This document shows, piece after piece, positions 1-64,000 of a stretch of 64,000 nucleotides of DNA. The position numbers and the translations under genes are program-made. Positions within the stretch are counted from its first letter, which is position 1. Every line of letters starts with the position of its first letter. Under the pieces are notes generated by a model, which did no database searches, was not told where the DNA came from, and saw nothing but the letters and a program-made list of their open reading frames with translations. The stretch lies in the NCBI GenBank assembly GCA_017440805.1, contig JAFSGN010000016.1, positions 1 through 64,000 on the forward strand. Direction: 5' to 3'. This DNA is from Clostridia bacterium. Lineage in GTDB: Bacteria > Bacillota > Clostridia > Oscillospirales > SIG627.

Positions 1-53
1 AATTCACATGCTTGGATTTTGAACTCCTTTGTGTAATTCACTTTTCTTTCCAT
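1..53 (-). CDS. IS3-family transposase OrfA, 5' fragment cut by window edge
   Basis: Reading the minus strand from an ATG at 51-53, the first 17 codons give MERKVNYTKEFKIQACE. This resembles the start of IS3-type OrfA proteins, which open with a Tc3/HTH_Tnp_1 helix-turn-helix (typically ..YTKEFKIQAcEL..). A ribosome binding site (AGGAGA) sits 7 bases upstream and a TATAAT box (minus strand) lies further upstream near 75-85. The element's left end may be near 120, where the minus strand reads TGTATAAT, but no partner inverted repeat is in view. The gene continues off the window, so whether the element is intact cannot be seen. Confidence 0.55.
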   Translation of the reverse strand, partial: MERKVNYTKEFKIQACE

Positions 54-130
54 TGTGTTCACTCTCCTGAAAATATTATATCATATTTTCACTCTTTTGG
101 TAGTCCATTTTTATTATACAAGTTTCACTT

Positions 131-252
131 CTTCCTTATTCACTATTACTTATTACTTCCCAAAAATCGACAAGTCTTTTTTTAGGGAATAGTGAAGAGT
201 GAATAGGTAATAAGTAAAATCGACAAGATTCTGTCGAACCTTGTCGATTTTT
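131..252. repeat. Patch of short inverted/direct repeats next to tRNA-Ser
   Basis: Words such as TTATTCACTATTACTTATTAC (131-161) recur in permuted inverted form at 185-217 (AGTGAAGAGTGAATA, TAATAAGTAA). The word ATCGACAAG occurs at 167-175 and 219-227 and inverted at 240-248. The last two copies form a 12-bp hairpin (216-227 with 240-251) directly downstream of the minus-strand tRNA-Ser. It may act as a weak terminator or be a small dispersed intergenic repeat. No coding capacity is seen here. Confidence 0.5.
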
Positions 253-254
253 GA

Positions 255-343
255 CGGAAAGAGAGGGATTCGAACCCTCGGAACGCTATTAACGCTCACA
301 CGATTTCCAGTCGTGCGCCTTAGACCAGCTCAGCCATCTTTCC
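255..343 (-). tRNA. tRNA-Ser (anticodon GGA)
   Basis: The minus strand folds into an 89-nt class II tRNA. A 7-bp acceptor stem (GGAAAGA with TCTTTCC) is followed by discriminator G, and the D-arm contains GGCTGAGCTGGTCTAAGGCG. The anticodon stem CACGA/TCGTG encloses loop CTGGAAA, giving anticodon GGA. A long variable arm (GAGCGTTAATAGCGTTC) and a T-arm with GGTTCGAATCC complete the fold. CCA is not encoded. It is flanked on the far side by the repeat patch and the IS3-like gene. Confidence 0.95.
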
Positions 344-446
344 ACATATATTATACAGTTGTTTTGCGCGTATGTTTTATTATATCATACTTTTTCAAAA
401 AAATCAATAGTTTTGCTCATTTTTTTAAATTTTATTACTTATCTGA

Positions 447-483
447 GAAAATACGCCGTCGTTTTTCACGACGGCGTATTTAC
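447..483 (-). terminator. Rho-independent terminator of the CBM9-like gene
   Basis: A perfect 14-bp stem (449-462 with 468-481, sequence AAATACGCCGTCGT and its complement) with a 5-base loop lies 27 bases after the stop codon of the minus-strand gene at 509. On the minus strand the 3' arm runs into TTTTCTC. Confidence 0.85.
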
Positions 484-508
484 ACTATATACTATTTTGT
501 ATACAATA

Positions 509-1498
509 TTACTTTCTCTTCTTAAGGGAGAGAGCAGCACCGGCAGAAATTGCCATAACAACTGCAACTGCGGTGAACGGGTCAGCAGTTACGGGTGCTG
601 TTGCAGGTGCTTCTGCGGGAGTTTCTGCAGGAGTTTCTGCAGGAACTTCTGCGGGTTTTTCTTCAACAGGCTTCTGTTCTGCGGGAGCAGAAGGTGTTGT
701 TGTGGTGGTAGGTGCATTAGGGTCTGTTGCAGAAACATTGCTCAAACGGAGAGCATTGCATCCGCAAAGGTACTGTTCCTCTGTAGAACCTTTACCGAGA
801 ATACCTGTACCCCAGCTAATCCAACCGGTGTAACCGTAATCTTCGTCTTCAGCCAATACACGAGCGATAGTAGCAGCATAAACATCACCTGCTTTAACGC
901 TTTCTACTCCGAGAGATGTCCAGGGGATAGCAATTTCGTATGTAGTGTATCCGCTGTCACGCTTAATGTTGTATTTAGCGCCTTCAACAGGTTCGTTTGC
1001 ACAAGGACCATACCAGCACCAAGAAGACAAAGTATTACCTTCGCCGGATACAAGACCGAATGCCATGTTTGTGTAGTCCTTTGACCAGGGATCCTGGAGA
1101 GTTTCAGGAGTTGCTGTTACGCCGTGGGGATCAAATCCCATCTGGATGCAGTCGCCGTTCCAGAGAGCGTTTTCACTGCCTTTGAGTGCATGAGAAGTAT
1201 CGGGCATGTAAGCACCAACATAGTAGTTGTTATCATCCCAACGGATATAAAGGTCGAACCAGCGGTTATCTTCAAATTCTTCATCACCGCGAGCGTCTTT
1301 GTACTCGGTGGTAGCCTGTCCGAGAACAACATGAACGGTAGGTTTGCCCCATTCTGCTTCGGTTATAACACCGTCGAGTTCGGGAGCGGTTGTGAACTTA
1401 AGAACTGTAGCTTCTTCATTGGGTCTTGCAGCACTTACAACAAATGCCAAAGAGCAAACAGTTGCAACAACAAGAAGCATAGCAAAAAGTTTTTTCAT
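509..1498 (-). CDS. Secreted CBM9/DOMON-like protein with Pro-rich linker and C-terminal membrane anchor
   Basis: The 329-residue protein starts with a signal peptide (residues 1-23, ending near SAA). A domain of about 230 residues follows (about 30-255). It has the hallmarks of the carbohydrate-binding family 9 / DOMON-like beta-sandwich: an opening APELDGVITEAEWG, then aromatic-rich strands RWFDLYIRWDDNNYYVGAYM and a late YEIAIPW. A Thr/Pro/Ala/Glu linker (about 262-300) leads to one hydrophobic segment and a KKRK tail, consistent with surface anchoring; a clear LPXTG motif is absent. It likely binds glycans at the cell surface, but the ligand is unknown. It is a single-gene unit with its own promoter (1551-1579), RBS GAGGAGA and a strong terminator. 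Fold assignment is by motif only. Confidence 0.75.
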   Translation of the reverse strand: MKKLFAMLLVVATVCSLAFVVSAARPNEEATVLKFTTAPELDGVITEAEWGKPTVHVVLGQATTEYKDARGDEEFEDNRWFDLYIRWDDNNYYVGAYMPDTSHALKGSENALWNGDCIQMGFDPHGVTATPETLQDPWSKDYTNMAFGLVSGEGNTLSSWCWYGPCANEPVEGAKYNIKRDSGYTTYEIAIPWTSLGVESVKAGDVYAATIARVLAEDEDYGYTGWISWGTGILGKGSTEEQYLCGCNALRLSNVSATDPNAPTTTTTPSAPAEQKPVEEKPAEVPAETPAETPAEAPATAPVTADPFTAVAVVMAISAGAALSLKKRK

Positions 1499-1550
1499 TT
1501 TATTTTCTCCTCATAATAAATTATTTGACAAGGGTCACTTATCAAATATA

Positions 1551-1579
1551 ATGATACTATATTTTTGCGTTTCTGTCAA
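1551..1579 (-). promoter_or_regulatory. Sigma-A promoter of the CBM9-like gene
   Basis: On the minus strand TTGACA (1574-1579), a 17-base spacer and TATCAT (1551-1556). The same -10 variant is used by the large SLH-protein gene at 41141. Confidence 0.8.
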
Positions 1580-1776
1580 GCATTTTTGCCTTATTTAAAC
1601 CTTCAAAAATCCATTTTCGTTTTTTTGCATAAAAAAGCCGTTTTCAATTGTGCATTTTCACAATTGCAATAGTTTATTGATGCATTATTATGGAAATAAG
1701 CACCGTATTTTGGCATCTGATGTTTAGTGAAATTACAGCCTTGTGTCAGAAATATGTCAATATTATCAGATAAATG

Positions 1777-1805
1777 TTGACTTTTGTTGTTTTTTATTGT
1801 ATAAT
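1777..1805 (+). promoter_or_regulatory. Sigma-A promoter of the E2-like acyltransferase gene
   Basis: TTGACT (1777-1782), 17-base spacer, TATAAT (1800-1805). The start expected near 1812 leaves a short leader of about 28 bases before the RBS/ATG at 1840, so ATGs upstream of 1812 cannot be the translation start. Confidence 0.85.
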
Positions 1806-1839
1806 ATGTAAAATATGTATTGATTTGGAGATAAAAGTT

Positions 1840-2730
1840 ATGCCAAATACCAACACCGTAAGAAAACGCCGTCCGGGCGACAGAACTGACGGAAGACTTT
1901 TGCGAACTGTTTCCCCAATGTCCACCGTTGCTCTTTACATAATGAAAGACCGCAACGATGCCTGCAACATGTTTACAGACCCCGTTGATATTAAAGAAAT
2001 TGAAAAATATATTGCCGAAAAACGCAAGCAAGGTTTTAAAGGATTAGGTATGTTGCACATTATTGCTGCTGCCTATATCAGAACCGTTTCCAAGTACCCG
2101 GGGATAAACCGTTTTGTTTCCGGTCAGAGAATATACGCAAGAAACGACATTCAGATTATGCTTACAATAAAGAAAACGATGGAAGTCCATTCTCCGGACA
2201 CGGTAATAAAAGCCGTTTTTTCTCCTGATGCAGATATTAAAACGGTATACGATGAGATAAACCGTCAAATCACTGATGGAAAAAGCGGTGATGACAGCAG
2301 CGATTTTGACCGTACGGCCGACTTTTTACGCCGTCTCCCCCGCCCTATTCTGAGAGCCGTTGTAAAGTTTCTTAAATTCCTGGATTATTTTGGCTGGCTT
2401 CCGAAGTTCCTTTTGCATGTCAGTCCTTTTCACGGTTCGTTCTTTATCACTTCCATGGGTTCTCTGGGAATACCCCCGATATATCATCATCTTTATAATT
2501 TCGGTAATGTTCCGCTGTTCTGCTCCTATGGTGCAAAGCGTACCGACTATGTAAACGGTCCTTTGGGAATTCCGGTTGAAAAGAAATTTGTGGATTGCAA
2601 TTATGTTATGGACGAGAGAATCTGCGACGGTCACTATTATGCAACGGCATTCAAATACCTCAGAGAAATTCTCAGAAATCCGCAGGTGCTCGACAACCCT
2701 CCGGACGAGGTTACTGAAGATATAGACTGA
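1840..2730 (+). CDS. 2-oxoacid dehydrogenase E2-like acyltransferase (catalytic domain only)
   Basis: The 296-residue protein resembles the catalytic domain of 2-oxoacid dehydrogenase acyltransferases and chloramphenicol acetyltransferase. It has no lipoyl or peripheral-subunit-binding domain. Recognisable stretches are MLHIIAAAYIRTVSKYPGINRF, SFFITSMGSLGIPPIYHHLYN and the C-terminal VMDERICDGHYYA. In true E2 enzymes the last motif is DHRxxDG with catalytic His; here it reads DERICDG, so the general base is replaced by Glu. From memory, close stand-alone homologues in Firmicutes share this change, so the family may not be a classical acyltransferase. The start at 1840 is set by GGAG nine bases upstream and by the promoter position. 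No dehydrogenase-complex genes are nearby; function is uncertain. Confidence 0.75.
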   Translation: MPNTNTVRKRRPGDRTDGRLLRTVSPMSTVALYIMKDRNDACNMFTDPVDIKEIEKYIAEKRKQGFKGLGMLHIIAAAYIRTVSKYPGINRFVSGQRIYARNDIQIMLTIKKTMEVHSPDTVIKAVFSPDADIKTVYDEINRQITDGKSGDDSSDFDRTADFLRRLPRPILRAVVKFLKFLDYFGWLPKFLLHVSPFHGSFFITSMGSLGIPPIYHHLYNFGNVPLFCSYGAKRTDYVNGPLGIPVEKKFVDCNYVMDERICDGHYYATAFKYLREILRNPQVLDNPPDEVTEDID

Positions 2731-2792
2731 TGTGTCTGCGCACCTTATAAAAACTGCATATAAAATCAGGATATTTTTTGTCACAATGACTA

Positions 2793-2821
2793 TTGATTTT
2801 TTTTGCAATATATTATATAAT
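2793..2821 (+). promoter_or_regulatory. Sigma-A promoter of the symporter-dapF leader
   Basis: TTGATT (2793-2798), 17-base spacer, TATAAT (2816-2821). It would start transcription near 2828, giving a leader of about 365 bases before the symporter start codon. Confidence 0.7.
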
Positions 2822-2827
2822 TTTTAC

Positions 2828-3142
2828 GATATTTTACGACATTTGTACAGAGTAAATTAAAAACTGCGATACTGTGTCTCTGGTTAAAATCCCGCAAGAA
2901 ATTTATCGGCAGTATATATACAACCGCAAATCTGCGGTTAAAAATAACCCGATACACTGTATTCTGTCAGCCGCATCCGTACATCTTTGCATAAAACGGC
3001 GGGGGCATACCGGTAATAATACGACAGAACATCCCGTCAGGTCAGCAAAGTGTTTTGTACTTGAAAAGTCACAGATTAATCCGTGACAACTGGGGTAATA
3101 TTACGGTTTTCCCCATCCTCTGAAAAAGAGGATGGGGTTTTT
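2828..3142 (+). ncRNA. Structured leader RNA or independent small RNA ending in a terminator (class not recognised)
   Basis: Between the promoter at 2793 and the symporter gene lie about 310 bases rich in potential helices. Examples are AACCGCA/TGCGGTT (2922-2939), GTCAC/GTGAC around 3068-3088, GGGG near 3093 opposite CCCC at 3111, and an intrinsic terminator at 3111-3142. The upstream GGGG could pair with the 5' arm of the terminator, an arrangement that would suit riboswitch-type attenuation. I looked for the consensus cores of lysine, cobalamin, T-box, SAM, TPP, FMN, M-box, c-di-GMP and glycine elements and found no convincing match. The 70-codon ORF inside has no RBS and is not called. 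Confidence 0.45.
3111..3142 (+). terminator. Intrinsic terminator in the symporter leader
   Basis: A perfect 10-bp stem CCCCATCCTC/GAGGATGGGG with a 7-base loop is followed by TTTTT. It lies about 50 bases upstream of the symporter start codon, so it either ends a small RNA or attenuates the operon. Confidence 0.85.
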
Positions 3143-3192
3143 ATTTATAACTGGGTATCCCGAACAATTATTGGTTATTTCAGGAGGTTTTT

Positions 3193-4713
3193 ATGCTTGA
3201 AAAAATTCTATTGTTGATTATATTTTTTTCGCTAACCGCAGGAATCGGAATTTACTGCAGAAAAAAGGTGACAAATGTAGGTTCGTTTGTGCTTGGCAAC
3301 CGCAATATAGGCCCATGGATGACCGCATTTGCATATGGCACATCCTATTTTTCGGCAGTTGTTTTTGTGGGATATGCAGGTCAGTTCGGCTGGTCATTCG
3401 GCATATCGGCACTCTGGATAGGAATAGGAAATGCGCTTATCGGCAGTCTTCTTGCCTGGCTTATTCTGGGACGCAGAACCCGAATCATGTCAAATCATTT
3501 CCAAGCCTCCACAATGCCTGATTTCTTTGAAAAAAGATATGACAGTAAAGCAATTAAAATTATTGCATCAATAATTATTTTTATTTTTCTTACTCCATAC
3601 AGTGCCTCTGTATACAAAGGTCTTTCCGGACTTTTTGCCATGTCCTTCGGAATTGACTTTAAATATTGTATAACAGCCATGGCTGCCATCACAGGAATTT
3701 ATGTGGTTCTGGGCGGCTATATGGCTGCTGCAATAAATGACTTTATTCAGGGCATTATAATGCTTGTCGGCATTTGTCTTATCATCTTTTCAATTCTCGC
3801 TCAGAACGGCGGGCTTATCGGTTCAATAGTTGAACTTTCCAAAATACCATGTGAACACCCGGAGGGAATGCAGGGTGCATATACATCTTTATTCGGTCCT
3901 GACCCAAAAGGTCTTTTAAGTGTTTTCATACTCACAAGCATCGGAACCTGGGGTCTGCCTCAGATGGTTCATAAATTCTATACCATAAATAACGAGAAAT
4001 CCATAAAATCAGGCACTGTAATATCTACGATTTTTGCCTTTATTATTGCCGGCGGCTCGTACTTTATGGGAGGTTTCGGAAGACTTTTCCATACACCTGA
4101 CCAAAACGGCATAAATTACGACAGTATTGTTCCCGAAATGCTGTCTAAAACACTTCCCGATTTGTTGATTGGGGTTGTACTTATTCTTGTACTTTCGGCT
4201 TCCATGTCAACCCTTGCTTCTCTTGTAATAACCTCAAGTTCAACATTTGTGCTTGATTTTCTCAAAGGAACATTCTTCGGCAAGATGAAAAACAAAACCC
4301 AGGTGGTATTAATTAAACTTCTTTGTGCCGGGTTTATACTGATTTCCGTAATAATAGCACTTAATCCCAACAGTCTTATCACCTCCCTCATGTCACTTTC
4401 GTGGGGTGCTCTGGCGGGTGCTTTCCTCGGTCCGTTCCTTTACGGTCTTTATTTCAAGGGTGCAACAAGAATCTCAGTTTACGCCTCGTTTGTTGTGGGC
4501 ATCGGAATAGTAACGATTAACCTGTTCTTCCCGTTTGCCTCACCCACTGTTGCAGGTTCGCTTTCAATAATATCTTCTTTCTTTGTTGTTCCCGCAGTAA
4601 GCCTTTTCACCCCGAAACTGAAAAAAGAAACTGTGGAAAATGCTTTCTCCTGCTACGAAATTGAAGTAACGACAAAAAAAGTGGCAGTTCTTGAATCGGA
4701 GGAAAACAAATAA
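3193..4713 (+). CDS. Sodium:solute symporter (SSS) family protein
   Basis: The 506-residue protein has about 13 predicted hydrophobic segments, the usual size for the SSS family (PutP/PanF type). N-terminal features include GSFVLGNRNIGPWMTAFAYGTSYFSAVVF, matching the first core helices of SSS transporters. The middle TWGLPQMVHKFYTI and the Ser/Thr-rich SASMSTLASLVITSSS near residues 335-350 match the sodium-binding helix. It would couple solute uptake to Na+ at the cytoplasmic membrane; the substrate cannot be read from sequence. Start is set by AGGAGG seven bases before ATG. It overlaps dapF by one base (TAATG) and sits behind a terminator-bearing leader, so a link to lysine/diaminopimelate supply is a reasonable guess only. 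Confidence 0.88.
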   Translation: MLEKILLLIIFFSLTAGIGIYCRKKVTNVGSFVLGNRNIGPWMTAFAYGTSYFSAVVFVGYAGQFGWSFGISALWIGIGNALIGSLLAWLILGRRTRIMSNHFQASTMPDFFEKRYDSKAIKIIASIIIFIFLTPYSASVYKGLSGLFAMSFGIDFKYCITAMAAITGIYVVLGGYMAAAINDFIQGIIMLVGICLIIFSILAQNGGLIGSIVELSKIPCEHPEGMQGAYTSLFGPDPKGLLSVFILTSIGTWGLPQMVHKFYTINNEKSIKSGTVISTIFAFIIAGGSYFMGGFGRLFHTPDQNGINYDSIVPEMLSKTLPDLLIGVVLILVLSASMSTLASLVITSSSTFVLDFLKGTFFGKMKNKTQVVLIKLLCAGFILISVIIALNPNSLITSLMSLSWGALAGAFLGPFLYGLYFKGATRISVYASFVVGIGIVTINLFFPFASPTVAGSLSIISSFFVVPAVSLFTPKLKKETVENAFSCYEIEVTTKKVAVLESEENK

Positions 4714-5549
4714 TGAAATTCACCAAAATGCATGGAATCGGAAACGATTATATTTACTTTAACTGTTTTGAAAACAATATTGAAAACCCTTCCGAACTTT
4801 CCGTAAAACTCTCACGGCGTCGTTTTTCAATCGGAGGCGACGGAATAATCATGGTATGCCCTTCAGATATTGCAGATGCAAAAATGCGTATTTTCAATGC
4901 TGACGGTTCCGAGGCAAAAATGTGTGGAAACGGCATAAGATGTGTGGGAAAATTTCTTTATGACAAAGGTATTGTAAAAAAAGACAGTGTTTCGGTAGAA
5001 ACTCTGTCGGGAATTAAATATCTTGATTTCAAAATCGAAAACGACAAGGTTGCTGCAGTAACGGTAAAAATGGGTAAGGCCTCTTTTTCCTCCTCTTCAA
5101 TTCCGGTTATATGTGAAACTCCCGATTTTTTAGACCGTAAAATGAATGTAAACGGCACAGACTGGATATGCAATGCTGTTTCTATGGGCAATCCTCATCT
5201 TGTCGTATTCTGCGAAAACATAGATACTCTTAATCTGGAAGTTATAGGTCCGCTTTTTGAAAAGCACGAAATATTCCCCGAAAGCGTTAACACCGAGTTT
5301 ATCGAGGTTATCGGCGAAAACCGTGTTAAAATGCGTGTATGGGAGCGTGGCTCGGGCGAGACTTTTGCCTGCGGAACAGGCGCATGTGCTGTTGCCGCCG
5401 TCTGTGTGAAAAAGAATATTTTCCCGCACGGCACACCTATAACGGTAGAACTTGTGGGCGGAAATCTTGATATTACGATTTCAGAAAACTTTGATGTAAC
5501 AATGTCCGGGCCTGCGGAAACCGCATACGAAGGTGAGATTGAAATATAA
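4713..5549 (+). CDS. dapF: Diaminopimelate epimerase
   Basis: It converts LL- to meso-diaminopimelate, the last shared step before lysine and peptidoglycan cross-link formation. The 278-residue protein has both catalytic cysteines in their family motifs, C71 in MCGNGIRC and C220 in FACGTGACA. It also has the N-terminal KMHGIGND signature and length typical of the two-domain epimerase. Its ATG overlaps the symporter stop codon and an RBS (GGAGGA) lies in the end of that gene, so the two are co-translated. It supports meso-DAP peptidoglycan, in agreement with the MurE motif at 52975-54450. Confidence 0.96.
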   Translation: MKFTKMHGIGNDYIYFNCFENNIENPSELSVKLSRRRFSIGGDGIIMVCPSDIADAKMRIFNADGSEAKMCGNGIRCVGKFLYDKGIVKKDSVSVETLSGIKYLDFKIENDKVAAVTVKMGKASFSSSSIPVICETPDFLDRKMNVNGTDWICNAVSMGNPHLVVFCENIDTLNLEVIGPLFEKHEIFPESVNTEFIEVIGENRVKMRVWERGSGETFACGTGACAVAAVCVKKNIFPHGTPITVELVGGNLDITISENFDVTMSGPAETAYEGEIEI

Positions 5550-5563
5550 TACATTCATTGAAA

Positions 5564-5604
5564 AAGCACCAATTTCCATTCAAACAGGAAATTGGTGCTT
5601 TCTT
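5564..5604. terminator. Bidirectional terminator between dapF and glpQ-like gene
   Basis: A 14-bp perfect stem AAGCACCAATTTCC with its complement (5564-5577 with 5587-5600), loop of 9, flanked by A-rich and T-rich ends. It lies between convergent genes and can serve both. Confidence 0.85.
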
Positions 5605-5607
5605 ATG

Positions 5608-6315
5608 TTACTGGTTTTCTATTACTTCAAGCGCAATATCGGGGCAATCGGTTATGATTCCGTCAATTCCGCAATCCATAACACGCTTTATCTCCTTTGC
5701 GTCATTGACAGTCCATACATTCACTTCAAGGTTATGTTTGTGTGCCGTTTCAACATATTCCTTGTCGACAGCGCTTGTATAGGGGTGAACCGCTACACAT
5801 TTGTTATCAATTGCAGGAGCAATATTTTTGTTGTCGGTAAGATACGCAGTAGGAACATAGGAAGCATTTTTGCAAAGCCATTCAAGGTTTACCACATCAA
5901 ATGCGGAAAAAATGACTCTGTGTGTCATCTTACACTTTTCTGTAACTTCCAGAACTTTTTTCAGGAACTCTTCGCCCACAGATTTAAGTTCAACATTGAT
6001 TGTAACAGTGGGATATTTTTTCATCAGCATATATACCTCTTCCAATGTGGGAACTGTCTGGTCAAGGTACTCACCGTTATAACGGTCTACAGGACGAAGT
6101 TTCTTTAACTGTTCCACAGTGGAGTCCTGAACAACAAGATTGTCTCCGTACACATCTTCTGTTGTCCGGTTATGAATAACCACAATCTCTCCGTCTGAAC
6201 TGAGATAAACATCATTCTCAACAGCATGGGCACCCATTTTGAAGGCAAGTTCAAATGCAGCAAGTGTGTTTTCCGGTGCGTAAGCAGACGCGCCGCGATG
6301 TCCGTAAACTTTCAT
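5608..6315 (-). CDS. Glycerophosphodiester phosphodiesterase
   Basis: The 235-residue single-domain protein has the GDPD TIM-barrel motifs: HRG (6-8), PENT (14-17), metal ligands E33 and D35, catalytic-type H48 in DGEIVVIHN, and a terminal VNVWTVND and GIDGIITDCPD. It hydrolyses glycerophosphodiesters to glycerol-3-phosphate and an alcohol. No signal peptide, so it probably works in the cytoplasm on phospholipid or teichoic-acid breakdown products. RBS AAAGGAG precedes ATG. It lies 23 bases after the AlgX-like gene on the same strand and is probably in that transcript. Confidence 0.93.
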   Translation of the reverse strand: MKVYGHRGASAYAPENTLAAFELAFKMGAHAVENDVYLSSDGEIVVIHNRTTEDVYGDNLVVQDSTVEQLKKLRPVDRYNGEYLDQTVPTLEEVYMLMKKYPTVTINVELKSVGEEFLKKVLEVTEKCKMTHRVIFSAFDVVNLEWLCKNASYVPTAYLTDNKNIAPAIDNKCVAVHPYTSAVDKEYVETAHKHNLEVNVWTVNDAKEIKRVMDCGIDGIITDCPDIALEVIENQ

Positions 6316-6338
6316 TTTTTCTCCTTTTATTTAAAAAT

Positions 6339-7550
6339 TTAAAACCTGAACATTGTATCTGTATATACCTCAGTGTTATAAAGGAAAATAACCACATCGG
6401 GAGCATATTCGTTTATATAATCCGCAAGTTTTGTGCGAACAGGAAGATATCTCATATCAACCATTGCTATTTCGGAAACCCCTGTTGCCATAAAGCAAGC
6501 ATACGGTCTTGCAAAGGAATCCTTTACCATAAGAATTTTTTTGCCATTTGCATTCAATTTATTTGTTATTATAAGTTCCCCTCTGTCCATAGAGAGATAT
6601 GCAGAATGGCGGTCTGACAAAACATCCTTTGAGGAAAGTATTTCTTCATCTATAAACGCCTGTCTGAAATCGCCCTCTGCAACAGTTTTTTCCGGTGAAG
6701 TAATTGTATCGTTGGTTACAAAAGAAGTTTCAAAATCGGGAAGAATCAATGTGTAATCATCTACTCCGACATAAAATCTTCCTACTCTTCTGCCCTGAGC
6801 ACCCAAAAAAGATTTAGGGTATTCATATTTAGTGTAGTTATTTATGTCGGAAAAGAAATCCTCCGCATCAATGTCTATATCAAATGACTGACGGAGTTTT
6901 TCAACTGTTTTCCGGTATCCCCAGAAAGCCGTTTCAACCGTCCAGTGATGGTCGGTAACATAGAAAAGTTCTTTTTTGTCGAGTTTTTCCTGCTCCAGCA
7001 CATCACGCAAATCCAGATATTCAACTTTCCCCTCTATTGCGCTCAGAAAATCATCTGCATTTTCGTTTGAAAAGTTGTCAAAATACTTGGGAAGTTGTGT
7101 ATATCCTTTTAGTTTCTTATTAGGTGCCTGAACAAAAAGAATGGGAGCATTTATACTGTTCTGCAAATTTATCATATTTTCGGCATACTTTGACACATCT
7201 GTACGGGGTTCCGAAAAATGAAGCTTCCCGTTATTATCCTTTAAAATAATTTCGGAAACATCCTCATTTACAACAGAGAGTGTCACACGCTGAGCAATTG
7301 AATAAATATCAATAAAGAACAACCTGTTCCAAAGGTTTTCAGTAAATGAATCAACCTCTGTTTCTTCCACAAAAGACTGATGTACTTTCTGATATGTTTT
7401 AAAAAGTCCCTCAGAGTATTTTAATGAGCCGGTTATACTTTTATATATATCATCTGCCCTGTCAACCAAAGTAGGTGCTCCGAACAAAAATATGGCTATC
7501 AGGAACAGCACAGCACATACAAATTGCGGAAAACATTTAAAATTTTTCAT
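6339..7550 (-). CDS. AlgX/AlgJ-like O-acetyltransferase partner (SGNH-like, DHHW family)
   Basis: The 403-residue protein has one N-terminal membrane segment (about 8-26) and an extracellular SGNH-hydrolase-like domain. The AlgX/AlgJ acid-base motif is TDHHWT (D200, H201, H202) and the nucleophile region is KDSF at 343-346 with Ser345. In characterised systems such proteins work with an MBOAT membrane protein to O-acetylate exported polysaccharides; the MBOAT partner lies 11 bases upstream (7562-9001). Target polymer unknown. A paralogue with the same motifs is at 43837-44994. Confidence 0.82.
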   Translation of the reverse strand: MKNFKCFPQFVCAVLFLIAIFLFGAPTLVDRADDIYKSITGSLKYSEGLFKTYQKVHQSFVEETEVDSFTENLWNRLFFIDIYSIAQRVTLSVVNEDVSEIILKDNNGKLHFSEPRTDVSKYAENMINLQNSINAPILFVQAPNKKLKGYTQLPKYFDNFSNENADDFLSAIEGKVEYLDLRDVLEQEKLDKKELFYVTDHHWTVETAFWGYRKTVEKLRQSFDIDIDAEDFFSDINNYTKYEYPKSFLGAQGRRVGRFYVGVDDYTLILPDFETSFVTNDTITSPEKTVAEGDFRQAFIDEEILSSKDVLSDRHSAYLSMDRGELIITNKLNANGKKILMVKDSFARPYACFMATGVSEIAMVDMRYLPVRTKLADYINEYAPDVVIFLYNTEVYTDTMFRF

Positions 7551-7561
7551 ATATTTTCCTC

Positions 7562-9001
7562 TTAAAAGTTAAAGTAGATAAACGGGTTATAACTTCCCTT
7601 TACAATATACGCTGCCGAAACCAGAAACAGCGCAAAAACCACAAAGGGATATACAAAACCCTGGATTTTTTTCAATGCTAAGTTTTTTGCGAATATTCTG
7701 TTTGCCATTGGGGCAACAGGCATGGAAAACAAAATTGCAAATACAAATATTACTGCCTTGTCTGTAAAATATCCCCAGAACATATCATCCGTCAGAACAG
7801 GATTTGCAAACATCGAAACGGTATATGTTCCGAAAGCACTCAAATTTTCTGCTCTGAAAACCACCCAGCCCATTATAACGGCAAATAATGTGACAATATG
7901 GCTTAAAGCACGCATATAAATGGGTTTTTCGCTTATGGTTTTGATGTAATTGAGCAAGAACAGTTTTTCTATTACAAGCAACACAAAGTAATATATACCC
8001 CATACTATAAATGTCCAGTTTGCGCCGTGCCATACACCTGTGAGAAACCACACAACAAAAAGATTGAATATCAGTCTGAATTTTGATTCAACCCGTGAGC
8101 CTCCCATTGGAAAATAAACATAGTCCCTGAACCATGTTCCCAGAGAAATATGCCATCTTCTCCAGAATTCGGTCACACTGGTGGAAATATACGGATAATC
8201 AAAGTTTTCTTTAAAGTGAAATCCGAACATCGGTCCAAGTCCCATTGCCATATCGGAATAACCCGAAAAGTCAAAATATATCTGGAACATATACGCCAGT
8301 GCACCCAGCCATGCCGTTGCCATGGCAGGAGACTCGGCTCCGAAAACCGTATCGGCAACTATTGCCATATTGTTGGAAATAATAACCTTTTTTGCAAGAC
8401 CGACAATAAAACGGCATACACCTTTTGAAAAATCTTCAAGGTTTTCCTCTCGGTAATTAATTTGTTCGGCTACAGTTTCATAACGCACAATGGGTCCTGC
8501 GATGAGCTGAGGAAAAAAGACTATATAAAGTCCCACATTAAGCGGATTTTTCTGTACTTTTCCGTCTTTGCGGTAGACATCTATGACATAAGAAAGTGCC
8601 TGGAAAGTAAAGAATGAAATACCTATGGGAAGGGCTATTTCAGGCACAGGAAAACCGGTTTTGAACAATGCATTCACATTGTTCAGCGTAAACATAAGAT
8701 ATTTTCCGATAAAGATAACCGTAAGGTTAACTACACATGTCAGAAAAATAACAAATTTTGCCACAGGTTTATTTTCACGGTATTTGTCAACCAGGAGCCC
8801 GAAAACATAGTTTGCCAGAATAGACCCCATCAAAACAAATACAAAAACTTCTTCTCCCCATCCGTAAAAGAAAAGACTGGCAATAAGAAGAAATACATTC
8901 CGTGCGGTAAACCCTTTAAAAAAAGGTTTAAACACCCCGTAATACAGGAGCAACACAATTGGAAGAAAGAAAAACAGAAACGGATTTGATGAAAATAACA
9001 T
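7562..9001 (-). CDS. MBOAT family O-acyltransferase (AlgI/PatA/DltB-like)
   Basis: The 479-residue polytopic membrane protein (about 11 hydrophobic segments) carries the MBOAT landmarks: FYGWG near 45-49, the loop FWRRWHISLGTWFRDYVYFP (about 279-298) and the catalytic-type His325 in GVWHGANWTF. It should pass acyl groups across the membrane to the AlgX-like protein encoded next to it for O-acylation of a wall or exopolysaccharide. The promoter at 9169-9197 gives a leader of about 160 bases. The order MBOAT, AlgX-like, GDPD looks like one operon. Confidence 0.92.
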   Translation of the reverse strand: MLFSSNPFLFFFLPIVLLLYYGVFKPFFKGFTARNVFLLIASLFFYGWGEEVFVFVLMGSILANYVFGLLVDKYRENKPVAKFVIFLTCVVNLTVIFIGKYLMFTLNNVNALFKTGFPVPEIALPIGISFFTFQALSYVIDVYRKDGKVQKNPLNVGLYIVFFPQLIAGPIVRYETVAEQINYREENLEDFSKGVCRFIVGLAKKVIISNNMAIVADTVFGAESPAMATAWLGALAYMFQIYFDFSGYSDMAMGLGPMFGFHFKENFDYPYISTSVTEFWRRWHISLGTWFRDYVYFPMGGSRVESKFRLIFNLFVVWFLTGVWHGANWTFIVWGIYYFVLLVIEKLFLLNYIKTISEKPIYMRALSHIVTLFAVIMGWVVFRAENLSAFGTYTVSMFANPVLTDDMFWGYFTDKAVIFVFAILFSMPVAPMANRIFAKNLALKKIQGFVYPFVVFALFLVSAAYIVKGSYNPFIYFNF

Positions 9002-9168
9002 ACTTTACACCTTTCAAAACAATCCGGCTTTCAAGCCAAAGCCACATTTTATAATTTACTAAATTTTCCGCCTTTATAACTAAACCTGTAAACCACGGTT
9101 CCGCAGGTTTTTATTTCATTCCGGCAGTTGTTTTATACACAATTTGCCATTTCTTAAAAAGTGAGATA

Positions 9169-9197
9169 ATTATACACCAGTTACAGTATTTAGTCAA
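9169..9197 (-). promoter_or_regulatory. Sigma-A promoter of the MBOAT operon
   Basis: Minus strand: TTGACT (9192-9197), 17-base spacer, TATAAT (9169-9174). The leader contains a small hairpin AACCTG/CAGGTT (9083-9109) of unknown role. Confidence 0.85.
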
Positions 9198-9305
9198 GTG
9201 GTTTAAGAATATATTAACCAAATTATTCTTAAATACATACATATACGGCAGAGCAAGGCACGGTAAACAATCCGAATATAAAAAGAAGTGATACATATTA
9301 AAGGA

Positions 9306-9422
9306 ATGAGTAATGCACAGTTAGACGCTTTTCTCGAAACATTGGCGGCACTTGTTGAAGCGAAAGCCGAAACAATAGAGGAAGCTGCCGAAATTGTAAG
9401 AAATGCAAAAATAAGCAAATAA
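9306..9422 (+). CDS. Tiny acidic helical ORF, possible mobile-element remnant
   Basis: A 38-codon frame encodes MSNAQLDAFLETLAALVEAK followed by a Glu/Ala-rich amphipathic helix ending NAKISK. The composition is that of a real protein (Ala/Glu/Leu helix, no low complexity) and differs from the surrounding AT-rich spacer. The RBS-like AAAGGA abuts the ATG, too close for it; an in-frame GTG at 9288 with AAAAAG upstream is an alternative start adding six residues. I have the impression that similar small proteins occur in clostridial prophages but cannot verify this. Function unknown. Confidence 0.4.
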   Translation: MSNAQLDAFLETLAALVEAKAETIEEAAEIVRNAKISK

Positions 9423-9426
9423 AAAA

Positions 9427-9495
9427 GCGCAACGGGTCGCATCCGTTACGCAGTTGGCAAAGCGGTAAGGGGTCAAGCCTTGCGCCCCTTCCGCT
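9427..9495 (+). other. GC-rich double stem-loop between tiny ORFs
   Basis: Two adjacent hairpins stand out in an AT-rich spacer. The first pairs GCGCAACGG (9427-9435) with CCGTTACGC (9443-9451), with one mismatch. The second pairs AGCGGTAAGGGG (9461-9472) with CCCCTTCCGCT (9485-9495), one bulge. The second is tRNA-arm-like (GTTGGCAAAGCGG) but there is no T-arm or acceptor stem, so it is not a tRNA. No U-tract follows immediately, so it is not a normal terminator. Confidence 0.5.
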
Positions 9496-9549
9496 AGGTA
9501 GTATACCATGCAGGGCGAAAAAAATATACATACACGGAATTAAAAAAGC

Positions 9550-9672
9550 ATGAACAAAAACGAAATTTTAAAACAGTTCTACATTACGCAAATAACCGCT
9601 TTAATAGAGCGATGCTCAGATTTAGGCTTATTGGATTTAATTCACAGACTATCGAATTATAAGGGGGACTAA
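9550..9672 (+). CDS. Tiny helical ORF, possible mobile-element remnant
   Basis: A 40-codon frame encodes MNKNEILKQFYITQITALIE followed by a Cys/Leu-rich segment ending NYKGD. The sequence looks protein-like and predicted helical. No good RBS is seen (AAAAAAGC precedes the ATG). It follows the double stem-loop and is followed after 3 bases by another tiny ORF, suggesting the remains of a compact phage- or element-derived unit. Function unknown. Confidence 0.35.
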   Translation: MNKNEILKQFYITQITALIERCSDLGLLDLIHRLSNYKGD

Positions 9673-9675
9673 ACC

Positions 9676-9840
9676 ATGAAAGAAAATACCATTAAAAAGA
9701 TTATTGCTTACAATGAAAATTCGCTCCGGGATATTGACATAAACCATAATATCCTGTATAATATAATGAATGGAATGTTGGATGTAATATCCTATTCAAA
9801 ATGGCTTTTTGTTTTAATTTTTCATACAGAAGGAGAATAA
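9676..9840 (+). CDS. Tiny ORF overlapping the galE promoter, probably truncated or non-functional
   Basis: A 54-codon frame starts MKENTIKKIIAYNENSLRDI behind AGGGGGAC, a fair RBS. However, the consensus galE promoter (9734-9762) lies within it and its end contains the galE RBS. The N-terminal half looks like a small protein and the C-terminal half (SKWLFVLIFHTEGE) like read-through into the galE leader. The likely reading is a gene truncated when the present galE upstream region was formed. Confidence 0.3.
   Translation: MKENTIKKIIAYNENSLRDIDINHNILYNIMNGMLDVISYSKWLFVLIFHTEGE
9734..9762 (+). promoter_or_regulatory. Consensus sigma-A promoter of the galE-PAP2-TerB operon
   Basis: TTGACA (9734-9739), 17-base spacer, TATAAT (9757-9762): a perfect consensus. 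It starts transcription near 9769. No other clear promoter was seen between here and the end of the giant helicase gene at 21631, so this may drive the entire six-gene run. Confidence 0.88.
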
Positions 9841-9842
9841 CA

Positions 9843-10841
9843 ATGAATGTACTTGTAACAGGAGGCATGGGATACATAGGTTCCCATACATGTGTTGAAC
9901 TCACAAACATCGGTCACAACCCCATTATAATTGACAATCTTTCCAATTCTAAACCGGAAGTTCAGGACAAAATAGAAAAAATAACCGGCAAAAGACCTGT
10001 ATTTTACGAGGGAGATGTTGCCGACAAATCTCTGCTCAACAAAATATTTACCGACAATAAAATTGAGGCTGTCATTCATTTTGCCGGATATAAGGCAGTA
10101 GGCGAATCGGTAGAGAAACCCCTTATGTACTACCGGAACAACATAGGAAATACAGTTGCTTTGTGCGAAGTTATGACTGAATTTAATTGCAAGAATATTA
10201 TCTTTTCTTCCTCCGCAACAGTGTACGGGGCACCCAAAAGTGTGCCGATAAACGAGGACTTTGAACTGCACTGCACAAATCCCTACGGAAGAACAAAATA
10301 CATGATAGAAGAAATTCTGCGTGACTTATATATCTCGGACAACACCTGGAACATTACCCTTTTGAGATATTTCAATCCCATAGGTGCACACGACTCCGGA
10401 CTTATAGGTGAAGACCCCCAGGGAATACCAAACAATCTTATGCCGTATATTATGAAAGTTGCTCTGGGAGAACTACCCTGCCTTAATGTTTTCGGAAACG
10501 ACTATAACACCCACGACGGTACAGGTGTGCGGGATTACATTCATGTTGTAGACCTTGCCAAAGGACATATAAAAGCACTTGAAAATCTCAACGGTATGTC
10601 TGTTTACAATTTAGGTACCGGAACAGGTTACAGTGTACTGGACCTTGTAAAAGCATTTGAAAAAGAAAATAACATTAAAGTTCCCTATGAAATAAAAGGC
10701 CGTCGTCCCGGCGATATTGACAGTTGTTTTGCCAATCCCGACAAAGCCCTGAAGGAATTGGGTTGGAAAGCGGAACTTAATGTTGAACAGATGTGTTCAA
10801 GTGTATGGAAATATGCACAGAACTATATAAATAAAAAATAA
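9843..10841 (+). CDS. galE: UDP-glucose 4-epimerase
   Basis: It interconverts UDP-glucose and UDP-galactose with bound NAD, feeding glycan and wall polymer synthesis. The 332-residue protein has the Rossmann GxxGxxG in VTGGMGYIGSH (residues 7-13), the YxxxK catalytic pair Y148/K152 in NPYGRTKY, and the family signature FSSSATVYG. Start at 9843 is chosen for the AAGGAG six bases upstream; an upstream in-frame ATG at 9801 would add residues unrelated to GalE. First gene of the operon leading into the TerB module. Confidence 0.95.
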   Translation: MNVLVTGGMGYIGSHTCVELTNIGHNPIIIDNLSNSKPEVQDKIEKITGKRPVFYEGDVADKSLLNKIFTDNKIEAVIHFAGYKAVGESVEKPLMYYRNNIGNTVALCEVMTEFNCKNIIFSSSATVYGAPKSVPINEDFELHCTNPYGRTKYMIEEILRDLYISDNTWNITLLRYFNPIGAHDSGLIGEDPQGIPNNLMPYIMKVALGELPCLNVFGNDYNTHDGTGVRDYIHVVDLAKGHIKALENLNGMSVYNLGTGTGYSVLDLVKAFEKENNIKVPYEIKGRRPGDIDSCFANPDKALKELGWKAELNVEQMCSSVWKYAQNYINKK

Positions 10842-10873
10842 TATCCGGTTTTTGCCGATTGATGAGGAATATA

Positions 10874-11410
10874 ATGGATTTTATTACAGAAATTGACTTT
10901 AAAATACTGGATTTTATCAGGGAGACTCTTTCCTGCAGTTTTTCAGACATATTTTTTAAATTTATTACCTTTCTGGGTGACGCCGGAATTTTATGGATTT
11001 TAGGTGCTTTTATACTTATCGCCACTAAAAAATACCGTGTATGCGGAATAGTTATGCTTTGCGGAATGCTTTTCGGACTTATAACAGGAAATTTTATTCT
11101 CAAGCCTCTTATAGCCCGTCCGCGTCCGTGCTGGATAAATACTGCGGTAACACTTCTTATAGAAAACCCCGACGACTATTCTTTCCCTTCGGGACACACC
11201 CTGTCATCCTTTATAAGTTGCACGGTTTTGGGATTGTATGAGCGTAAATTCCTTTTTGTCGCTCTTCCTCTTGCCTCGCTCATTGCACTTTCACGGCTTT
11301 ACCTGTATGTTCACTTTCCCTCGGATGTCATCTTTGCCGTTCTGTACGGTGTGTTAATAGGATTTTTTGCCTACAAAATAACTGAGAAATATATCAGAAA
11401 GGCTGACTGA
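10874..11410 (+). CDS. PAP2-family membrane phosphatase (possible undecaprenyl-diphosphate phosphatase)
   Basis: The 178-residue protein has six hydrophobic segments and all three PAP2 motifs: KPLIARPRP (K77-P85), PSGH (105-108) and SRLYLYVHFPSD (S140, R141, H147, D151). Enzymes of this type dephosphorylate undecaprenyl pyrophosphate or other lipid phosphates at the outer membrane face. Start at 10874 is preferred because GAGG lies at 10864-10867; upstream in-frame starts at 10859/10862 lack an RBS. Its TGA overlaps the ATG of the TerB gene (TGATG), so translation of the two is coupled. Confidence 0.88.
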   Translation: MDFITEIDFKILDFIRETLSCSFSDIFFKFITFLGDAGILWILGAFILIATKKYRVCGIVMLCGMLFGLITGNFILKPLIARPRPCWINTAVTLLIENPDDYSFPSGHTLSSFISCTVLGLYERKFLFVALPLASLIALSRLYLYVHFPSDVIFAVLYGVLIGFFAYKITEKYIRKAD

Positions 11411-13023
11411 TGAAAGACGATTTTTGGGATATAGACAAACTCCTGCCATATAATCCTGCACGAAAAAAAACAACTCCTGCACCGGATTTGCCGGAGTATA
11501 TGTATAACATCACACAGGATGTAAATATTCCCCCAAAAATTCTCATCAGAGAACTTGACTTATCCGATATAACTCCGGAAAATGCCGTTGAATACGATTA
11601 TACCAAAAAAAGTTCGGTAATAAAAAGAGTAATAGTAAGTGATTGGCAGAGTGCATATTCCTACAGCAATGATTTTTCTTCGATTGCCCATCGCATACAC
11701 AATACCACGCCAACCAAAAAAGCGGAGTATGTTCCATTTTTTTCATATATGCCACAATACTCCGACCTTTCTGAAAAACAGTTTGATTTTTATCTTAACT
11801 GGCGGGAATGTGTGCGTGACGGAGAATATCCCACAACCGACTCCTCGTATATTTTTCTGTATGTTTATGAGTTACTTGCCATCGATGATATTATGCCACC
11901 CGAGAAAACGATGGGTATATTATCAGAATTATGGAAGCACTACCAGCATTCCAATCCGGAAATAGACCGTTATTTTTGTGAATGGATTGTAGACTATGCT
12001 TTAATACACAATTCCGTTATTGATTTTTCCTCTATTGAAACGGTTCTTATGAAGGTAAAATCGAAAAGGTATTCGGTTATTTTCAATTTGTTTCTTTTTG
12101 ACTATATATTTGCCCGCCGTGAACTTCTCACACTGGACAATATAAAATTTGCCTATGATATTCTGGGAAACTATTCGCCTTTTAAAAATAAGTTCTATAC
12201 CGACAAACAATACAAGGATTTACTTGATTTTTGTATAGTTCAGGTCTTTCTTAAACTTTTTGATGATGGATTTTTTTCAAATGTGTCACCTTCTCTTTAT
12301 CAACAGGAATTGAAAATGTCCCGTCCGTCTTATTCAAGTGCCGTTTGTTCGCCTGTCACAAAGAAAAACATCACACTTGAATATCTGCCGTTTATGACAA
12401 ATGAACTTATGCGGATATCATTTTCCAATGTATCAAAGTACATTGAAAATAAAATCCGGCATTACTTGGGATATAAAAGCAGGTTGTCCAATGTTGTCCT
12501 GGCTGATAATATCCGAAATATAATCGACCTTTATATGGACAGTCATTATCCCCCGCAACGCAGACCGATGCATAAGAAACCACCCGTTATAAACGAAACG
12601 AAAGAAATAAAAAAAGTAAGTGTAAACCTCCGGAAAGCAAAGGAAATAGAAGACGCTTCATGGAAAACCACCGAAAAACTCACCGTGGGACTTGAAATTT
12701 TTGACGACTCTGACCTTGATGTTTTTTCCGATGAACAAAACAATGTTTTTTCCTTGCCCGACAACGAAAAACAAAATCCGTGTTGCTCTCTTGACTCAAT
12801 TTTTGAACCTCATGAGTCGGAAATGATTAGTCTTCTTTTAAAAAACACACCCTGGCAAAATATTCAGTCTATGCTCCTTGAAAAAGGATGTTTGCCGGAT
12901 GCCGTGGTTGGTTCTGTCAACGAAAAAGCACTGGATGCTATCGGTGACACAATTATAGACACCAATGACTACACATTAATACCAGACTATATAGAATTAT
13001 TATCCTCTTTCAATGATGTGTGA
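11410..13023 (+). CDS. TerB_N and TerB_C domain protein, first gene of a DNA-processing module
   Basis: In this 537-residue protein the N-terminal half matches the TerB_N domain: VSDWQSAYSYSNDF (76-89), VPFFSYMPQYSDL (108-120) and WRECVRDGEYPTTDSSYIFL (131-150). The last 70 residues match the end of TerB_C: LLEKGCLPDAVVGSVNEKAL and GDTIIDTND. Between them (about 385-460) is a charged, probably disordered linker. TerB_N/TerB_C proteins were placed by Anantharaman, Iyer and Aravind (2012, from memory) in gene neighbourhoods with ATPases, helicases and nucleases and proposed to act in DNA processing, probably as a regulatory or scaffold part. The gene overlaps PAP2 by one base and is followed by the ATPase after 13 bases. 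No metal-resistance ter genes are present, so tellurite resistance is unlikely. Confidence 0.82.
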   Translation: MKDDFWDIDKLLPYNPARKKTTPAPDLPEYMYNITQDVNIPPKILIRELDLSDITPENAVEYDYTKKSSVIKRVIVSDWQSAYSYSNDFSSIAHRIHNTTPTKKAEYVPFFSYMPQYSDLSEKQFDFYLNWRECVRDGEYPTTDSSYIFLYVYELLAIDDIMPPEKTMGILSELWKHYQHSNPEIDRYFCEWIVDYALIHNSVIDFSSIETVLMKVKSKRYSVIFNLFLFDYIFARRELLTLDNIKFAYDILGNYSPFKNKFYTDKQYKDLLDFCIVQVFLKLFDDGFFSNVSPSLYQQELKMSRPSYSSAVCSPVTKKNITLEYLPFMTNELMRISFSNVSKYIENKIRHYLGYKSRLSNVVLADNIRNIIDLYMDSHYPPQRRPMHKKPPVINETKEIKKVSVNLRKAKEIEDASWKTTEKLTVGLEIFDDSDLDVFSDEQNNVFSLPDNEKQNPCCSLDSIFEPHESEMISLLLKNTPWQNIQSMLLEKGCLPDAVVGSVNEKALDAIGDTIIDTNDYTLIPDYIELLSSFNDV

Positions 13024-13036
13024 AAGGAAAACATAT

Positions 13037-14374
13037 ATGTCCGAAAATATTATTCCTCTTAAAATCCCAAAAAGAATTTTAGGAACCGTGCTTAACTCCG
13101 CTTCTGCCGGTGTTGTTCCCCGTTTTGGACTTGAATATATGGCAATCGGCCGGAATGACGAAGTCAATGCACTTTTGAACGGTCTTGAAAATATTGCAGA
13201 CGGAATGGGAAACTGCCGTTTCATAATAGGTAAATACGGCAGCGGAAAAAGTTTTTTGATAGGTCTTCTCAGATGCAATGCGCTGGAACGGGGTTTTATA
13301 ACCGCGGATACGGATCTTTCTCCTGAACGCAGATTTATAGGCACACGCGGTCAAGGAGTGGCAACCTACCGTGAACTTATGAAAAATCTTGCCTCAAAAT
13401 CTTCTCCCGACGGCAGTGCGCTTTCTGTAATCCTGACAAAATGGTTTACCGAACTTCAAAGCAACATAGTTCTGAAAGACGGTATTCCCCAAAACAGCCC
13501 TCAGTTTTCTTCAGCAATGGAAAGCAAGATAATAGAAGTCACATCCTCTCTTGAAACTCTTGTTAACGGCTTTGATTTTGCATCAGTGATTACCATGTAC
13601 TACAATGGGGTAAAAAACGGTGATGACGAAAAGAAATCCTCCGCATTGCGTTGGCTGCGGGGCGAATTTTCCAACAAACTTGAGGTACGCGTCGCTCTTG
13701 GTATAAACTCTATCATTGACGATTCAAACTGGTATGATTATATAAAACTTTTTGCCGTATTTTTCAGAAAAATAGGATATAAAGGTTTTGTTGTGCTGTT
13801 TGACGAATGTGTAAATCTATATAAAATCCCCCACAAAATGTCCAGAGAAAACAACTATGAAAAAATTCTTTCCATGTTCAATGACACTCTTCAGGGCAAA
13901 GCAGAGGGACTGGGGCTTATATTCGGAGGTACTCCGCAGTTTATGGAAGACGAAAGACGGGGGCTTTACAGTTATGATGCCTTGAAATCAAGGCTTACGG
14001 GAAGCCGTGTGGCAAACAGCAGATTTAAGGACTTTATGGGTCCTGTGATATACCTTAACCGTCTGAGTGACGACGAATTATTTGCTTTAATCATGCGTAT
14101 GTTAAGTCTGCACAAGCAGTATTACAACTGGCAACCGGATGTAAGCGACCAGGAAATACTTTCTTTTCTCCAGATATGTTTCAACAAAATGGGAGCAGAT
14201 ACCATGCTGACTCCCCGTGAAATAATACGCGATTTTCTCGGTGTGCTGAACATTATGTATCAAAACAGCGGGCTCACCTTTTCCGAAATAATCTCGGACA
14301 GCAAAAGCCTTTTAAAAAGCGATAACACACAGAACGACGACGATTTATTTGACTTGGGCACTATCGAATTATGA
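13037..14374 (+). CDS. BrxD-like P-loop ATPase (DUF2791)
   Basis: In this 445-residue protein the Walker A is GKYGSGKSF (65-73) and Walker B is VVLFDECVNL with D256/E257. The hallmark of DUF2791/BrxD-type ATPases, IFGGTPQFMEDERRGLYSYD, follows, then a conserved region with EIIRDFLGVLN. In BREX systems BrxD is paired with a BrxHI helicase, as here with the next gene. It probably uses ATP to load or remodel a DNA-bound complex. Start at 13037 is chosen for AAAGGAAA 7 bases upstream; earlier in-frame ATGs at 13013/13016 overlap the TerB gene and lack an RBS. Its stop overlaps the next gene's start (ATGA). Confidence 0.85.
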   Translation: MSENIIPLKIPKRILGTVLNSASAGVVPRFGLEYMAIGRNDEVNALLNGLENIADGMGNCRFIIGKYGSGKSFLIGLLRCNALERGFITADTDLSPERRFIGTRGQGVATYRELMKNLASKSSPDGSALSVILTKWFTELQSNIVLKDGIPQNSPQFSSAMESKIIEVTSSLETLVNGFDFASVITMYYNGVKNGDDEKKSSALRWLRGEFSNKLEVRVALGINSIIDDSNWYDYIKLFAVFFRKIGYKGFVVLFDECVNLYKIPHKMSRENNYEKILSMFNDTLQGKAEGLGLIFGGTPQFMEDERRGLYSYDALKSRLTGSRVANSRFKDFMGPVIYLNRLSDDELFALIMRMLSLHKQYYNWQPDVSDQEILSFLQICFNKMGADTMLTPREIIRDFLGVLNIMYQNSGLTFSEIISDSKSLLKSDNTQNDDDLFDLGTIEL

Positions 14375-16590
14375 ACTTTAAACAAAAAGCAGAGAGAGTA
14401 TACAACTCCTTTTCTCCTTTTATACGGGACTATATTTATCGCAACCAATGGGACAGTATAAGAGAAGTTCAGGTAGAAGCGGCAGATGCCATATTTTCAA
14501 CCGAAAACAATCTTTTAATTTCATCTTCGACAGCCTCGGGAAAAACGGAAGCAGCATTTTTTCCGATACTTTCGCTTATGCACAGCAATCCGCCATCTTC
14601 CGTGGGAGTTTTATACATTGCACCTCTCAAGGCACTTATAAATGACCAGTTTGAAAGACTGAATCTTCTTATGGAAGAAAGCGGTATCTCAGTTTTCCAC
14701 TGGCACGGCGATGTCTCCGCCTCACAAAAAAACAAGTTTCTTAAAAATCCTGCCTGCGTACTGCAAATTACACCCGAATCACTGGAAAGTATGCTTATTA
14801 AACGAAAGAACGATATTCCGAGATTGTTCAGTGATTTACAGTTTGTGATTATAGATGAAATACACACTCTTATGGGATTTGACAGAGGAAGTCAGGTAAT
14901 CTGTCTTATTGAGCGGCTGTCCCGGCTTATCGGCTATTCTCCGCGGAGAATAGGACTTTCCGCCACTGTAGGCAATACCCGACTTGCATGCGAATGGCTT
15001 TCGAAAAATACATTTCGCAACTGTTCTGTTGTAAATATCAAAAATTCCGGAATAAACTGGCGACTTGCCTTACAGCATTTTTTCATCTCCGATACACAAA
15101 GTGAAAATATCAATTCGGCAAATGACAGCGGATATGAATTTGTTTACAACTGTACCCGTAACAAGAAAAGTCTTGTTTTTTCAAATTCCCGCGAGGAAAC
15201 AGAAATTGTAACGGCAACTTTGCGTCAAATAGCCGAAAGACGAAATGAAAACGATATATTTTACATTCACCACGGAAACCTTTCCTCCTCGCTCAGAGAA
15301 CAGGCCGAATCGGTTATGAAAGACGACAGTACCCACGCAGTTACCTGTGCGACAGTTACTCTTGAGTTGGGTGTTGATATAGGCAAACTGGAACGGATTG
15401 TAAATATAGGTTCGCCCAACAGTGTTTCCAGTTTTCTTCAGCGTATAGGCCGTTCGGGAAGACGCGGCGCCCCCTCGGAGATGGTTATGGTTTTCCGTGA
15501 AGAAAACCCTTTACCCAACGCCCCCGTTTATCAGCTTATTCCCTGGTCTCTTTTACAGGCAATTGCCATAATACAATTGTATCTTGAGGAACGATGGCTG
15601 GAGCCGCCTTTCAAAAAGGCACAGCCTTTCAGCCTTTTATATCACCAGACAATGTCGGTTCTGGCATCCTCCGGCGAGATGTCACCCGCACAACTTGCCC
15701 AGGCAGTTTTATCCCTTGCTCCTTTTGAAAATGTATCAAAAGAAGACTACAGAGAACTTTTAATCCACCTTATCAAAACGGAACAAATACAGCAGACAGA
15801 AGAAAAAGGACTTATAGTCGGTTTAAAAGGCGAAAGAGTTATAAACAATTTTAAATTTTTTGCAGTTTTTAAAGACAGTGAGGATTTTACGGTAAGACAT
15901 AAATCCGAGGAAATAGGAACTATCACCACTCCCCCTCCGGCAGGCGACCGTTTTGCTCTGGCAGGTCAGGTATGGGAGGTTGAGGAGGTTGATTTGCAAA
16001 GACGGCTTATTTATGTAAATCCCGTAAAAGGCAAAATGGAAATATCCTGGCCGGGTGATGCAGGTGAAATTCATACAAAAATACTTGAGAGAATGAGAAT
16101 GGTTCTGAAGGAGGACACTATTTACCCGTATCTGAAACCCGAAGCGGTAAAACGACTTGAAAACGCCCGTAATCTTGCCAGAAATACAGGTATATTAAAA
16201 ACAGGTCTTGTTCATCTGGGAGGTTTTAATTACTGCCTGTTTCCGTGGATGGGCACCCGTTCTGTCCGTTCTCTCAAACGGTTTATACAACACAAATGTG
16301 CCCCGGCTTTAGGCATAACATCCATTGAATATGACAACTGCTATTATATCTGTTTTAAAATGGAGCGGTTTTCCGGGCAGGACTTTATTGAATATTTAAA
16401 TTCAACTATTGCCAGAGAGGGTGTAACCCTTTCCCAACTTGTAGGTGAAAACGAATTTCCTCTGTTTGAAAAATATGATGAATATATCCCCAAAAAACTT
16501 TTGCAAAAAGCATATTACACAGATAAACTTTGTTCTGAAGAACTTATAATGCGTGTAAAAGAATTAAAAAAAGATTTTGTGCGAAATTAA
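14371..16590 (+). CDS. Lhr-like SF2 DEAD/DEAH helicase (BrxHI-like)
   Basis: In this 739-residue protein superfamily 2 motifs are in order. Motif I is SSTASGKTE (52-60), Ia APLKALINDQ, and motif II DEIH (162-165). Motif III is LSATVGN (197-202), motif V TLELGVDIG, and motif VI QRIGRSGRRG (about 356-365). The C-terminal 350 residues contain winged-helix/Lhr-type accessory regions. DNA translocase of the family found next to BrxD in BREX-related loci. ATGA overlap with the ATPase gene means coupled translation. No nuclease domain is fused. Confidence 0.9.
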   Translation: MNFKQKAERVYNSFSPFIRDYIYRNQWDSIREVQVEAADAIFSTENNLLISSSTASGKTEAAFFPILSLMHSNPPSSVGVLYIAPLKALINDQFERLNLLMEESGISVFHWHGDVSASQKNKFLKNPACVLQITPESLESMLIKRKNDIPRLFSDLQFVIIDEIHTLMGFDRGSQVICLIERLSRLIGYSPRRIGLSATVGNTRLACEWLSKNTFRNCSVVNIKNSGINWRLALQHFFISDTQSENINSANDSGYEFVYNCTRNKKSLVFSNSREETEIVTATLRQIAERRNENDIFYIHHGNLSSSLREQAESVMKDDSTHAVTCATVTLELGVDIGKLERIVNIGSPNSVSSFLQRIGRSGRRGAPSEMVMVFREENPLPNAPVYQLIPWSLLQAIAIIQLYLEERWLEPPFKKAQPFSLLYHQTMSVLASSGEMSPAQLAQAVLSLAPFENVSKEDYRELLIHLIKTEQIQQTEEKGLIVGLKGERVINNFKFFAVFKDSEDFTVRHKSEEIGTITTPPPAGDRFALAGQVWEVEEVDLQRRLIYVNPVKGKMEISWPGDAGEIHTKILERMRMVLKEDTIYPYLKPEAVKRLENARNLARNTGILKTGLVHLGGFNYCLFPWMGTRSVRSLKRFIQHKCAPALGITSIEYDNCYYICFKMERFSGQDFIEYLNSTIAREGVTLSQLVGENEFPLFEKYDEYIPKKLLQKAYYTDKLCSEELIMRVKELKKDFVRN

Positions 16591-16603
16591 GGAGAGTTAA
16601 ATT

Positions 16604-19600
16604 ATGAGTTCAATAATTAAAATTCTGCCATACAATATATCCCACTATTCATACAATCTTTACAGCAACAACATACCGCTTATAAATTCGTTGCTTTTAG
16701 AGGTTGAACCGTCCGAAAAAATATCGGATTTTTACGGAAAAGACCTTTGCGTCACCATAAAATCAACGCCCGAACTTTTCTTTCCGTACCAGCGATATAT
16801 AAGCATTAATGCCGACGGACGATGCGACATTTCGGATATTGAACTTGAAATTCGTTCTCATTCTCTGAAAAATATAACCAAATCGGAAAACTGCACAATT
16901 GATATTGCGGTAATAGACCGTAACGAAACTTTCGGCACACTTTCCTTTACAATAGACCTGCTTCCGTACTATTGCTGGAGCGGTTTCAGTTTTATTCCCG
17001 AGCAGATTTGTACCATGGTTACCCCAAATCAACCCGAAATAGAACAAATAGTTTCTTCTGCATATACTCTCCTGCGTGAGCGGGGCGAACTCCCCATTAC
17101 CGACGGATATGAAAAGAAAAACATAAAAAAGGTTTACGCCGTTACCCGTGCCATATACGATTCTATCCGAAAATTAAAAATTACATATAACATAACCAAA
17201 ACAGATTATCTTTCAAAGTATGTTTTTCTTCAAACCTGCGAGATGCTGATGGACAGAATGATTGGCAGTTCGCTTGATATATCCCTTGTATTTGCGGCAT
17301 GTCTTGAAAATCTGGGGCTTAATCCTATAATCGCAATTTACAGGAATCATGCCCTGGTAGGATGCTTTCTTTCAGATATAAGTCTTGAAAATCCCGTAAC
17401 CGAAAACCATTCCGATTTTCACAGAATGACAAAGAGCACAAACAAACTGCTTTTCCTTATTGAACCTACATCAATGGCAAACGGAATGAGTATCGATTTT
17501 GAAAATTCCTGCCGTATGGCAAAAGAATATACTGTAAAAAATTCGGATTCTTTTACCGCACTTATTGACATTAAAGCCGCACGGCTCCGCGGTGTTCAGC
17601 CAATGCCGAACAGAATCACCGAAAACGGCATCCGCCGTTTTGAAAAAAAAGAACACTTTTTTGATGATTTCTTTGATAACTTTGTAGAAATTAACGACGA
17701 GAACACAGATGACACCGACCGTGAACTTGCCCGTGTAAAAAACGAAATTTTTGACATTTCGGAAAACAATCCCCTTATAAATACCGACTTTGGAAATACA
17801 ATAGGTCTGGCATATCCGTCTGTTGATGCTCTTCCGGATTTTCTCTCAGAGCAAAGACTTGTTCTTCCATATCCCTGCAAAATTGAAAACAATCTCTCAC
17901 CCGAACAACTTTGTTCATTGCCCGACACTCCCGAAACAGAAACTCAGAACGGCATCGTTTCTTTTCATTCTGCCGACAAACTCAAAAAACTTCTGAATAA
18001 TATTTCGGTTTTTACAAACGCCGATAAATATTACCGTTACAACACATATGTAACACTGTATTATGCAAAATGGCAGTCGCCCGACTCTTTAAATATAAAT
18101 TATACCCCCATGTTTCTTTTCCCTTGTGAAGTTACCGAAATGTCTGAAAGTTGCAAAATCAGACTTTTGAACGAAAAAGCAATTTTAAATCCGCTTTTTC
18201 TTGAACTTCTCAATAAACTTTTCACAGTAAACTTTTCCACACTTTCTAAAATTCCATCCCGCGAAATATTAAACCGCAGAGAATACATTTTTACTGTAAT
18301 TGCCTCTGCGTTCAGCGGAAAAAACAAAATAAAATTTATACCGTACATTGCACTTGGAGCATACGAAATTTTTTCATTCAGCGATTACAATGTACTTACC
18401 AAAAATGCCCTTACCGCATCACAGTATGCACCGGACATCTTCATGGGCAATAAAATAAATTCTCCGTTAATCCAGTCTGAACCTGTCAACACCGACACAA
18501 TTTTCCCGTTAAGTATGCCCTGCCCTCTGGAACTTGACCATTTTCAGAAATCCGCATTACATAACGCCCTGAAAAATGATATATCTCTTATCAGCGGCGG
18601 CTCAAATTCGGGAAAAACAAGAATTGCGGCAAATCTTATATTCAATATGCTTTATTCCTCCAAGAATGTATTATACATCGGCGGTACAAAAAGCGCATGT
18701 GAAGATATAAAGGATTATTTGACTCAGTTGAATCTTGACAAATATATGCTTTATGTCTGTCCTCATTCTCCGGAACTTTCAGGTTCTTTCGATGTTCCGC
18801 CGCAACCGGAAAAGCGTCCCTCAAATCTTTATGTACAGGCACAACGCCTGGTACAAAAGAAATCCGATATTGCAGCATATTACAATGCTCTTCACAAAAA
18901 GCAGGGGAACGGTTTTAACTTATATCAGACGGTTATGCAATATGAAAAATACAAGAATGCCAAATTCTGCGTACCGTTTTCGCCAAGTTATATAAAGGAA
19001 CTTGATGATGATAAGGTAATAACTGCTTTCAGACAAATATCAGAGATTATAAACGCAGCCAAAGAAAGCGGTCTGCCCTACCGTCATCCCCTTCTTAAAA
19101 TAGGCCGTAAGAATTTCTCGTACGAAATGAAGTCACAAGCGGTATCCCTTATAAACTCCTATAAGGCGGCGCTTGAAAGTTTTCTCGACTCACAGGACGA
19201 AATTTGTGAGTTGATGTACATTGACATTGAACTTCTCAGAGAAGACCAGACAGACTCGCTGTGCAAAATTGCAGAACTTCTCAAAAATAACAGTTCGGAC
19301 ATTCCTGCATCGGTTTTCCGTGACAGTAATTGCAAAGAACTGCTCAAAAGGATTCATTCGGTTATTGACAATGCCGAAAAGCGCCTTGTAAGTTCAAAAC
19401 AGATATTGGAATTGTTTTCTCCCAAAATTTTTGAACTCAACGCATCGGAACTTCTGGAAGAATATAAAAATGCACTTTCCGCTTTCTTCATAAAACGCAA
19501 CGGTATTTTCAGCAAACTGGTAAATATTCTTAAAAAATATTTGCTTGACGGAAAAACCATCTCCCACGACTCACTTTCCGATGTTTTATATTCGCTTGTA

Positions 19601-21631
19601 CATTATGCAAAGTATAACACCGCTATATCCGCCCAAGCGGCAGATTTTAAAGAGTTGTTCGGAATTGATATGTTTGCTCAGACCATATCCGAAGAGACGG
19701 CAAATCTTAAAAAACTGCGCCAAATATATTCCGCATGTGACGGATATATCATGCATATCGAAAATATATGCCGTCGTGAATGTGAACCATCAGCCTTGCT
19801 CTCCGGACAGGCAGATTTGGTTTCCTCTTATAATCAATCGCCTGATATGTTTATCAGAAAATTCAGCGAATTTAAAAACCATCTGCACAATTTCTGCGAA
19901 GCGGAAAGCACTTTTGTAAAGTTCCTCAATGTAGATATTTATTCACTTAAAGATAAAATGTCTCTCAAATGGTACGAATATCTGTATTCATGGCTGACTG
20001 AACTGGAGCAATCCATTGACGGCCTTAAGAGTTGGTGTAACTATCTTAATGTCCGTGAAACCGCTCTTAATATGGGACTGGAAAGTGCAATAAATCTTTT
20101 TGAAAACAATCAAATTGATTTTGACGAATTCAAACAGGCTTTCCTCAAAGGATTCTTCAAAGCATCCTGCGAATATATTCTTTCAACAGAAAAAGTTTTT
20201 GCCGACTTTTCACAGGCTTCCTGCGTTTCTTCGTGCGAAGAAATAGGAGAACTTATTTCTGAACTCGACAACATTTTAATTAAAGATTTGCAAATCAAAC
20301 TTCAATCCGATTACCGCGATTACCACAACAATTATATAAATGATACAGAAGAGAAATCCTATCTGGACTCCAAGGAACTTGACGAACTTTTTGCATCAAA
20401 CCAAAAACTTATGCAAAAACGCTTTCCGGTTACAGTTTCCTACGGTTCTTCCATCGCCAAGTATATCAGCGATGACAAGTTTGATTGCATTATAATTGAT
20501 GACGCCCACGCTGTACCGTACTATTCATTGCTGCCCTTATTGTCACACAGTACCAAGACAATTTTCCTCGGTATGAATACTTACTGTGACAAGGTACTTT
20601 TCAGTGCACCGTCACTTCACTCTCTTACATCCAGGAAAGTTTCCCATGCTTCAATATCTTTGTATTCACGGCTTATACAGTGCGGTATTCCTTGTTTTGA
20701 ACTTTCATACAAATACGGAACAAGAAGGGACCACGCCGCTTTTACGGGGGAAGTTTTTGCATCTCACAGTGAGCATTCCGTTCCCTATGCTTTACCGGAA
20801 GAACATAAGATAAATATAATTCCTGTAAACGGTGTATTTGACAGACGGGGAACACCCATAAACTTTGCAGAGGCATCATGCGTTACAGAAAACCTCAAAA
20901 AATTATCGCCGGAACAGACCACCGCGGTATGCGCATTTACACGAGCCCAAGCAAATCTCATAAAGGATATGTGGAATGCTCTGGGAATATATAATCCTAA
21001 TTTGAGAATATATTCCATAAACGATTATCCGTCGGGATGCTTTGATAATGTTATTGTTTCAACCACATTTTCAAACAGCAACAACACCGAGGCCATTCCT
21101 TTCTGTCCTACGGAAGTATCATCTGAAAATTACCGTCTGCGTCTTAACTATCTGCTTTCTTCGGTTTGCGGCAACTTTACGGTAATAACAGGACTTTTGG
21201 AAAATTCACTCGACAGTATAGAACCGTATACCGACAGTTTATATGCTTTGAAGCGGTTTATAAAATTTATTTACAACAGGGTAACCTATACTGCACCCAC
21301 AAAAATCCGTGAACTTGACCGTAATTTCATAAAAAATGAAATATGCGAATTTCTTCAGAAACTGGGTTATGAAACTGTTCGTAATCTGGGAAGTTCCGAG
21401 ATTAAAATTGATGTTGCGGTGAGAAATACAAGCGGTAACGGTTTCTCGCTGGGTATTCTTCTGGACAATTACTGCGGTGAGTCAAGTGACATATATACTA
21501 CCGAAATTCTTATGCCGGACATTCTTAAAGAAAACGGCTGGAATGTCATTCGCATATTCACAAACGAATGGTACGAAAACTATAACAAGCAACTGGAAAA
21601 AATATCGGATAAATTGTCCCAACTGAAGTAA
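16604..21631 (+). CDS. Giant transglutaminase-like / DUF4011 / SF1 helicase / REase-fold protein
   Basis: The 1675-residue protein begins with a region (about 130-260) that resembles the transglutaminase-like fold of DUF4011 helicases: GSSLDISLVFAACLENLGLN and NHALVGCF (H249). The usual catalytic Cys of GxCLD is Ser223 here. IFDISENNPLIN (about 383-394) matches the DUF4011 LLDLSxRNPLLN signature. The SF1 core has Walker A GGSNSGKT (665-672) and Walker B IIDDAH (D1299, D1300), separated by about 630 residues of helical insert. The last 100 residues look like the Vsr/MTES_1575 REase fold: E1579, GSSEIKIDVAV with D1603, then GILLDNY where families usually have IxxDG with an acidic residue two before the D. 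The last gene of the module, RBS AAGGAG, is followed by a hairpin. Probable DNA translocase-nuclease or an inactive scaffold version. Confidence 0.82.
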   Translation: MSSIIKILPYNISHYSYNLYSNNIPLINSLLLEVEPSEKISDFYGKDLCVTIKSTPELFFPYQRYISINADGRCDISDIELEIRSHSLKNITKSENCTIDIAVIDRNETFGTLSFTIDLLPYYCWSGFSFIPEQICTMVTPNQPEIEQIVSSAYTLLRERGELPITDGYEKKNIKKVYAVTRAIYDSIRKLKITYNITKTDYLSKYVFLQTCEMLMDRMIGSSLDISLVFAACLENLGLNPIIAIYRNHALVGCFLSDISLENPVTENHSDFHRMTKSTNKLLFLIEPTSMANGMSIDFENSCRMAKEYTVKNSDSFTALIDIKAARLRGVQPMPNRITENGIRRFEKKEHFFDDFFDNFVEINDENTDDTDRELARVKNEIFDISENNPLINTDFGNTIGLAYPSVDALPDFLSEQRLVLPYPCKIENNLSPEQLCSLPDTPETETQNGIVSFHSADKLKKLLNNISVFTNADKYYRYNTYVTLYYAKWQSPDSLNINYTPMFLFPCEVTEMSESCKIRLLNEKAILNPLFLELLNKLFTVNFSTLSKIPSREILNRREYIFTVIASAFSGKNKIKFIPYIALGAYEIFSFSDYNVLTKNALTASQYAPDIFMGNKINSPLIQSEPVNTDTIFPLSMPCPLELDHFQKSALHNALKNDISLISGGSNSGKTRIAANLIFNMLYSSKNVLYIGGTKSACEDIKDYLTQLNLDKYMLYVCPHSPELSGSFDVPPQPEKRPSNLYVQAQRLVQKKSDIAAYYNALHKKQGNGFNLYQTVMQYEKYKNAKFCVPFSPSYIKELDDDKVITAFRQISEIINAAKESGLPYRHPLLKIGRKNFSYEMKSQAVSLINSYKAALESFLDSQDEICELMYIDIELLREDQTDSLCKIAELLKNNSSDIPASVFRDSNCKELLKRIHSVIDNAEKRLVSSKQILELFSPKIFELNASELLEEYKNALSAFFIKRNGIFSKLVNILKKYLLDGKTISHDSLSDVLYSLVHYAKYNTAISAQAADFKELFGIDMFAQTISEETANLKKLRQIYSACDGYIMHIENICRRECEPSALLSGQADLVSSYNQSPDMFIRKFSEFKNHLHNFCEAESTFVKFLNVDIYSLKDKMSLKWYEYLYSWLTELEQSIDGLKSWCNYLNVRETALNMGLESAINLFENNQIDFDEFKQAFLKGFFKASCEYILSTEKVFADFSQASCVSSCEEIGELISELDNILIKDLQIKLQSDYRDYHNNYINDTEEKSYLDSKELDELFASNQKLMQKRFPVTVSYGSSIAKYISDDKFDCIIIDDAHAVPYYSLLPLLSHSTKTIFLGMNTYCDKVLFSAPSLHSLTSRKVSHASISLYSRLIQCGIPCFELSYKYGTRRDHAAFTGEVFASHSEHSVPYALPEEHKINIIPVNGVFDRRGTPINFAEASCVTENLKKLSPEQTTAVCAFTRAQANLIKDMWNALGIYNPNLRIYSINDYPSGCFDNVIVSTTFSNSNNTEAIPFCPTEVSSENYRLRLNYLLSSVCGNFTVITGLLENSLDSIEPYTDSLYALKRFIKFIYNRVTYTAPTKIRELDRNFIKNEICEFLQKLGYETVRNLGSSEIKIDVAVRNTSGNGFSLGILLDNYCGESSDIYTTEILMPDILKENGWNVIRIFTNEWYENYNKQLEKISDKLSQLK

Positions 21632-21637
21632 TAAAAA

Positions 21638-21690
21638 CACCTTCCGCGTAATAGTATTTTAATAACTATTAAAACGGAAGGTGATTTTTT
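21638..21690 (+). terminator. Terminator-like hairpin that also contains the RBS of the next gene
   Basis: CACCTTCCG (21638-21646) pairs with CGGAAGGTG (21675-21683), extended inside by TAATAGT/ACTATTA (21649-21655 with 21665-21671), and is followed by ATTTTTT. The 3' arm plus next base, GGAAGGTGAT, is also the Shine-Dalgarno sequence for the TTG start at 21689. The hairpin could therefore end the helicase transcript and, in transcripts that pass, hide the RBS. Confidence 0.75.
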
Positions 21691-22072
21691 GAGCAAGTCT
21701 GCAACTTCTTTATCCACGCCTGTAAAATTCATTCTGAATTGTGTTTATGCTTCACTTATTGGTGTTATCCTGGCATTTCTGTTCTCAATATGCTCGGCGT
21801 TAATGCTGAATTTTTCAGACAATCCTGAAAAATACTATTCAATCGGTGCAATCGTTATTAAATTTATCTGTTCCATTATCTGCGGAGCAGTCGCCCTGCG
21901 TAAAAACAAATCTTCCGCACTTATTTCAGGTATTGTAAGCGGTCTGGTTTTGGAAGGATTTCTTTTACTCGCTTCTCTTATTCTCCCTGGTTCCAATGTT
22001 TTTTCCCCATGGAATTTTGCGATATTACCGCTATGTTCCGTTGTTGGTGCCTTATTCTCAAACTCCAAATAG
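21689..22072 (+). CDS. TIGR04086-type small membrane protein
   Basis: The 127-residue protein has four hydrophobic segments. The pattern FILNCVYASLIGVILAFLFS, SICGAVALRKNKSSALISGI and a terminal NFAILPLCSVVGALFSNSK resembles the TIGR04086/YrzE membrane family found in Firmicutes. It starts with TTG, chosen because a near-perfect SD (GGAAGGTGAT) lies five bases upstream and the only upstream GTG runs into a stop. Function of the family is unknown. Confidence 0.7.
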   Translation: MSKSATSLSTPVKFILNCVYASLIGVILAFLFSICSALMLNFSDNPEKYYSIGAIVIKFICSIICGAVALRKNKSSALISGIVSGLVLEGFLLLASLILPGSNVFSPWNFAILPLCSVVGALFSNSK

Positions 22073-22202
22073 CACATAATTTCTGAATAACAAATATTCT
22101 CATTTTACATTAAATTAATGATATATACTTTTATTTTTTTAACAAAAGTTGTATAATATCAATATAATTGCCGGACAATATCTGTCTTACGAAAGGAATA
22201 AT

Positions 22203-23228
22203 ATGAAAAAAATCCTTGTAGTGCTTACCGGAGGTACTATCTGTTCTTCGGTTAACCCGGTGGGTAAAAGGTATTCGGATGCAAACAATGTAAAAATAAT
22301 AAATCATTTTAAGAACGGAAATTCAAACTTTTGCAATGCTGAATTTGACAGTTTTATTTCCACAGACATTTTAAGTGAAAATATGACAGCAAGCAGTTGG
22401 AATAAAATACTTTCGGATTTTAAAAAGATAAACTTTGATTTATATTGCGGAATTATTGTTCTTCATGGTACTGATACACTTGCATATACTTCATCTCTTT
22501 TTTCGTTGCTGCTGGCAGGTTGCAAAATACCCGTATGCATGGTTTCATCACAACTTCCCCTGGAATATAAAAACACTAACGGACATGATAATTTCAGGGC
22601 TTCCGTAGAACTTATCATGAACGGAATAAATCCGAATGTATATGTTGTGTATAAAAACAGCGACGGTGAAATATATGTTCACTACGGCTGCCATCTTTTA
22701 CAGTGTGCCAATTACTCCAACGATTTTTTCAGCCGTGATATGAAAAAATTGACGAATTTCCATAACTGTTTTTTTGAAGGAAAAACTTTTGAGACAAACA
22801 GTTGTCTTATTAATAAAATCGACAAAATCTCATGCGATGTACTTTCGATTGTTCCTTATGTTGGCATTAACTACTCCGTATATAACCTGGACAGTATATC
22901 TGCAGTGCTTCATGGCACATATCATTCTGAAACAGTTTGTGCAGAACAAAAAAACAACTCTTACGAACAGACAGATTCTTCTGTTATCAGTCTTATCGAC
23001 AAGTGCAAGAAAACAGACATTGATTTCTTTTTATCCCCCTGTTCGCCCGATTCCTACAATTATGAATCCACAGGTCATGTGCTTGAACACGGTGCAAAAT
23101 GTATAAATAATGTCACTTTCGAGACAGCCTACGCAAAATTGGTTATAGGTTGCTCTATGGGATTAAAAGGTGATGAACTTTACCGTTTCGTACAAAAAAG
23201 TATAAATTACGAGGCTTCATCCCTATAA
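22203..23228 (+). CDS. Asparaginase (type I-like)
   Basis: The 341-residue protein carries both catalytic threonine motifs of bacterial L-asparaginases, LTGGTI (T12) and LHGTDT (88-92, T90). It hydrolyses L-asparagine to aspartate and ammonia, probably in the cytoplasm since no signal peptide is present. Start at 22203 is set by GAAAGGA; the longer frame from 22149 reads through a TATAAT box (22152-22157) that is the likely -10 of this gene. It lies 17 bases before the acetolactate synthase gene and they probably share a transcript. Confidence 0.88.
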   Translation: MKKILVVLTGGTICSSVNPVGKRYSDANNVKIINHFKNGNSNFCNAEFDSFISTDILSENMTASSWNKILSDFKKINFDLYCGIIVLHGTDTLAYTSSLFSLLLAGCKIPVCMVSSQLPLEYKNTNGHDNFRASVELIMNGINPNVYVVYKNSDGEIYVHYGCHLLQCANYSNDFFSRDMKKLTNFHNCFFEGKTFETNSCLINKIDKISCDVLSIVPYVGINYSVYNLDSISAVLHGTYHSETVCAEQKNNSYEQTDSSVISLIDKCKKTDIDFFLSPCSPDSYNYESTGHVLEHGAKCINNVTFETAYAKLVIGCSMGLKGDELYRFVQKSINYEASSL

Positions 23229-23245
23229 AAAAAGGAGTATTAATT

Positions 23246-24910
23246 ATGTTGTTATCCGGTGCAGATATTGTTGTCAACACCCTGATTGAACAGGATTGTA
23301 ATATTGTTTTCGGTTATCCCGGCGGACAGATTCTGGATGTTTATGAGTCGCTTTATAAACACAGAAAGAAAATCCGTCATATACTCACCGCCCATGAACA
23401 AGGTGCGGTTCATGCTGCTGACGGATATGCCAGAGCAAGTGGTAAAGTGGGAGTTGTTATTTCCACTTCAGGACCCGGTGCGACAAATTTGATAACAGGA
23501 ATTGCAACTGCCTATCTTGATTCGGTACCAATGGTAGCCATTTGCGGAAATGTCCCCACCTCACAGATAGGTACAGACAGTTTTCAGGAAATAGATATAA
23601 CCGGCATATCAATGCCCATAACCAAGCACAACTATTTTGTAACAGATATTTCCGAACTTGCCGAAACCATACGGGAAGCATTCGCTCTTGCATCTTCCGA
23701 CAGACCGGGACCTGTTCTTATAGATATTCCAAAAGACATACAAACAGCAAAATTTAAGTATGTACCAAAGGGCAAAGTATTTCCTAAACCAAAAATAAGT
23801 GCACAGGACAATTACATAAAAGAAGTGGCCGAATGCATAAACAAATGCCAAAGGCCCTACATATATTTCGGCGGAGGTCTTATAAGCAGCGGTGCACAGG
23901 AAGAACTCCTGACTCTCGCCCAAAAAACAGATGCATATATGGGTTGCTCAATGATGGGAATTTCCGCAATACCCACCAATTATGAAAAATTTTTGGGTAT
24001 GCAGGGTATGCACGGACATTATGCGGCATCAATGGCAATGAGCATTTCAGACTGTATAATAGCCTTAGGTGTACGATTTAACGACCGCGTTACCGGAAAT
24101 AAAGAAAACCTTGCCGATAAAGCAAGGGTAATACATATTGATATTGATGCCTCGGAACTCTCAAAAAACATAATGGAAGACTACAGCCTGAAAGGCGATA
24201 TAAAAGAAACACTAAAAAATCTTATTCCGCTTATTAAAGAGAAAAAAAGACCGGAATGGCAGAAAAAAGTCGAATTACTGCGTAAGGAACAAATGCAGAA
24301 ATCCGATTCCCGCCACGGTATGACACCAAAAAACATACTTTCTCTTATGAATACATATCTAAGTGACAATACACCTGTTGTAACTGATGTAGGTCAGCAT
24401 CAGATGTGGGCTGCCCAGACACTTTGTTTTGAAAAAAAACGCAAATTTATTTCCAATGGCGGTCTGGGTACAATGGGATTTGGTATTGGGGCTGCAATAG
24501 GGGCATATTTTGCGACAGGTGAAAAAACGGTGCTTATAACCGGTGACGGAAGTTTCGACATGTCGCTACAGGAAATGTCAACTGCCGTTTCGGTAAAAGC
24601 ACCGCTTGTTATTCTTATTATGAACAACGGAGTTCTCGGAATGGTCAGACAGTGGCAGACAATCTTTTTTAACAAACACTATTCCAACTCAATTCTTGAC
24701 AGAAAAACAGACTATCCGTCTTTGGCAAAAGCCTTTGGTGCAAACGGTCAGACCGTTACAACTACCGAAGAGTTAAAAACCGCATTTGAGATTGCTTTTT
24801 CCTCCGATTTGCCGTATATCATTGACTGCAGAATCGATAAGGATGAACCTGTTCTTCCCATGCTTATGCCCGGGAAACCCGTAAAAGATTTACTAACCGA
24901 ATTAAACTGA
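23246..24910 (+). CDS. ilvB: Acetolactate synthase, large (catalytic) subunit
   Basis: It condenses two pyruvates to acetolactate (or pyruvate with 2-oxobutyrate) in branched-chain amino acid synthesis. The 554-residue thiamine-diphosphate enzyme has catalytic E51 in HEQGAVHAADGYARASG, the biosynthetic-type TDSFQE..TKHN segment, GDGSF (about 433) with NNG downstream for TPP/Mg binding, and MVRQWQ typical of biosynthetic AHAS. No ilvN regulatory subunit or other ilv gene is adjacent, so the partner must be elsewhere if it exists. RBS AAAGGAG precedes ATG. Confidence 0.92.
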   Translation: MLLSGADIVVNTLIEQDCNIVFGYPGGQILDVYESLYKHRKKIRHILTAHEQGAVHAADGYARASGKVGVVISTSGPGATNLITGIATAYLDSVPMVAICGNVPTSQIGTDSFQEIDITGISMPITKHNYFVTDISELAETIREAFALASSDRPGPVLIDIPKDIQTAKFKYVPKGKVFPKPKISAQDNYIKEVAECINKCQRPYIYFGGGLISSGAQEELLTLAQKTDAYMGCSMMGISAIPTNYEKFLGMQGMHGHYAASMAMSISDCIIALGVRFNDRVTGNKENLADKARVIHIDIDASELSKNIMEDYSLKGDIKETLKNLIPLIKEKKRPEWQKKVELLRKEQMQKSDSRHGMTPKNILSLMNTYLSDNTPVVTDVGQHQMWAAQTLCFEKKRKFISNGGLGTMGFGIGAAIGAYFATGEKTVLITGDGSFDMSLQEMSTAVSVKAPLVILIMNNGVLGMVRQWQTIFFNKHYSNSILDRKTDYPSLAKAFGANGQTVTTTEELKTAFEIAFSSDLPYIIDCRIDKDEPVLPMLMPGKPVKDLLTELN

Positions 24911-24920
24911 AATACTTTCT

Positions 24921-26369
24921 CTATTTTTTTCGGTTCCAACTTGACGGAAACATAAAAATTACAATTGGGAAAATTTCAAGTCTTCCCATAAGCATTGCTA
25001 AAGACAAAACTATCTTTGAAAGGTTGGAAAACTCCGAGTAGGATGCCATCGGACCCGCAAACGAAAACCCAGGACCCACATTGTTAAAGCAGGTTACCGT
25101 AACGCTTACTGCAGTTTCAAAATCAAAAGGTTCCAGGGATACAATAAAAAGCAAACCAACCAAAAACATCATGTATACTGCAAAATAGTTTGCTATGTTT
25201 CTTTGTGTATGTTCTTCAACCTCTTTTCCTTCAAAACGAACTGTTGAAATTGAGCGGGGATGGATGAGATGCCTTACTTCCCGTGCAATCATTTTGAACA
25301 GTATTACCACTCTCGACACTTTCAGACCGCCTGCAGTAGAACCGGCACATCCGCCGATAAACATTAAAACAAAAATAATACCCTTTGAGAATGTGGGCCA
25401 CAAATTAAAATCGGCAGTTGAATATCCTGTAGTGGTAGTAATTGAAGTCACATTAAAAAAAGACGTTCTTATTGTTTCGGATAATGATGAGTACATAGGT
25501 GAAATATTTATTGCAATTGCTGAAGTTGCAATTATTATCATACAAATATACACCCAAAGTTCCGTACTTTTAAGTGCAAATTTTCCGTGCTTTGTGCAAA
25601 TGAGATAATACAGATTAAAGTTGACTCCGAATAACAGCATAAATACACCTATTACCCACTGAATATACGGAGAATATCCTGCTATACTGTCGGATTTTGT
25701 TCCAAATCCGCCCGTACCCGCCGTGCCAAGGGAATGAACAACACTCTCAAAAAAATTCATTCCGCCTGCCCAGAGCATTATAATCTGAACGACAGTCATA
25801 ACAATGTAGATTATATATAAAATTTTGGTCGTATCTTTTGCTCTTGGCATAAGTTTTCCCACAACAGGACCGGCCATTTCCGCACGCAGAATGTGTATGG
25901 AACGCTCAGTGAAGTTTGTCGCAAACGCAATGATAAACACCAACACACCCATACCGCCTATCCAGTGAGTAAAACTGCGCCAGAAAAGGATACCGTGGCT
26001 TAGTGCTTCCACATCGGGAATAACAGATGCACCCGTTGTAGTAAATCCGCTTACCGATTCAAAAAGTGCGTCAATATATGACGGTACTTCCCCGCTTAAA
26101 AAAAAGGGCAAAGAACCAATGAAAGAAGAAACCAGCCAGGAGAGAGCGACAATCAAAAAACCTTCCTTGGCATATATGGTACGGTCATGCTTACGGCATA
26201 AGATGTGCAACACAATGCCCGTCACCAGTGAAATCAGAGCAGTTACAAGAAATGAGATAAATGTATTTTCACGATATATAACAGAAACCAGCATAGGCAG
26301 CAACAATATCGCAGCAAGAATTTCGAGCAACCGTCCGATAACGCCAAAAACCAATTTGCTATTCATCAT
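24921..26369 (-). CDS. trkH: Trk-type potassium uptake membrane subunit
   Basis: The 482-residue polytopic protein has the TrkH/KtrB four-fold pore pattern: SGFTTTGAS, SLGTAGTGGFGT, SITTTTGYST and CFNNVGPG are the four selectivity-filter loops, each centred on Gly. It takes up K+ across the membrane together with TrkA. Start at 26369 follows the TrkA stop by 10 bases, with GAAAGGAC as RBS located in the TrkA end; a second ATG follows directly. Confidence 0.94.
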   Translation of the reverse strand: MMNSKLVFGVIGRLLEILAAILLLPMLVSVIYRENTFISFLVTALISLVTGIVLHILCRKHDRTIYAKEGFLIVALSWLVSSFIGSLPFFLSGEVPSYIDALFESVSGFTTTGASVIPDVEALSHGILFWRSFTHWIGGMGVLVFIIAFATNFTERSIHILRAEMAGPVVGKLMPRAKDTTKILYIIYIVMTVVQIIMLWAGGMNFFESVVHSLGTAGTGGFGTKSDSIAGYSPYIQWVIGVFMLLFGVNFNLYYLICTKHGKFALKSTELWVYICMIIIATSAIAINISPMYSSLSETIRTSFFNVTSITTTTGYSTADFNLWPTFSKGIIFVLMFIGGCAGSTAGGLKVSRVVILFKMIAREVRHLIHPRSISTVRFEGKEVEEHTQRNIANYFAVYMMFLVGLLFIVSLEPFDFETAVSVTVTCFNNVGPGFSFAGPMASYSEFSNLSKIVLSLAMLMGRLEIFPIVIFMFPSSWNRKK

Positions 26370-26379
26370 TTTAGTCCTT

Positions 26380-27741
26380 TCAATGTTTAATGATATCGCC
26401 AAGGTCGTCTAACTGCTGCCCCGCAGCAATGACAACAACCCGGTCTCCCGGCAATATAACATCAGCACCGGTAGGTATAATTGGTTTTTTACCGCGTACA
26501 ATTCCCGCTACGAGAATATTGGGCTTTAAATTAAGGGTTGTAAGTGAAACTCCGGCATAAGCGAAATCTTCACGCACTTTGAATTCTGAAACTTCCGACT
26601 TTCCGTCCATAAGTTTGTAGAGGGTTTCCATTTTGCTTCCGATAGAGTTTTTCAGTGCCCTGACATATCTTGAAACAACATTTGTCACTGTTTTCTGAGG
26701 GGAAACAATGCACTCGATTCCCAAGCCCTCAGCAGTTACGGCAAGGTCAGAACGATTAATTTTAGCTACAACCACCGGTACTTTTTGCTCCTTTGCAAAA
26801 AGACAGCAGAGAATATTTTCCTCATCGGTACCGGTCAGTGCAATAAATGCGTCAGACGATGCTATCCCCTCTTCCTTGAGTATTTCATACTGCATACCGT
26901 CGCCGTGTATAAGTACGGCACTGGGCAGGGCGTTTGAAAGTTCAACACATCTTTGAGCATCTCTTTCTATTATTTTTACATTGACACCGATATTTATAAG
27001 TTTCTGTGCAAGATAAAATGTGGACCGTCCGGCACCCATTATAATTACACTGCGGGGATTTTTCTGAAATGTTCCTATATTTTTGAGTAATTTGAGAATT
27101 TCGTTATGAGATGCGGTAATTCCGATTTTATCCCCTGTTTTCAATTCAAAATCTCCGCTTGGGATATATGCTTCATCCCCACGGACAACATAGCATATCA
27201 GAAATTTTTCACTGTATTTTTTTCTGAGTTCGGACAGTTTTATACCAACAAAAGGAGACTCTTCTTTAATGATTATCTCCACTATTTCAAGATTTCTGCC
27301 CGAAAATGTTTCTACCTTTACGGCAGACGGAAACTTAAGTATATTATATATCTCATGTGCAACCAGCATTTCCGGGTTCAATGTCACGGATATATTCATA
27401 TTCTGTTTAAAAAACACAAGGCTGTCATCATTGTATTCAGGGTTGCGTATTCTCGCAACAGTATGTCTTGCGCCAAGTTTTCGTGCAAGATAACAAGCAA
27501 GCATATTCAACTCATCCGAATCGGTTACCGCCACAAAAAGTCTTGCCTCGGAAACACCTGCTTCCAGCATGGTGTCGGAATCAATGCCATTTCCGCAAAG
27601 GCCTATTACATCATGAAGGTTAAAAATTTCCTCTACAACTTCGGGATTTTTATCAATTGCCACGATATCGTGTCCCTCACCCGCAAGTGCACCGATAAGG
27701 GTATTTCCCACTTTACCGCAGCCTAAAATTACTATTTTCAT
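26380..27741 (-). CDS. trkA: Trk system NAD(H)-binding regulatory subunit
   Basis: The 453-residue cytoplasmic protein has two tandem RCK units. The first Rossmann motif is ILGCGKVGNTL (5-15), and the second is IIMGAGRSTFYL near the middle. Each is followed by a TrkA_C domain (ESPFVGIKLSEL and FAYAGVSLTTLNL regions). It gates TrkH in response to nucleotides. Start is placed at 27741 (MKIVILGCG) with GGAG eight bases upstream; a longer frame reads through the promoter at 27791-27819. First gene of the trkAH operon. Confidence 0.94.
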   Translation of the reverse strand: MKIVILGCGKVGNTLIGALAGEGHDIVAIDKNPEVVEEIFNLHDVIGLCGNGIDSDTMLEAGVSEARLFVAVTDSDELNMLACYLARKLGARHTVARIRNPEYNDDSLVFFKQNMNISVTLNPEMLVAHEIYNILKFPSAVKVETFSGRNLEIVEIIIKEESPFVGIKLSELRKKYSEKFLICYVVRGDEAYIPSGDFELKTGDKIGITASHNEILKLLKNIGTFQKNPRSVIIMGAGRSTFYLAQKLINIGVNVKIIERDAQRCVELSNALPSAVLIHGDGMQYEILKEEGIASSDAFIALTGTDEENILCCLFAKEQKVPVVVAKINRSDLAVTAEGLGIECIVSPQKTVTNVVSRYVRALKNSIGSKMETLYKLMDGKSEVSEFKVREDFAYAGVSLTTLNLKPNILVAGIVRGKKPIIPTGADVILPGDRVVVIAAGQQLDDLGDIIKH

Positions 27742-27790
27742 ATATTTTTCTCCTGTCCCAATCATAAACCAAAACTGTAATGCACAACAA

Positions 27791-27819
27791 AGTATACCAT
27801 ATTTTTTGAAAATAATCAA
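27791..27819 (-). promoter_or_regulatory. Sigma-A promoter of trkAH
   Basis: Minus strand: TTGATT (27814-27819), 17-base spacer, TATACT (27791-27796). The leader is about 45 bases. Confidence 0.75.
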
Positions 27820-27865
27820 GTAATTACTTTTCGTATTATAAAATATATTATCATCGGAGGGTTCA

Positions 27866-28483
27866 ATGAAAGTATTAATAATCAACGGAAGTCCGAAAAA
27901 AAACGGAAACACTGCTTATGCCATAAATGAAATGGTAAAAGTCTTTGAGAAAAACGGAGTGGAAACCGAAATTGTTCATATAGGAAACAAGTCTGTTTCC
28001 GGCTGTATCGGTTGCCGTAAATGTGCCGAAACAGGAAAATGTTCATTTGACGATATTGTAAATACCACATCGGAAAAACTTATCTCCTGTGACGGACTTG
28101 TATTGGCAAGTCCCGTGTATTATGCTTCGGCAAACGGAACACTGATATCATTTCTTGACAGGCTTTTTTACAGTTCACACTTTGACAAAACAATGAAAGT
28201 GGGGGCCTCTGTTGCCGTTGCACGAAGAGGAGGGCTTTCCTCAACATTTGACCAGTTGAACAAATATTTTACCATAAGCGGTATGCCGGTTGCCTCAAGT
28301 TCATACTGGAACAGTGTTCACGGCCGTGTTCCCGGAGATGCAGAGCAAGACCTTGAGGGTTTGCAAACTATGCGGATACTGGCGGAAAATATGACATTTC
28401 TAATGAAAAGTATTGCTCTCGGCAAGGAAAAATACGGTCTTCCTCAAAAGGAAGAAAAAATATTTACAGGTTTTATAAGGTAA
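27866..28483 (+). CDS. Flavodoxin-fold NAD(P)H-dependent FMN reductase / iron-sulfur flavoprotein-like
   Basis: The 205-residue protein opens with the flavodoxin-like MKVLIINGSPKKNGNT FMN-phosphate loop. A cysteine cluster C47-x2-C50-x2-C53-x5-C59 follows in GCIGCRKCAETGKC, typical of the iron-sulfur flavoprotein branch. ASPVYYAS gives the flavin-ring loop. It probably transfers electrons or reduces quinone-like compounds; the partner is unknown. RBS CGGAGGG precedes the ATG; the HAD gene follows after 3 bases. Confidence 0.85.
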   Translation: MKVLIINGSPKKNGNTAYAINEMVKVFEKNGVETEIVHIGNKSVSGCIGCRKCAETGKCSFDDIVNTTSEKLISCDGLVLASPVYYASANGTLISFLDRLFYSSHFDKTMKVGASVAVARRGGLSSTFDQLNKYFTISGMPVASSSYWNSVHGRVPGDAEQDLEGLQTMRILAENMTFLMKSIALGKEKYGLPQKEEKIFTGFIR

Positions 28484-28486
28484 ACT

Positions 28487-29047
28487 ATGAGAGTTTTTGA
28501 TTTTGACAACACGATTTATAAAGGCGAAAGTGTTCTTGATTTTTATTTGTTCAGTATAAAATACAATCCCGCCGTTCTTAAATATTTCTTCATTGTAATC
28601 TATCATACACTCAGATACAAATCAGGCAAAACAACCCTTGAAAGTCTCGAAAATATTATAAAAAAACATGCAAAAGGCTATCTTTCGTCTTTTGACGATA
28701 TTGATAAAATTGTTTGCGGTTTCTGGGACAAAAATTTTTCAAAAATCAAGAAATGGTACACTCCGCGCAGTGACGACATTATTATTACCGCTTCTTTTGA
28801 CCTTATAATGACCGAACTTTTCAGGCGTCTTGACCTTACAGATTCTTTATGTTCCATATTTAACCGAAATACAATGGAAATTGAGTATATAAATTTCAGT
28901 ACCAACAAGAAAATTAAATTTATTGAAAAATTCGGAAATGTGTCTGTTGATGAATTTTACACTGACAGCATGTTTGATACACCTATGATACAATTAGCAA
29001 AAAAAGCATACTTGGTCAAGGGAAACAGAATAACACAAATAAGATAA
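28487..29047 (+). CDS. HAD-IB family phosphatase-like protein
   Basis: The 186-residue protein has HAD motif I DFDNT (D4 nucleophile, D6 acid), motif II near ITASF, motif III Lys in TNKKIKF, and motif IV TDSMFDTPM. The cap (about 15-90) is helical, as in SerB-like HAD-IB enzymes. The substrate is unknown. It is co-transcribed with the flavoprotein (3-base gap) and ends at a strong terminator. Other HAD-IB phosphatases act on phosphoserine, histidinol phosphate or lipid phosphates. Confidence 0.8.
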   Translation: MRVFDFDNTIYKGESVLDFYLFSIKYNPAVLKYFFIVIYHTLRYKSGKTTLESLENIIKKHAKGYLSSFDDIDKIVCGFWDKNFSKIKKWYTPRSDDIIITASFDLIMTELFRRLDLTDSLCSIFNRNTMEIEYINFSTNKKIKFIEKFGNVSVDEFYTDSMFDTPMIQLAKKAYLVKGNRITQIR

Positions 29048-29085
29048 AAAACATTCGGCTGATAATCAGCCGAATGTTTTTTTCA
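29047..29085. terminator. Bidirectional terminator between convergent genes
   Basis: A 13-bp perfect inverted repeat AACATTCGGCTGA with a TAA loop (29050-29078), flanked by A and T runs, between the HAD gene (plus) and the ThyX-like gene (minus). Confidence 0.88.
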
Positions 29086-29706
29086 GTCTTTTATTTTTAT
29101 AAGTAAATCCGCGTACGGTAAACTGTCAATGACATCACAGAAAACATGCCACTCATCAAGTTTGTGGTGCCGTCTTGAGTAATAAATATTAATCAGATTT
29201 TCGTAATTCATTGTGCAGGTACGCATCTGATTATAACTTGACGGTAAAAGTTGAATAAGGTCATACCAATCCGATTTTTCCTTGGTTTCAACATATTTCA
29301 GGCGTACATTTTCCATATCCGAAACATATTTTTTAAAGATTTCAAGAGACGACGGAGTCAATTTGTCGCACGAAAAATCACTCATTTCAAACGGCTTTGA
29401 GTGTATTTTGTGCATGGTACTTGTAGAGTTTGCAACTGTTGCAACCTTATATGTATCATATTCTTTCCACCAATAAAGGGGTGCTGTAATATCCATGCTT
29501 ACAAATATCTGTCTTAAAAATTTACGATGGTCGGCTGTACCTGCACGGCACAACTTATTGGCAAGAGAAATATCGTTTTCACCCAGAACATAGTTGCCGT
29601 TTTCATCATAAAAACTGTCGCTCTTTGCCCAACTGTTCATCGGATTTCTTGCTCCTCTGACAGCGTTCTCCAGATTCATTACTGATATTCTTTCAATTTT
29701 CAGCAT
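29083..29706 (-). CDS. ThyX-like protein lacking the canonical RHR motif
   Basis: The 207-residue protein has RKFLRQIFVSMDITAPLYWW followed by YKVATVANSTSTMHKI, which aligns by eye with the region of flavin-dependent thymidylate synthase that carries RHRxxSxNxxSxR. The order SxxNSxSxM is kept in part but RHR is absent, so it is probably not a working thymidylate synthase. I recall similar proteins in many Firmicutes listed as hypothetical or ThyX-like. Start at 29706 is preferred because AGAGGTGGG lies six bases upstream; the upstream TTG overlaps the SGNH gene. Confidence 0.6.
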   Translation of the reverse strand: MLKIERISVMNLENAVRGARNPMNSWAKSDSFYDENGNYVLGENDISLANKLCRAGTADHRKFLRQIFVSMDITAPLYWWKEYDTYKVATVANSTSTMHKIHSKPFEMSDFSCDKLTPSSLEIFKKYVSDMENVRLKYVETKEKSDWYDLIQLLPSSYNQMRTCTMNYENLINIYYSRRHHKLDEWHVFCDVIDSLPYADLLIKIKD

Positions 29707-29723
29707 ATTATCCCACCTCTTTA

Positions 29724-30353
29724 TCAATCTTTATTTTTATTTATAATATAATCCGCAATATATTTTCCCTGCTGATTTTCATATTTTTCATGGTAGTGTA
29801 TGTGGTCTCTCACTGCACTTATTCCCATTGCTTTTGTAAAGGAATATAAATCAATAACCGGTATACCGTTTTTTAACACAACTCTTTGTGCAATTTTATT
29901 GTATTCTTCCAAATCGTGGGGGCGGCGTACTATCTCACCGTTTTTTATTATGTTACCCATAGAATTGTGCACTTCATCATATATCGGCGTTGAATTTACA
30001 AAATAAACCGATGCACCTGTATTTTTCAGTATATCACATATCTGTATGAGGTTATCTTCATACTGTTGTTTTTCAATTTGTATTTTTTCTTCCATCCAGT
30101 TGTATTTTATATCCTGCAAACCGCAGTTGAAAATTATTATATCACAATCCGGGCATTTATCTTTATATTCACTCTCAACACAGGAAAGCAACTCTCCGCT
30201 GTCTACACAAATTTCGCCTTCAAGACAGTCATTGTGCTTTGAATGTATGGGAATTTCCTTAAAAATCACACTGTAGCCATCGCCAAGATGCTCTGCAAAT
30301 GATTTTTTGTATCCGTATGCTATGTCATCACCAAGTATCAGAAGTTTTTTCAT
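29724..30353 (-). CDS. SGNH/GDSL-hydrolase-fold protein with Ser replaced by Asp
   Basis: The 209-residue protein shows the SGNH layout: block I LILGDDIAYGY (residues 5-15), block III-like FNCGLQDIKYNW, and block V RDHIHYHE carrying the Asp-x-x-His pair. Block I should read GDS with the nucleophilic Ser; here the Ser position is Asp. The remaining dyad is kept. No signal peptide, so cytoplasmic. Either the enzyme uses another nucleophile or it is a binding protein. Lies 17 bases upstream of the ThyX-like gene and 19 bases after tcdA, so the minus-strand genes from 32.9 to 29.1 kb form one run. Confidence 0.75.
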   Translation of the reverse strand: MKKLLILGDDIAYGYKKSFAEHLGDGYSVIFKEIPIHSKHNDCLEGEICVDSGELLSCVESEYKDKCPDCDIIIFNCGLQDIKYNWMEEKIQIEKQQYEDNLIQICDILKNTGASVYFVNSTPIYDEVHNSMGNIIKNGEIVRRPHDLEEYNKIAQRVVLKNGIPVIDLYSFTKAMGISAVRDHIHYHEKYENQQGKYIADYIINKNKD

Positions 30354-30372
30354 GTTTATTTCTTTCTTCGGA

Positions 30373-31110
30373 TTAATATGAGTTTTTCAAAATGTCCTTT
30401 ATAACCTCGCCCGCACAAATAAAACCTGCAACCGGAGGAACAAAAGACATACTTCCCGGTGTTTGCTTTTTATAAAATTCAACCGGTTTTGTGTCATCTG
30501 TTTCTATAGGTTTCGACGCCTGTTCTGTGGAATATACGACTTTAAGACTGTCTATTCCTCGTTTTTTCAGTTCCCGACGCATAACCCTCGCCAAAGGACA
30601 GTAAGAGGTGTTTTTTATATCGGTAACAACAAACATTTCGGGGCAGAATTTATTTGCAGTTCCCATGCAACTTATAAGAGGGATTCCATACTCACGGCAT
30701 TTCCCGGCAATGAGCAGTTTAGACGATACCATATCTATTGCGTCAACCACATAGTCAATGCATGAAAAATTAAATTCTGTTTCCTCAACATAGAAGAAAT
30801 TATACAGCACTACTTCTATATCAGGATTTATTTCAATCAACCGAAGTTTCGCAGCCTCTACCTTCGGCATATCGACAGTTTTATGGGTTGCAATAAGTTG
30901 TCTGTTAATATTGGTAACACTCACTTTGTCGCCATCAATTATGCTTATTTTCCCAACACCGCCGCGGGCAAGTGCCTCCACAACCGCCGAGCCGACTCCG
31001 CCGACACCAAACACCGCCACATGTGAATTTTGCAATTTTTTAAGTGAGTTATCCCCCACCAGCATTTTTATACGGGAAAACTGCCCGTTATTTTCATTAC
31101 TGTTCTGCAT
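30373..31110 (-). CDS. tcdA: tRNA threonylcarbamoyladenosine dehydratase (TcdA/CsdL-like E1 enzyme)
   Basis: The 245-residue E1/ThiF-fold protein has nucleotide-binding FGVGGVGS (34-41), NINRQ with the adenylation Arg, DAIDMV, and the TcdA-specific C-terminal QTPGSMSFVPPVAGF. It cyclises t6A to ct6A in tRNAs using ATP. Start at 31110 (MQNSNENNG) overlaps the end of the LTA-synthase-like gene by 14 bases; a start at 31134 is possible but has no RBS. Confidence 0.9.
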   Translation of the reverse strand: MQNSNENNGQFSRIKMLVGDNSLKKLQNSHVAVFGVGGVGSAVVEALARGGVGKISIIDGDKVSVTNINRQLIATHKTVDMPKVEAAKLRLIEINPDIEVVLYNFFYVEETEFNFSCIDYVVDAIDMVSSKLLIAGKCREYGIPLISCMGTANKFCPEMFVVTDIKNTSYCPLARVMRRELKKRGIDSLKVVYSTEQASKPIETDDTKPVEFYKKQTPGSMSFVPPVAGFICAGEVIKDILKNSY

Positions 31111-32872
31111 AATTTTTTCCGTTAACACGGTCATAAGTAAGTATTTTCAATATATCTGTGCCTTCTGAAGCAATTACGGGGGAATAAATGGGGCACAACT
31201 CTTTCTGAGAAATAACTGCTCTTACAAAACTGTCTCCCACTCCTGAATATTCCGCCAATATACACGGGAGATAGAAAGAGGAAATTTTAGGCTGATTTGA
31301 TACCTCAAAATCGTAATTATTCCATATCAGATAATGTTGTTCGTACAACAGGTCACAATTAAGTTCATTTATTCCCAGACGGCCGTAAACACTTCCGGGG
31401 TCCGAGAAAAACGGGTAATGGTCACCCACAAACAAAACTATGGTCGGCTCATCAAAACTCTTCAATTGGTCAGTCAGCCATCTGAGGTCTTCGCCGCTTA
31501 TTTTTATTCCTTCAAAATAATTAAATTCTTCCTGTCTGCCCTCTCCGTAAGGCATGTGATTCTGCATAGTTGTAACATGGATATAGTCCCGGGTATCTGT
31601 TTCTTTCATTCTCCAGATAACCTCTTCCATTGCTGAGCGGTCACTGATAAAATTGTGATAATATCCGTATGTCTGTGTACCTTCAGCACGGTCCAGATTC
31701 AGAAGTTCATCAGAAAGATACACCGACATATCCTCATCAAACATCAGTTGGTCAAATCCGAAATTTCTGTAATAATCATTTCTTTCGTAAAAACTTTTAC
31801 TGAACGGATGAATAAAGGAGGTTGAATATCCGTTTTCCGAATAGAGAGACGGTATGCTTTTATATTCTTCACCCTTTTTGAAAAGTGATAACGGAGAAGC
31901 AGGATTGCCCTGTGATTCCATTGGCAGACCAAACATTAACTCAAACTCAGTTCTTACGGTGCCTCCGCCAAATGTAGGTACGACACAAATTCCCGAAGTA
32001 CTTTCAGAAAGTACTTCATCAAATGCATCATATGTTCCGTCAGGTATAGTTTCACCGGAATCCGGATATTTATCAAGAAGATGCCTGAAATCGGCAAAAG
32101 ATTCACTCATTATAACAACAACATTCGGCTTATCAGATGTTTCAGGACCCAGTACTCCCTGCATCTGCTGAATTATGGCATCAATTGCATTTTCACTGTA
32201 ATCATCAGGTCGTACCGGACCGGAATTAAAGACCTGGTTTATATTTACGGCGAGATTTGCAATAAGATAGTTGTTAGAAAAGCGTCTGTTTTCCTGGAAT
32301 GTATTTTTTGTATATTCAGAATTAATTTCCGCTGCCCGTGCCACAACATGAAAGTAGGAGGAAACAAGACCCGCAAAAACCATAAGAAAAATACCCATAG
32401 ACGCTGCGTATCGTATGCTTCTTTTTACGCAAATTCCGGAATCTGAAATAAAAAGAACTGCAAGATATACTATTGAAACAACCGCTATAACAAACAGAGT
32501 AACATTGAATGACAAATTTGCAAACGCAGCCACATCTGTAACATTTTTTGTAAGTGCCAGGTCAGTAATTACAAAATGCGAACCGCTTACACTGTATTTA
32601 TAATATTCAATACATGAAAAAAGATAGAAAACCGCAAAACATATTGTACCGCTTATCCACACTTTTTTTACTACCAAAGTCAGAACCGAGAACAGTCCCC
32701 CGAGCAAAAGTACATCAAAAATAAATATTCCCGTATTTTGGCGTATAAGTGCAGAAAGACTTCCGAAATTCTGGAGATGTCCGAACTCACACGCCATAAC
32801 AAGATATATGGGGAACAATATGTATAACAATGTCTGAATCCACACTGGAAATTTAATATATCTGAACTTAAT
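31097..32872 (-). CDS. LTA-synthase-like phosphoglycerol transferase / sulfatase-fold membrane protein
   Basis: Five N-terminal membrane segments (about 1-165) precede an extracellular alkaline-phosphatase-fold domain. Its motifs are VIMSESF (metal-binding E), SESTSGICVVPTFGGGTVRTE with candidate nucleophile Thr, SFIHPFSKSFYERN, and FVGDHYPFF (Asp-His ligands). It matches LtaS-type enzymes that move glycerol-phosphate from phosphatidylglycerol, a substrate link with the GDPD and PAP2 genes. The promoter at 32897-32925 predicts transcription start near 32890, downstream of the first in-frame ATG (32908). The SD AGAGGTGG (32885-32878) points to AUU at 32872 (591 residues), with GTG at 32881 as the alternative. 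Confidence 0.88.
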   Translation of the reverse strand: MKFRYIKFPVWIQTLLYILFPIYLVMACEFGHLQNFGSLSALIRQNTGIFIFDVLLLGGLFSVLTLVVKKVWISGTICFAVFYLFSCIEYYKYSVSGSHFVITDLALTKNVTDVAAFANLSFNVTLFVIAVVSIVYLAVLFISDSGICVKRSIRYAASMGIFLMVFAGLVSSYFHVVARAAEINSEYTKNTFQENRRFSNNYLIANLAVNINQVFNSGPVRPDDYSENAIDAIIQQMQGVLGPETSDKPNVVVIMSESFADFRHLLDKYPDSGETIPDGTYDAFDEVLSESTSGICVVPTFGGGTVRTEFELMFGLPMESQGNPASPLSLFKKGEEYKSIPSLYSENGYSTSFIHPFSKSFYERNDYYRNFGFDQLMFDEDMSVYLSDELLNLDRAEGTQTYGYYHNFISDRSAMEEVIWRMKETDTRDYIHVTTMQNHMPYGEGRQEEFNYFEGIKISGEDLRWLTDQLKSFDEPTIVLFVGDHYPFFSDPGSVYGRLGINELNCDLLYEQHYLIWNNYDFEVSNQPKISSFYLPCILAEYSGVGDSFVRAVISQKELCPIYSPVIASEGTDILKILTYDRVNGKNYAEQ

Positions 32873-32896
32873 TACTACCACCTCTTCTACTAAAAT

Positions 32897-32925
32897 ATTA
32901 TACAACATTTTTTGTTGTGTGTCAA
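32897..32925 (-). promoter_or_regulatory. Consensus sigma-A promoter of the LTA-synthase-like gene
   Basis: Minus strand: TTGACA (32920-32925), 17-base spacer, TATAAT (32897-32902). Its position excludes the ATG at 32908 as the start codon of the gene below it. Confidence 0.88.
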
Positions 32926-33018
32926 TATATCTGAAAATTATTCTATGGGCAAAGACGGAGTAAGTGCATATATGGGTATTATTTACTTATAAATAAAAGT
33001 ATTACAGTGTAAGAAACA

Positions 33019-33060
33019 AAAAACCACGGAGAGATTCAGAAATGAATCTCTCCGTGGTTT
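33019..33060 (-). terminator. Terminator of tRNA-Glu
   Basis: A perfect 18-bp stem (33021-33038 with 33043-33060) with GAAA/TTTC loop, followed on the minus strand by TTTGTTTCTT, directly behind the tRNA gene. Confidence 0.9.
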
Positions 33061-33061
33061 A

Positions 33062-33133
33062 TGACCCGTACGGGAATCGAACCCATGTTTTCGCCGTGAG
33101 AGGGCGATGTCTTAGCCGCTTGACCAACGGGCC
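33062..33133 (-). tRNA. tRNA-Glu (anticodon CTC)
   Basis: The minus strand folds into a 72-nt tRNA: acceptor GGCCCGT/ACGGGTC with discriminator A, D-arm with TTGGTCAAGCGGCTAAGAC, anticodon stem TCGCC/GGCGA with loop CTCTCAC (CTC), and T-arm GGGTTCGATTCCC. CCA is not encoded. It has its own consensus promoter and terminator. Confidence 0.95.
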
Positions 33134-33149
33134 GTATTATTGCCTGATT

Positions 33150-33178
33150 ATTATATCACTTTTAAGGGGAAATGTCAA
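33150..33178 (-). promoter_or_regulatory. Consensus sigma-A promoter of tRNA-Glu
   Basis: Minus strand: TTGACA (33173-33178), 17-base spacer, TATAAT (33150-33155), about 17 bases before the mature tRNA 5' end. Confidence 0.88.
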
Positions 33179-33264
33179 TAGTTTTTTCTTTTTTATTTTC
33201 CGGTTTTGTTTTTTCTTTACTCGTTGCATAATATACTCCGCAAAAATCTCCGAATTATGATATG

Positions 33265-33298
33265 TGCCCCCTTTGCCGTTTTTTCGGCAAAGGGGGCA
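33265..33298. terminator. Terminator-like hairpin after the histidine operon
   Basis: A perfect 14-bp stem TGCCCCCTTTGCCG with its complement and a 6-base loop, 25 bases after the hisIE stop codon. It lacks a strong U-tract on the minus strand, so termination efficiency is uncertain. Confidence 0.65.
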
Positions 33299-33323
33299 TA
33301 TTATTATGGCTATGAAATGTATT

Positions 33324-33959
33324 TTATTTCATTACCTCTTGCTTGAATTTTTTGTCTACCACATGGCGGGATGCAAGTTCCGTTTTGATTTCGTCAACCG
33401 ATATTCCCATTTCTACCATTAAGACAAGAATATGATATGCAAGGTCAGAGATTTCAAAAATGGTTTCTTCTTTGCTGTCCTTCATTGCACCGATAACCAC
33501 CTCAGTGCATTCTTCCCCAACCTTTTTCAGTATTTTCTCTTTTCCTTTTTCAAAAAGGTATGTAGTGTAGGAGCCTTCTTTTTTCTCGGTTTTTCTGACC
33601 TGAATAAGACCATACAGTGCATCGATTGAAAATTCGGATTGTTCGCTGTTGTAGATTATATTATTAAAGCAACTGTCCGTACCGAGATGACAAGCCGGAC
33701 CGTCTTTTATTACTTCGCACACCAATGCATCATTATCGCAGTCAGAAACAATTCTTACCACATGCTGAACATTGCCCGATGTCTCCCCTTTCCGCCATAG
33801 TTTCTGACGGCTTCTGCTCCAGAAACAAGTTGTCTTTTCCTTCAATGTAATTTCAAGGCTTTCCTTGTTCATATATGCTACCGTAAGCACTTTTTTTGTT
33901 ATAAAATCCTGTACTACACAGGGAATAAGACCGTCTTTATCAAATTTAACCTGTACCAT
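33324..33959 (-). CDS. hisI: Bifunctional phosphoribosyl-AMP cyclohydrolase / phosphoribosyl-ATP pyrophosphatase
   Basis: It catalyses steps 2 and 3 of histidine synthesis. In the 211-residue fusion, HisI (about 1-105) has the Zn/Mg motif region FWSRSRQKLWRKGETSGN, DCDNDALV and CHLGTDSCF. HisE (about 115-211) has GSYTTYLFEKG and KKVGEECTEVVIGA, the pyrophosphatase helix with EExxE. Start at 33959 uses GAGG in the end of hisF; it begins three bases past the hisF stop. Last gene of the operon; the fused form is usually called hisIE. Confidence 0.95.
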   Translation of the reverse strand: MVQVKFDKDGLIPCVVQDFITKKVLTVAYMNKESLEITLKEKTTCFWSRSRQKLWRKGETSGNVQHVVRIVSDCDNDALVCEVIKDGPACHLGTDSCFNNIIYNSEQSEFSIDALYGLIQVRKTEKKEGSYTTYLFEKGKEKILKKVGEECTEVVIGAMKDSKEETIFEISDLAYHILVLMVEMGISVDEIKTELASRHVVDKKFKQEVMK

Positions 33960-33961
33960 AA

Positions 33962-34720
33962 TCAAATCCTCACTTCAATGTTATTATTTTTCAGATATGT
34001 CTTCAAATCTTTTATTGCTATCTGACGGTAATGGAATATTGATGCGGCAAGTCCCGCGTCAACTTTGGGAACAGTTTTAAAAAGGGTATCGAAATGTTCC
34101 ATACTTCCCGCACCGCCACTTGCAATTATGGGAATATTAACTTTTTCTCCGATTGCACTCAGCATTTCGATGTCAAATCCGCCCTTGACTCCGTCGGTAT
34201 CTATACTGTTTACAACCAACTCTCCCGCTCCGTTTTTTTCACCGAACACTGCCCATTCCAAAGCATCCATTCCTGTATTTTCTCTGCCGCCTTTTGCAAA
34301 CACCGTAAATTTTCCGTCAATCCTCTTTACATCCATAGAAAGAACAACACACTGGTTTCCGTACTTTTTTGCCGCCTCTGAAATAAGTGACGGATTTTTT
34401 ATTGCTCCCGAATTTACGCTCACTTTATCGGCACCGCATTTGAGCACTCTGTCAAAATCATCTACCGTATTTATACTTCCGCCGACGGTGAGAGGAATGA
34501 AAATCTCAGCAGCAACTTTTTTCAACACATCCACAAAAAGTCCTCTGCCCTCTGCACTTGCTGTTATGTCATAAAAGACTAACTCGTCCGCACCGCTTAT
34601 ATTATAAAATTTTGCAAGTTCTACGGGGTCTTCTACATCTTTTATTCCTTCAAAATTTGTACCTTTAACCACTCTGCCATCCCGTACATCCAGGCATGGA
34701 ATAATTCTTTTAGTAATCAT
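33962..34720 (-). CDS. hisF: Imidazole glycerol phosphate synthase, cyclase subunit
   Basis: The 252-residue TIM barrel closes the imidazole ring using ammonia from HisH, yielding IGP and AICAR. The N-terminal KRIIPCLDVRDGRVVKGTNF contains the catalytic Asp (D11), and the second catalytic Asp is in NSIDTDGVKGGFD. Phosphate-binding loops are LTVGGSI and IASGGAGS. 19 bases separate it from hisA. Confidence 0.96.
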   Translation of the reverse strand: MITKRIIPCLDVRDGRVVKGTNFEGIKDVEDPVELAKFYNISGADELVFYDITASAEGRGLFVDVLKKVAAEIFIPLTVGGSINTVDDFDRVLKCGADKVSVNSGAIKNPSLISEAAKKYGNQCVVLSMDVKRIDGKFTVFAKGGRENTGMDALEWAVFGEKNGAGELVVNSIDTDGVKGGFDIEMLSAIGEKVNIPIIASGGAGSMEHFDTLFKTVPKVDAGLAASIFHYRQIAIKDLKTYLKNNNIEVRI

Positions 34721-34739
34721 TGTTTTATCCTTAAATTAT

Positions 34740-35453
34740 TTATTTTGCAAGTTGTATTACTTTTTCCAGATTAAGTTTATTTTCGTATATAGCCTTTCCC
34801 ACAATTGCTCCATAAATACCCATTTCTTTCAAGGCTATAATTTCGCTTTCGAACGATATTCCGCCGGAAGCAACAATGTCAAGTCCCGCAATTTCACTTA
34901 ATGTTGAATATATTTCAAGATTAGTTCCGCTTAACATACCGTCTTTGGAAATGTCTGTGTAAATTACTGTTTTAACACCGGCATCTCTCAATCTTTTGCA
35001 AAAATCAACCGAGTTCTCGGAAGAGGTTTCCAGCCATCCGCCCACGGCAACCTTTCCGTCTCGTGCATCAACACCTACTGCAATTTTCTCGCCGTATTTT
35101 TTTACCATACGACAGGTAAAATCAAAATCCCGTATTGCGACAGTACCTAAAATAACCCTTGAAACACCCATTGAAAGATAGTCCGAGATACGCTCCTCGT
35201 CGCGTATTCCGCCACCCACCTCTGTAAAGAGACCTCCTTGTGCCACAATAGATTGTATGGCATCAAAGTTTGTAGGTTTGCCGTCTTTTGCACCGTCCAA
35301 ATCAACTATGTGAAGATTTTGTGCACCTTTTTCTTTAAAAAAATTCACCATATCACAGGGATTTTCGCTATATGTATTCATTCTGTTGTAGTCGCCTTCG
35401 CACAGACGGACTACATTACCGAATCTTAAATCTATTGCCGGGAATATTTTCAT
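34740..35453 (-). CDS. hisA: Phosphoribosylformimino-AICAR-phosphate isomerase
   Basis: The 237-residue TIM barrel, homologous to HisF, has catalytic D8 in IFPAIDLRFGNVVRL and a second Asp in IYTDISKDGMLSGTN, with phosphate loops VGGGIRD and VASGGIS. It isomerises ProFAR to PRFAR. Lies between hisH and hisF in the usual order. Confidence 0.96.
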   Translation of the reverse strand: MKIFPAIDLRFGNVVRLCEGDYNRMNTYSENPCDMVNFFKEKGAQNLHIVDLDGAKDGKPTNFDAIQSIVAQGGLFTEVGGGIRDEERISDYLSMGVSRVILGTVAIRDFDFTCRMVKKYGEKIAVGVDARDGKVAVGGWLETSSENSVDFCKRLRDAGVKTVIYTDISKDGMLSGTNLEIYSTLSEIAGLDIVASGGISFESEIIALKEMGIYGAIVGKAIYENKLNLEKVIQLAK

Positions 35454-35462
35454 GTTTTTCTC

Positions 35463-36059
35463 CTATATTTCTCCGAATGCCCTAAGAATGTTCAATCCCA
35501 CTTCACCGCTTTTTTCGGGATGGAACTGGGTTCCGCATACATTTTTGTTTCGTACAATTCCTGCGACCTTTGTACCATAATCAGAAACGGCAACCAAAGC
35601 ATCATCACACTCAACCGCACAATACGAATGAACATAATAAACAAAGTCTCCGTCTTTTATATATTTTGTAAGTAAATCGTCTTTAACAAAACTCAACGAA
35701 TTCCAGCCAATATGAGGAATTTTAAATTGTGTCTGTATGGGTTGTATTTCGCCTTTTATAAGGCCTAATCCTTTGTGTTCTCCGTACTCAAAACTTTTAT
35801 CAAAGAGCAACTGCATTCCAAGACATATTCCCAAAAAGGGTTTTCCCTGCCCTGCCTGTTCAATCAGATACTCATCCAATCCGTCTTTTGCCAATAATTT
35901 TCTGGCATCAGAAAAAGCACCTACTCCGGGAAGGATTATTTTATCTGCTTTATTTATTATTTCACGCCGGTTGGTTACAACACACTCAAGACCTATATTA
36001 TGAAGAGAAGAGGAAAGAGAAAAAAGATTTCCCACTCCATAGTCAATGATTGCTATCAT
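35463..36059 (-). CDS. hisH: Imidazole glycerol phosphate synthase, glutaminase subunit
   Basis: The 198-residue class I glutamine amidotransferase has nucleophile Cys in FLGICLGMQLLF and catalytic His/Glu in CGTQFHPEKSG. Oxyanion motif PGVGAF is present. It supplies ammonia to HisF. Confidence 0.96.
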   Translation of the reverse strand: MIAIIDYGVGNLFSLSSSLHNIGLECVVTNRREIINKADKIILPGVGAFSDARKLLAKDGLDEYLIEQAGQGKPFLGICLGMQLLFDKSFEYGEHKGLGLIKGEIQPIQTQFKIPHIGWNSLSFVKDDLLTKYIKDGDFVYYVHSYCAVECDDALVAVSDYGTKVAGIVRNKNVCGTQFHPEKSGEVGLNILRAFGEI

Positions 36060-36073
36060 AGAAACGCCTTTCG

Positions 36074-36667
36074 TTAAAACAAATTTCCCTTTGTTGAGGG
36101 GATTTCAGACGGACTCTTTTGGTCTATTACCAGAGCCTGATTCAGCACACGGGCAAATGCCTTAAAAGTGCCCTCAATTATGTGGTGTGCATTTTTTCCC
36201 TCAAGTTGCTTTATGTGCAGTGAGATTGGAAAATTGCCCACAAACGCCGCAAAAAACTCGTTTACAAGTTCTGTATCAAAAGTGCCTACTTTATGTGATT
36301 TCATATCCAACTTGCAATTGAGGAAGGAGCGTCCGCATACATCAACAGCACAAAGTATAAGTGCCTCATCCATGGGAAGTATGATATGAGCATATCGTGT
36401 AATTCCCGCACCATCCGATACGCATTGTCTGAATGCCTGGCCAAGTGCAATACCTATATCCTCGGTTGTGTGGTGATAATCCACATCAATATCGCCTTTA
36501 CAGGAAATATTAAGGTCAAATTTACCATGCTTGGCTAAAAGTGTAAGCATATGATTAAGAAACCCGCATCCTGTTGAAACAGTGCTTTTACCTGTTCCGT
36601 CAAGATTGAGTTCTATTGATATGTCGGTTTCCGATGTTTTTCGTTTTATTGAGGCCGTTCTCATCAT
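36074..36667 (-). CDS. hisB: Imidazoleglycerol-phosphate dehydratase
   Basis: The 197-residue monofunctional IGPD has two Mn-binding His clusters, DVDYHHTTEDIGIALG and KNAHHIIEGTFKAFAR, and FLNHML near the N-terminus. There is no fused histidinol-phosphatase domain as in enterobacterial HisB. Start is at 36667 or the next ATG at 36664; the former overlaps the hisC stop by 4 bases. Confidence 0.95.
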   Translation of the reverse strand: MMRTASIKRKTSETDISIELNLDGTGKSTVSTGCGFLNHMLTLLAKHGKFDLNISCKGDIDVDYHHTTEDIGIALGQAFRQCVSDGAGITRYAHIILPMDEALILCAVDVCGRSFLNCKLDMKSHKVGTFDTELVNEFFAAFVGNFPISLHIKQLEGKNAHHIIEGTFKAFARVLNQALVIDQKSPSEIPSTKGNLF

Positions 36668-37740
36668 TTTATATCCTCTCCGTGTTTTGCTTTAATTATA
36701 TCCCGTGTTGCATCAATCAGCAACGACATCTGTTCTTTTGTACCTATTGTTATGCGGACAAAATTCCGTATTCTGTCCTTATTAAACCACCTTACAAGTA
36801 TTCCTCTGTCCTTAAGTGAAAGGTAATATTCTTCTCCGTCAATATCTCCGCTTTGGGCAAAAACAAAATTTGTTTTTGAGTCGAGTACCTCAAAATTCAG
36901 TTTTTTTAATTCCGATACTGTATATTCCCGCGCTTCTTTTATAAGAGAAGTGCATTTTTCAAAATATTCCTTATCCTTTATCCCGTAGGTACCGGCTATT
37001 ATTGAAAGTCGGTTGAGATTGTACGGATTAAATGAAAACTTCATTTTATTCAGGTCGCAGATTATTTCCGGATTTGATATTGCATAACCTATACGGGCAC
37101 CCGCCAGATTTCGTGACTTTGAAAATGTACCGATAACCAGCAGATTATTATATTTATTCACCAGGGGAACCGAACTTTCTCCGCCGAAGTCAACATAAGC
37201 CTCGTCAATCACGACAAGATTGCCGGGATTTGAAACAAGTATCTCTTCTATTTCAGAAACAGGCAGACAATGACCTGTAGGAGCATTGGGATTTGCGATA
37301 AATATGGTACACCCGATATTTTTGTAATCATCGGGGTTAATTTCGTATTTTTCGGTAAGGGGTATTATTTTGGTTTTCAGTCCGTAAAGGTCGGCATACA
37401 CCCGGTAAAATCCATATGTCACATCGGCAAATGCAACACCCTTTTCACAGAAAGCCATAAATGAAAATGCCAGAATCTCATCCGAACCGTTGCCCACAGC
37501 AACCATATCGGCAGATACTCCGAAATTCTCGGCAACAGCATCAATAAGCATTGATGCTGAAGGGTCCGAATACAAATTAAGTCTGGATGCCTCTTCGGAA
37601 TTTATATGTGCTACAACCTCCGGTGACGGAGGAAACGGACTTTCATTGGTATTGAGTTTTATATATTCCCTGTTCTGCGGCTGTTCCCCGGGAGTATACG
37701 GAGAAATTTTTGAAAACGCCGAAGATAAAAATCTGCTCAT
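36664..37740 (-). CDS. hisC: Histidinol-phosphate aminotransferase
   Basis: The 358-residue PLP enzyme of fold type I has LNTNESPFPPSP at the N-terminus, VIDEAYVDF, and the PLP Lys in GTFSKSRNLAGARIGYA. It transaminates imidazole-acetol phosphate. It abuts the hisD stop codon. Confidence 0.95.
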   Translation of the reverse strand: MSRFLSSAFSKISPYTPGEQPQNREYIKLNTNESPFPPSPEVVAHINSEEASRLNLYSDPSASMLIDAVAENFGVSADMVAVGNGSDEILAFSFMAFCEKGVAFADVTYGFYRVYADLYGLKTKIIPLTEKYEINPDDYKNIGCTIFIANPNAPTGHCLPVSEIEEILVSNPGNLVVIDEAYVDFGGESSVPLVNKYNNLLVIGTFSKSRNLAGARIGYAISNPEIICDLNKMKFSFNPYNLNRLSIIAGTYGIKDKEYFEKCTSLIKEAREYTVSELKKLNFEVLDSKTNFVFAQSGDIDGEEYYLSLKDRGILVRWFNKDRIRNFVRITIGTKEQMSLLIDATRDIIKAKHGEDIK

Positions 37741-39027
37741 TTATTTATCCTGTCCTTCAAATCGTATTGAAATACTCTTGGCATGTGCATCAAGTCCTTC
37801 GCGTTTTGCAAAGTCAACAATTCCTTCCTGAACCTTTTCAAGAGCATCTTTTGTGTAGTATATAAACTGAGATTTTTTTATAAAGTCATCTACCGAAAGC
37901 GGAGAGGAAAAGTGTGCTGTTCCGCCGGTAGGCAATGTATGATTGGGCCCTGCAAAATAATCGCCTAACGCCTCCGGAACATTTCTGCCGAGAAAAACAC
38001 TTCCTGCATTCTTCACGCTGTTGAGAAGTGCAAACGGGTCATCTGTGCTTATTTCAAGATGTTCCGGTGCAATAATATTGCTTATTTCAACCGCTTCTTT
38101 AAGGTCACCAACAACTATTATTTTGCCGTTGTTATCTATAGATGTCCGGCATATATCCTGTCTTGGAAGAAGGGGAATCTGTATTTCAAGTTCTTTCTGA
38201 ACAGCCAGTGCAAAATCCCTGCTGTCTGTAATAAGTATTGCGGCGGAAAGGCGGTCATGCTCAGCCTGGGAAAGCAAATCGGCAGCAATGTGTGAAGGAT
38301 TGCTTTTGCCGTCTGCAATTACAAGAATTTCGCTGGGACCTGCCACCATATCTATATTTACGGTTCCGTAAACCATTCTTTTGGCAGTGGCAACAAATAT
38401 GTTTCCCGGGCCTACAATGGTATCCACCTTGGGTATGGTCTGTGTTCCGTATGCAAGTGCTGCAATAGCCTGGGCACCACCTACTTTAAAAATACGGTCA
38501 ACCCCCGCTACTTTGGCAGCAGTCAGAATTACAGGTGAAATCTTTCCGTTTCTATCTGGCGGGGTTGTAATTACGAGTTCCTCAACACCCGCAATTTTTG
38601 CCGGTATGGAATTCATAAGCACACTGCTGGGATAACTTGCCGTTCCCCCGGGTACATAAAGACCTGCCCTGGAAACCGGAATTATCCTTTGTCCGAGAAT
38701 AACACCATCTTTCTGATTAACGGTAAAATTTTCTCTTTTCTGCCGACGGTGAAAATCGTAAATATTTTCTTTTGCACTTTCCAGAGTTTTTATAAAATCC
38801 TTATCCGCGTTATTGTATGCCTCATCTATTTCTTCTTTTGAAACCTCAAGAGAAGAAAGTGTTGCTTTATCAAATTTCTCGCAGTATTCAAAAAGTGCCT
38901 TATCTCCGTTTTTTCTGACATTATTTATTATTTCTTCAACTGCACTCTCAACACTGCGGTCAAATTCGATATTCCGTGAGACAATTGTATTTACATCCGT
39001 ATCTTTGATGTCAAATATTTTTATCAT
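37741..39027 (-). CDS. hisD: Histidinol dehydrogenase
   Basis: The 428-residue protein has the family signature IDMVAGPSEILVIAD, QAEHDRLSAA, the Zn/catalytic region PEHLEIST, and GPNHTLPTGGTA. It performs the last two oxidations to histidine. It overlaps hisG by 17 bases. Confidence 0.96.
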   Translation of the reverse strand: MIKIFDIKDTDVNTIVSRNIEFDRSVESAVEEIINNVRKNGDKALFEYCEKFDKATLSSLEVSKEEIDEAYNNADKDFIKTLESAKENIYDFHRRQKRENFTVNQKDGVILGQRIIPVSRAGLYVPGGTASYPSSVLMNSIPAKIAGVEELVITTPPDRNGKISPVILTAAKVAGVDRIFKVGGAQAIAALAYGTQTIPKVDTIVGPGNIFVATAKRMVYGTVNIDMVAGPSEILVIADGKSNPSHIAADLLSQAEHDRLSAAILITDSRDFALAVQKELEIQIPLLPRQDICRTSIDNNGKIIVVGDLKEAVEISNIIAPEHLEISTDDPFALLNSVKNAGSVFLGRNVPEALGDYFAGPNHTLPTGGTAHFSSPLSVDDFIKKSQFIYYTKDALEKVQEGIVDFAKREGLDAHAKSISIRFEGQDK

Positions 39028-39631
39028 TTATTTTACCTACCATAAGATTAATCTTTTGCTCATTGAATTTGAATGAACTTTTATTTGCTATAAAACGGGC
39101 ACTGCTGTATGCAACTTTTTCAATGACTTTAAGATTGTTTTCAACAAGAGTTGTACCTGTTTCCACAATATCAACAATAACATCCGACAGTCCCAATATA
39201 GGTGCAAGTTCTATAGAGCCGTTCAGTTTTATAATCTCTATTTCACGATTTTTAGAACGGTAATATGCCTTTGCAACATTAGGATATTTTGTTGCAACCC
39301 GCAAAACCGTACCTGTATTTTCAACATAGTCATTTGGTGCTGCAACACAAAGATGGCACTTGCCCAGATTTAAATCACACAATTCATATACATCCGGGTT
39401 GGTCTCAAGCAACACATCTTTTCCAACAACCCCTATATCCGCCGCACCGTATTCTACATAAATAGCAACATCCGACGGTTTTATAAGCAGATACCGTACA
39501 CCGTTATCCTTATTTTCAAAAACGAGTTTACGGTTGTCTTCGTATATGCTTTTACAATCGTATCCTATAGAGGAAAAAAGTTCATATACTTTATCTCCCA
39601 ATCTGCCTTTCGGCAAAGCGATATTTATCAT
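39011..39631 (-). CDS. hisG: ATP phosphoribosyltransferase, short catalytic subunit
   Basis: The 206-residue HisG lacks the C-terminal regulatory domain of the long form, so it needs HisZ, whose gene lies directly upstream. It has the LPKGRLG opening, GAADIGVVGKDVL and DIVETGTTL phosphate-binding motif. First committed step of the pathway. Start at 39631 (MINIALPKGR) with GGAGGA eight bases upstream; its ATG overlaps the hisZ stop (ATGA). Confidence 0.95.
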   Translation of the reverse strand: MINIALPKGRLGDKVYELFSSIGYDCKSIYEDNRKLVFENKDNGVRYLLIKPSDVAIYVEYGAADIGVVGKDVLLETNPDVYELCDLNLGKCHLCVAAPNDYVENTGTVLRVATKYPNVAKAYYRSKNREIEIIKLNGSIELAPILGLSDVIVDIVETGTTLVENNLKVIEKVAYSSARFIANKSSFKFNEQKINLMVGKINDKNI

Positions 39632-40710
39632 TTTCTCAAATCCTCCATTGTGGAATAGCACTGATTTCCGGGAATCGTCTCACTGACGGAAATTCTGTAT
39701 TTTCCCGACAGGGCATTTACTCTGCTCCATAAAAGTTCGGTATCGGTGTTTTCATTGTAAAGAATAAGAATGTCTGTTTTCAAATCGGATGACGATTTGA
39801 AATATCTGTCAAATTCGTCAAAATACACTGCAAAACCGAGAGCATTAAGATTTTTTCTTCCCATTTTTTCCATAAGATTATCATACCGTCCGCCTGACAG
39901 CACCGCTTTCGGAACAGGGGCTACATATCCGCGGAATATGACACCGTTATAATAATTCATATCATTTATGATGGAAAAATCAAGTCTGAACGAGCCGTCA
40001 TCGGCACGGGAGATGTTTTCAAGTTCTGATATGGCATTTCTCATTGTATCGTTAAGTATAAGTGCTTTTGACTTTTCCAGTGTCTCGGAAAAAGTACCGC
40101 TGAGGGTTATCAGCATTTTTATTTTTTCGGTGTCTTCGGAGGGAATTTCAGATTCGTTGCATAATTTTTCCAGTTCGTGAAGATTTTTCTGACGAATACA
40201 TTCAATAAGTTTTACTTTCAATCCATCATCTGGAATAAGGCTGTCAAGCATTCCCATAACATACCCCATATGAGAGATGTCGAGAATATACTCCGGATGA
40301 ATTACTTTCAGACTTTCAAGTGCAAGTTTTATTACTTCCAAAGTTGTATATTGCGTAATACTGCCGATAAATTCAAGTCCGGTCTGATTTATTTCCCGAT
40401 ATTCTCTGCCCTGCATATTCATTCTGTAAACATTTTCATTATAATACAGTTTTTCGCATTTTTCACTGGTAGCGTTGGTGTTTTTTACAATACTGAGGGT
40501 TACATCGGGTTTAAGTGCCATAAGACGACCGTCGGCATCATTAAAAGCAATAACACGATTACTTTGAAGAAAGTTTTTATTATCCATATAAAAACTGTAT
40601 TCTTCAAACTTTGCCATTTTATATTTTCTGTATCCGAAGCCTTCATAAAGACTGCGGAGACGAAGAGAAACTTCTTCTTCTTTTCTGAGCGTATCAAGTG
40701 TTATATTCAT
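39628..40710 (-). CDS. hisZ: ATP phosphoribosyltransferase regulatory subunit
   Basis: The 360-residue class II aminoacyl-tRNA synthetase-like protein without a tRNA-binding domain is related to HisRS (motifs YRMNMQGREYREINQTGLEFIG and LSGGRYDNLM). It forms a complex with short HisG and confers feedback control. Start at 40710 uses CGAGGT upstream; longer frames would start ahead of the promoter-derived transcript. First gene of the his operon. Confidence 0.93.
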   Translation of the reverse strand: MNITLDTLRKEEEVSLRLRSLYEGFGYRKYKMAKFEEYSFYMDNKNFLQSNRVIAFNDADGRLMALKPDVTLSIVKNTNATSEKCEKLYYNENVYRMNMQGREYREINQTGLEFIGSITQYTTLEVIKLALESLKVIHPEYILDISHMGYVMGMLDSLIPDDGLKVKLIECIRQKNLHELEKLCNESEIPSEDTEKIKMLITLSGTFSETLEKSKALILNDTMRNAISELENISRADDGSFRLDFSIINDMNYYNGVIFRGYVAPVPKAVLSGGRYDNLMEKMGRKNLNALGFAVYFDEFDRYFKSSSDLKTDILILYNENTDTELLWSRVNALSGKYRISVSETIPGNQCYSTMEDLRK

Positions 40711-40744
40711 ACTTTTACCTCGCGGAATATTTATGTTGTAACCT

Positions 40745-40773
40745 ATTATACAACATTTCTTCACTTTAGTCAA
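40745..40773 (-). promoter_or_regulatory. Consensus promoter of the histidine operon
   Basis: Minus strand: TTGACT (40768-40773), 17-base spacer, TATAAT (40745-40750). Transcription would start near 40738, leaving a leader of about 28 bases. That is too short for a T-box or attenuator peptide, so control must be at initiation or through HisZ/HisG feedback. The rest of the 430-base spacer up to 41140 is AT-rich and holds only the divergent promoter at 41042; nothing else was seen. Confidence 0.85.
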
Positions 40774-41041
40774 GTAATGCGTTAACAAATTAAATTAATA
40801 AAGTGTTAATTTTACCGGATTTTTGTTTTCAATTTAATATATATTATATAACATATCGGGAGTTAAATCAAGAAAAAAAGAACAAAAAGACACTGTAAGT
40901 ATTAAAAAACAAAAAAGTAAAATAATGTAAATTTTATTACCATAAAAAAGGCGTCAGATTTCAAGTGTGTTACAGAAAAAATGAAACTTGGTCATTTTGG
41001 GCATTATACATTACAGTTGTACTACAAATGGTCTAAACTAA

Positions 41042-41070
41042 TTGACAAAACTCAAATCGTATGGTATCAT
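41042..41070 (+). promoter_or_regulatory. Sigma-A promoter of the large SLH protein gene
   Basis: TTGACA (41042-41047), 17-base spacer, TATCAT (41065-41070). Same -10 variant as the CBM9-like gene promoter. Leader about 64 bases with AGGAGG. Confidence 0.82.
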
Positions 41071-41140
41071 ATTTACGCGGTCAGGAAGAGAACTGACAGC
41101 AAACAAATTTTATAATCAAAAATCAGGAGGACAAATCCAC

Positions 41141-43771
41141 ATGACAAACTCAAAACGCATTATGGCAATGCTTTTTGCCGTAATTATCAGTGCTTTCGCT
41201 ATCGTATCAGCGGTCGCTTTTACTGATGTAAAAGTTGATGATGACGCGTTCGAAGCAATCAGCACTCTTAATGCGCTGGGAGTAATACACGGAAAAACTG
41301 AAACCGAATACGCTCCCGACGACCTTGTAACCCGTGAGGAAATGGCAGCACTTGTTTACAGACTTTATACCACGCAATCCCATGAGCACGGGCAAAACTA
41401 CACTCCGTTTATCGACCTTACAGACCCTTTTTACAACACTATGATTTCATGGTGTTTTGACCAGGGCGTTGTAAACGGAACAACACCCACCACATTTGAA
41501 CCGAAAGAGAATATCTCCTACCAGGATGCACTCACCATGGCAACAAGACTTTTAGGCTACAAAGATCTTTCCTATCCGCTGGGCTACATAAGCAAGGCCC
41601 GCATTATAGGACTCACCAAAGGTCTTGAATCCATCTCCTTTGACAAACTCCTCACAAGAGCAGAAATTGCACAAATTTTGTACAACGCTCTCGAGGCACC
41701 TTCCGCACAGGAAGTAAAAGAAACCACTATATATGAAGGTTTCCCCATAACAACCACCCGTCCTTTCACTATAGCAGAAGATATTTACAGTTTCAAGAAA
41801 ACAACCTATCAGATTGTCGGCACAGAAAACTTTAATCTCGAGGGCTACAGAAAGTCCGGTTACGAAAACGGCTACTATCTTGCAGCAGTTGACGCAAAAG
41901 GAAATGTTTCCTCTTCTGCAGTTTACTATGACTTTGATGACTTGGGAATAAGCGAAGAAGTTAATTCAGATGACAACATTTTAGGTTACCTCAGAGTTAT
42001 GTCCAGAGGTGAAATCGGCGAGAAAGGCTCTATAGTTCTTGGTTCAGTTATTATTTCGGACCTTGACAGCAAAGCCGAAATCGAAATAGTATACGACCAG
42101 CCGGACAAATCCAGCACAAAACTCGTTAAAAATCCCGACTTCATTTCAGTTGACGGCAAGGATACCGATATTCACCAGATTCTCTACACTGTATCAGCAG
42201 GCGGTGTAATCTCTCCCCTTTCCGAAGAACTTGACCTTTCCGAAGCACACCCTGTTTTCTACAGTGAAAACGGAAAATATGTTCATAAGAGCATAGACTT
42301 TGACAACGACAAGAAGCACGATGCCATTATGATATTCGAAATGGCATTCAAGCAAATCAAAGATATTTCTTCCAAGGACAAATACACCTTTATAAACCCC
42401 GTAACATCTTCTTCCGACCCTGCAGTAGACATTGACGACATCATCTTTAACACCGAAGTAGAGAAAAAAGATTATGTGCTTGTTTACGACTACGGTAAAT
42501 TCACCGTTATCGAAGAAACCGTTGAACCTGAAATCACCAGCATTATCGGTAAAAAAGGCAGCGGCAGCAGCATAAAATACACTTTAGGCAACGGAAGTGT
42601 TGTAGGTTACGCAACCAAGAACAACCCTGTCACCAACATTGACAACACCGGCAAATCTCTCTCCATTGAAAACGAAGAAAAAGCAGTTTACATTGTAAAC
42701 GATATGATTCTCTATGTTTCCGGCGCCGATTCTATCGGTTATACTCCTTACACCTACGCCTTTATCATAAGCGAAGCAGATGAAGAAACATCCGTAGACC
42801 CTGAAACAGGTGCTATAGAAACAGTAAAGAACTTCATCGGACTTATCAACGGTAAGGCAGTTACACTCCCCATTTACGAGGATTACAATATATCAAATTA
42901 CGAAAAGAAACTCGTAACTGTAACCGGAGTTAAAAACGGCAAATACCTTCTCTCCCCTGAAATTCTCGTAAAAGATGCCGAATACGAACAGAAAGTCAGC
43001 GGTACACTCACCTATGACCAGTACACAGGCCTTTACAAGATTAACGGCAAATACTTCAACTTAGACTCCAACTCTGAAATTTATGTAACAAAGTACAGCG
43101 AAGAGGGCGAGTACGAAAGTGTTAAGCGTTACACATCAAGCAACATGCCCGCAAATGCATCAGGAACTGTTCAGACAGCAATTATCCGTAAAAATGACAA
43201 CAGTTCTGTATACACCATGGTAGTTGCATACCTGAAAGACAGCAAAGACTTTGCAGGTACAACAGAATACACAGGCAACCGACTTGTGCTTTCTCACGGC
43301 TCAAAACTTGAAGACGGAAAGAACCACAATGTATACGAAGTTCTCAACATGTTTACCGGCAAAATAGAAACTATTGTAGATGCACTTGATTCCGAGTCTG
43401 CAGGCGATTATTTCGAAGTTGGCTCCATCATCCGTCAGGCACCCAACGGAACTATATCTCTTGTTTCCGGTGCAGACGACAAGTTCTCCAGCCTTAACGA
43501 CAACACAGTAACCGGTATTGCTACTATAGGCGAAAACGGTGTATACAACGACAATGTTGTATTTATCGACGGCGCTGAAAGAAGCGTAGTTATAGGCGGT
43601 ATATCCATTTACAAACTCACAATAGACGAAAACAAAGAGTTTATTGTTGAAGAAGTTGATGCTCAGGAATTGCAGGGCCAGACTATCAGAACCCACACAT
43701 CCGCATCCAACAACTATAAAATGTCTTATGCAATTATTCTCCCTGAAGAATGGGTTGAAACAGAAGCATAA
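41141..43771 (+). CDS. Large S-layer-homology-domain surface protein
   Basis: The 876-residue protein has a signal peptide (about 1-27, ending near SAVA) and three SLH modules. These are at about 26-77 (VTREEMAALVYRLY), 85-145 (ISYQDALTMATRLLGY) and 148-190 (LTRAEIAQILYNAL), and they bind secondary wall polymers. The following 680 residues are a Lys/Asp/Ser/Thr-rich region of beta-strand character with no recognised catalytic motif. Length, a strong promoter, AGGAGG RBS and a terminator suggest an abundant envelope protein, possibly the S-layer protein itself. Start at 41141 is clear; earlier in-frame ATGs fall within the promoter/leader. Confidence 0.85.
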   Translation: MTNSKRIMAMLFAVIISAFAIVSAVAFTDVKVDDDAFEAISTLNALGVIHGKTETEYAPDDLVTREEMAALVYRLYTTQSHEHGQNYTPFIDLTDPFYNTMISWCFDQGVVNGTTPTTFEPKENISYQDALTMATRLLGYKDLSYPLGYISKARIIGLTKGLESISFDKLLTRAEIAQILYNALEAPSAQEVKETTIYEGFPITTTRPFTIAEDIYSFKKTTYQIVGTENFNLEGYRKSGYENGYYLAAVDAKGNVSSSAVYYDFDDLGISEEVNSDDNILGYLRVMSRGEIGEKGSIVLGSVIISDLDSKAEIEIVYDQPDKSSTKLVKNPDFISVDGKDTDIHQILYTVSAGGVISPLSEELDLSEAHPVFYSENGKYVHKSIDFDNDKKHDAIMIFEMAFKQIKDISSKDKYTFINPVTSSSDPAVDIDDIIFNTEVEKKDYVLVYDYGKFTVIEETVEPEITSIIGKKGSGSSIKYTLGNGSVVGYATKNNPVTNIDNTGKSLSIENEEKAVYIVNDMILYVSGADSIGYTPYTYAFIISEADEETSVDPETGAIETVKNFIGLINGKAVTLPIYEDYNISNYEKKLVTVTGVKNGKYLLSPEILVKDAEYEQKVSGTLTYDQYTGLYKINGKYFNLDSNSEIYVTKYSEEGEYESVKRYTSSNMPANASGTVQTAIIRKNDNSSVYTMVVAYLKDSKDFAGTTEYTGNRLVLSHGSKLEDGKNHNVYEVLNMFTGKIETIVDALDSESAGDYFEVGSIIRQAPNGTISLVSGADDKFSSLNDNTVTGIATIGENGVYNDNVVFIDGAERSVVIGGISIYKLTIDENKEFIVEEVDAQELQGQTIRTHTSASNNYKMSYAIILPEEWVETEA

Positions 43772-43785
43772 ACAATATATCAACC

Positions 43786-43819
43786 GAAAAACGGACAACA
43801 GATGTTGTCCGTTTTTTCT
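43786..43819. terminator. Bidirectional terminator after the SLH gene
   Basis: A 12-bp stem AAAACGGACAAC/GTTGTCCGTTTT with AGAT loop followed by TTCTTTT. It lies between the plus-strand SLH gene and the minus-strand AlgX-like gene. Confidence 0.88.
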
Positions 43820-43836
43820 TTTCAAAAGCAATAATA

Positions 43837-44994
43837 TTATTTCATAAAGTCAAACAGTACCGTATCAAATACCTCGGGATTATACATAACCATAACACAG
43901 TCAAAATCAAACTTTTCTGCATATTCGGTAGGCGCAGGCGAAGCACTGTCACGCAAATCAATCATGTGTATTTCGCTGACACAGGTTGACAAAAACGCAG
44001 CAAAAGGCAAAGAGAACGAATCTTTTATCAGCAGTATTTTTATACCGTTATTTACTTTGTTATTCTTAATTATCAGATTTCCATAGTCGTACTCAAAGTA
44101 TGATGCATGTTTATTTGCACTTTTGTCCGTACTGTCGAGTATAGACTGTTTTACGATTGCCTCGCGGAAATCACCCTGACGCATCGGATTATCAAGCGAA
44201 ACAATACCGTCATAAACAGTATAATCTGTTTCAAAATCGGGTGAAATGAAATCATAATCGTCATACCCGGCAATTGCTGAGCCTACCCGTCTGCCCAGTG
44301 AGCCGAGATAACTTTCAGGATAGGAAGTTACTTTATAATTTTCCAAATCGCGATAAAATCCGTCAGGGTCAATATCTAATCCGAAAATCCGGTTGAGATA
44401 GTCCGTCACTTCGCCATAAGCCCAAAAAGCAGTCTTGGTTGTCCAGTGATGGTCTGTGTTGTAAAACAAACTGTCTCTGTCAAGATTATCCTCAATTATA
44501 GACCTGCGTAAATCCAATGTGTTAATATTATTTTCTTTAAGTATTTCCAGCAGTTTATCACAGTCTTCGTTTGCATAATTCTCCCCGCCGTCAGGAAACA
44601 CTGTATATCCTTCAAGTTTTTTGTTGGGCGCCTGTATATATACAAACGGAATATCCCTCTCGTTCAGGAATGCTGAAAATTCAAGTACCTGTCCTGTTTC
44701 ATAAGAAATGTCCAAATGTGCCGCGGGAAAATGAAGTTTGCCGTGTGTGTCACGGATTATGTTTCCATATTCCGCGTCTTCTATAATGGTGGCTTTATTG
44801 CCTGTCGAAAGTCGTCTTGAGAGAGACCATACCTCAACAAAAAATTCTTTATTATAAAGTTTTTCAGTATAAACAGTTTCTATTTTTTTGGGTGAGAACG
44901 GCAAATTACTGAGTGTGGTACTTACAAAAAAGAATATTACTACTGCCAGAAAAAGAACAGATGCCACTACTTCCTTTGTAAAAAACTTTTTCAT
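43837..44994 (-). CDS. Second AlgX/AlgJ-like protein (DHHW family)
   Basis: The 385-residue paralogue of the protein at 6339-7550 shares IQAPNKKLxGYT, the NTDHHWTTKTAFWAYGE acid-base motif, SYLGSLGRRVG and the LLIKDSFSLPFAAF nucleophile motif. One N-terminal membrane segment. No MBOAT gene lies beside this copy, so it may share the MBOAT at 7562-9001 or have another partner. It lies 11 bases after corA on the same strand and may be co-transcribed with it. Confidence 0.8.
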   Translation of the reverse strand: MKKFFTKEVVASVLFLAVVIFFFVSTTLSNLPFSPKKIETVYTEKLYNKEFFVEVWSLSRRLSTGNKATIIEDAEYGNIIRDTHGKLHFPAAHLDISYETGQVLEFSAFLNERDIPFVYIQAPNKKLEGYTVFPDGGENYANEDCDKLLEILKENNINTLDLRRSIIEDNLDRDSLFYNTDHHWTTKTAFWAYGEVTDYLNRIFGLDIDPDGFYRDLENYKVTSYPESYLGSLGRRVGSAIAGYDDYDFISPDFETDYTVYDGIVSLDNPMRQGDFREAIVKQSILDSTDKSANKHASYFEYDYGNLIIKNNKVNNGIKILLIKDSFSLPFAAFLSTCVSEIHMIDLRDSASPAPTEYAEKFDFDCVMVMYNPEVFDTVLFDFMK

Positions 44995-45005
44995 TAATAC
45001 TCCGT

Positions 45006-45935
45006 CTAAAACATTTTCTTTCTTCCCAGTATAAATGCTACTATCCCTATTATAAGTGCCGAAACACCTACAGGGAACCAGAAACTCTGTGCTAAAGGAA
45101 TACCCTCAACATTCATTCCGAAAAATCCCGAAACAATAGTAGGTACAGACATTATTATTGTAATGGAAGCAAGAAGTTTCATAACAAGATTAAGATTATT
45201 TGACACAACAGATGCAAATGCGTCTATCATAACCGCAATAATTGAAGCATATATGTCCGCCATTTCTCTTGCTTGTCTGAACTCAATCATTACATCATCA
45301 AAAAGTTCTTCATCATCCTCGTAAAGTTTTATAAGTCTTCCTCTTTCCACTTTATGTAAAGTGGTTTCTATTGATTTCAGCGAGGTTTTAAAATATACAA
45401 GAGATTTTGACAGTTCCATCAACTGAATTATTTCCTGGTTTTTTGTCGGCTTGTTCAGTTGGTTTTCGATATATACCGTTATTTTATCAATTTGCTTAAG
45501 ATATTGAACATAGCGTGCCGCCAGAGCCAACATCATTTTCAGAAAGAAACGGCTTTTCAACGATGGGTTTATACTCTTGATTCTGCCCTCCGAAATATCT
45601 TTCAATACACTGTTTTCTTTCAGACTGACAGTGATAATATAATCGGTTGTAAAAACAACACCGATAGGAAAAGTAGAATAAGTTACCGAGCCGTTGTCGT
45701 CTTTTAACGCCACAGGAGCGTCAACAACCACGAGTGTCTTATCTTCGTCATTTTCAACGCGTCCCATTTCTTCTTCATCAAGTGCCGCACGGATATATTC
45801 CGCTTCAATCCCCGCAAGAGTGCATACAGAGTCAATCTCTTCATTGTCGGGATTCACCATATATATCCAGCAACCTTTTTTTGCTTCTTCAACCGTGTAA
45901 AGTTTTCCTTGTGTACATGTAAAAAAAGAAAGCAT
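45006..45935 (-). CDS. corA: CorA-family magnesium/divalent cation transporter
   Basis: The 309-residue protein has a cytoplasmic N-terminal domain, a long stalk helix and two C-terminal membrane helices. The pore signature is FFGMNVEG (GMN) after the first helix, with the RKKMF basic tail. It takes up Mg2+. Start at 45935 uses GGATGGAG upstream; an in-frame ATG at 45959 lacks an RBS. The 180-base spacer to ftsZ has a TATACT box near 46070 and several potential helices but no known metal-riboswitch core was recognised. Confidence 0.92.
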   Translation of the reverse strand: MLSFFTCTQGKLYTVEEAKKGCWIYMVNPDNEEIDSVCTLAGIEAEYIRAALDEEEMGRVENDEDKTLVVVDAPVALKDDNGSVTYSTFPIGVVFTTDYIITVSLKENSVLKDISEGRIKSINPSLKSRFFLKMMLALAARYVQYLKQIDKITVYIENQLNKPTKNQEIIQLMELSKSLVYFKTSLKSIETTLHKVERGRLIKLYEDDEELFDDVMIEFRQAREMADIYASIIAVMIDAFASVVSNNLNLVMKLLASITIIMSVPTIVSGFFGMNVEGIPLAQSFWFPVGVSALIIGIVAFILGRKKMF

Positions 45936-46118
45936 TTTTCTCCATCCTTTCATAGGCACAAAGGCATAGAGTCAAATGCTTTCACAAGTAGTGTTACGCA
46001 CCTGTCACCCTAAACCGATTGCCTTTTATTATCATAAAATCAAAACTCATAGAGCATAATCGCCCGGGTACCAAGTATAACACCTCAATTCTTTTTTATA
46101 AAATATCAGTTACACCAA

Positions 46119-47231
46119 TCAGCTGAAAAGATTTCCGTTTTTCTTTCCTGACTTAAGACTGTCAACAATAATATCTATATCGTCCCAGTCGCCCTCGCCT
46201 GAAAAGGGTTTAACTTCTGATTTTTCGTTTACTTCCTCGGAAACAGACTGTTCGGAAGAATCTGCAACCTCTTTCTTGTCAAAACCGGTTGCAACAACGG
46301 TTATCTTAATTTCATCTTCAAAGTTATTGTCAATAGCAACACCCCAGATGATAGTTGCATCACGCATAGCCTCTTTAGCAACAATATTGGACGCAATTTC
46401 GGTTTCTTCAAGACCGATGTCGGGTCCTGCTGTAATGTTAATGATAATAGCACGGGCACCGCTGATGGAAGTTTCAAGAAGCGGACTGGAAATAGCCATT
46501 TTTGCGGCAATTTCCGCTTTTTCTTTTCCTTTGCCGTATCCAACACCCATGTGTGCCAAGCCGGCGTCTTTCATTGCTGTTGTAACATCGGCGAAGTCAA
46601 GGTTAATAAACGCAGTATCGGTTACAAGTTCTGTAATGGATTTTACACCGTGAGAAAGTACACTGTCTGCTTCTTCAAAAGCATTGAGAAGTGTAATTCT
46701 TGTTTCAGAAATAAGTTTAAGTCTTTCGTTAGGTATAACGATAAGAGAGTCAACATTTTCACGGAGACGGGCAATACCCATTTCAGCCTGTTCCATACGC
46801 TTTTTACCTTCAAAGGCAAAAGGCTTTGTAACAACACCTACAGTAAGTATACCCATATCTCTTGCTGCTTTTGCAATTACGGGTGCTGCACCTGTTCCGG
46901 TACCGCCGCCCATACCGCATGTAATAAACAGCATATGTGCATCTTTGATGGAATTGATTACTTCTTCAAGAGTTTCTTCTGCTGCACGCTGACCGATTTC
47001 GGGGTTAGCGCCGGCGCCATGTCCTTTTGTTATTTTTTCGCCGATAACAATCTTATTTTCTGCAGCATTTTTTATAAGTGCAGCCTTATCGGTATTCACC
47101 GCCAGGAATTCAACACCCTGCATATTCTGGGCAATCATTCTGTTTATAGCGTTGTTTCCGCCGCCGCCTACACCAACTACCTTAATTTTTACTACCTCTG
47201 TAGTTATGGTATCGTTTGTATCGTATGCCAT
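46119..47231 (-). CDS. ftsZ: Cell division GTPase FtsZ
   Basis: The 370-residue tubulin homologue has GVGGGGNNAINRMI, the GTP-binding GGGTGTGAAPVIA and NLDFADV T7-loop region. It forms the division ring. The globular core is standard, but the C-terminal peptide, usually PxFLRxR-like for FtsA/SepF binding, reads WDDIDIIVDSLKSGKKNGN here. Start at 47231 uses AGGAGG; the longer frame is not supported. A 166-base gap separates it from ftsQ and no ftsA lies between them. Confidence 0.96.
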   Translation of the reverse strand: MAYDTNDTITTEVVKIKVVGVGGGGNNAINRMIAQNMQGVEFLAVNTDKAALIKNAAENKIVIGEKITKGHGAGANPEIGQRAAEETLEEVINSIKDAHMLFITCGMGGGTGTGAAPVIAKAARDMGILTVGVVTKPFAFEGKKRMEQAEMGIARLRENVDSLIVIPNERLKLISETRITLLNAFEEADSVLSHGVKSITELVTDTAFINLDFADVTTAMKDAGLAHMGVGYGKGKEKAEIAAKMAISSPLLETSISGARAIIINITAGPDIGLEETEIASNIVAKEAMRDATIIWGVAIDNNFEDEIKITVVATGFDKKEVADSSEQSVSEEVNEKSEVKPFSGEGDWDDIDIIVDSLKSGKKNGNLFS

Positions 47232-47397
47232 ATACAAAACCTCCTGTTTATTAAACCTCTTTATATTTAAAATCATAAAGAAAATATATCACGCCATATT
47301 ATATATGTTAATATTTTTTTATGAAAATTTCAAGCAATTGCAAAAAAATTTTAAAAAAGTTAACATTTTCTCTGAATATTTCTGCGTCTTATGTTGC

Positions 47398-48159
47398 TTA
47401 TTCTTCCAGTGTTATTATTGCGCGGTTGTTATTATTTATAGTAATTTTTCCTTTTTCCGACGGAAAATCTACCACAACCTTTTCGAGAATTTTTATTTTA
47501 TGTTCGATGCTCTCGTCGTCTCCTATATAAACATCAAACCTGCCGTCATAGTTCAAAATTATATTGAACCTGTCTCTGACATCAAGGAATTTGGTTTTTT
47601 TACTCAATCCGCAATCATCAAGAGTAGCATATATTGTGCTCGAAAGGTAGCCCTCCCTGGACTGTGAAAATTTCACCGGTTCTCCCACCATACATCTCTT
47701 GACGCCGCTTGTCCGGATTTCAATTTTATTCTCCGAATCTTTTATTCTACCCAGAACTTTCATATCGGAATTTATTGCATATCCGTCATTAAGCAACGGA
47801 ATATACATTGCCCCGTCTTGTTCCTCGACAGTTATCTCTATTGTTGAAGGAAATTTCTTTCTCACATCAACACGGCTTATATACGGATGCCTTGAATACA
47901 ATATTTTCTCCACCTCGGAATTGTTGCAGGTAAAAATACTTTCTCCCTTTTTCAGACCGGAGGTTTTTATCAACTCATTTTCGGTATAATATACGCTGGA
48001 ACTAATCACAATATCATTTATTACAAGGTATCTTGTTCCCAAAAAGTATGCTCCTACAAGCAGCAAAACAAGTGCAAGAAAAAAAATCATTACTTTCATT
48101 CTTGCACGCTGTTTTCGTGTGTATTGCTTCATCTGTTCCAGTGATTTGCCTTTTTTCAT
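47398..48159 (-). CDS. ftsQ: Cell division protein FtsQ/DivIB
   Basis: The 253-residue protein has a basic cytoplasmic tail (1-22), one membrane helix (about 23-42), a POTRA domain opening VINDIVISSSVYYTENEL and an FtsQ beta-domain (NILNYDGRFDVYIGD). It is a bitopic divisome component that recruits FtsL/FtsB. Its ATG overlaps the murG stop (4 bases). Confidence 0.88.
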   Translation of the reverse strand: MKKGKSLEQMKQYTRKQRARMKVMIFFLALVLLLVGAYFLGTRYLVINDIVISSSVYYTENELIKTSGLKKGESIFTCNNSEVEKILYSRHPYISRVDVRKKFPSTIEITVEEQDGAMYIPLLNDGYAINSDMKVLGRIKDSENKIEIRTSGVKRCMVGEPVKFSQSREGYLSSTIYATLDDCGLSKKTKFLDVRDRFNIILNYDGRFDVYIGDDESIEHKIKILEKVVVDFPSEKGKITINNNNRAIITLEE

Positions 48160-49256
48160 TTTTGTTCCGTCAGTTTTTTTATTATTTCATATATACGCTC
48201 CGAGGAATCTCTTATTGCCAGAGCATACATATTGTTTTCCATTGTTTTAAGTTTTTCATTGTCTGACAAAAGTCTGTCCACCATGTCAGATAAGGTTTCA
48301 CAGGTCAAATCTTTTTCTTCTATAAGTTCACAGGCACCGTGATTTTTAAGCACCAGAGCATTCTTATACTGATGGTTATTTGTAACATTGGGAGAAGGGA
48401 TAAGTATAGCCGGTTTTCCAAGCACCTGCAACTCTGCAAGAGTAATCGCACCTGCACGGCATATAACTATATCACTTGCCGCCATACGCTGAGGCATATC
48501 GTATATATAATCCAGTATTTCTGCGTTTGATATATCGGAAAGTGCCTTTATCTCCTGAGTCCGTCTTTCCCACTCATATCCGCCTATTGCGTGTGTATGG
48601 AAGACATTGTGTGATGCTGTATATTTTCTTATAAACTCAAGCACATTATTATTTATTTCTCTTGCACCGAGACTTCCTCCAAAGGAAAGTATGTACGGTC
48701 TTGCGTCCGGAACAAACTTTTCTCTGGCACTTTTTTTATCAACCGTAAGGACATCCGGAGAAACCGGATTTCCCACAAGAACTGTTTTGTCCTGATTTTC
48801 AATATACTGTGCCGATTCCCGAAAACTAATCATTACCTTGTCTACATACCGGGACAACATTTTTGTTGTAACTCCGGGAACAGCATTTTGCTCATGAATG
48901 GCAGTAGGTATTCCTGCTTTAGCCGCCGCTTTTACTATGGGCCAACTTGCATATCCGCCTGTGCCTATAACTATGTCGGGTTTAAACTCGTTCAGTATCT
49001 TTTTTGCTTTGATTGGCGAGGTGATTGCCTTGTATAATATGGGAATATTCTTTAATGTCGGCTTTCTTATAATCCCCTTTACATCAACATGATAAAGTTT
49101 AAATCCTTCGCGGGGAACAAGGCGGTTCTCCATTCCGTAGGGAGTCCCTACAAATGCAATTTGTGCATCAGGCTCAGATTTCAATATTTTCTTTGCAATT
49201 GACAGAGCAGGATTTATATGTCCTCCGGTTCCGCCACCACTTAAAAGTACACGCAT
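48156..49256 (-). CDS. murG: UDP-GlcNAc:lipid I N-acetylglucosaminyltransferase
   Basis: The 366-residue GT-B glycosyltransferase has the N-terminal LLSGGGTGGHINPAL glycine loop, GTGGYASWP, HEQNAVPG, and C-terminal FGGSLGA and CRAGAITLAEL. It makes lipid II on the inner membrane face. Confidence 0.96.
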   Translation of the reverse strand: MRVLLSGGGTGGHINPALSIAKKILKSEPDAQIAFVGTPYGMENRLVPREGFKLYHVDVKGIIRKPTLKNIPILYKAITSPIKAKKILNEFKPDIVIGTGGYASWPIVKAAAKAGIPTAIHEQNAVPGVTTKMLSRYVDKVMISFRESAQYIENQDKTVLVGNPVSPDVLTVDKKSAREKFVPDARPYILSFGGSLGAREINNNVLEFIRKYTASHNVFHTHAIGGYEWERRTQEIKALSDISNAEILDYIYDMPQRMAASDIVICRAGAITLAELQVLGKPAILIPSPNVTNNHQYKNALVLKNHGACELIEEKDLTCETLSDMVDRLLSDNEKLKTMENNMYALAIRDSSERIYEIIKKLTEQK

Positions 49257-49271
49257 ATTTTCTCCAAAATA

Positions 49272-50579
49272 TTATTTCTCTATATAAGAGTATTTCGAAA
49301 TATTCAGAACAAGTCCCATCTCAGCCATCAACACAATCAGGGCAGTACCTCCGTAGCTGAAGAAAGGCAACGGCACGCCTGTACTGGGGATAGAATTTGT
49401 CACAACCGCAATATTCAGAATTGTTTGTATTGCTATCTTACTTATAATTCCTATAACAACTATTTTGCTCCAGTTATCAGGGGCATTCATGGCTATTCTG
49501 TATCCTCTCCAGATGAAAACACAGAAAAGCAAGATTACAACTGTTGCAAAAATAAATCCCATTTCCTCACAAAGAATTGAAAAAATATAGTCATTCTGAG
49601 GTTCAGGCAGAAAAAGATGTTTTTGTCTGCTGTTTCCCAGACCAACGCCCCAGAGTCCTCCCGAACCTATGGCAAGTGTGGACTGATACGGCTGCCACGC
49701 ATTATTTCTCAATTCTGTCTCGGTCATTTGCTCAAAAGGTGTAAGCCAGGTTTGTATACGGCTCATGGCATGGGGCTTTATCAGAAAAAGAGCACCCATT
49801 CCAAGACCGCCCGCAAGGATTCCGGAACCAATCCATTTCCATGAACACTGTCCGAGAATCATCATAATAAGCGTTTCGAAAGCAATTATAATAAGTCCCG
49901 ACATATGAGGCTGCATTGCAAGTAATATCGCCGTAAATATCAGAAAAGCAAGATAAGGAAATATTCCTGTCCAGAATGTTTTCATTCTGTTCTGCGGACT
50001 TTTTATTCTGCGAAAAAAAGCGAACCGGCTTGTTTTACAATACGGATAAAACCGCGCATATATTCTTTTTGCCAACCAGTTGTCCTTGTTTTTATGTTTA
50101 ACATTATAATCGGCAAAATACATAACCAGGGTTACTTTTACAAACTCCGACGGCTGTACCTGTATGGGACCTAAATTTATCCATCTTGTAGCACCATTAT
50201 AATTTTCTCCTATAAACGGTACAAGGAGCAAAGTCAACAGAGAAAAATAGAAGATAAATTTCTGGATTTTCCTTACAAGGAAATAGTCGCCCCACAATGC
50301 AATTGCCGCCATTATTGCCATTCCGATTACTACAAATTTCAACTGTTTATTTACAAACAGGAAACTGTCACCGGCATATTTATTCTGCGCATAGGCATAA
50401 CTTGCCGAGCAAACCATTACCGTTCCTATACACAGCAAAAGGACAATAAACACCAGGAATATTCCATCCACATTGCTGCGAAGACGGGTTCTTTCTATTC
50501 TTACAATCTTTGTTTTCAGATTCCTGCGTTTCGGCGGTCTTACCTCCGCCTGTTTCTGAGTCTGTCGCCTGTTTTCCAT
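49272..50579 (-). CDS. ftsW: SEDS glycosyltransferase FtsW/SpoVE
   Basis: The 435-residue polytopic protein (10 membrane segments) with a basic N-terminal tail has SEDS landmarks GATRWINLGPIQVQPSEF, LAMQPHMSG, GGLWGVGLGNSRQKHLFLPEPQNDYIFSILCEE and VPLPFFSYGGTAL. It polymerises peptidoglycan with the PBP at 54458-56821. Located nine bases after mraY where murD is often found. Confidence 0.94.
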   Translation of the reverse strand: MENRRQTQKQAEVRPPKRRNLKTKIVRIERTRLRSNVDGIFLVFIVLLLCIGTVMVCSASYAYAQNKYAGDSFLFVNKQLKFVVIGMAIMAAIALWGDYFLVRKIQKFIFYFSLLTLLLVPFIGENYNGATRWINLGPIQVQPSEFVKVTLVMYFADYNVKHKNKDNWLAKRIYARFYPYCKTSRFAFFRRIKSPQNRMKTFWTGIFPYLAFLIFTAILLAMQPHMSGLIIIAFETLIMMILGQCSWKWIGSGILAGGLGMGALFLIKPHAMSRIQTWLTPFEQMTETELRNNAWQPYQSTLAIGSGGLWGVGLGNSRQKHLFLPEPQNDYIFSILCEEMGFIFATVVILLFCVFIWRGYRIAMNAPDNWSKIVVIGIISKIAIQTILNIAVVTNSIPSTGVPLPFFSYGGTALIVLMAEMGLVLNISKYSYIEK

Positions 50580-50588
50580 GGCATCCCC

Positions 50589-51605
50589 TTATCTTATTCC
50601 GAACATAAAATATGATAATATCGAGAAAACAACTGTAAAGACGGTAAACACCGCCACAATCTTTATTTCGCCCCATCCACACATTTCAAAGTGGTGATGT
50701 ATGGGACTCATTTTGAAAACGCGCTTGCCGGTCAGTTTAAAAGAGATTACCTGAATGACAACCGACAATGATTCGATTACATAAACAAGACCTGCTGTCA
50801 TAGCAATAAGAGGAGCATCAAACACATACGCCGTACCCGCCACGAAAGCACCCAGGAACAGCGAACCTGTATCTCCCATAAAAATTCTTGCGGGATGGAA
50901 ATTGTATACCAGAAATCCGAACATTCCGCCTATGACTGCACCGAAAAGAACAAGTTTGGAAACATCGCACATACCCACAGAAGAAGAAAGTGCAACAGCC
51001 ATACCGCTGAACATAACCGCAACAATCAATGTAACACTTGCACAAAGTCCATCTATACCATCGGTCAGATTCACACTGTTTATCATAAACACAATGTAGA
51101 AAAGCGACAGTATGTAGTAGAACATTCCAAGTTCAATTCTGATGTCCGTAAAGGGAACTGCCAGAGATGTGCTAATGCAACCTGACAATTCGAGGCTCAG
51201 AAGGAACACCGATGAAGAGGCAAACTGAAACACCATCTTCTGCATAGGTGTAAGGCCTTTGTTTCTTTTTTTGATAAACTTCACATAATCGTCGGCAAAG
51301 CCGATAAGTCCGTTGATAAACATAAACAAGAGGAGTATCAGCAACGATATATCATTTGTCACAACGGCAAAATACGACGACAATGCCAGAACAGTCAAAT
51401 AGACAGCACAAATAAAGAATATTCCGCCCATAGTGGGTGTTCCTTCCTTACTTTTGTGCCAGCGGGGACCTATTTCGAGTATTGTCTGACCCAATTTAAT
51501 ACGCATCAGCAAAGGAATAAATTTTTTCTGCAAAACCACCGTAATCACAAAACTTAAAATTGCCGCCGCAATAATCCAGACAATTGACTTTCCTGTTACA
51601 TTCAT
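50589..51605 (-). CDS. mraY: Phospho-MurNAc-pentapeptide translocase
   Basis: The 338-residue polytopic enzyme has GTPTMGGIFF, the catalytic Asp pair GFADDYVKF, NLTDGIDGL and FMGDTGSLFLGAF with MSPIHHHFE. It transfers phospho-MurNAc-pentapeptide to undecaprenyl phosphate, giving lipid I. Its ATG overlaps murF stop by 4 bases. Confidence 0.96.
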   Translation of the reverse strand: MNVTGKSIVWIIAAAILSFVITVVLQKKFIPLLMRIKLGQTILEIGPRWHKSKEGTPTMGGIFFICAVYLTVLALSSYFAVVTNDISLLILLLFMFINGLIGFADDYVKFIKKRNKGLTPMQKMVFQFASSSVFLLSLELSGCISTSLAVPFTDIRIELGMFYYILSLFYIVFMINSVNLTDGIDGLCASVTLIVAVMFSGMAVALSSSVGMCDVSKLVLFGAVIGGMFGFLVYNFHPARIFMGDTGSLFLGAFVAGTAYVFDAPLIAMTAGLVYVIESLSVVIQVISFKLTGKRVFKMSPIHHHFEMCGWGEIKIVAVFTVFTVVFSILSYFMFGIR

Positions 51606-52978
51606 TGTGTTTCAAACCCCAGTTTACTTATTATTTCTTTAAAATTAACAAGAAGACTTGCTTTAAACAAAACTATATCTCCGCTTCTGACAGTGTTTTT
51701 CAAGGCACTTACAAACTCTTCCCTGTCATCGTAATTGAAGCAGTTATCACTGCTGAATCCGTTTTCCACTGCGGATTTTTCTATTTCTTTTGCTACATTC
51801 CCCAGTGTGAACAACATATCGGGCTTACACCGGGCAACACATTTTCCCACTTCCTTATGCAATTCCATAGTCTTCTCACCCAGTTCTCTCATCTCACCCA
51901 GCACCGCAATTTTTCGCATTTTTCCGTACATATCGGAGCAAAGTACATTGAGTGATGCACACATGGATTCGCAACTTGCATTATAACAATCTGCATACAC
52001 CATCACACCGTTCTGATTGGTAATGCTTTGTCGTACTCCGTGTGATGAGTATTTTTTCAGGGAATCTGCAGCGGTCTGCGGACTCATACCGCATTCAACA
52101 CCCACCGAAAAAGCAATAACTGCATTGGAAACATTATGTTTTCCGGGGACACCAAGTTTTGCAGAATATACGCCACCACCATAATGTATATCAAATTCGG
52201 TCACATCACCGATTTTAATGTTATCGGCATATACATCATTATTACTGTCGAGTCCTGCAAAAATAATATTATATCTTTTTCTCAACTCTTCAGCCGCATC
52301 TCTCAAAAGCGGCTCATCTCCGTTGAGTATAAGTGTACTTCCCTCTTTCATACCATCGGTTATTTCCAGTTTTGCCTTACAGATATTCTCACGGCTTCCC
52401 AGAATTCCTATATGGGCTGTACCTATATTTGTTATAACCGATATATCGGGATAAACTATATTTGTAAGACGGGAAATTTCACCGAAATTATTCATTCCAA
52501 GTTCGCAAACAAGAAGTTCGTGAATATTTTCAATACCGAAAACCGTCATTGGTACGCCAATGTCATTATTGTAGTTACCAAGGGTTTTATATACTGAAAA
52601 CGATTCCGACAAAACGCAGGAAATCATATCCTTTGTTGTGGTCTTTCCAACACTGCCTGTCAGAGCAACCGTCTTTTTCAGGTTACATTTTTTCTCCTTA
52701 TACCACCGTGCGAGGCTGCACAATGCCTCCCTGACATCAGATACAAGTATAAAATCTATATCACATTCCGGTTTTTGAGAACAAAGTGCCGCCGCACCGG
52801 TTGTGCAAAGCGACGGAATAAACTCATGCCCATCCCTTTTTTCGCCCTTTAATGCAGCAAAAAGCACTCCTTCGCCACAACTGCGGCTGTCAAAACTTAC
52901 TGCTTTTATAACCTTATCCGATGTTCCGTACAACTTACCCGAAACGGCTTGTGAAATTTCACAAAGAGTTATATTCAC
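51602..52978 (-). CDS. murF: UDP-MurNAc-tripeptide:D-Ala-D-Ala ligase
   Basis: The 458-residue Mur ligase has ATP-binding TGSVGKTTTKDM, ELGMNNFGEISRLT, GEMRELG and YADCYNASCESM. It adds D-Ala-D-Ala to complete the pentapeptide. Overlaps murE by 4 bases. Confidence 0.95.
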   Translation of the reverse strand: MNITLCEISQAVSGKLYGTSDKVIKAVSFDSRSCGEGVLFAALKGEKRDGHEFIPSLCTTGAAALCSQKPECDIDFILVSDVREALCSLARWYKEKKCNLKKTVALTGSVGKTTTKDMISCVLSESFSVYKTLGNYNNDIGVPMTVFGIENIHELLVCELGMNNFGEISRLTNIVYPDISVITNIGTAHIGILGSRENICKAKLEITDGMKEGSTLILNGDEPLLRDAAEELRKRYNIIFAGLDSNNDVYADNIKIGDVTEFDIHYGGGVYSAKLGVPGKHNVSNAVIAFSVGVECGMSPQTAADSLKKYSSHGVRQSITNQNGVMVYADCYNASCESMCASLNVLCSDMYGKMRKIAVLGEMRELGEKTMELHKEVGKCVARCKPDMLFTLGNVAKEIEKSAVENGFSSDNCFNYDDREEFVSALKNTVRSGDIVLFKASLLVNFKEIISKLGFETQ

Positions 52979-54450
52979 AGTTTTCCGACCTTTCTCATAA
53001 CTATTTCTGTTTCTGAATAAGGATGTTTGCCTGTTTTGTCTATTTCATATTCCTCATGGCCTTTTCCAGCCAGAAGTATTATATCATCGGGTTTTGCCAT
53101 ATCAATTGCATACTCGATAGCCTCTGTGCGATTTTCTATGACTTTATATGGCGTTTTAATGCCTTTTACACCCTCAAGAATATCATTTATAATATCTGCC
53201 TTTTCTTCGGTTCTTGAATTGTCAGAGGTTATTATGCAATAATCCGAATTCTGCATGGCAACTTTACCCATAATCGGGCGTTTTGTTTTATCACGGTCTC
53301 CGCCACATCCAAAAAGTGTTATAAGTCTTCCGGTTTTAAAACCTCTTACCGCATCAAGTATATTTTTTAATCCGTCGGGGGTATGGGCAAAATCAATTAT
53401 GACGCTGAACGGTGTACCTGTGTCCAGCCTGCATATTCTTCCGGGAACTCCCGGCATGGTTTCGACAGAAGATTTTATGGTTTCCTTATCAACTCCCATT
53501 ATATATGCACAGGACACCGCCGCAAGAGAATTATAAACTGAAAATTCACCCGGTATGGGAAGTTTTATCCGGAACAAATCCGTATCGCTCAAAAGTTCAT
53601 ATTCAGTTCCGTCAACGCCTTTCGGACGGATATTCTTTGCCATAAAATCAGAGTGTATGTTATTAATTGCATAGGTATATTTTCTGCCCTTGCATTTTGC
53701 AATTATATCTTCCGTGTGTATGTCATCGTTGTTGAATACACCCACATCGCAATGTTCAAAAAGTCTTGCTTTTACCGCTGCATAATCATCCATTGTTCCG
53801 TGAAAATCAAGATGGTCCCGGGACAAATTGGTAAATACGGCGATATTAAAATGCAGTCCGCATATTTTGTCCAGTGCTATGGCATGTGAGGACACTTCCA
53901 TAACAAGACAGTCTACATTTTCCTTACGCATTTCATACATAAGTTCAAAAAGCAGTTCGGAGTCCGGTGTTGTAAGAACATTTCCGCTTTTATCCGTGTT
54001 GTATTCCCTGTCACCTATCATGTATTTGACAGTTCCGATAAGTCCTACTTTATAACCTGATTTTTCAAGAATATGCTTGAGCATAAATGTAGTTGAACTT
54101 TTTCCGTTTGTTCCCGTAACACCTATGACATACTTAAATGATTTTTGCGGATTTCCGTAAAAATTTGCCAACATAAGTGCAAACGCTTTGCGGGTACTCT
54201 TGACAGTTACATGCTTTATCGTGTCAAGTCCATCTATTTCCGCACCCTCCTGCACAACACAAAATACCGCACCGTCTTCTGTTGCTTTACGGGCAAATTT
54301 ATGGGCGTCAACTCTTTCACCCTTTATGCACACAAACACAGAGCCTGAGGTCACCTTACGGCTGTCGGCAACAATATTATCAATTTGCGGATTGCCCTCT
54401 ACATTGCTTTCCAGAACTTCAATATTCTCAAATAAATCGTTGTATAACAT
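52975..54450 (-). CDS. murE: UDP-MurNAc-L-Ala-D-Glu:meso-diaminopimelate ligase
   Basis: The 491-residue Mur ligase has ATP loop GVTGTNGKSSTTFM, EVSSHAIAL, and the third-residue-specificity loop TSDNSRTEE. DNxR is the form associated with meso-DAP rather than lysine, in line with dapF at 4713-5549. Confidence 0.95.
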   Translation of the reverse strand: MLYNDLFENIEVLESNVEGNPQIDNIVADSRKVTSGSVFVCIKGERVDAHKFARKATEDGAVFCVVQEGAEIDGLDTIKHVTVKSTRKAFALMLANFYGNPQKSFKYVIGVTGTNGKSSTTFMLKHILEKSGYKVGLIGTVKYMIGDREYNTDKSGNVLTTPDSELLFELMYEMRKENVDCLVMEVSSHAIALDKICGLHFNIAVFTNLSRDHLDFHGTMDDYAAVKARLFEHCDVGVFNNDDIHTEDIIAKCKGRKYTYAINNIHSDFMAKNIRPKGVDGTEYELLSDTDLFRIKLPIPGEFSVYNSLAAVSCAYIMGVDKETIKSSVETMPGVPGRICRLDTGTPFSVIIDFAHTPDGLKNILDAVRGFKTGRLITLFGCGGDRDKTKRPIMGKVAMQNSDYCIITSDNSRTEEKADIINDILEGVKGIKTPYKVIENRTEAIEYAIDMAKPDDIILLAGKGHEEYEIDKTGKHPYSETEIVMRKVGKL

Positions 54451-54457
54451 ACTTCTC

Positions 54458-56821
54458 CTAATCTATATCTTCATAATGTCTAAAATTCACACTTACAATA
54501 CTTCCCGGATGTGTATATGTGTCAGGTTCCGGGTCCTGTGAAACAACCACGGCACCCTCAAGTTTATCCAAACTTATTCCCATAAGACTTATATTAAGTC
54601 CCTTGTTAGTAAGAACTTCATTTGCCCTGGTTGCAGTCATACCAATAACATTGGGAATTTTAATATCGTCCTCGGGAGTGATTTTATCGGTATAAAGAAC
54701 AATCGTTCCGCCCTTTGCAAGTGAGTTTCCTCTCTTGGGAATCTGCTCTGTAACAACAGTTCCGGAGCCGATAACCTTATATTCAAATCCCGCCTGGCTT
54801 ATTTTGATTTTTGCATCTTCGACACTCATGTTTTTGTAATCATCAAGTGTCAATTCCATAGAGTCTGCTTCTTCCTTGCTGTATTGGGTTTCTATATTCA
54901 GATACGGAAGCGCTTCAGCCAAAACATTTGAAACAACCGGTGCTGCGATAACACCGCCGTAAACCGAGCCGGTTGAGGGTTCATCTATCATTACAAGAAC
55001 AGCGATTTGCGGGTCATTTGCAGGTGCAAATCCAACGCACGAACCAATTCGGTAAGATGCTTCTCCGTACTTGTCATATTTATCTCTTTTTTCGGATGTT
55101 CCTGTTTTTGCAGCAACACGATATCCCGAAACATAGGCGTTTCTTGCAGAACCGCCGGTATTGACACCCCGTTCAAGATAGGAACAGATAAGACTTGCCG
55201 TTTCTTTGGATATTACCTGTCTTTTGGTTTCAGGCTGGTAATTTTCGATTACTGTACCGTTGTCATCAACAGTCGCCTTAAGAACATGAGGAGTTACAAG
55301 ATTGCCTCCGTTTGCCACTGCCGCAATTGCACAGATTTGCTGGATAGGGGTAACTTTAAATGTCTGTCCGAAGGAGGAAACCGCAAGTTCAACCGGTCCG
55401 AAATTTTTATGCCAGATTCCGTTTGTTTCTCCCGGAAGGTCTATGCCTGTTTTTTCCGTGTATCCGAATGCCTGATAATATTTATAGAAATTATCGGTAC
55501 CTACCCGCTGTCCGACCATCATAAATACGGGATTGCAGGAATTTTTTATGCCGTCGGCAAAAATCTGACTTCCGTGTCCCTCGTGCTTATGACAGGCAAT
55601 TGGTCTTGGATATCCTTCAACTTTGTAACTTCCAGAGCAATAAAATCTTTCGGTTTCGGTTACGAGTTTTTCCTCTACCGCCATTGACGCAGTAATTACT
55701 TTAAAGGTCGAGCCGGGTTCATATAGTTCGGTTATTGCCTTGTTTTTCCACAAACCGTATAATAACTCGGTTGCATATTTGGCTTTTTCTTCCTCTGTAC
55801 CATTGTAAAGTTCTACAAGCTGCTGGGATATTTCATCAAGTATATACGGATTGTTTAAATCAAAATCGGGTTTTGTTGCCATCCCAAGTATTGCGCCTGT
55901 TTTAACATCCATAACAATACCGCATACTCGGTTTGTAGCCTTTGTTTCCACAAGTGCTTTTTCAAGTTCACTTTCCAGGATGTGCTGAATGGTCCAATCC
56001 AATGTAAGCATTATATTGGTGCCGTTCTGCGCCGATATGTAGCTTTCATATTTGAAAGGCATTTCACCGCCCAAACCGTTCTTTGCGGTAACAACCTTTC
56101 CCGGAATACCTTTCAGATAACTGTCGTAATATTTTTCTACTCCCGAAATTCCCTCTCCCTCATATCCGGTTATACCTATAACATGTGATGCAAGATTGTT
56201 AAAGGGATAGAATCTTCTGGTGCTTTCGGACAGATGAATCATTTGCTCGTAATGTTTATCCAGTATCATCCGCCTTACCGCATTTGCCTCATCTATTTCG
56301 GTCTGACGCTTGATTGTTTCGTCAGCACGGTGAAGAAGTTTTGCCCGCTCCAGAACTTTTTCTTTTTCAACACCTTCAAGAAGTGCCGAAAGTTCATTTG
56401 CAATATCTTCAGCAACAGTAATATTCAGATTATTAAAATGTGATGAAAATTCTGCCTTTTCAACTCGTTCCTCTTCCGTATCAATCTTATCGGAAGGATA
56501 TTCCTGCTCGATATATTCCCGTACCGTCATCTGAGGAATACGGTTAGGCGCAATAAAAATTCTTTCAACCGTAACACTTGTGGCAAGAACTTTCATATTG
56601 GTATCATATATTGTTCCGCGTTTGGCACTTATAGATACCTCACGGGTATATTGGTCTATTGTCTTATTCTGATACTTTTCATATTGAAGTACCTGAATAA
56701 AAAAGAGACGGCAAATCAGACATAAAAACAATCCGAAAAAAACTGCCAGCAGTACTTTTGAAGTTGTGTGTATTTTCTTTATCTCGCGTGCTGTTTTATC
56801 GTTCAATGCCCTTCTCCCCAT
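54458..56821 (-). CDS. Class B PBP transpeptidase with two PASTA domains (FtsI/SpoVD/PBP2B type)
   Basis: The 787-residue protein has a cytoplasmic tail, a membrane helix (about 22-46), a PBP dimerisation domain (about 60-260), and a transpeptidase domain with SxxK in PGSTFKVI, SCN in NSCNPVFM and KTGT in AAKTGTSEKRD. Two C-terminal PASTA domains follow (YKNMSVEDAKIKISQAG and IPNVIGMTATRANEVL). It cross-links septal peptidoglycan. PASTA plus SxCN form resembles SpoVD/PBP2B; division versus sporulation roles cannot be separated from sequence alone. Confidence 0.92.
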   Translation of the reverse strand: MGRRALNDKTAREIKKIHTTSKVLLAVFFGLFLCLICRLFFIQVLQYEKYQNKTIDQYTREVSISAKRGTIYDTNMKVLATSVTVERIFIAPNRIPQMTVREYIEQEYPSDKIDTEEERVEKAEFSSHFNNLNITVAEDIANELSALLEGVEKEKVLERAKLLHRADETIKRQTEIDEANAVRRMILDKHYEQMIHLSESTRRFYPFNNLASHVIGITGYEGEGISGVEKYYDSYLKGIPGKVVTAKNGLGGEMPFKYESYISAQNGTNIMLTLDWTIQHILESELEKALVETKATNRVCGIVMDVKTGAILGMATKPDFDLNNPYILDEISQQLVELYNGTEEEKAKYATELLYGLWKNKAITELYEPGSTFKVITASMAVEEKLVTETERFYCSGSYKVEGYPRPIACHKHEGHGSQIFADGIKNSCNPVFMMVGQRVGTDNFYKYYQAFGYTEKTGIDLPGETNGIWHKNFGPVELAVSSFGQTFKVTPIQQICAIAAVANGGNLVTPHVLKATVDDNGTVIENYQPETKRQVISKETASLICSYLERGVNTGGSARNAYVSGYRVAAKTGTSEKRDKYDKYGEASYRIGSCVGFAPANDPQIAVLVMIDEPSTGSVYGGVIAAPVVSNVLAEALPYLNIETQYSKEEADSMELTLDDYKNMSVEDAKIKISQAGFEYKVIGSGTVVTEQIPKRGNSLAKGGTIVLYTDKITPEDDIKIPNVIGMTATRANEVLTNKGLNISLMGISLDKLEGAVVVSQDPEPDTYTHPGSIVSVNFRHYEDID

Positions 56822-56959
56822 TGTTTAAAATCGGACTGTGGGCACATTATGCGTCACACAGTCCTCGGATTTTTTCTTTTCGCCGCATAATGAAGTCCTC
56901 TATAAACTTATTTTATGCTGCTTTTGGTAAATTATTACTCCAACCGGCCGGTTAAAATA

Positions 56960-57802
56960 TTATTTGTCAGAATCATATCGTTCTATCACATCATCTGGTG
57001 GTGTTACAGAAATATATTTATCAGGTGTTTTTCTTATCATTCCATCCTGAACAGCAAATTCTTCTATCTTATCAAGAGACGGGTTTTTCTCGTCAAGTTT
57101 TGCTTCCCAGGTAGACAAAAGAGATTCGCTCTCCGATATGTTGCTTTTTAACTCTGAAATATCACTCTTCAATTCAAAAGACTGAATACAGAGAACTATA
57201 AAGTAAATCAGGAATATTGCAACAACAATAATTGACGAAAGCATTCCCAACGGAAACGGCTTTCTGTTTTTGTCCCGCTCGGTTTTTACAGTGTCTATAT
57301 ATATTTTTCTTTCGTATCTCTGATTGGAAGAACGGTTGGTATTGTTTTGTCTGTCATTTTGTTCCGAGCGACGCACATTATGACCGGCTGACAGATTTGG
57401 CGACACATCGGTTCTTTGTGTGGCAGCCAGATTAACTGCACTTTCTTTTTGATTGTCAAACACTAATGTAGAACTTTTTGTTTTACGGATATCTGCACCA
57501 CTCTCCCGAGAAATCGGCATTTTTCTTGCCGAAACAGGGGCTTGGGGTACAGGTCTGCTCCGTTTCTTTACTTCTGCGGGGACATCGCTGAATGTTTCCT
57601 CTATACTTTTTACGGTTACCGCTTTAAGATTATCATTGGTATTCATTCCGCCGTTGATAACACGAGGTTTTGGCATAGCATATTTATCGCTGTTCACCTG
57701 TGATTTTCTTTCGGCTGCTTCTTGTGCTCTGCGTTTTGTGCCAACATCTATAATTGCTTTTGCGAACACATTTATATCTCCGGTTTTCGCAGAGTAAGAC
57801 AT
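56960..57802 (-). CDS. FtsL-like bitopic division protein with long cytoplasmic region
   Basis: The 280-residue protein has a cytoplasmic N-terminal part of about 185 residues that is Arg/Asn/Ser-rich and probably disordered. One membrane helix (SSIIVVAIFLIYFIVLCIQS, near 187-207) precedes a short coiled coil (about 208-245) and a tail DKYISVTPP. Position between rsmH and the PBP gene is that of ftsL; the coiled coil after the membrane helix agrees. The cytoplasmic part is unusually long, since typical FtsL has 30-60 residues there. Start at 57802 uses GGAGGT. Confidence 0.72.
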   Translation of the reverse strand: MSYSAKTGDINVFAKAIIDVGTKRRAQEAAERKSQVNSDKYAMPKPRVINGGMNTNDNLKAVTVKSIEETFSDVPAEVKKRSRPVPQAPVSARKMPISRESGADIRKTKSSTLVFDNQKESAVNLAATQRTDVSPNLSAGHNVRRSEQNDRQNNTNRSSNQRYERKIYIDTVKTERDKNRKPFPLGMLSSIIVVAIFLIYFIVLCIQSFELKSDISELKSNISESESLLSTWEAKLDEKNPSLDKIEEFAVQDGMIRKTPDKYISVTPPDDVIERYDSDK

Positions 57803-57803
57803 C

Positions 57804-58736
57804 TTATACCTCCATAATCTTTCTTGCTGCACGAAGTTTGGCACTTTGAGAACGGGAATTTTCTTCAAGTTCACAAACACTCGGCAACATAGGTTTTCTT
57901 GTCAGAATTTCAAGTTGCTTTTTAAATCCGCATACACACACAGGAAAACCTGAGGGACAAGTACAACCATCCTCATATTTCTTTAAGGTTTCCTTAACAA
58001 TGCGGTCTTCAAGAGAGTGAAAACTGATTATTGCAATTACTCCTCCGGAAGAAAGTTTTTCCACAAGGCTGTCAATTGCTTTGGGAATGGCACCCAGTTC
58101 GTCATTAACCTCAATTCGTATGGCTTGAAATGTCCTTTTGGCAGGGTGTTTATCGTCATAAGAATTGCCCACGGCATTCTTTATAATTTCTGCAAGTTCT
58201 GTTGTAGTTTCAATGGGTTTATCTTCTCTGGCGCGTACTATTCTGTCCGCTATTCGCTTTGCCTGTTTTTCCTCGCCATACCGTTTCAGGATACTGCACA
58301 ATTCCCCATGGGTATAACCGTTGACAACATCATAGGCACTTTTTGAGGCGGTTTGGTTCATACGCATATCGAGCGGTGCAGTTTTCATATACGAGAATCC
58401 CCGTTCTGCGGTATCGAGCTGAAAGGATGAAACGCCCAAATCCATAACCGCACCGTCGATTTTTGAAATATCTTTTATATATTCTCCGATATTTTCGTAA
58501 TTATCATGTATATATGTTATATTTTTATAATTTTTTAATCTTTCTGACGCCGCCCTTATGGCATCTTCATCTCTGTCAACGGCAATAAGCCGGCCACTGT
58601 CGCCCATTCTTTTGAGTATTTCAAGAGAATGTCCCCCGCCGCCAAGTGTACAATCTACATAAATGCCGTTTTTGCGGGGTGCTATAAAATCAACCGATTC
58701 CTTCAGCATTACAGAATAATGATTGAATTCTAACAT
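57804..58736 (-). CDS. rsmH: 16S rRNA (cytosine-1402-N4)-methyltransferase
   Basis: The 310-residue SAM-dependent enzyme (MraW) has [40 protein letters not shown] and [12 protein letters not shown]. It modifies C1402 in the ribosomal P-site. Its ATG overlaps the mraZ stop (TGATG), the usual dcw arrangement. Confidence 0.96.
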
Positions 58737-59155
58737 CAGAAATTATCTTCTCCCAGTAAATTCAAAAGGTTTCCGTCATCGTTTTCGCGTATATATTCTT
58801 CAAAAACATCCGTTGCCCATATTTCGGCGTGGTCTGACATACCGATTATGGTAACTTCTTTTTCAAGTTTTGCAAAACTGCGGAGTTTAGCCCCTACAAG
58901 TATTCTTCCCTGTTGGTCGGGCTCTACCTCCTGTGCTGATGAGAAAATTATTCGTTTTGTACTAAGAGATTTAATATCAGGATATGAAAGAAGTTTTTCG
59001 ACAAATTTCTCCCACACAGAACGAGAATACACTGCTATGCATCCATTTGCATATTTTGCTATTATAAAACTTTCGCCAAGTTCTTCGCGGTAACGGGCAG
59101 GTACGAACAATCGCCCTTTTGCATCTATTGTATGTGAATATTCGCCGAGAAGCAT
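58736..59155 (-). CDS. mraZ: Transcriptional regulator MraZ
   Basis: The 139-residue AbrB-like double-fold protein contains two SpoVT/MraZ repeats: [23 protein letters not shown] (N-terminal half) and [20 protein letters not shown] (C-terminal half). First gene of the dcw cluster and repressor of it in studied species. Start at 59155 uses AAAGGAG. Repeats of GTGG type upstream (59207-59239) look like its own operator. Confidence 0.95.
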
Positions 59156-59206
59156 ACAATGTTTCTCCTTTCTGTTTATTTGGTATAAAGCCAAGCGGAT
59201 TTCTAA

Positions 59207-59239
59207 ACACAATCATCCACTTATCACCACTTTTAACAC
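59207..59239 (-). promoter_or_regulatory. Probable MraZ operator (GTGG repeat array)
   Basis: Minus strand, from upstream to downstream: GTGT (59239-59236), GTGG (59230-59227), GTGG (59220-59217), GTGT (59210-59207), with steps of 9, 10 and 10 bases. Known MraZ boxes are three or four GTGG(G) repeats at 10-base steps near the mraZ promoter. The array starts about where transcription should begin, suited to autorepression. Confidence 0.75.
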
Positions 59240-59249
59240 CTTTACATAT

Positions 59250-59278
59250 ATTATAATAGGTTATTTGTAAAAATTCAA
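59250..59278 (-). promoter_or_regulatory. Promoter of the dcw cluster
   Basis: Minus strand: TTGAAT (59273-59278), 17-base spacer, TATAAT (59250-59255). Transcription would start near 59243, directly ahead of the GTGG array. Confidence 0.8.
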
Positions 59279-59352
59279 TAGTTTTGAGAAAATATTTTGC
59301 GTGTTCATATTTTTTTTACAACTTTTTGCTCCGTTTTATTCAAAAAGAAAAA

Positions 59353-59421
59353 GTCTGATTTAAAAATCCGTGTTCCCCACTCTCTTTACAGTGAGAGTGC
59401 CAACAGATTTTTAAACCAGAC
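59353..59421 (-). terminator. Long inverted-repeat terminator of rsmD
   Basis: An imperfect stem of about 30 bp: GTCTG-TTTAAAAATC-GT-CACTCTC arms at 59353-59384 and 59391-59421, short loop. On the minus strand it is followed by TTTTTCTTTTT. It is far longer than the other terminators in the window. Confidence 0.75.
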
Positions 59422-59440
59422 CTTATTTTATTTTTCTGAT

Positions 59441-60007
59441 TTATGCTCTTCTTATAACATGAACATATGTTTTTCCGTATTTGTACATTTTTACAAGTTG
59501 TGCCTTGCCGAAAACGCTGTCATTAATAACCGACAGGTCGAACTCTTCATTATCGCTTTCACAGAAAATCAGAGTATGGTCATATATACAATCCGACTTG
59601 AATATTTTCTTTACAATTTCCGGGCAAAGTTTCATTTCATAGGGAGGGTCAACAAAAATATAATCAAACTTTGTATCCTTCCCGGTAATCGATTTCAAAT
59701 ACTCTGTAACATCAATACAGGAAACCCGGCAGGAAGAAAACATTTTTGTTTTCTGAGCGTTTTTCTTGATTATTTCAGCTGCAGAAGGAGAATTATCTAT
59801 AAACACACAATGCTCGGCACCTCTGCTCAACGCCTCAAGTCCCATCTGTCCGCTTCCGGCAAACAAATCAAGCACCCGCCTGCCCTCAAGTTCAAACTGT
59901 ATCGAACTGAACATGCCCTCTTTTGCCATTTCGGTTGTAGGGCGTGTAGCGTCTCCACTTAGTGTATCAAGTTTTGTACCTCTTGCAATACCTGTTATTA
60001 TTCTCAT
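59441..60007 (-). CDS. rsmD: 16S rRNA (guanine-966-N2)-methyltransferase
   Basis: The 188-residue SAM-dependent methyltransferase has the conserved opening RIITGIARGTKL, RPTTEMAKEGMFSSI, SAM loop VLDLFAGSGQMGLEALSRGA and catalytic FVDPPYEM. Stand-alone gene followed by the long terminator. Confidence 0.94.
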   Translation of the reverse strand: MRIITGIARGTKLDTLSGDATRPTTEMAKEGMFSSIQFELEGRRVLDLFAGSGQMGLEALSRGAEHCVFIDNSPSAAEIIKKNAQKTKMFSSCRVSCIDVTEYLKSITGKDTKFDYIFVDPPYEMKLCPEIVKKIFKSDCIYDHTLIFCESDNEEFDLSVINDSVFGKAQLVKMYKYGKTYVHVIRRA

Positions 60008-60037
60008 AAATTACACTTCCATCAATATTTTTCAGGC

Positions 60038-60074
60038 AGTGCCACATCAAGTATACCTCAATGTGGCACTTTTT
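60038..60074. terminator. Hairpin between SLH gene and rsmD
   Basis: A 10-bp stem AGTGCCACAT/ATGTGGCACT (60038-60047 with 60061-60070). The U-tract is on the plus strand, so for the minus-strand SLH gene it would be a weak terminator or processing site. Confidence 0.55.
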
Positions 60075-60085
60075 CATTATTATTT

Positions 60086-61519
60086 TCAGATAAATGCGTC
60101 AATCGGGAAATAGTCTATCAAAAATGCCAATGCATCAGGGTCAACGCTGTTTACAAGTTTATCTCTGAATGCACTCTGTGCAGTATCGCTTAACGCATTG
60201 TACTTGTCAACCGCCGTCTGAACTTTGGATTCATACTTTTCACTTACATGGTCGGGAGTTATATAAATTCCGGAAGAAGCATCGCTCAGCACACCGTCAA
60301 AAACCTCAAAGAGTATATTTCGTATTGCTCTTTCTTTTGAATTCATTATGGTGTTTTGTATATCACTCTTTGCCTTACTTAAGTGAGAGATTACGGTATC
60401 ATTTTGTTCTTTTATCTCTTCAGGGGTCATTGTATCGCTGCCGGTATTACCCCCACCGTTTTCTTCGGAACTTCCCTGATTATTACCACTATTATCTCCG
60501 GTGTCATCGTCGTTGTTATCACCGGTATTGTCGTTGTTGCTATCGCCGTTGTTATCTCCGGTGTTGTCGTCAGTGTTATCACCGTTGTTGTCTCCGGTGT
60601 TATCGCCGTTGTTGTCATTGTTGTCTCCGGTGTTACCGCCATTGTTGTCGTTATTATTGCCGGTGTTGTCACCGGTATTGTCGTCAGTGTTATCGCCGTT
60701 GTTATTACCGCTGTTATCGTCGTTATTATTTCCGTTATTGTTGCCGTTATTGTTGCCGGTGTTATTGCCGGTGTTGTTGCCGGTGTTACTGCCGCCTGTT
60801 CCTGTTCCGCCGTTATTTTTGTCGTCTTTTTCGTTTTCCTGCTGTGCAGTATAAAGATTTGCAAGAACAACTATTACTTCCGAGCGGGTAATAACTTCTG
60901 TTGCACGGAACTTATTGCCTTCTTCGAGAGGCATAAGACGGTTTGTCACAACCGCATTCACAGCGTCGAGTGCCCAACTGTCAACTGCATCTGTTATTTC
61001 CATACCATCCACGGGCAAAGTATAAAGTCCGAGAAGACGATTTAAAATTACACAGGTTTCCTGGCGGGTGAGGTTGTTATTTCCGCGGAAATCGCCGTTT
61101 TCGTATCCTTTGATATATCCTGCTTTTTGTGCTATCAATGCAACATCATAAAACCAACAGTGTATATCATCTTTTTTTACATCCGGAAATCCTGTTGTGG
61201 ATGCTTCCTTAAATCCAAAAATAAGATTTACCATCTTACAAAACTCTGCTCTTGTAAGTCCGTTATGAGGGCGGAAAGTTCCATCGGGAAATCCCTCTAC
61301 TATTTTTGCTTTTGCAAGAACAGAAACAGATTTTGCATATGTATCACTTTCGTAATTAACATCTGAAAACAGAGGTGTTCCGTCTGCGGCATACCTAAGT
61401 CCTGTTTCCTGAGAATTTGGGTTCTTGGAAATGAGCAAAGTATCATTCTCAGCAAATGCCGGCACAACAAGTACACACACTGTCAGCATCAACAAAAAGA
61501 GAAAAATTATTTTTTTCAT
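60086..61519 (-). CDS. SLH-domain surface protein with Asn/Gly/Asp repeat tract
   Basis: The 477-residue protein has a signal peptide (about 1-23) and three SLH modules. They are FSDVNYESD..LTRAEFCKMVNLIFG, FPDVKKDDI..LTRQETCVILNRLLG and ITDAVDSWA..ITRSEVIVVLANLY (about 50-230). A low-complexity tract of about 110 residues built from GNN, GDN and DDN units (about 240-350) comes next, then a helical C-terminal domain of about 120 residues with no recognised motif. The tract is probably a flexible wall-spanning or ion-binding spacer. Start at 61519 uses GAGGTGCG; a GTG three codons earlier is less likely. Confidence 0.85.
   Translation of the reverse strand: MKKIIFLFLLMLTVCVLVVPAFAENDTLLISKNPNSQETGLRYAADGTPLFSDVNYESDTYAKSVSVLAKAKIVEGFPDGTFRPHNGLTRAEFCKMVNLIFGFKEASTTGFPDVKKDDIHCWFYDVALIAQKAGYIKGYENGDFRGNNNLTRQETCVILNRLLGLYTLPVDGMEITDAVDSWALDAVNAVVTNRLMPLEEGNKFRATEVITRSEVIVVLANLYTAQQENEKDDKNNGGTGTGGSNTGNNTGNNTGNNNGNNNGNNNDDNSGNNNGDNTDDNTGDNTGNNNDNNGGNTGDNNDNNGDNTGDNNGDNTDDNTGDNNGDSNNDNTGDNNDDDTGDNSGNNQGSSEENGGGNTGSDTMTPEEIKEQNDTVISHLSKAKSDIQNTIMNSKERAIRNILFEVFDGVLSDASSGIYITPDHVSEKYESKVQTAVDKYNALSDTAQSAFRDKLVNSVDPDALAFLIDYFPIDAFI
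60475..60795 (-). repeat. Tandem low-complexity repeat encoding Gly/Asn/Asp
   Basis: Short units such as GGCGATAACAAC and ACCGGAAATAAC (minus strand) recur in varied order over about 320 bases inside the SLH gene. The near-identical 9- to 24-base units invite slipped-strand length change, always in multiples of 3 within the observed units. Long open frames on the other strand and in other frames here arise from the repeat and are not genes. Confidence 0.85.
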
Positions 61520-61592
61520 AAAACGCACCTCATAATATAGATTTTAACTTTTTAGACGAAATTACTGCATCTTTGTTCCGCTTTTTCAGTCT

Positions 61593-61624
61593 AAAATGGG
61601 CAGAAAAAATTTTCTGCCCATTTT
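61593..61624 (-). terminator. Terminator of the large surface protein gene
   Basis: A 15-bp perfect stem AAAATGGGCAGAAAA with a 2-base loop and its complement, 17 bases after the stop codon. On the minus strand it ends in TTTTAGACTG. Confidence 0.82.
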
Positions 61625-61640
61625 ATATCAGTATACGGTT

Positions 61641-64000
61641 TTAGTCAATAATTTCTTCGCCTCTTAATACTCTGATTGTCTTTCCTCTTGCTGTAACTGA
61701 TATGGAATTTTCTGTTGTAACTATATCAGTACGGTTGTCAACTGCATCATAAGAGTTTGCCTTATCAGCAGCCTCGATAGCAAGTTCAAAAATTTCATCT
61801 GTTGTATCGTTATATCCGTTTACAACTTTCTTTGCATAAGTTTTAATCTTATCAATATGTTCCTGAGTAAGGCGCTTATCCTTGTATTTTTCAACAAAGG
61901 AGATAGAATCTCTTCCGAGTTGTTCATAGCCTGCTTCCACAACCCTATCAACATACTTATCAAGGTAACTGTTTATTGATGTAAGATAGTCTGAAACAAA
62001 TGAAGCAAATTCATCTGCGATATCATCAAGTTCTGCCTGGTCAGCAACTCTGGACTTAAGTCCTACACCTATTGAATCACCGAGGACTGCAAGTTCTTTA
62101 ATGATATCGTAATAATCTTCATTGGTTCTGAGTTGCCATCCGCAGTATACTTCGTCATCGTATGTTCCGGCTGTCAGTTTTTTAAGAAGGCTTTCGGGAG
62201 AAATAAGTTCAATTACACGCTCCATTTCGGCATCCATTGCTCCGAAACGGGATTCGTATTTGTTTACAAATTTATCCTTTGCTGCATTAAACTTAGGAAC
62301 AAGCAATTCGTTTATCAGGTCAATCTTAACCACAAAGTCGGTATAAACCACAGTACTTGATGTCATTCTGCGAGATATAGGTCCATAAATTGCCTCGTAT
62401 GCAGCCAACGCATTCTGGATGTTATCCAATACCAGAGACTGAGCGTTCTCAAAGGTTTCCTTAATTGATTCTTCGCTCATAATCTCTTTGAATGCATCGG
62501 GGATTTTATCCTTGACTTCATCATAGGTAAGGTTTGCCAACTTATCCTTGAACTGTTCCATAACCTTAAAGTCATCTTCGGAATCAATATTGATTTCACC
62601 TGTTGTTGCAAGTTGTTCAACAACCTCTACGATGGCAGGGTTGCTTACCTGCTGAGATGTAAGTGCCTGTTCAATTACTTCAACAACTTCTTCTTCACCG
62701 CCGAGTGCTTCTACACTGTCAACATGAATTTCAAAGTACTTGATGTATCTGTTGTTTTCGTCAATAATAAAATCAATTCTGTCGAATAACCGGTCATCAA
62801 ACTGGTCAACTGCAAGAAGAACCGACTGCTGCTTGAGCATCATAAAGTCCTTGATGGTGTTAATGGCTCTTTCGTTCTTATTATAGTATACGGAAAGTCC
62901 CTGGTCGGTAATACCCGAAACATTTATTCCCTCAACTTTAACAGTGATTGTCTTCCATTTCGGGAAGAGGAAAATATCTCTCTGAACAGTTAATGTATCT
63001 GCCACATCTGCGGAGTAAACAGGGTCATTATCGGTACCGTTCATATATGCATCATAGTTGGTCATTTCAACCCATGAATTGTTTGCAACATTTCTCCAGA
63101 TGTTCTTGGAGATATCGTTGTATCCCAAAGGATTGATAATATTTCCGCTATCATCCTTACGGGCATAGGAATTGCCGAGATACTGTGCGTAGTAGCCGTC
63201 CTGATATGTTACATAGTCGGTTGTATCTATTGTTCCATCGTAGCGAACTTCAACTACAGTATCGTCAATGCTGTCGGGCATTCTGAAGGTTACTTCAAAC
63301 ACCTGTCTGTTATAGTAAAGGTTGAATTCTATCATTTCGCCCTCAACAACAGTTTGTGTGTATGCATCTGCTGTCTGGTTTTTATCTGTGCATTTTACAA
63401 ATACAAATCCGGTGTCAAGATAATCGGCGGGATCTACAGTAACCGATGTATCGCCAACCTTTTCATCTGTATAGGTACCGTCAGGAGTGTAATTGTCATC
63501 ATCTGTGTTCTGCTTGTAAACTGTTATTTTGTAAGCACCGTTACCTTTAAGAACCCAGTATGCATAATAAGTCACAGAGTTTTCTGTAGCATTTTCATAT
63601 ACAAATGTATCAACATCAACTCTGGTACCATTACCTTCAGGCTGTGTATACCAACCCATAAAGTGATAATTGGTTCTGGTTACTGTGGGATATGTAATAC
63701 CACTATAGGTTGTTCCGTACTTCACATCATCAAGTGTTAAAGATGTATTTTCGTTTGCATCCTTACCGCCCTGATAGTCAAACACGATATCTGACTTAAA
63801 GCGATTGAAATAGAGGTGGAATTCAGTGTCTTTGTCAAGGCTCATTGTCTGAGTCAGACTGTCTGCATTTCCTTCCTTGTCTTCGCATTTTTCAAACACA
63901 AAACCTGTGCCGGTGTATGTTGTGGCATCAACAGTTATCTGTTCGCCTACAATTGCATCAAATTCCTGAGGAGTACCTGCAGTGTAGTCGTTGTTTTCTA
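61641..64000 (-). CDS. Large repeat-containing surface protein, C-terminal part (5' end beyond window)
   Basis: The frame is open from 64000 to the stop at 61641, so at least 786 residues are in view and the true start lies outside; the GTG at 63899 is internal. The N-terminal part visible has repeated modules: YTAGTPQEFD..TGTGFVFEKC and YTPDGTYTDE..LDTGFVFVKC, each followed by FNLYYNR/FHLYFNR. InlB-B/Flg_new-like units such as FDYQGGKDANENT and HFMGWYTQPEGNG also occur. The C-terminal 450 residues are helical and acidic without motifs. This is typical of secreted bacterial adhesin-like proteins. No C-terminal sorting signal; anchoring domain may be N-terminal, outside view. Confidence 0.82.
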   Translation of the reverse strand, partial: ENNDYTAGTPQEFDAIVGEQITVDATTYTGTGFVFEKCEDKEGNADSLTQTMSLDKDTEFHLYFNRFKSDIVFDYQGGKDANENTSLTLDDVKYGTTYSGITYPTVTRTNYHFMGWYTQPEGNGTRVDVDTFVYENATENSVTYYAYWVLKGNGAYKITVYKQNTDDDNYTPDGTYTDEKVGDTSVTVDPADYLDTGFVFVKCTDKNQTADAYTQTVVEGEMIEFNLYYNRQVFEVTFRMPDSIDDTVVEVRYDGTIDTTDYVTYQDGYYAQYLGNSYARKDDSGNIINPLGYNDISKNIWRNVANNSWVEMTNYDAYMNGTDNDPVYSADVADTLTVQRDIFLFPKWKTITVKVEGINVSGITDQGLSVYYNKNERAINTIKDFMMLKQQSVLLAVDQFDDRLFDRIDFIIDENNRYIKYFEIHVDSVEALGGEEEVVEVIEQALTSQQVSNPAIVEVVEQLATTGEINIDSEDDFKVMEQFKDKLANLTYDEVKDKIPDAFKEIMSEESIKETFENAQSLVLDNIQNALAAYEAIYGPISRRMTSSTVVYTDFVVKIDLINELLVPKFNAAKDKFVNKYESRFGAMDAEMERVIELISPESLLKKLTAGTYDDEVYCGWQLRTNEDYYDIIKELAVLGDSIGVGLKSRVADQAELDDIADEFASFVSDYLTSINSYLDKYVDRVVEAGYEQLGRDSISFVEKYKDKRLTQEHIDKIKTYAKKVVNGYNDTTDEIFELAIEAADKANSYDAVDNRTDIVTTENSISVTARGKTIRVLRGEEIID

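What the first reader, a model, noticed from the sequence alone, without database searches (positions are those of the whole stretch)
11410..21631. Four-gene TerB / BrxD-like ATPase / Lhr-like helicase / giant helicase-nuclease module
The genes are packed as one translational unit (gaps of +13, -4 and +13 bases). They encode TerB_N-TerB_C, DUF2791 ATPase, SF2 helicase and a TGase-like/DUF4011/SF1/REase-fold protein. The ATPase-helicase pair resembles BrxD-BrxHI of BREX, but PglX, PglZ, BrxC/PglY and any methyltransferase are absent. TerB_N/TerB_C-linked helicase neighbourhoods have been predicted as DNA-processing systems (Anantharaman et al. 2012, recalled), but to my knowledge no mechanism is settled. 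It may be a compact anti-phage or genome-maintenance machine distinct from BREX.
Basis: partly seen in the sequence, partly recalled or inferred. Interest (0 to 1): 0.85.

Follow-up and report, generated by a model that had tools for sequence, protein, structure and literature searches.

The report
Resident Shango system with eroded ProA partner
Three of the four genes are a known bacterial anti-phage system called Shango; in this bacterial family it is inherited like a normal chromosomal gene set and sits next to a giant helicase-like protein that has lost its helicase-active residues but is still maintained, which is an unusual evolutionary state for a defence system.

Summary
In detail: four tightly packed genes at 11410-21631. 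Genes 1-3 match the PADLOC models SngA (E 7e-47), SngB (1e-169) and SngC (2e-247), all better than the BREX models.

Gene 4 is a distant relative of the NCBIfam anti-phage protein ProA. It is not a regular Shango part: it is adjacent in only 7 of 89 Shango loci, and in its own family it also sits at the same site without SngABC. In all 12 family copies the helicase motifs III, V and VI and the transglutaminase-like cysteine are lost; full-length ProA proteins of the order keep them. Yet the frame is kept in 10 of 11 good genomes under purifying selection. It is best read as a pseudo-helicase.

New here is the inheritance. This Shango belongs to a SngB clade that follows family borders, is near-core in one related family (86 of 116 genomes), lies among housekeeping genes, and in 18 genomes has SngC separated from SngAB, with co-divergence in the 15 tested (r 0.92). 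This suggests a resident, vertically inherited Shango. Verdict: known system, new variant.

The parts
9734..9762 (+). Perfect sigma-70-type promoter-like site (TTGACA-17-TATAAT) upstream of galE; likely promoter of the whole unit
   Evidence: 12 of 12 matches; a consensus match only
9843..10841 (+). galE-like UDP-glucose epimerase gene, first gene of the unit (host gene)
   Evidence: ORF 9801-10841, inner ATG at 9843; name from sequence reading, not scanned
10859..11410 (+). PAP2 phosphatase (host gene), last base overlaps the start codon of SngA
11410..13023 (+). SngA: TerB_N helical domain plus TerB_C; the C-terminus (about 459-537) is modelled as a winged helix
   Evidence: PADLOC SngA 7.4e-47; Pfam; AlphaFold2 model pLDDT 81 and wHTH matches Z 5-6
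13037..14374 (+). SngB: BrxC/BrxD-family AAA+ ATPase, Walker A GKYGSGKS and Walker B FDE intact
   Evidence: PADLOC SngB 1.1e-169 against BrxD 8.2e-49; motifs
14371..16590 (+). SngC: SF2 DEAD/DEAH helicase with Lhr-like winged helix; motifs TASGKTEA, DEIH and QRIGRSGR intact
   Evidence: PADLOC SngC 1.7e-247 against BrxHI 6.7e-134; motifs
16604..21631 (+). Gene 4: 1675-aa eroded ProA-like protein (TGase-like domain, SF1/UPF1-like helicase fold, Vsr-like endonuclease fold); helicase motifs II(E), III, V, VI and TGase cysteine lost, P-loop kept, nuclease Asp 1603 and Asp 1621 kept; no C-terminal DUF3320 region
   Evidence: NCBIfam ProA 1.6e-158 but 530 bits against a cut-off of 1500; motif alignment; fold
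21638..21690 (+). Terminator-like hairpin (CACCTTCCG...CGGAAGGTG, then a T run) after gene 4
   Evidence: -21.6 kcal/mol, z -5.7

Best explanation
Genes 1-3 are a Shango (SngABC) anti-phage module of a resident, vertically inherited kind. Shown by sequence: complete SngA, SngB and SngC with intact ATPase and helicase motifs, in a clade that follows family borders, inside a housekeeping transcription unit. Inferred mechanism: SngA (TerB domains plus a C-terminal winged helix) recognises foreign or replicating DNA. SngB, an ORC/Cdc6-like AAA+ ATPase, then loads the SngC helicase onto that DNA, and translocation blocks or unwinds invader replication. Gene 4 is a separate family-resident gene, a ProA/DUF4011-type protein that has lost SF1 helicase catalysis but keeps its fold, its Vsr-like endonuclease acid pair and, in this genus, a P-loop. 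It most likely acts as a DNA-binding or scaffold pseudo-helicase co-expressed with Shango, not as an active helicase-nuclease and not as an obligate Shango subunit.
For: Identity. Published anti-phage activity of Shango: PMC10250203. Cassette conservation: SngA-SngB with SngC nearby in 70 of 89 loci. Intact motifs: SngB 89 of 89; SngC motif VI 85 of 86. Vertical clade: f1 monophyletic 98*, f20 22 rows 99*, f6 100*. Near-core in f20: 86 of 116 good genomes, 47 of 58 genera, with within-genus concordance 63 of 69 pairs against 48 expected, 0 of 5000 shuffles. Unlinked SngC kept in all 18 SngAB-only genomes, co-diverging with SngB, r 0.92, in the 15 tested. Gene 4 is independent of Shango: in one genus G009 has PfkB-[18 bp]-gene 4 while G010 has PfkB-SngABC-gene 4, with the same downstream genes and no SngABC relics. 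Gene 4 erosion. Gene 4 kept: 10 of 11 good family genomes, 8 of 8 genera; dN 0.31 with dS saturated.
Against: The molecular mechanism of Shango is not settled in any paper I could read, so the loader-helicase model rests on family analogy. The winged helix in SngA rests on a model and Z of 5-6. Near-universal presence in a family also fits a non-defence role. Gene 4 keeps a P-loop in about half of the family copies and an invariant acid pair in its nuclease fold, so some activity may remain. MAG incompleteness blurs the presence/absence counts.
Confidence: 0.72

Rival explanations
1. Domesticated genome-maintenance machine: in this clade SngABC no longer serves mainly in phage defence but in replication-fork or DNA-damage handling, hence the core-like vertical inheritance, housekeeping operons and separated genes.
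For: 86 of 116 good f20 genomes carry SngB; the clade follows family borders; SngC is unlinked yet kept and co-diverges; flanks are AlaRS, RNase Y, Sua5-CoaE, TopA, SAHH, PfkB and PGM, not defence genes; SngC resembles repair helicases (YprA 2.6e-30 and Lhr-type).
Against: Patchy presence in the window's own family (12 of 22; 7 of 11 good genomes); clean absence at a preserved site in G009; SngA diverges fast (27% between genera against 58% for SngB), as expected of a sensor in an arms race; published Shango is anti-phage.
Confidence: 0.2
2. A true four-gene system in which gene 4 is the effector nuclease-helicase and SngABC the sensor and loader.
For: Adjacent and translationally close in 6 family genomes and one other (G147, with a motif-intact copy); one transcription unit; gene 4 co-diverges with SngB (r 0.89, largely from within-genus pairs).
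Against: Only 7 of 89 loci; full-length ProA not associated with Shango (p 0.75) and stands without an annotated Shango neighbour on plasmids; gene 4 occurs without SngABC in G009, G016 and G020; helicase motifs lost; three-gene Shango protects alone (PMC10250203).
Confidence: 0.1
3. A BREX (type 2) derivative.
For: BrxD/BrxHI-like pair; BrxD and BrxHI co-occur as a dyad in type 2 BREX (PMC12839542).
Against: SngB and SngC models win by hundreds of bits; BrxD scores 167 of a needed 350; no PglZ in the genome; TerB protein present.
Confidence: 0.02

Closest known systems
Shango (SngABC; published in E. coli and in P. aeruginosa PA14)
   Same: Same three genes in the order SngA-SngB-SngC, best-scoring family models, intact ATPase and helicase motifs.
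   Different: Here it sits in a housekeeping operon without its own promoter gap, belongs to a family-following clade, and is followed by an eroded ProA-like gene; relatives have SngC on another contig.
ProA / Hhe / PDC-S37 (DUF4011-DUF3320 giant SF1 helicase-nucleases)
   Same: Gene 4 aligns over most of its length with ProA and shares the TGase-like, SF1 and Vsr-like (MTES_1575) folds.
   Different: Below the ProA cut-off (530 against 1500 bits), catalytic motifs eroded, C-terminal DUF3320 region absent.
BREX type 2 BrxD-BrxHI dyad
   Same: ORC/Cdc6-like ATPase beside an Lhr-like SF2 helicase; likely a loader-helicase pair (PMC12839542).
   Different: No PglZ; SngB and SngC models score far better; TerB protein instead.

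Membership tests
Shango (SngABC) | TerB-domain protein SngA | tested here: met
   PADLOC SngA 7.4e-47, residues 69-531 of 537; Pfam TerB_N and TerB_C above cut-off
Shango (SngABC) | ATPase SngB closer to SngB than to BrxD | tested here: met
   563 against 165 bits
Shango (SngABC) | Helicase SngC closer to SngC than to BrxHI | tested here: met
   822 against 446 bits
Shango (SngABC) | Gene order SngA-SngB-SngC as one cassette | tested here: met
   gaps +13 and -4; same order in relatives
Shango (SngABC) | Protection against phage | not testable with these tools
   shown for other Shango copies in PMC10250203; not for this one
ProA anti-phage protein (NF058533) | Score above the curated cut-off (1500 bits) | tested here: not met
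   529.8 bits; none of the 22 family genomes passes
ProA anti-phage protein (NF058533) | SF1 motifs II, III, V, VI and TGase-like Cys, invariant or nearly so in the order's above-cut-off copies | tested here: not met
   lost in the window and in all 12 family copies; the P-loop is kept in the window
ProA anti-phage protein (NF058533) | C-terminal DUF3320 region (profile positions after about 1712) | tested here: not met
   matches end by position 1712 and the protein ends there; no Pfam match after MTES_1575
BREX type 2 | PglZ | tested here: not met
   no PF08665 match in the held genome, 94% complete
BREX type 2 | BrxD above the curated cut-off | tested here: not met
   167 against 350 bits
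BREX type 2 | PglX methyltransferase, BrxC/PglY, PglW | not tested
   no separate search was made; none is seen among the ORFs read around the module

The most novel reading that the evidence does not exclude
In this clade of Clostridia SngABC has become a resident chromosomal DNA-surveillance machine (standing immunity or genome maintenance), inherited vertically, with its helicase free to leave the cassette. In the window's family it is accompanied by a conserved pseudo-ProA that has been turned from a nuclease-helicase effector into a regulator, scaffold or decoy.
Probability: 0.3. Interest if true: 0.75.

Novelty: new variant of a known kind. Interest (0 to 1): 0.5.

Why it matters
Defence systems are usually thought of as mobile and patchy. 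A Shango clade that follows host families, is near-core in one family, and has genetically separated but co-diverging subunits gives a natural test of whether Shango is standing immunity or a cell-maintenance machine. The conserved giant pseudo-helicase beside it is an open, testable case of a defence enzyme kept after losing catalysis.

Tried and rejected
BREX membership: rejected on scores and absence of PglZ. Gene 4 as a standard Shango subunit: rejected by the survey (7 of 89) and by lack of association. The idea that loci without SngC had swapped in another effector: rejected, because the downstream genes are housekeeping (AlaRS, RNase Y, Sua5-CoaE, TopA, SAHH) and SngC is elsewhere in all 18 genomes. 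Gene 4 as a decaying pseudogene: rejected, because it is full-length in 12 genomes with purifying selection between congeners. Phage-borne copies of SngB: none in the phage collection. Solved structures: no sequence match to SngB or gene 4; SngA gave only weak MarR-type matches. Foldseek gave nothing significant for SngA; only the second look pointed to winged helices. Literature on DUF4011/DUF3320 anti-phage proteins gave little, and no mechanism paper for Shango was found.

Full report
WHAT IS THERE. The four ORFs exist as described, with gaps of +13, -4 and +13 bases. A perfect TTGACA-17-TATAAT site lies at 9734-9762. Promoter-like matches are common in this AT-rich DNA (55 found, 43 expected), but this is the only 12-of-12 match. 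Directly after gene 4 is a hairpin with a T run, z -5.7. The simplest reading is one transcription unit, galE-PAP2-SngA-SngB-SngC-gene 4.

IDENTITY OF GENES 1-3. Against PADLOC the three proteins hit SngA (7.4e-47), SngB (1.1e-169) and SngC (1.7e-247). The BREX models come second: BrxD 8.2e-49 and BrxHI 6.7e-134. NCBIfam BrxD stays far below its cut-off (167 of 350 bits). No PglZ is found in the held genome. Shango was reported as a three-gene TerB/ATPase/helicase system that protects PAO1 against several phages, and was earlier found in E. coli (PMC10250203). A helicase phylogeny placed SngC with BrxHI, DruE and DpdJ in an immune clade (PMC12278908).

GENE 4. Its best annotated relative is NCBIfam 'anti-phage protein ProA' (1.6e-158, but 530 bits against a cut-off of 1500), then PADLOC PDC-S37 and Hhe. 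The full-length ProA proteins found in the same order share an invariant GPPG[TS]GKS P-loop, FDEAS, VGDP[KN]Q, NVQGDERD and RxLNVAxSR[AS], and a TCxD...H pair in the TGase-like domain (one copy has CCLD). All 12 copies in the window's family have lost motifs III, V and VI and the cysteine, and the glutamate of motif II. The P-loop GK[ST] survives in the window, its congener, G010, G021, G009 and, in altered form, G016. The C-terminal DUF3320 region, described elsewhere as tandem winged helices (PMC3710099), is missing. What remains is the fold: the modelled C-terminal 436 residues match UPF1/IGHMBP2-type helicases (Z up to 14; the two-domain alignment has rmsd about 11, single-domain alignments about 3.5) and, at residues 330-436 of the model, Vsr-like endonucleases (NGO0050 Z 10.9; I-Bth0305I Z 10.7). 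Two nuclease aspartates (1603 and 1621) are invariant in the 12 rows aligned. The gene is not decaying: it is full-length in 12 of 22 family genomes and present in 10 of 11 good ones and all 8 genera. Between the window and its congener, amino-acid identity is 60%, dN 0.31, with synonymous sites saturated. The TGase-like and nuclease segments are the most conserved stretches. I conclude: a conserved pseudo-helicase. Whether the nuclease works is open.

IS IT A FOUR-GENE SYSTEM? No. Across 89 loci, SngC is near SngA-SngB in 70, but gene 4 is adjacent in 7: six in the window's family and G147. Of 15 genomes in the order with a ProA above cut-off, four are in the SngB-positive list, as expected by chance (p 0.75), and one has it adjacent. 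Three ProA relatives looked at on plasmids of Klebsiella, Pseudomonas and Bacteroides have no annotated SngABC neighbour (the plasmid gene table is incomplete). Within the window's family there is a clean presence/absence pair in one genus. G009 reads PfkB-(18 bp)-gene 4-small gene-polysaccharide deacetylase-unknown-phosphoglycerate mutase. G010 reads PfkB-SngABC-gene 4-small gene-deacetylase-unknown-mutase. The solo loci hold no SngABC relics. A second case is VTC-DUF4956-gene 4 in G020 against VTC-DUF4956-SngABC-gene 4 in G017 and G018. SngABC is thus a three-gene unit that is present or absent beside a resident gene 4; whether the event was gain or loss is not decided.

HOW IT IS INHERITED. 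The SngB tree (quick method; 89 rows) has two regimes. One clade follows host families (f1 98*, f20 22 rows 99*, f6 100*; f16 is a separate family-pure clade 99*). The rest mixes families. In f20 SngB occurs in 86 of 116 good genomes and 47 of 58 genera. Same-genus genomes agree in 63 of 69 pairs against 48 in shuffles (10 SngB-negative genomes were not listed and are not in this count). In 18 genomes SngAB stands without SngC nearby; all 18 hold SngC on another contig (one further such locus, L019, could not be tested). The neighbours are housekeeping genes. SngB and SngC distances still correlate at r 0.92 in the 15 unlinked genomes tested. Separated yet jointly kept genes point to vertical inheritance and shared function. 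In the window's own family the pattern is weaker: 12 of 22 genomes, monophyletic.

MECHANISM. Shown: intact SngB Walker motifs (89 of 89) and SngC motifs (VI in 85 of 86); SngA with a helical TerB_N region and a C-terminal winged-helix-like domain by model. Inferred: SngA recognises DNA, SngB loads SngC, and helicase action blocks invader DNA. The loader idea is proposed for BrxD-BrxHI in PMC12839542. SngA is the fastest of the three (27% between genera, against 58% and 54%), which fits a recognition subunit. Gene 4 is even faster (21%).

LIMITS. Most genomes are MAGs; absence may be missing sequence. The co-divergence of gene 4 with SngB (r 0.89) rests largely on within-genus pairs. NCBIfam's name ProA was not traced to a paper here.

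Noticed in passing
L133, L134, L137-L140, L142, L143, L145, L148, L152, L153, L159, L163 and SngC loci L189-L205: SngAB and SngC lie on different contigs in 18 genomes of several families, among housekeeping genes, yet both are kept and co-diverge.
   Followed up: yes
L104:6351-10827, L114:11036-15585, L115:2977-7459, L117:5030-9596: Tandem duplicated SngC helicases follow SngAB in one family (f19); the second copy tested in L104 is also a SngC by PADLOC.
   Followed up: partly
L014:7199-9970, L015:7114-9966, L017:7154-9970, L018:7177-9942, L110:10601-13081: SngA with extra length (820-950 aa against about 530) in Paenibacillus, a Chloroflexota MAG and one member of the order; the added domain was not examined.
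   Followed up: no
L122:1561-7371: A ProA-like protein with intact motifs directly follows SngABC in another family (G147): the one independent Shango-ProA pairing seen.
   Followed up: partly
window:9301-9430: A possible short peptide gene of about 40 codons and stem-loops lie in the intergenic region before galE; not analysed.
   Followed up: no
G091:C58:13583-14899: The SngB match reads through two TAG codons; could be a frame or edge effect or a recoded genome.
   Followed up: no
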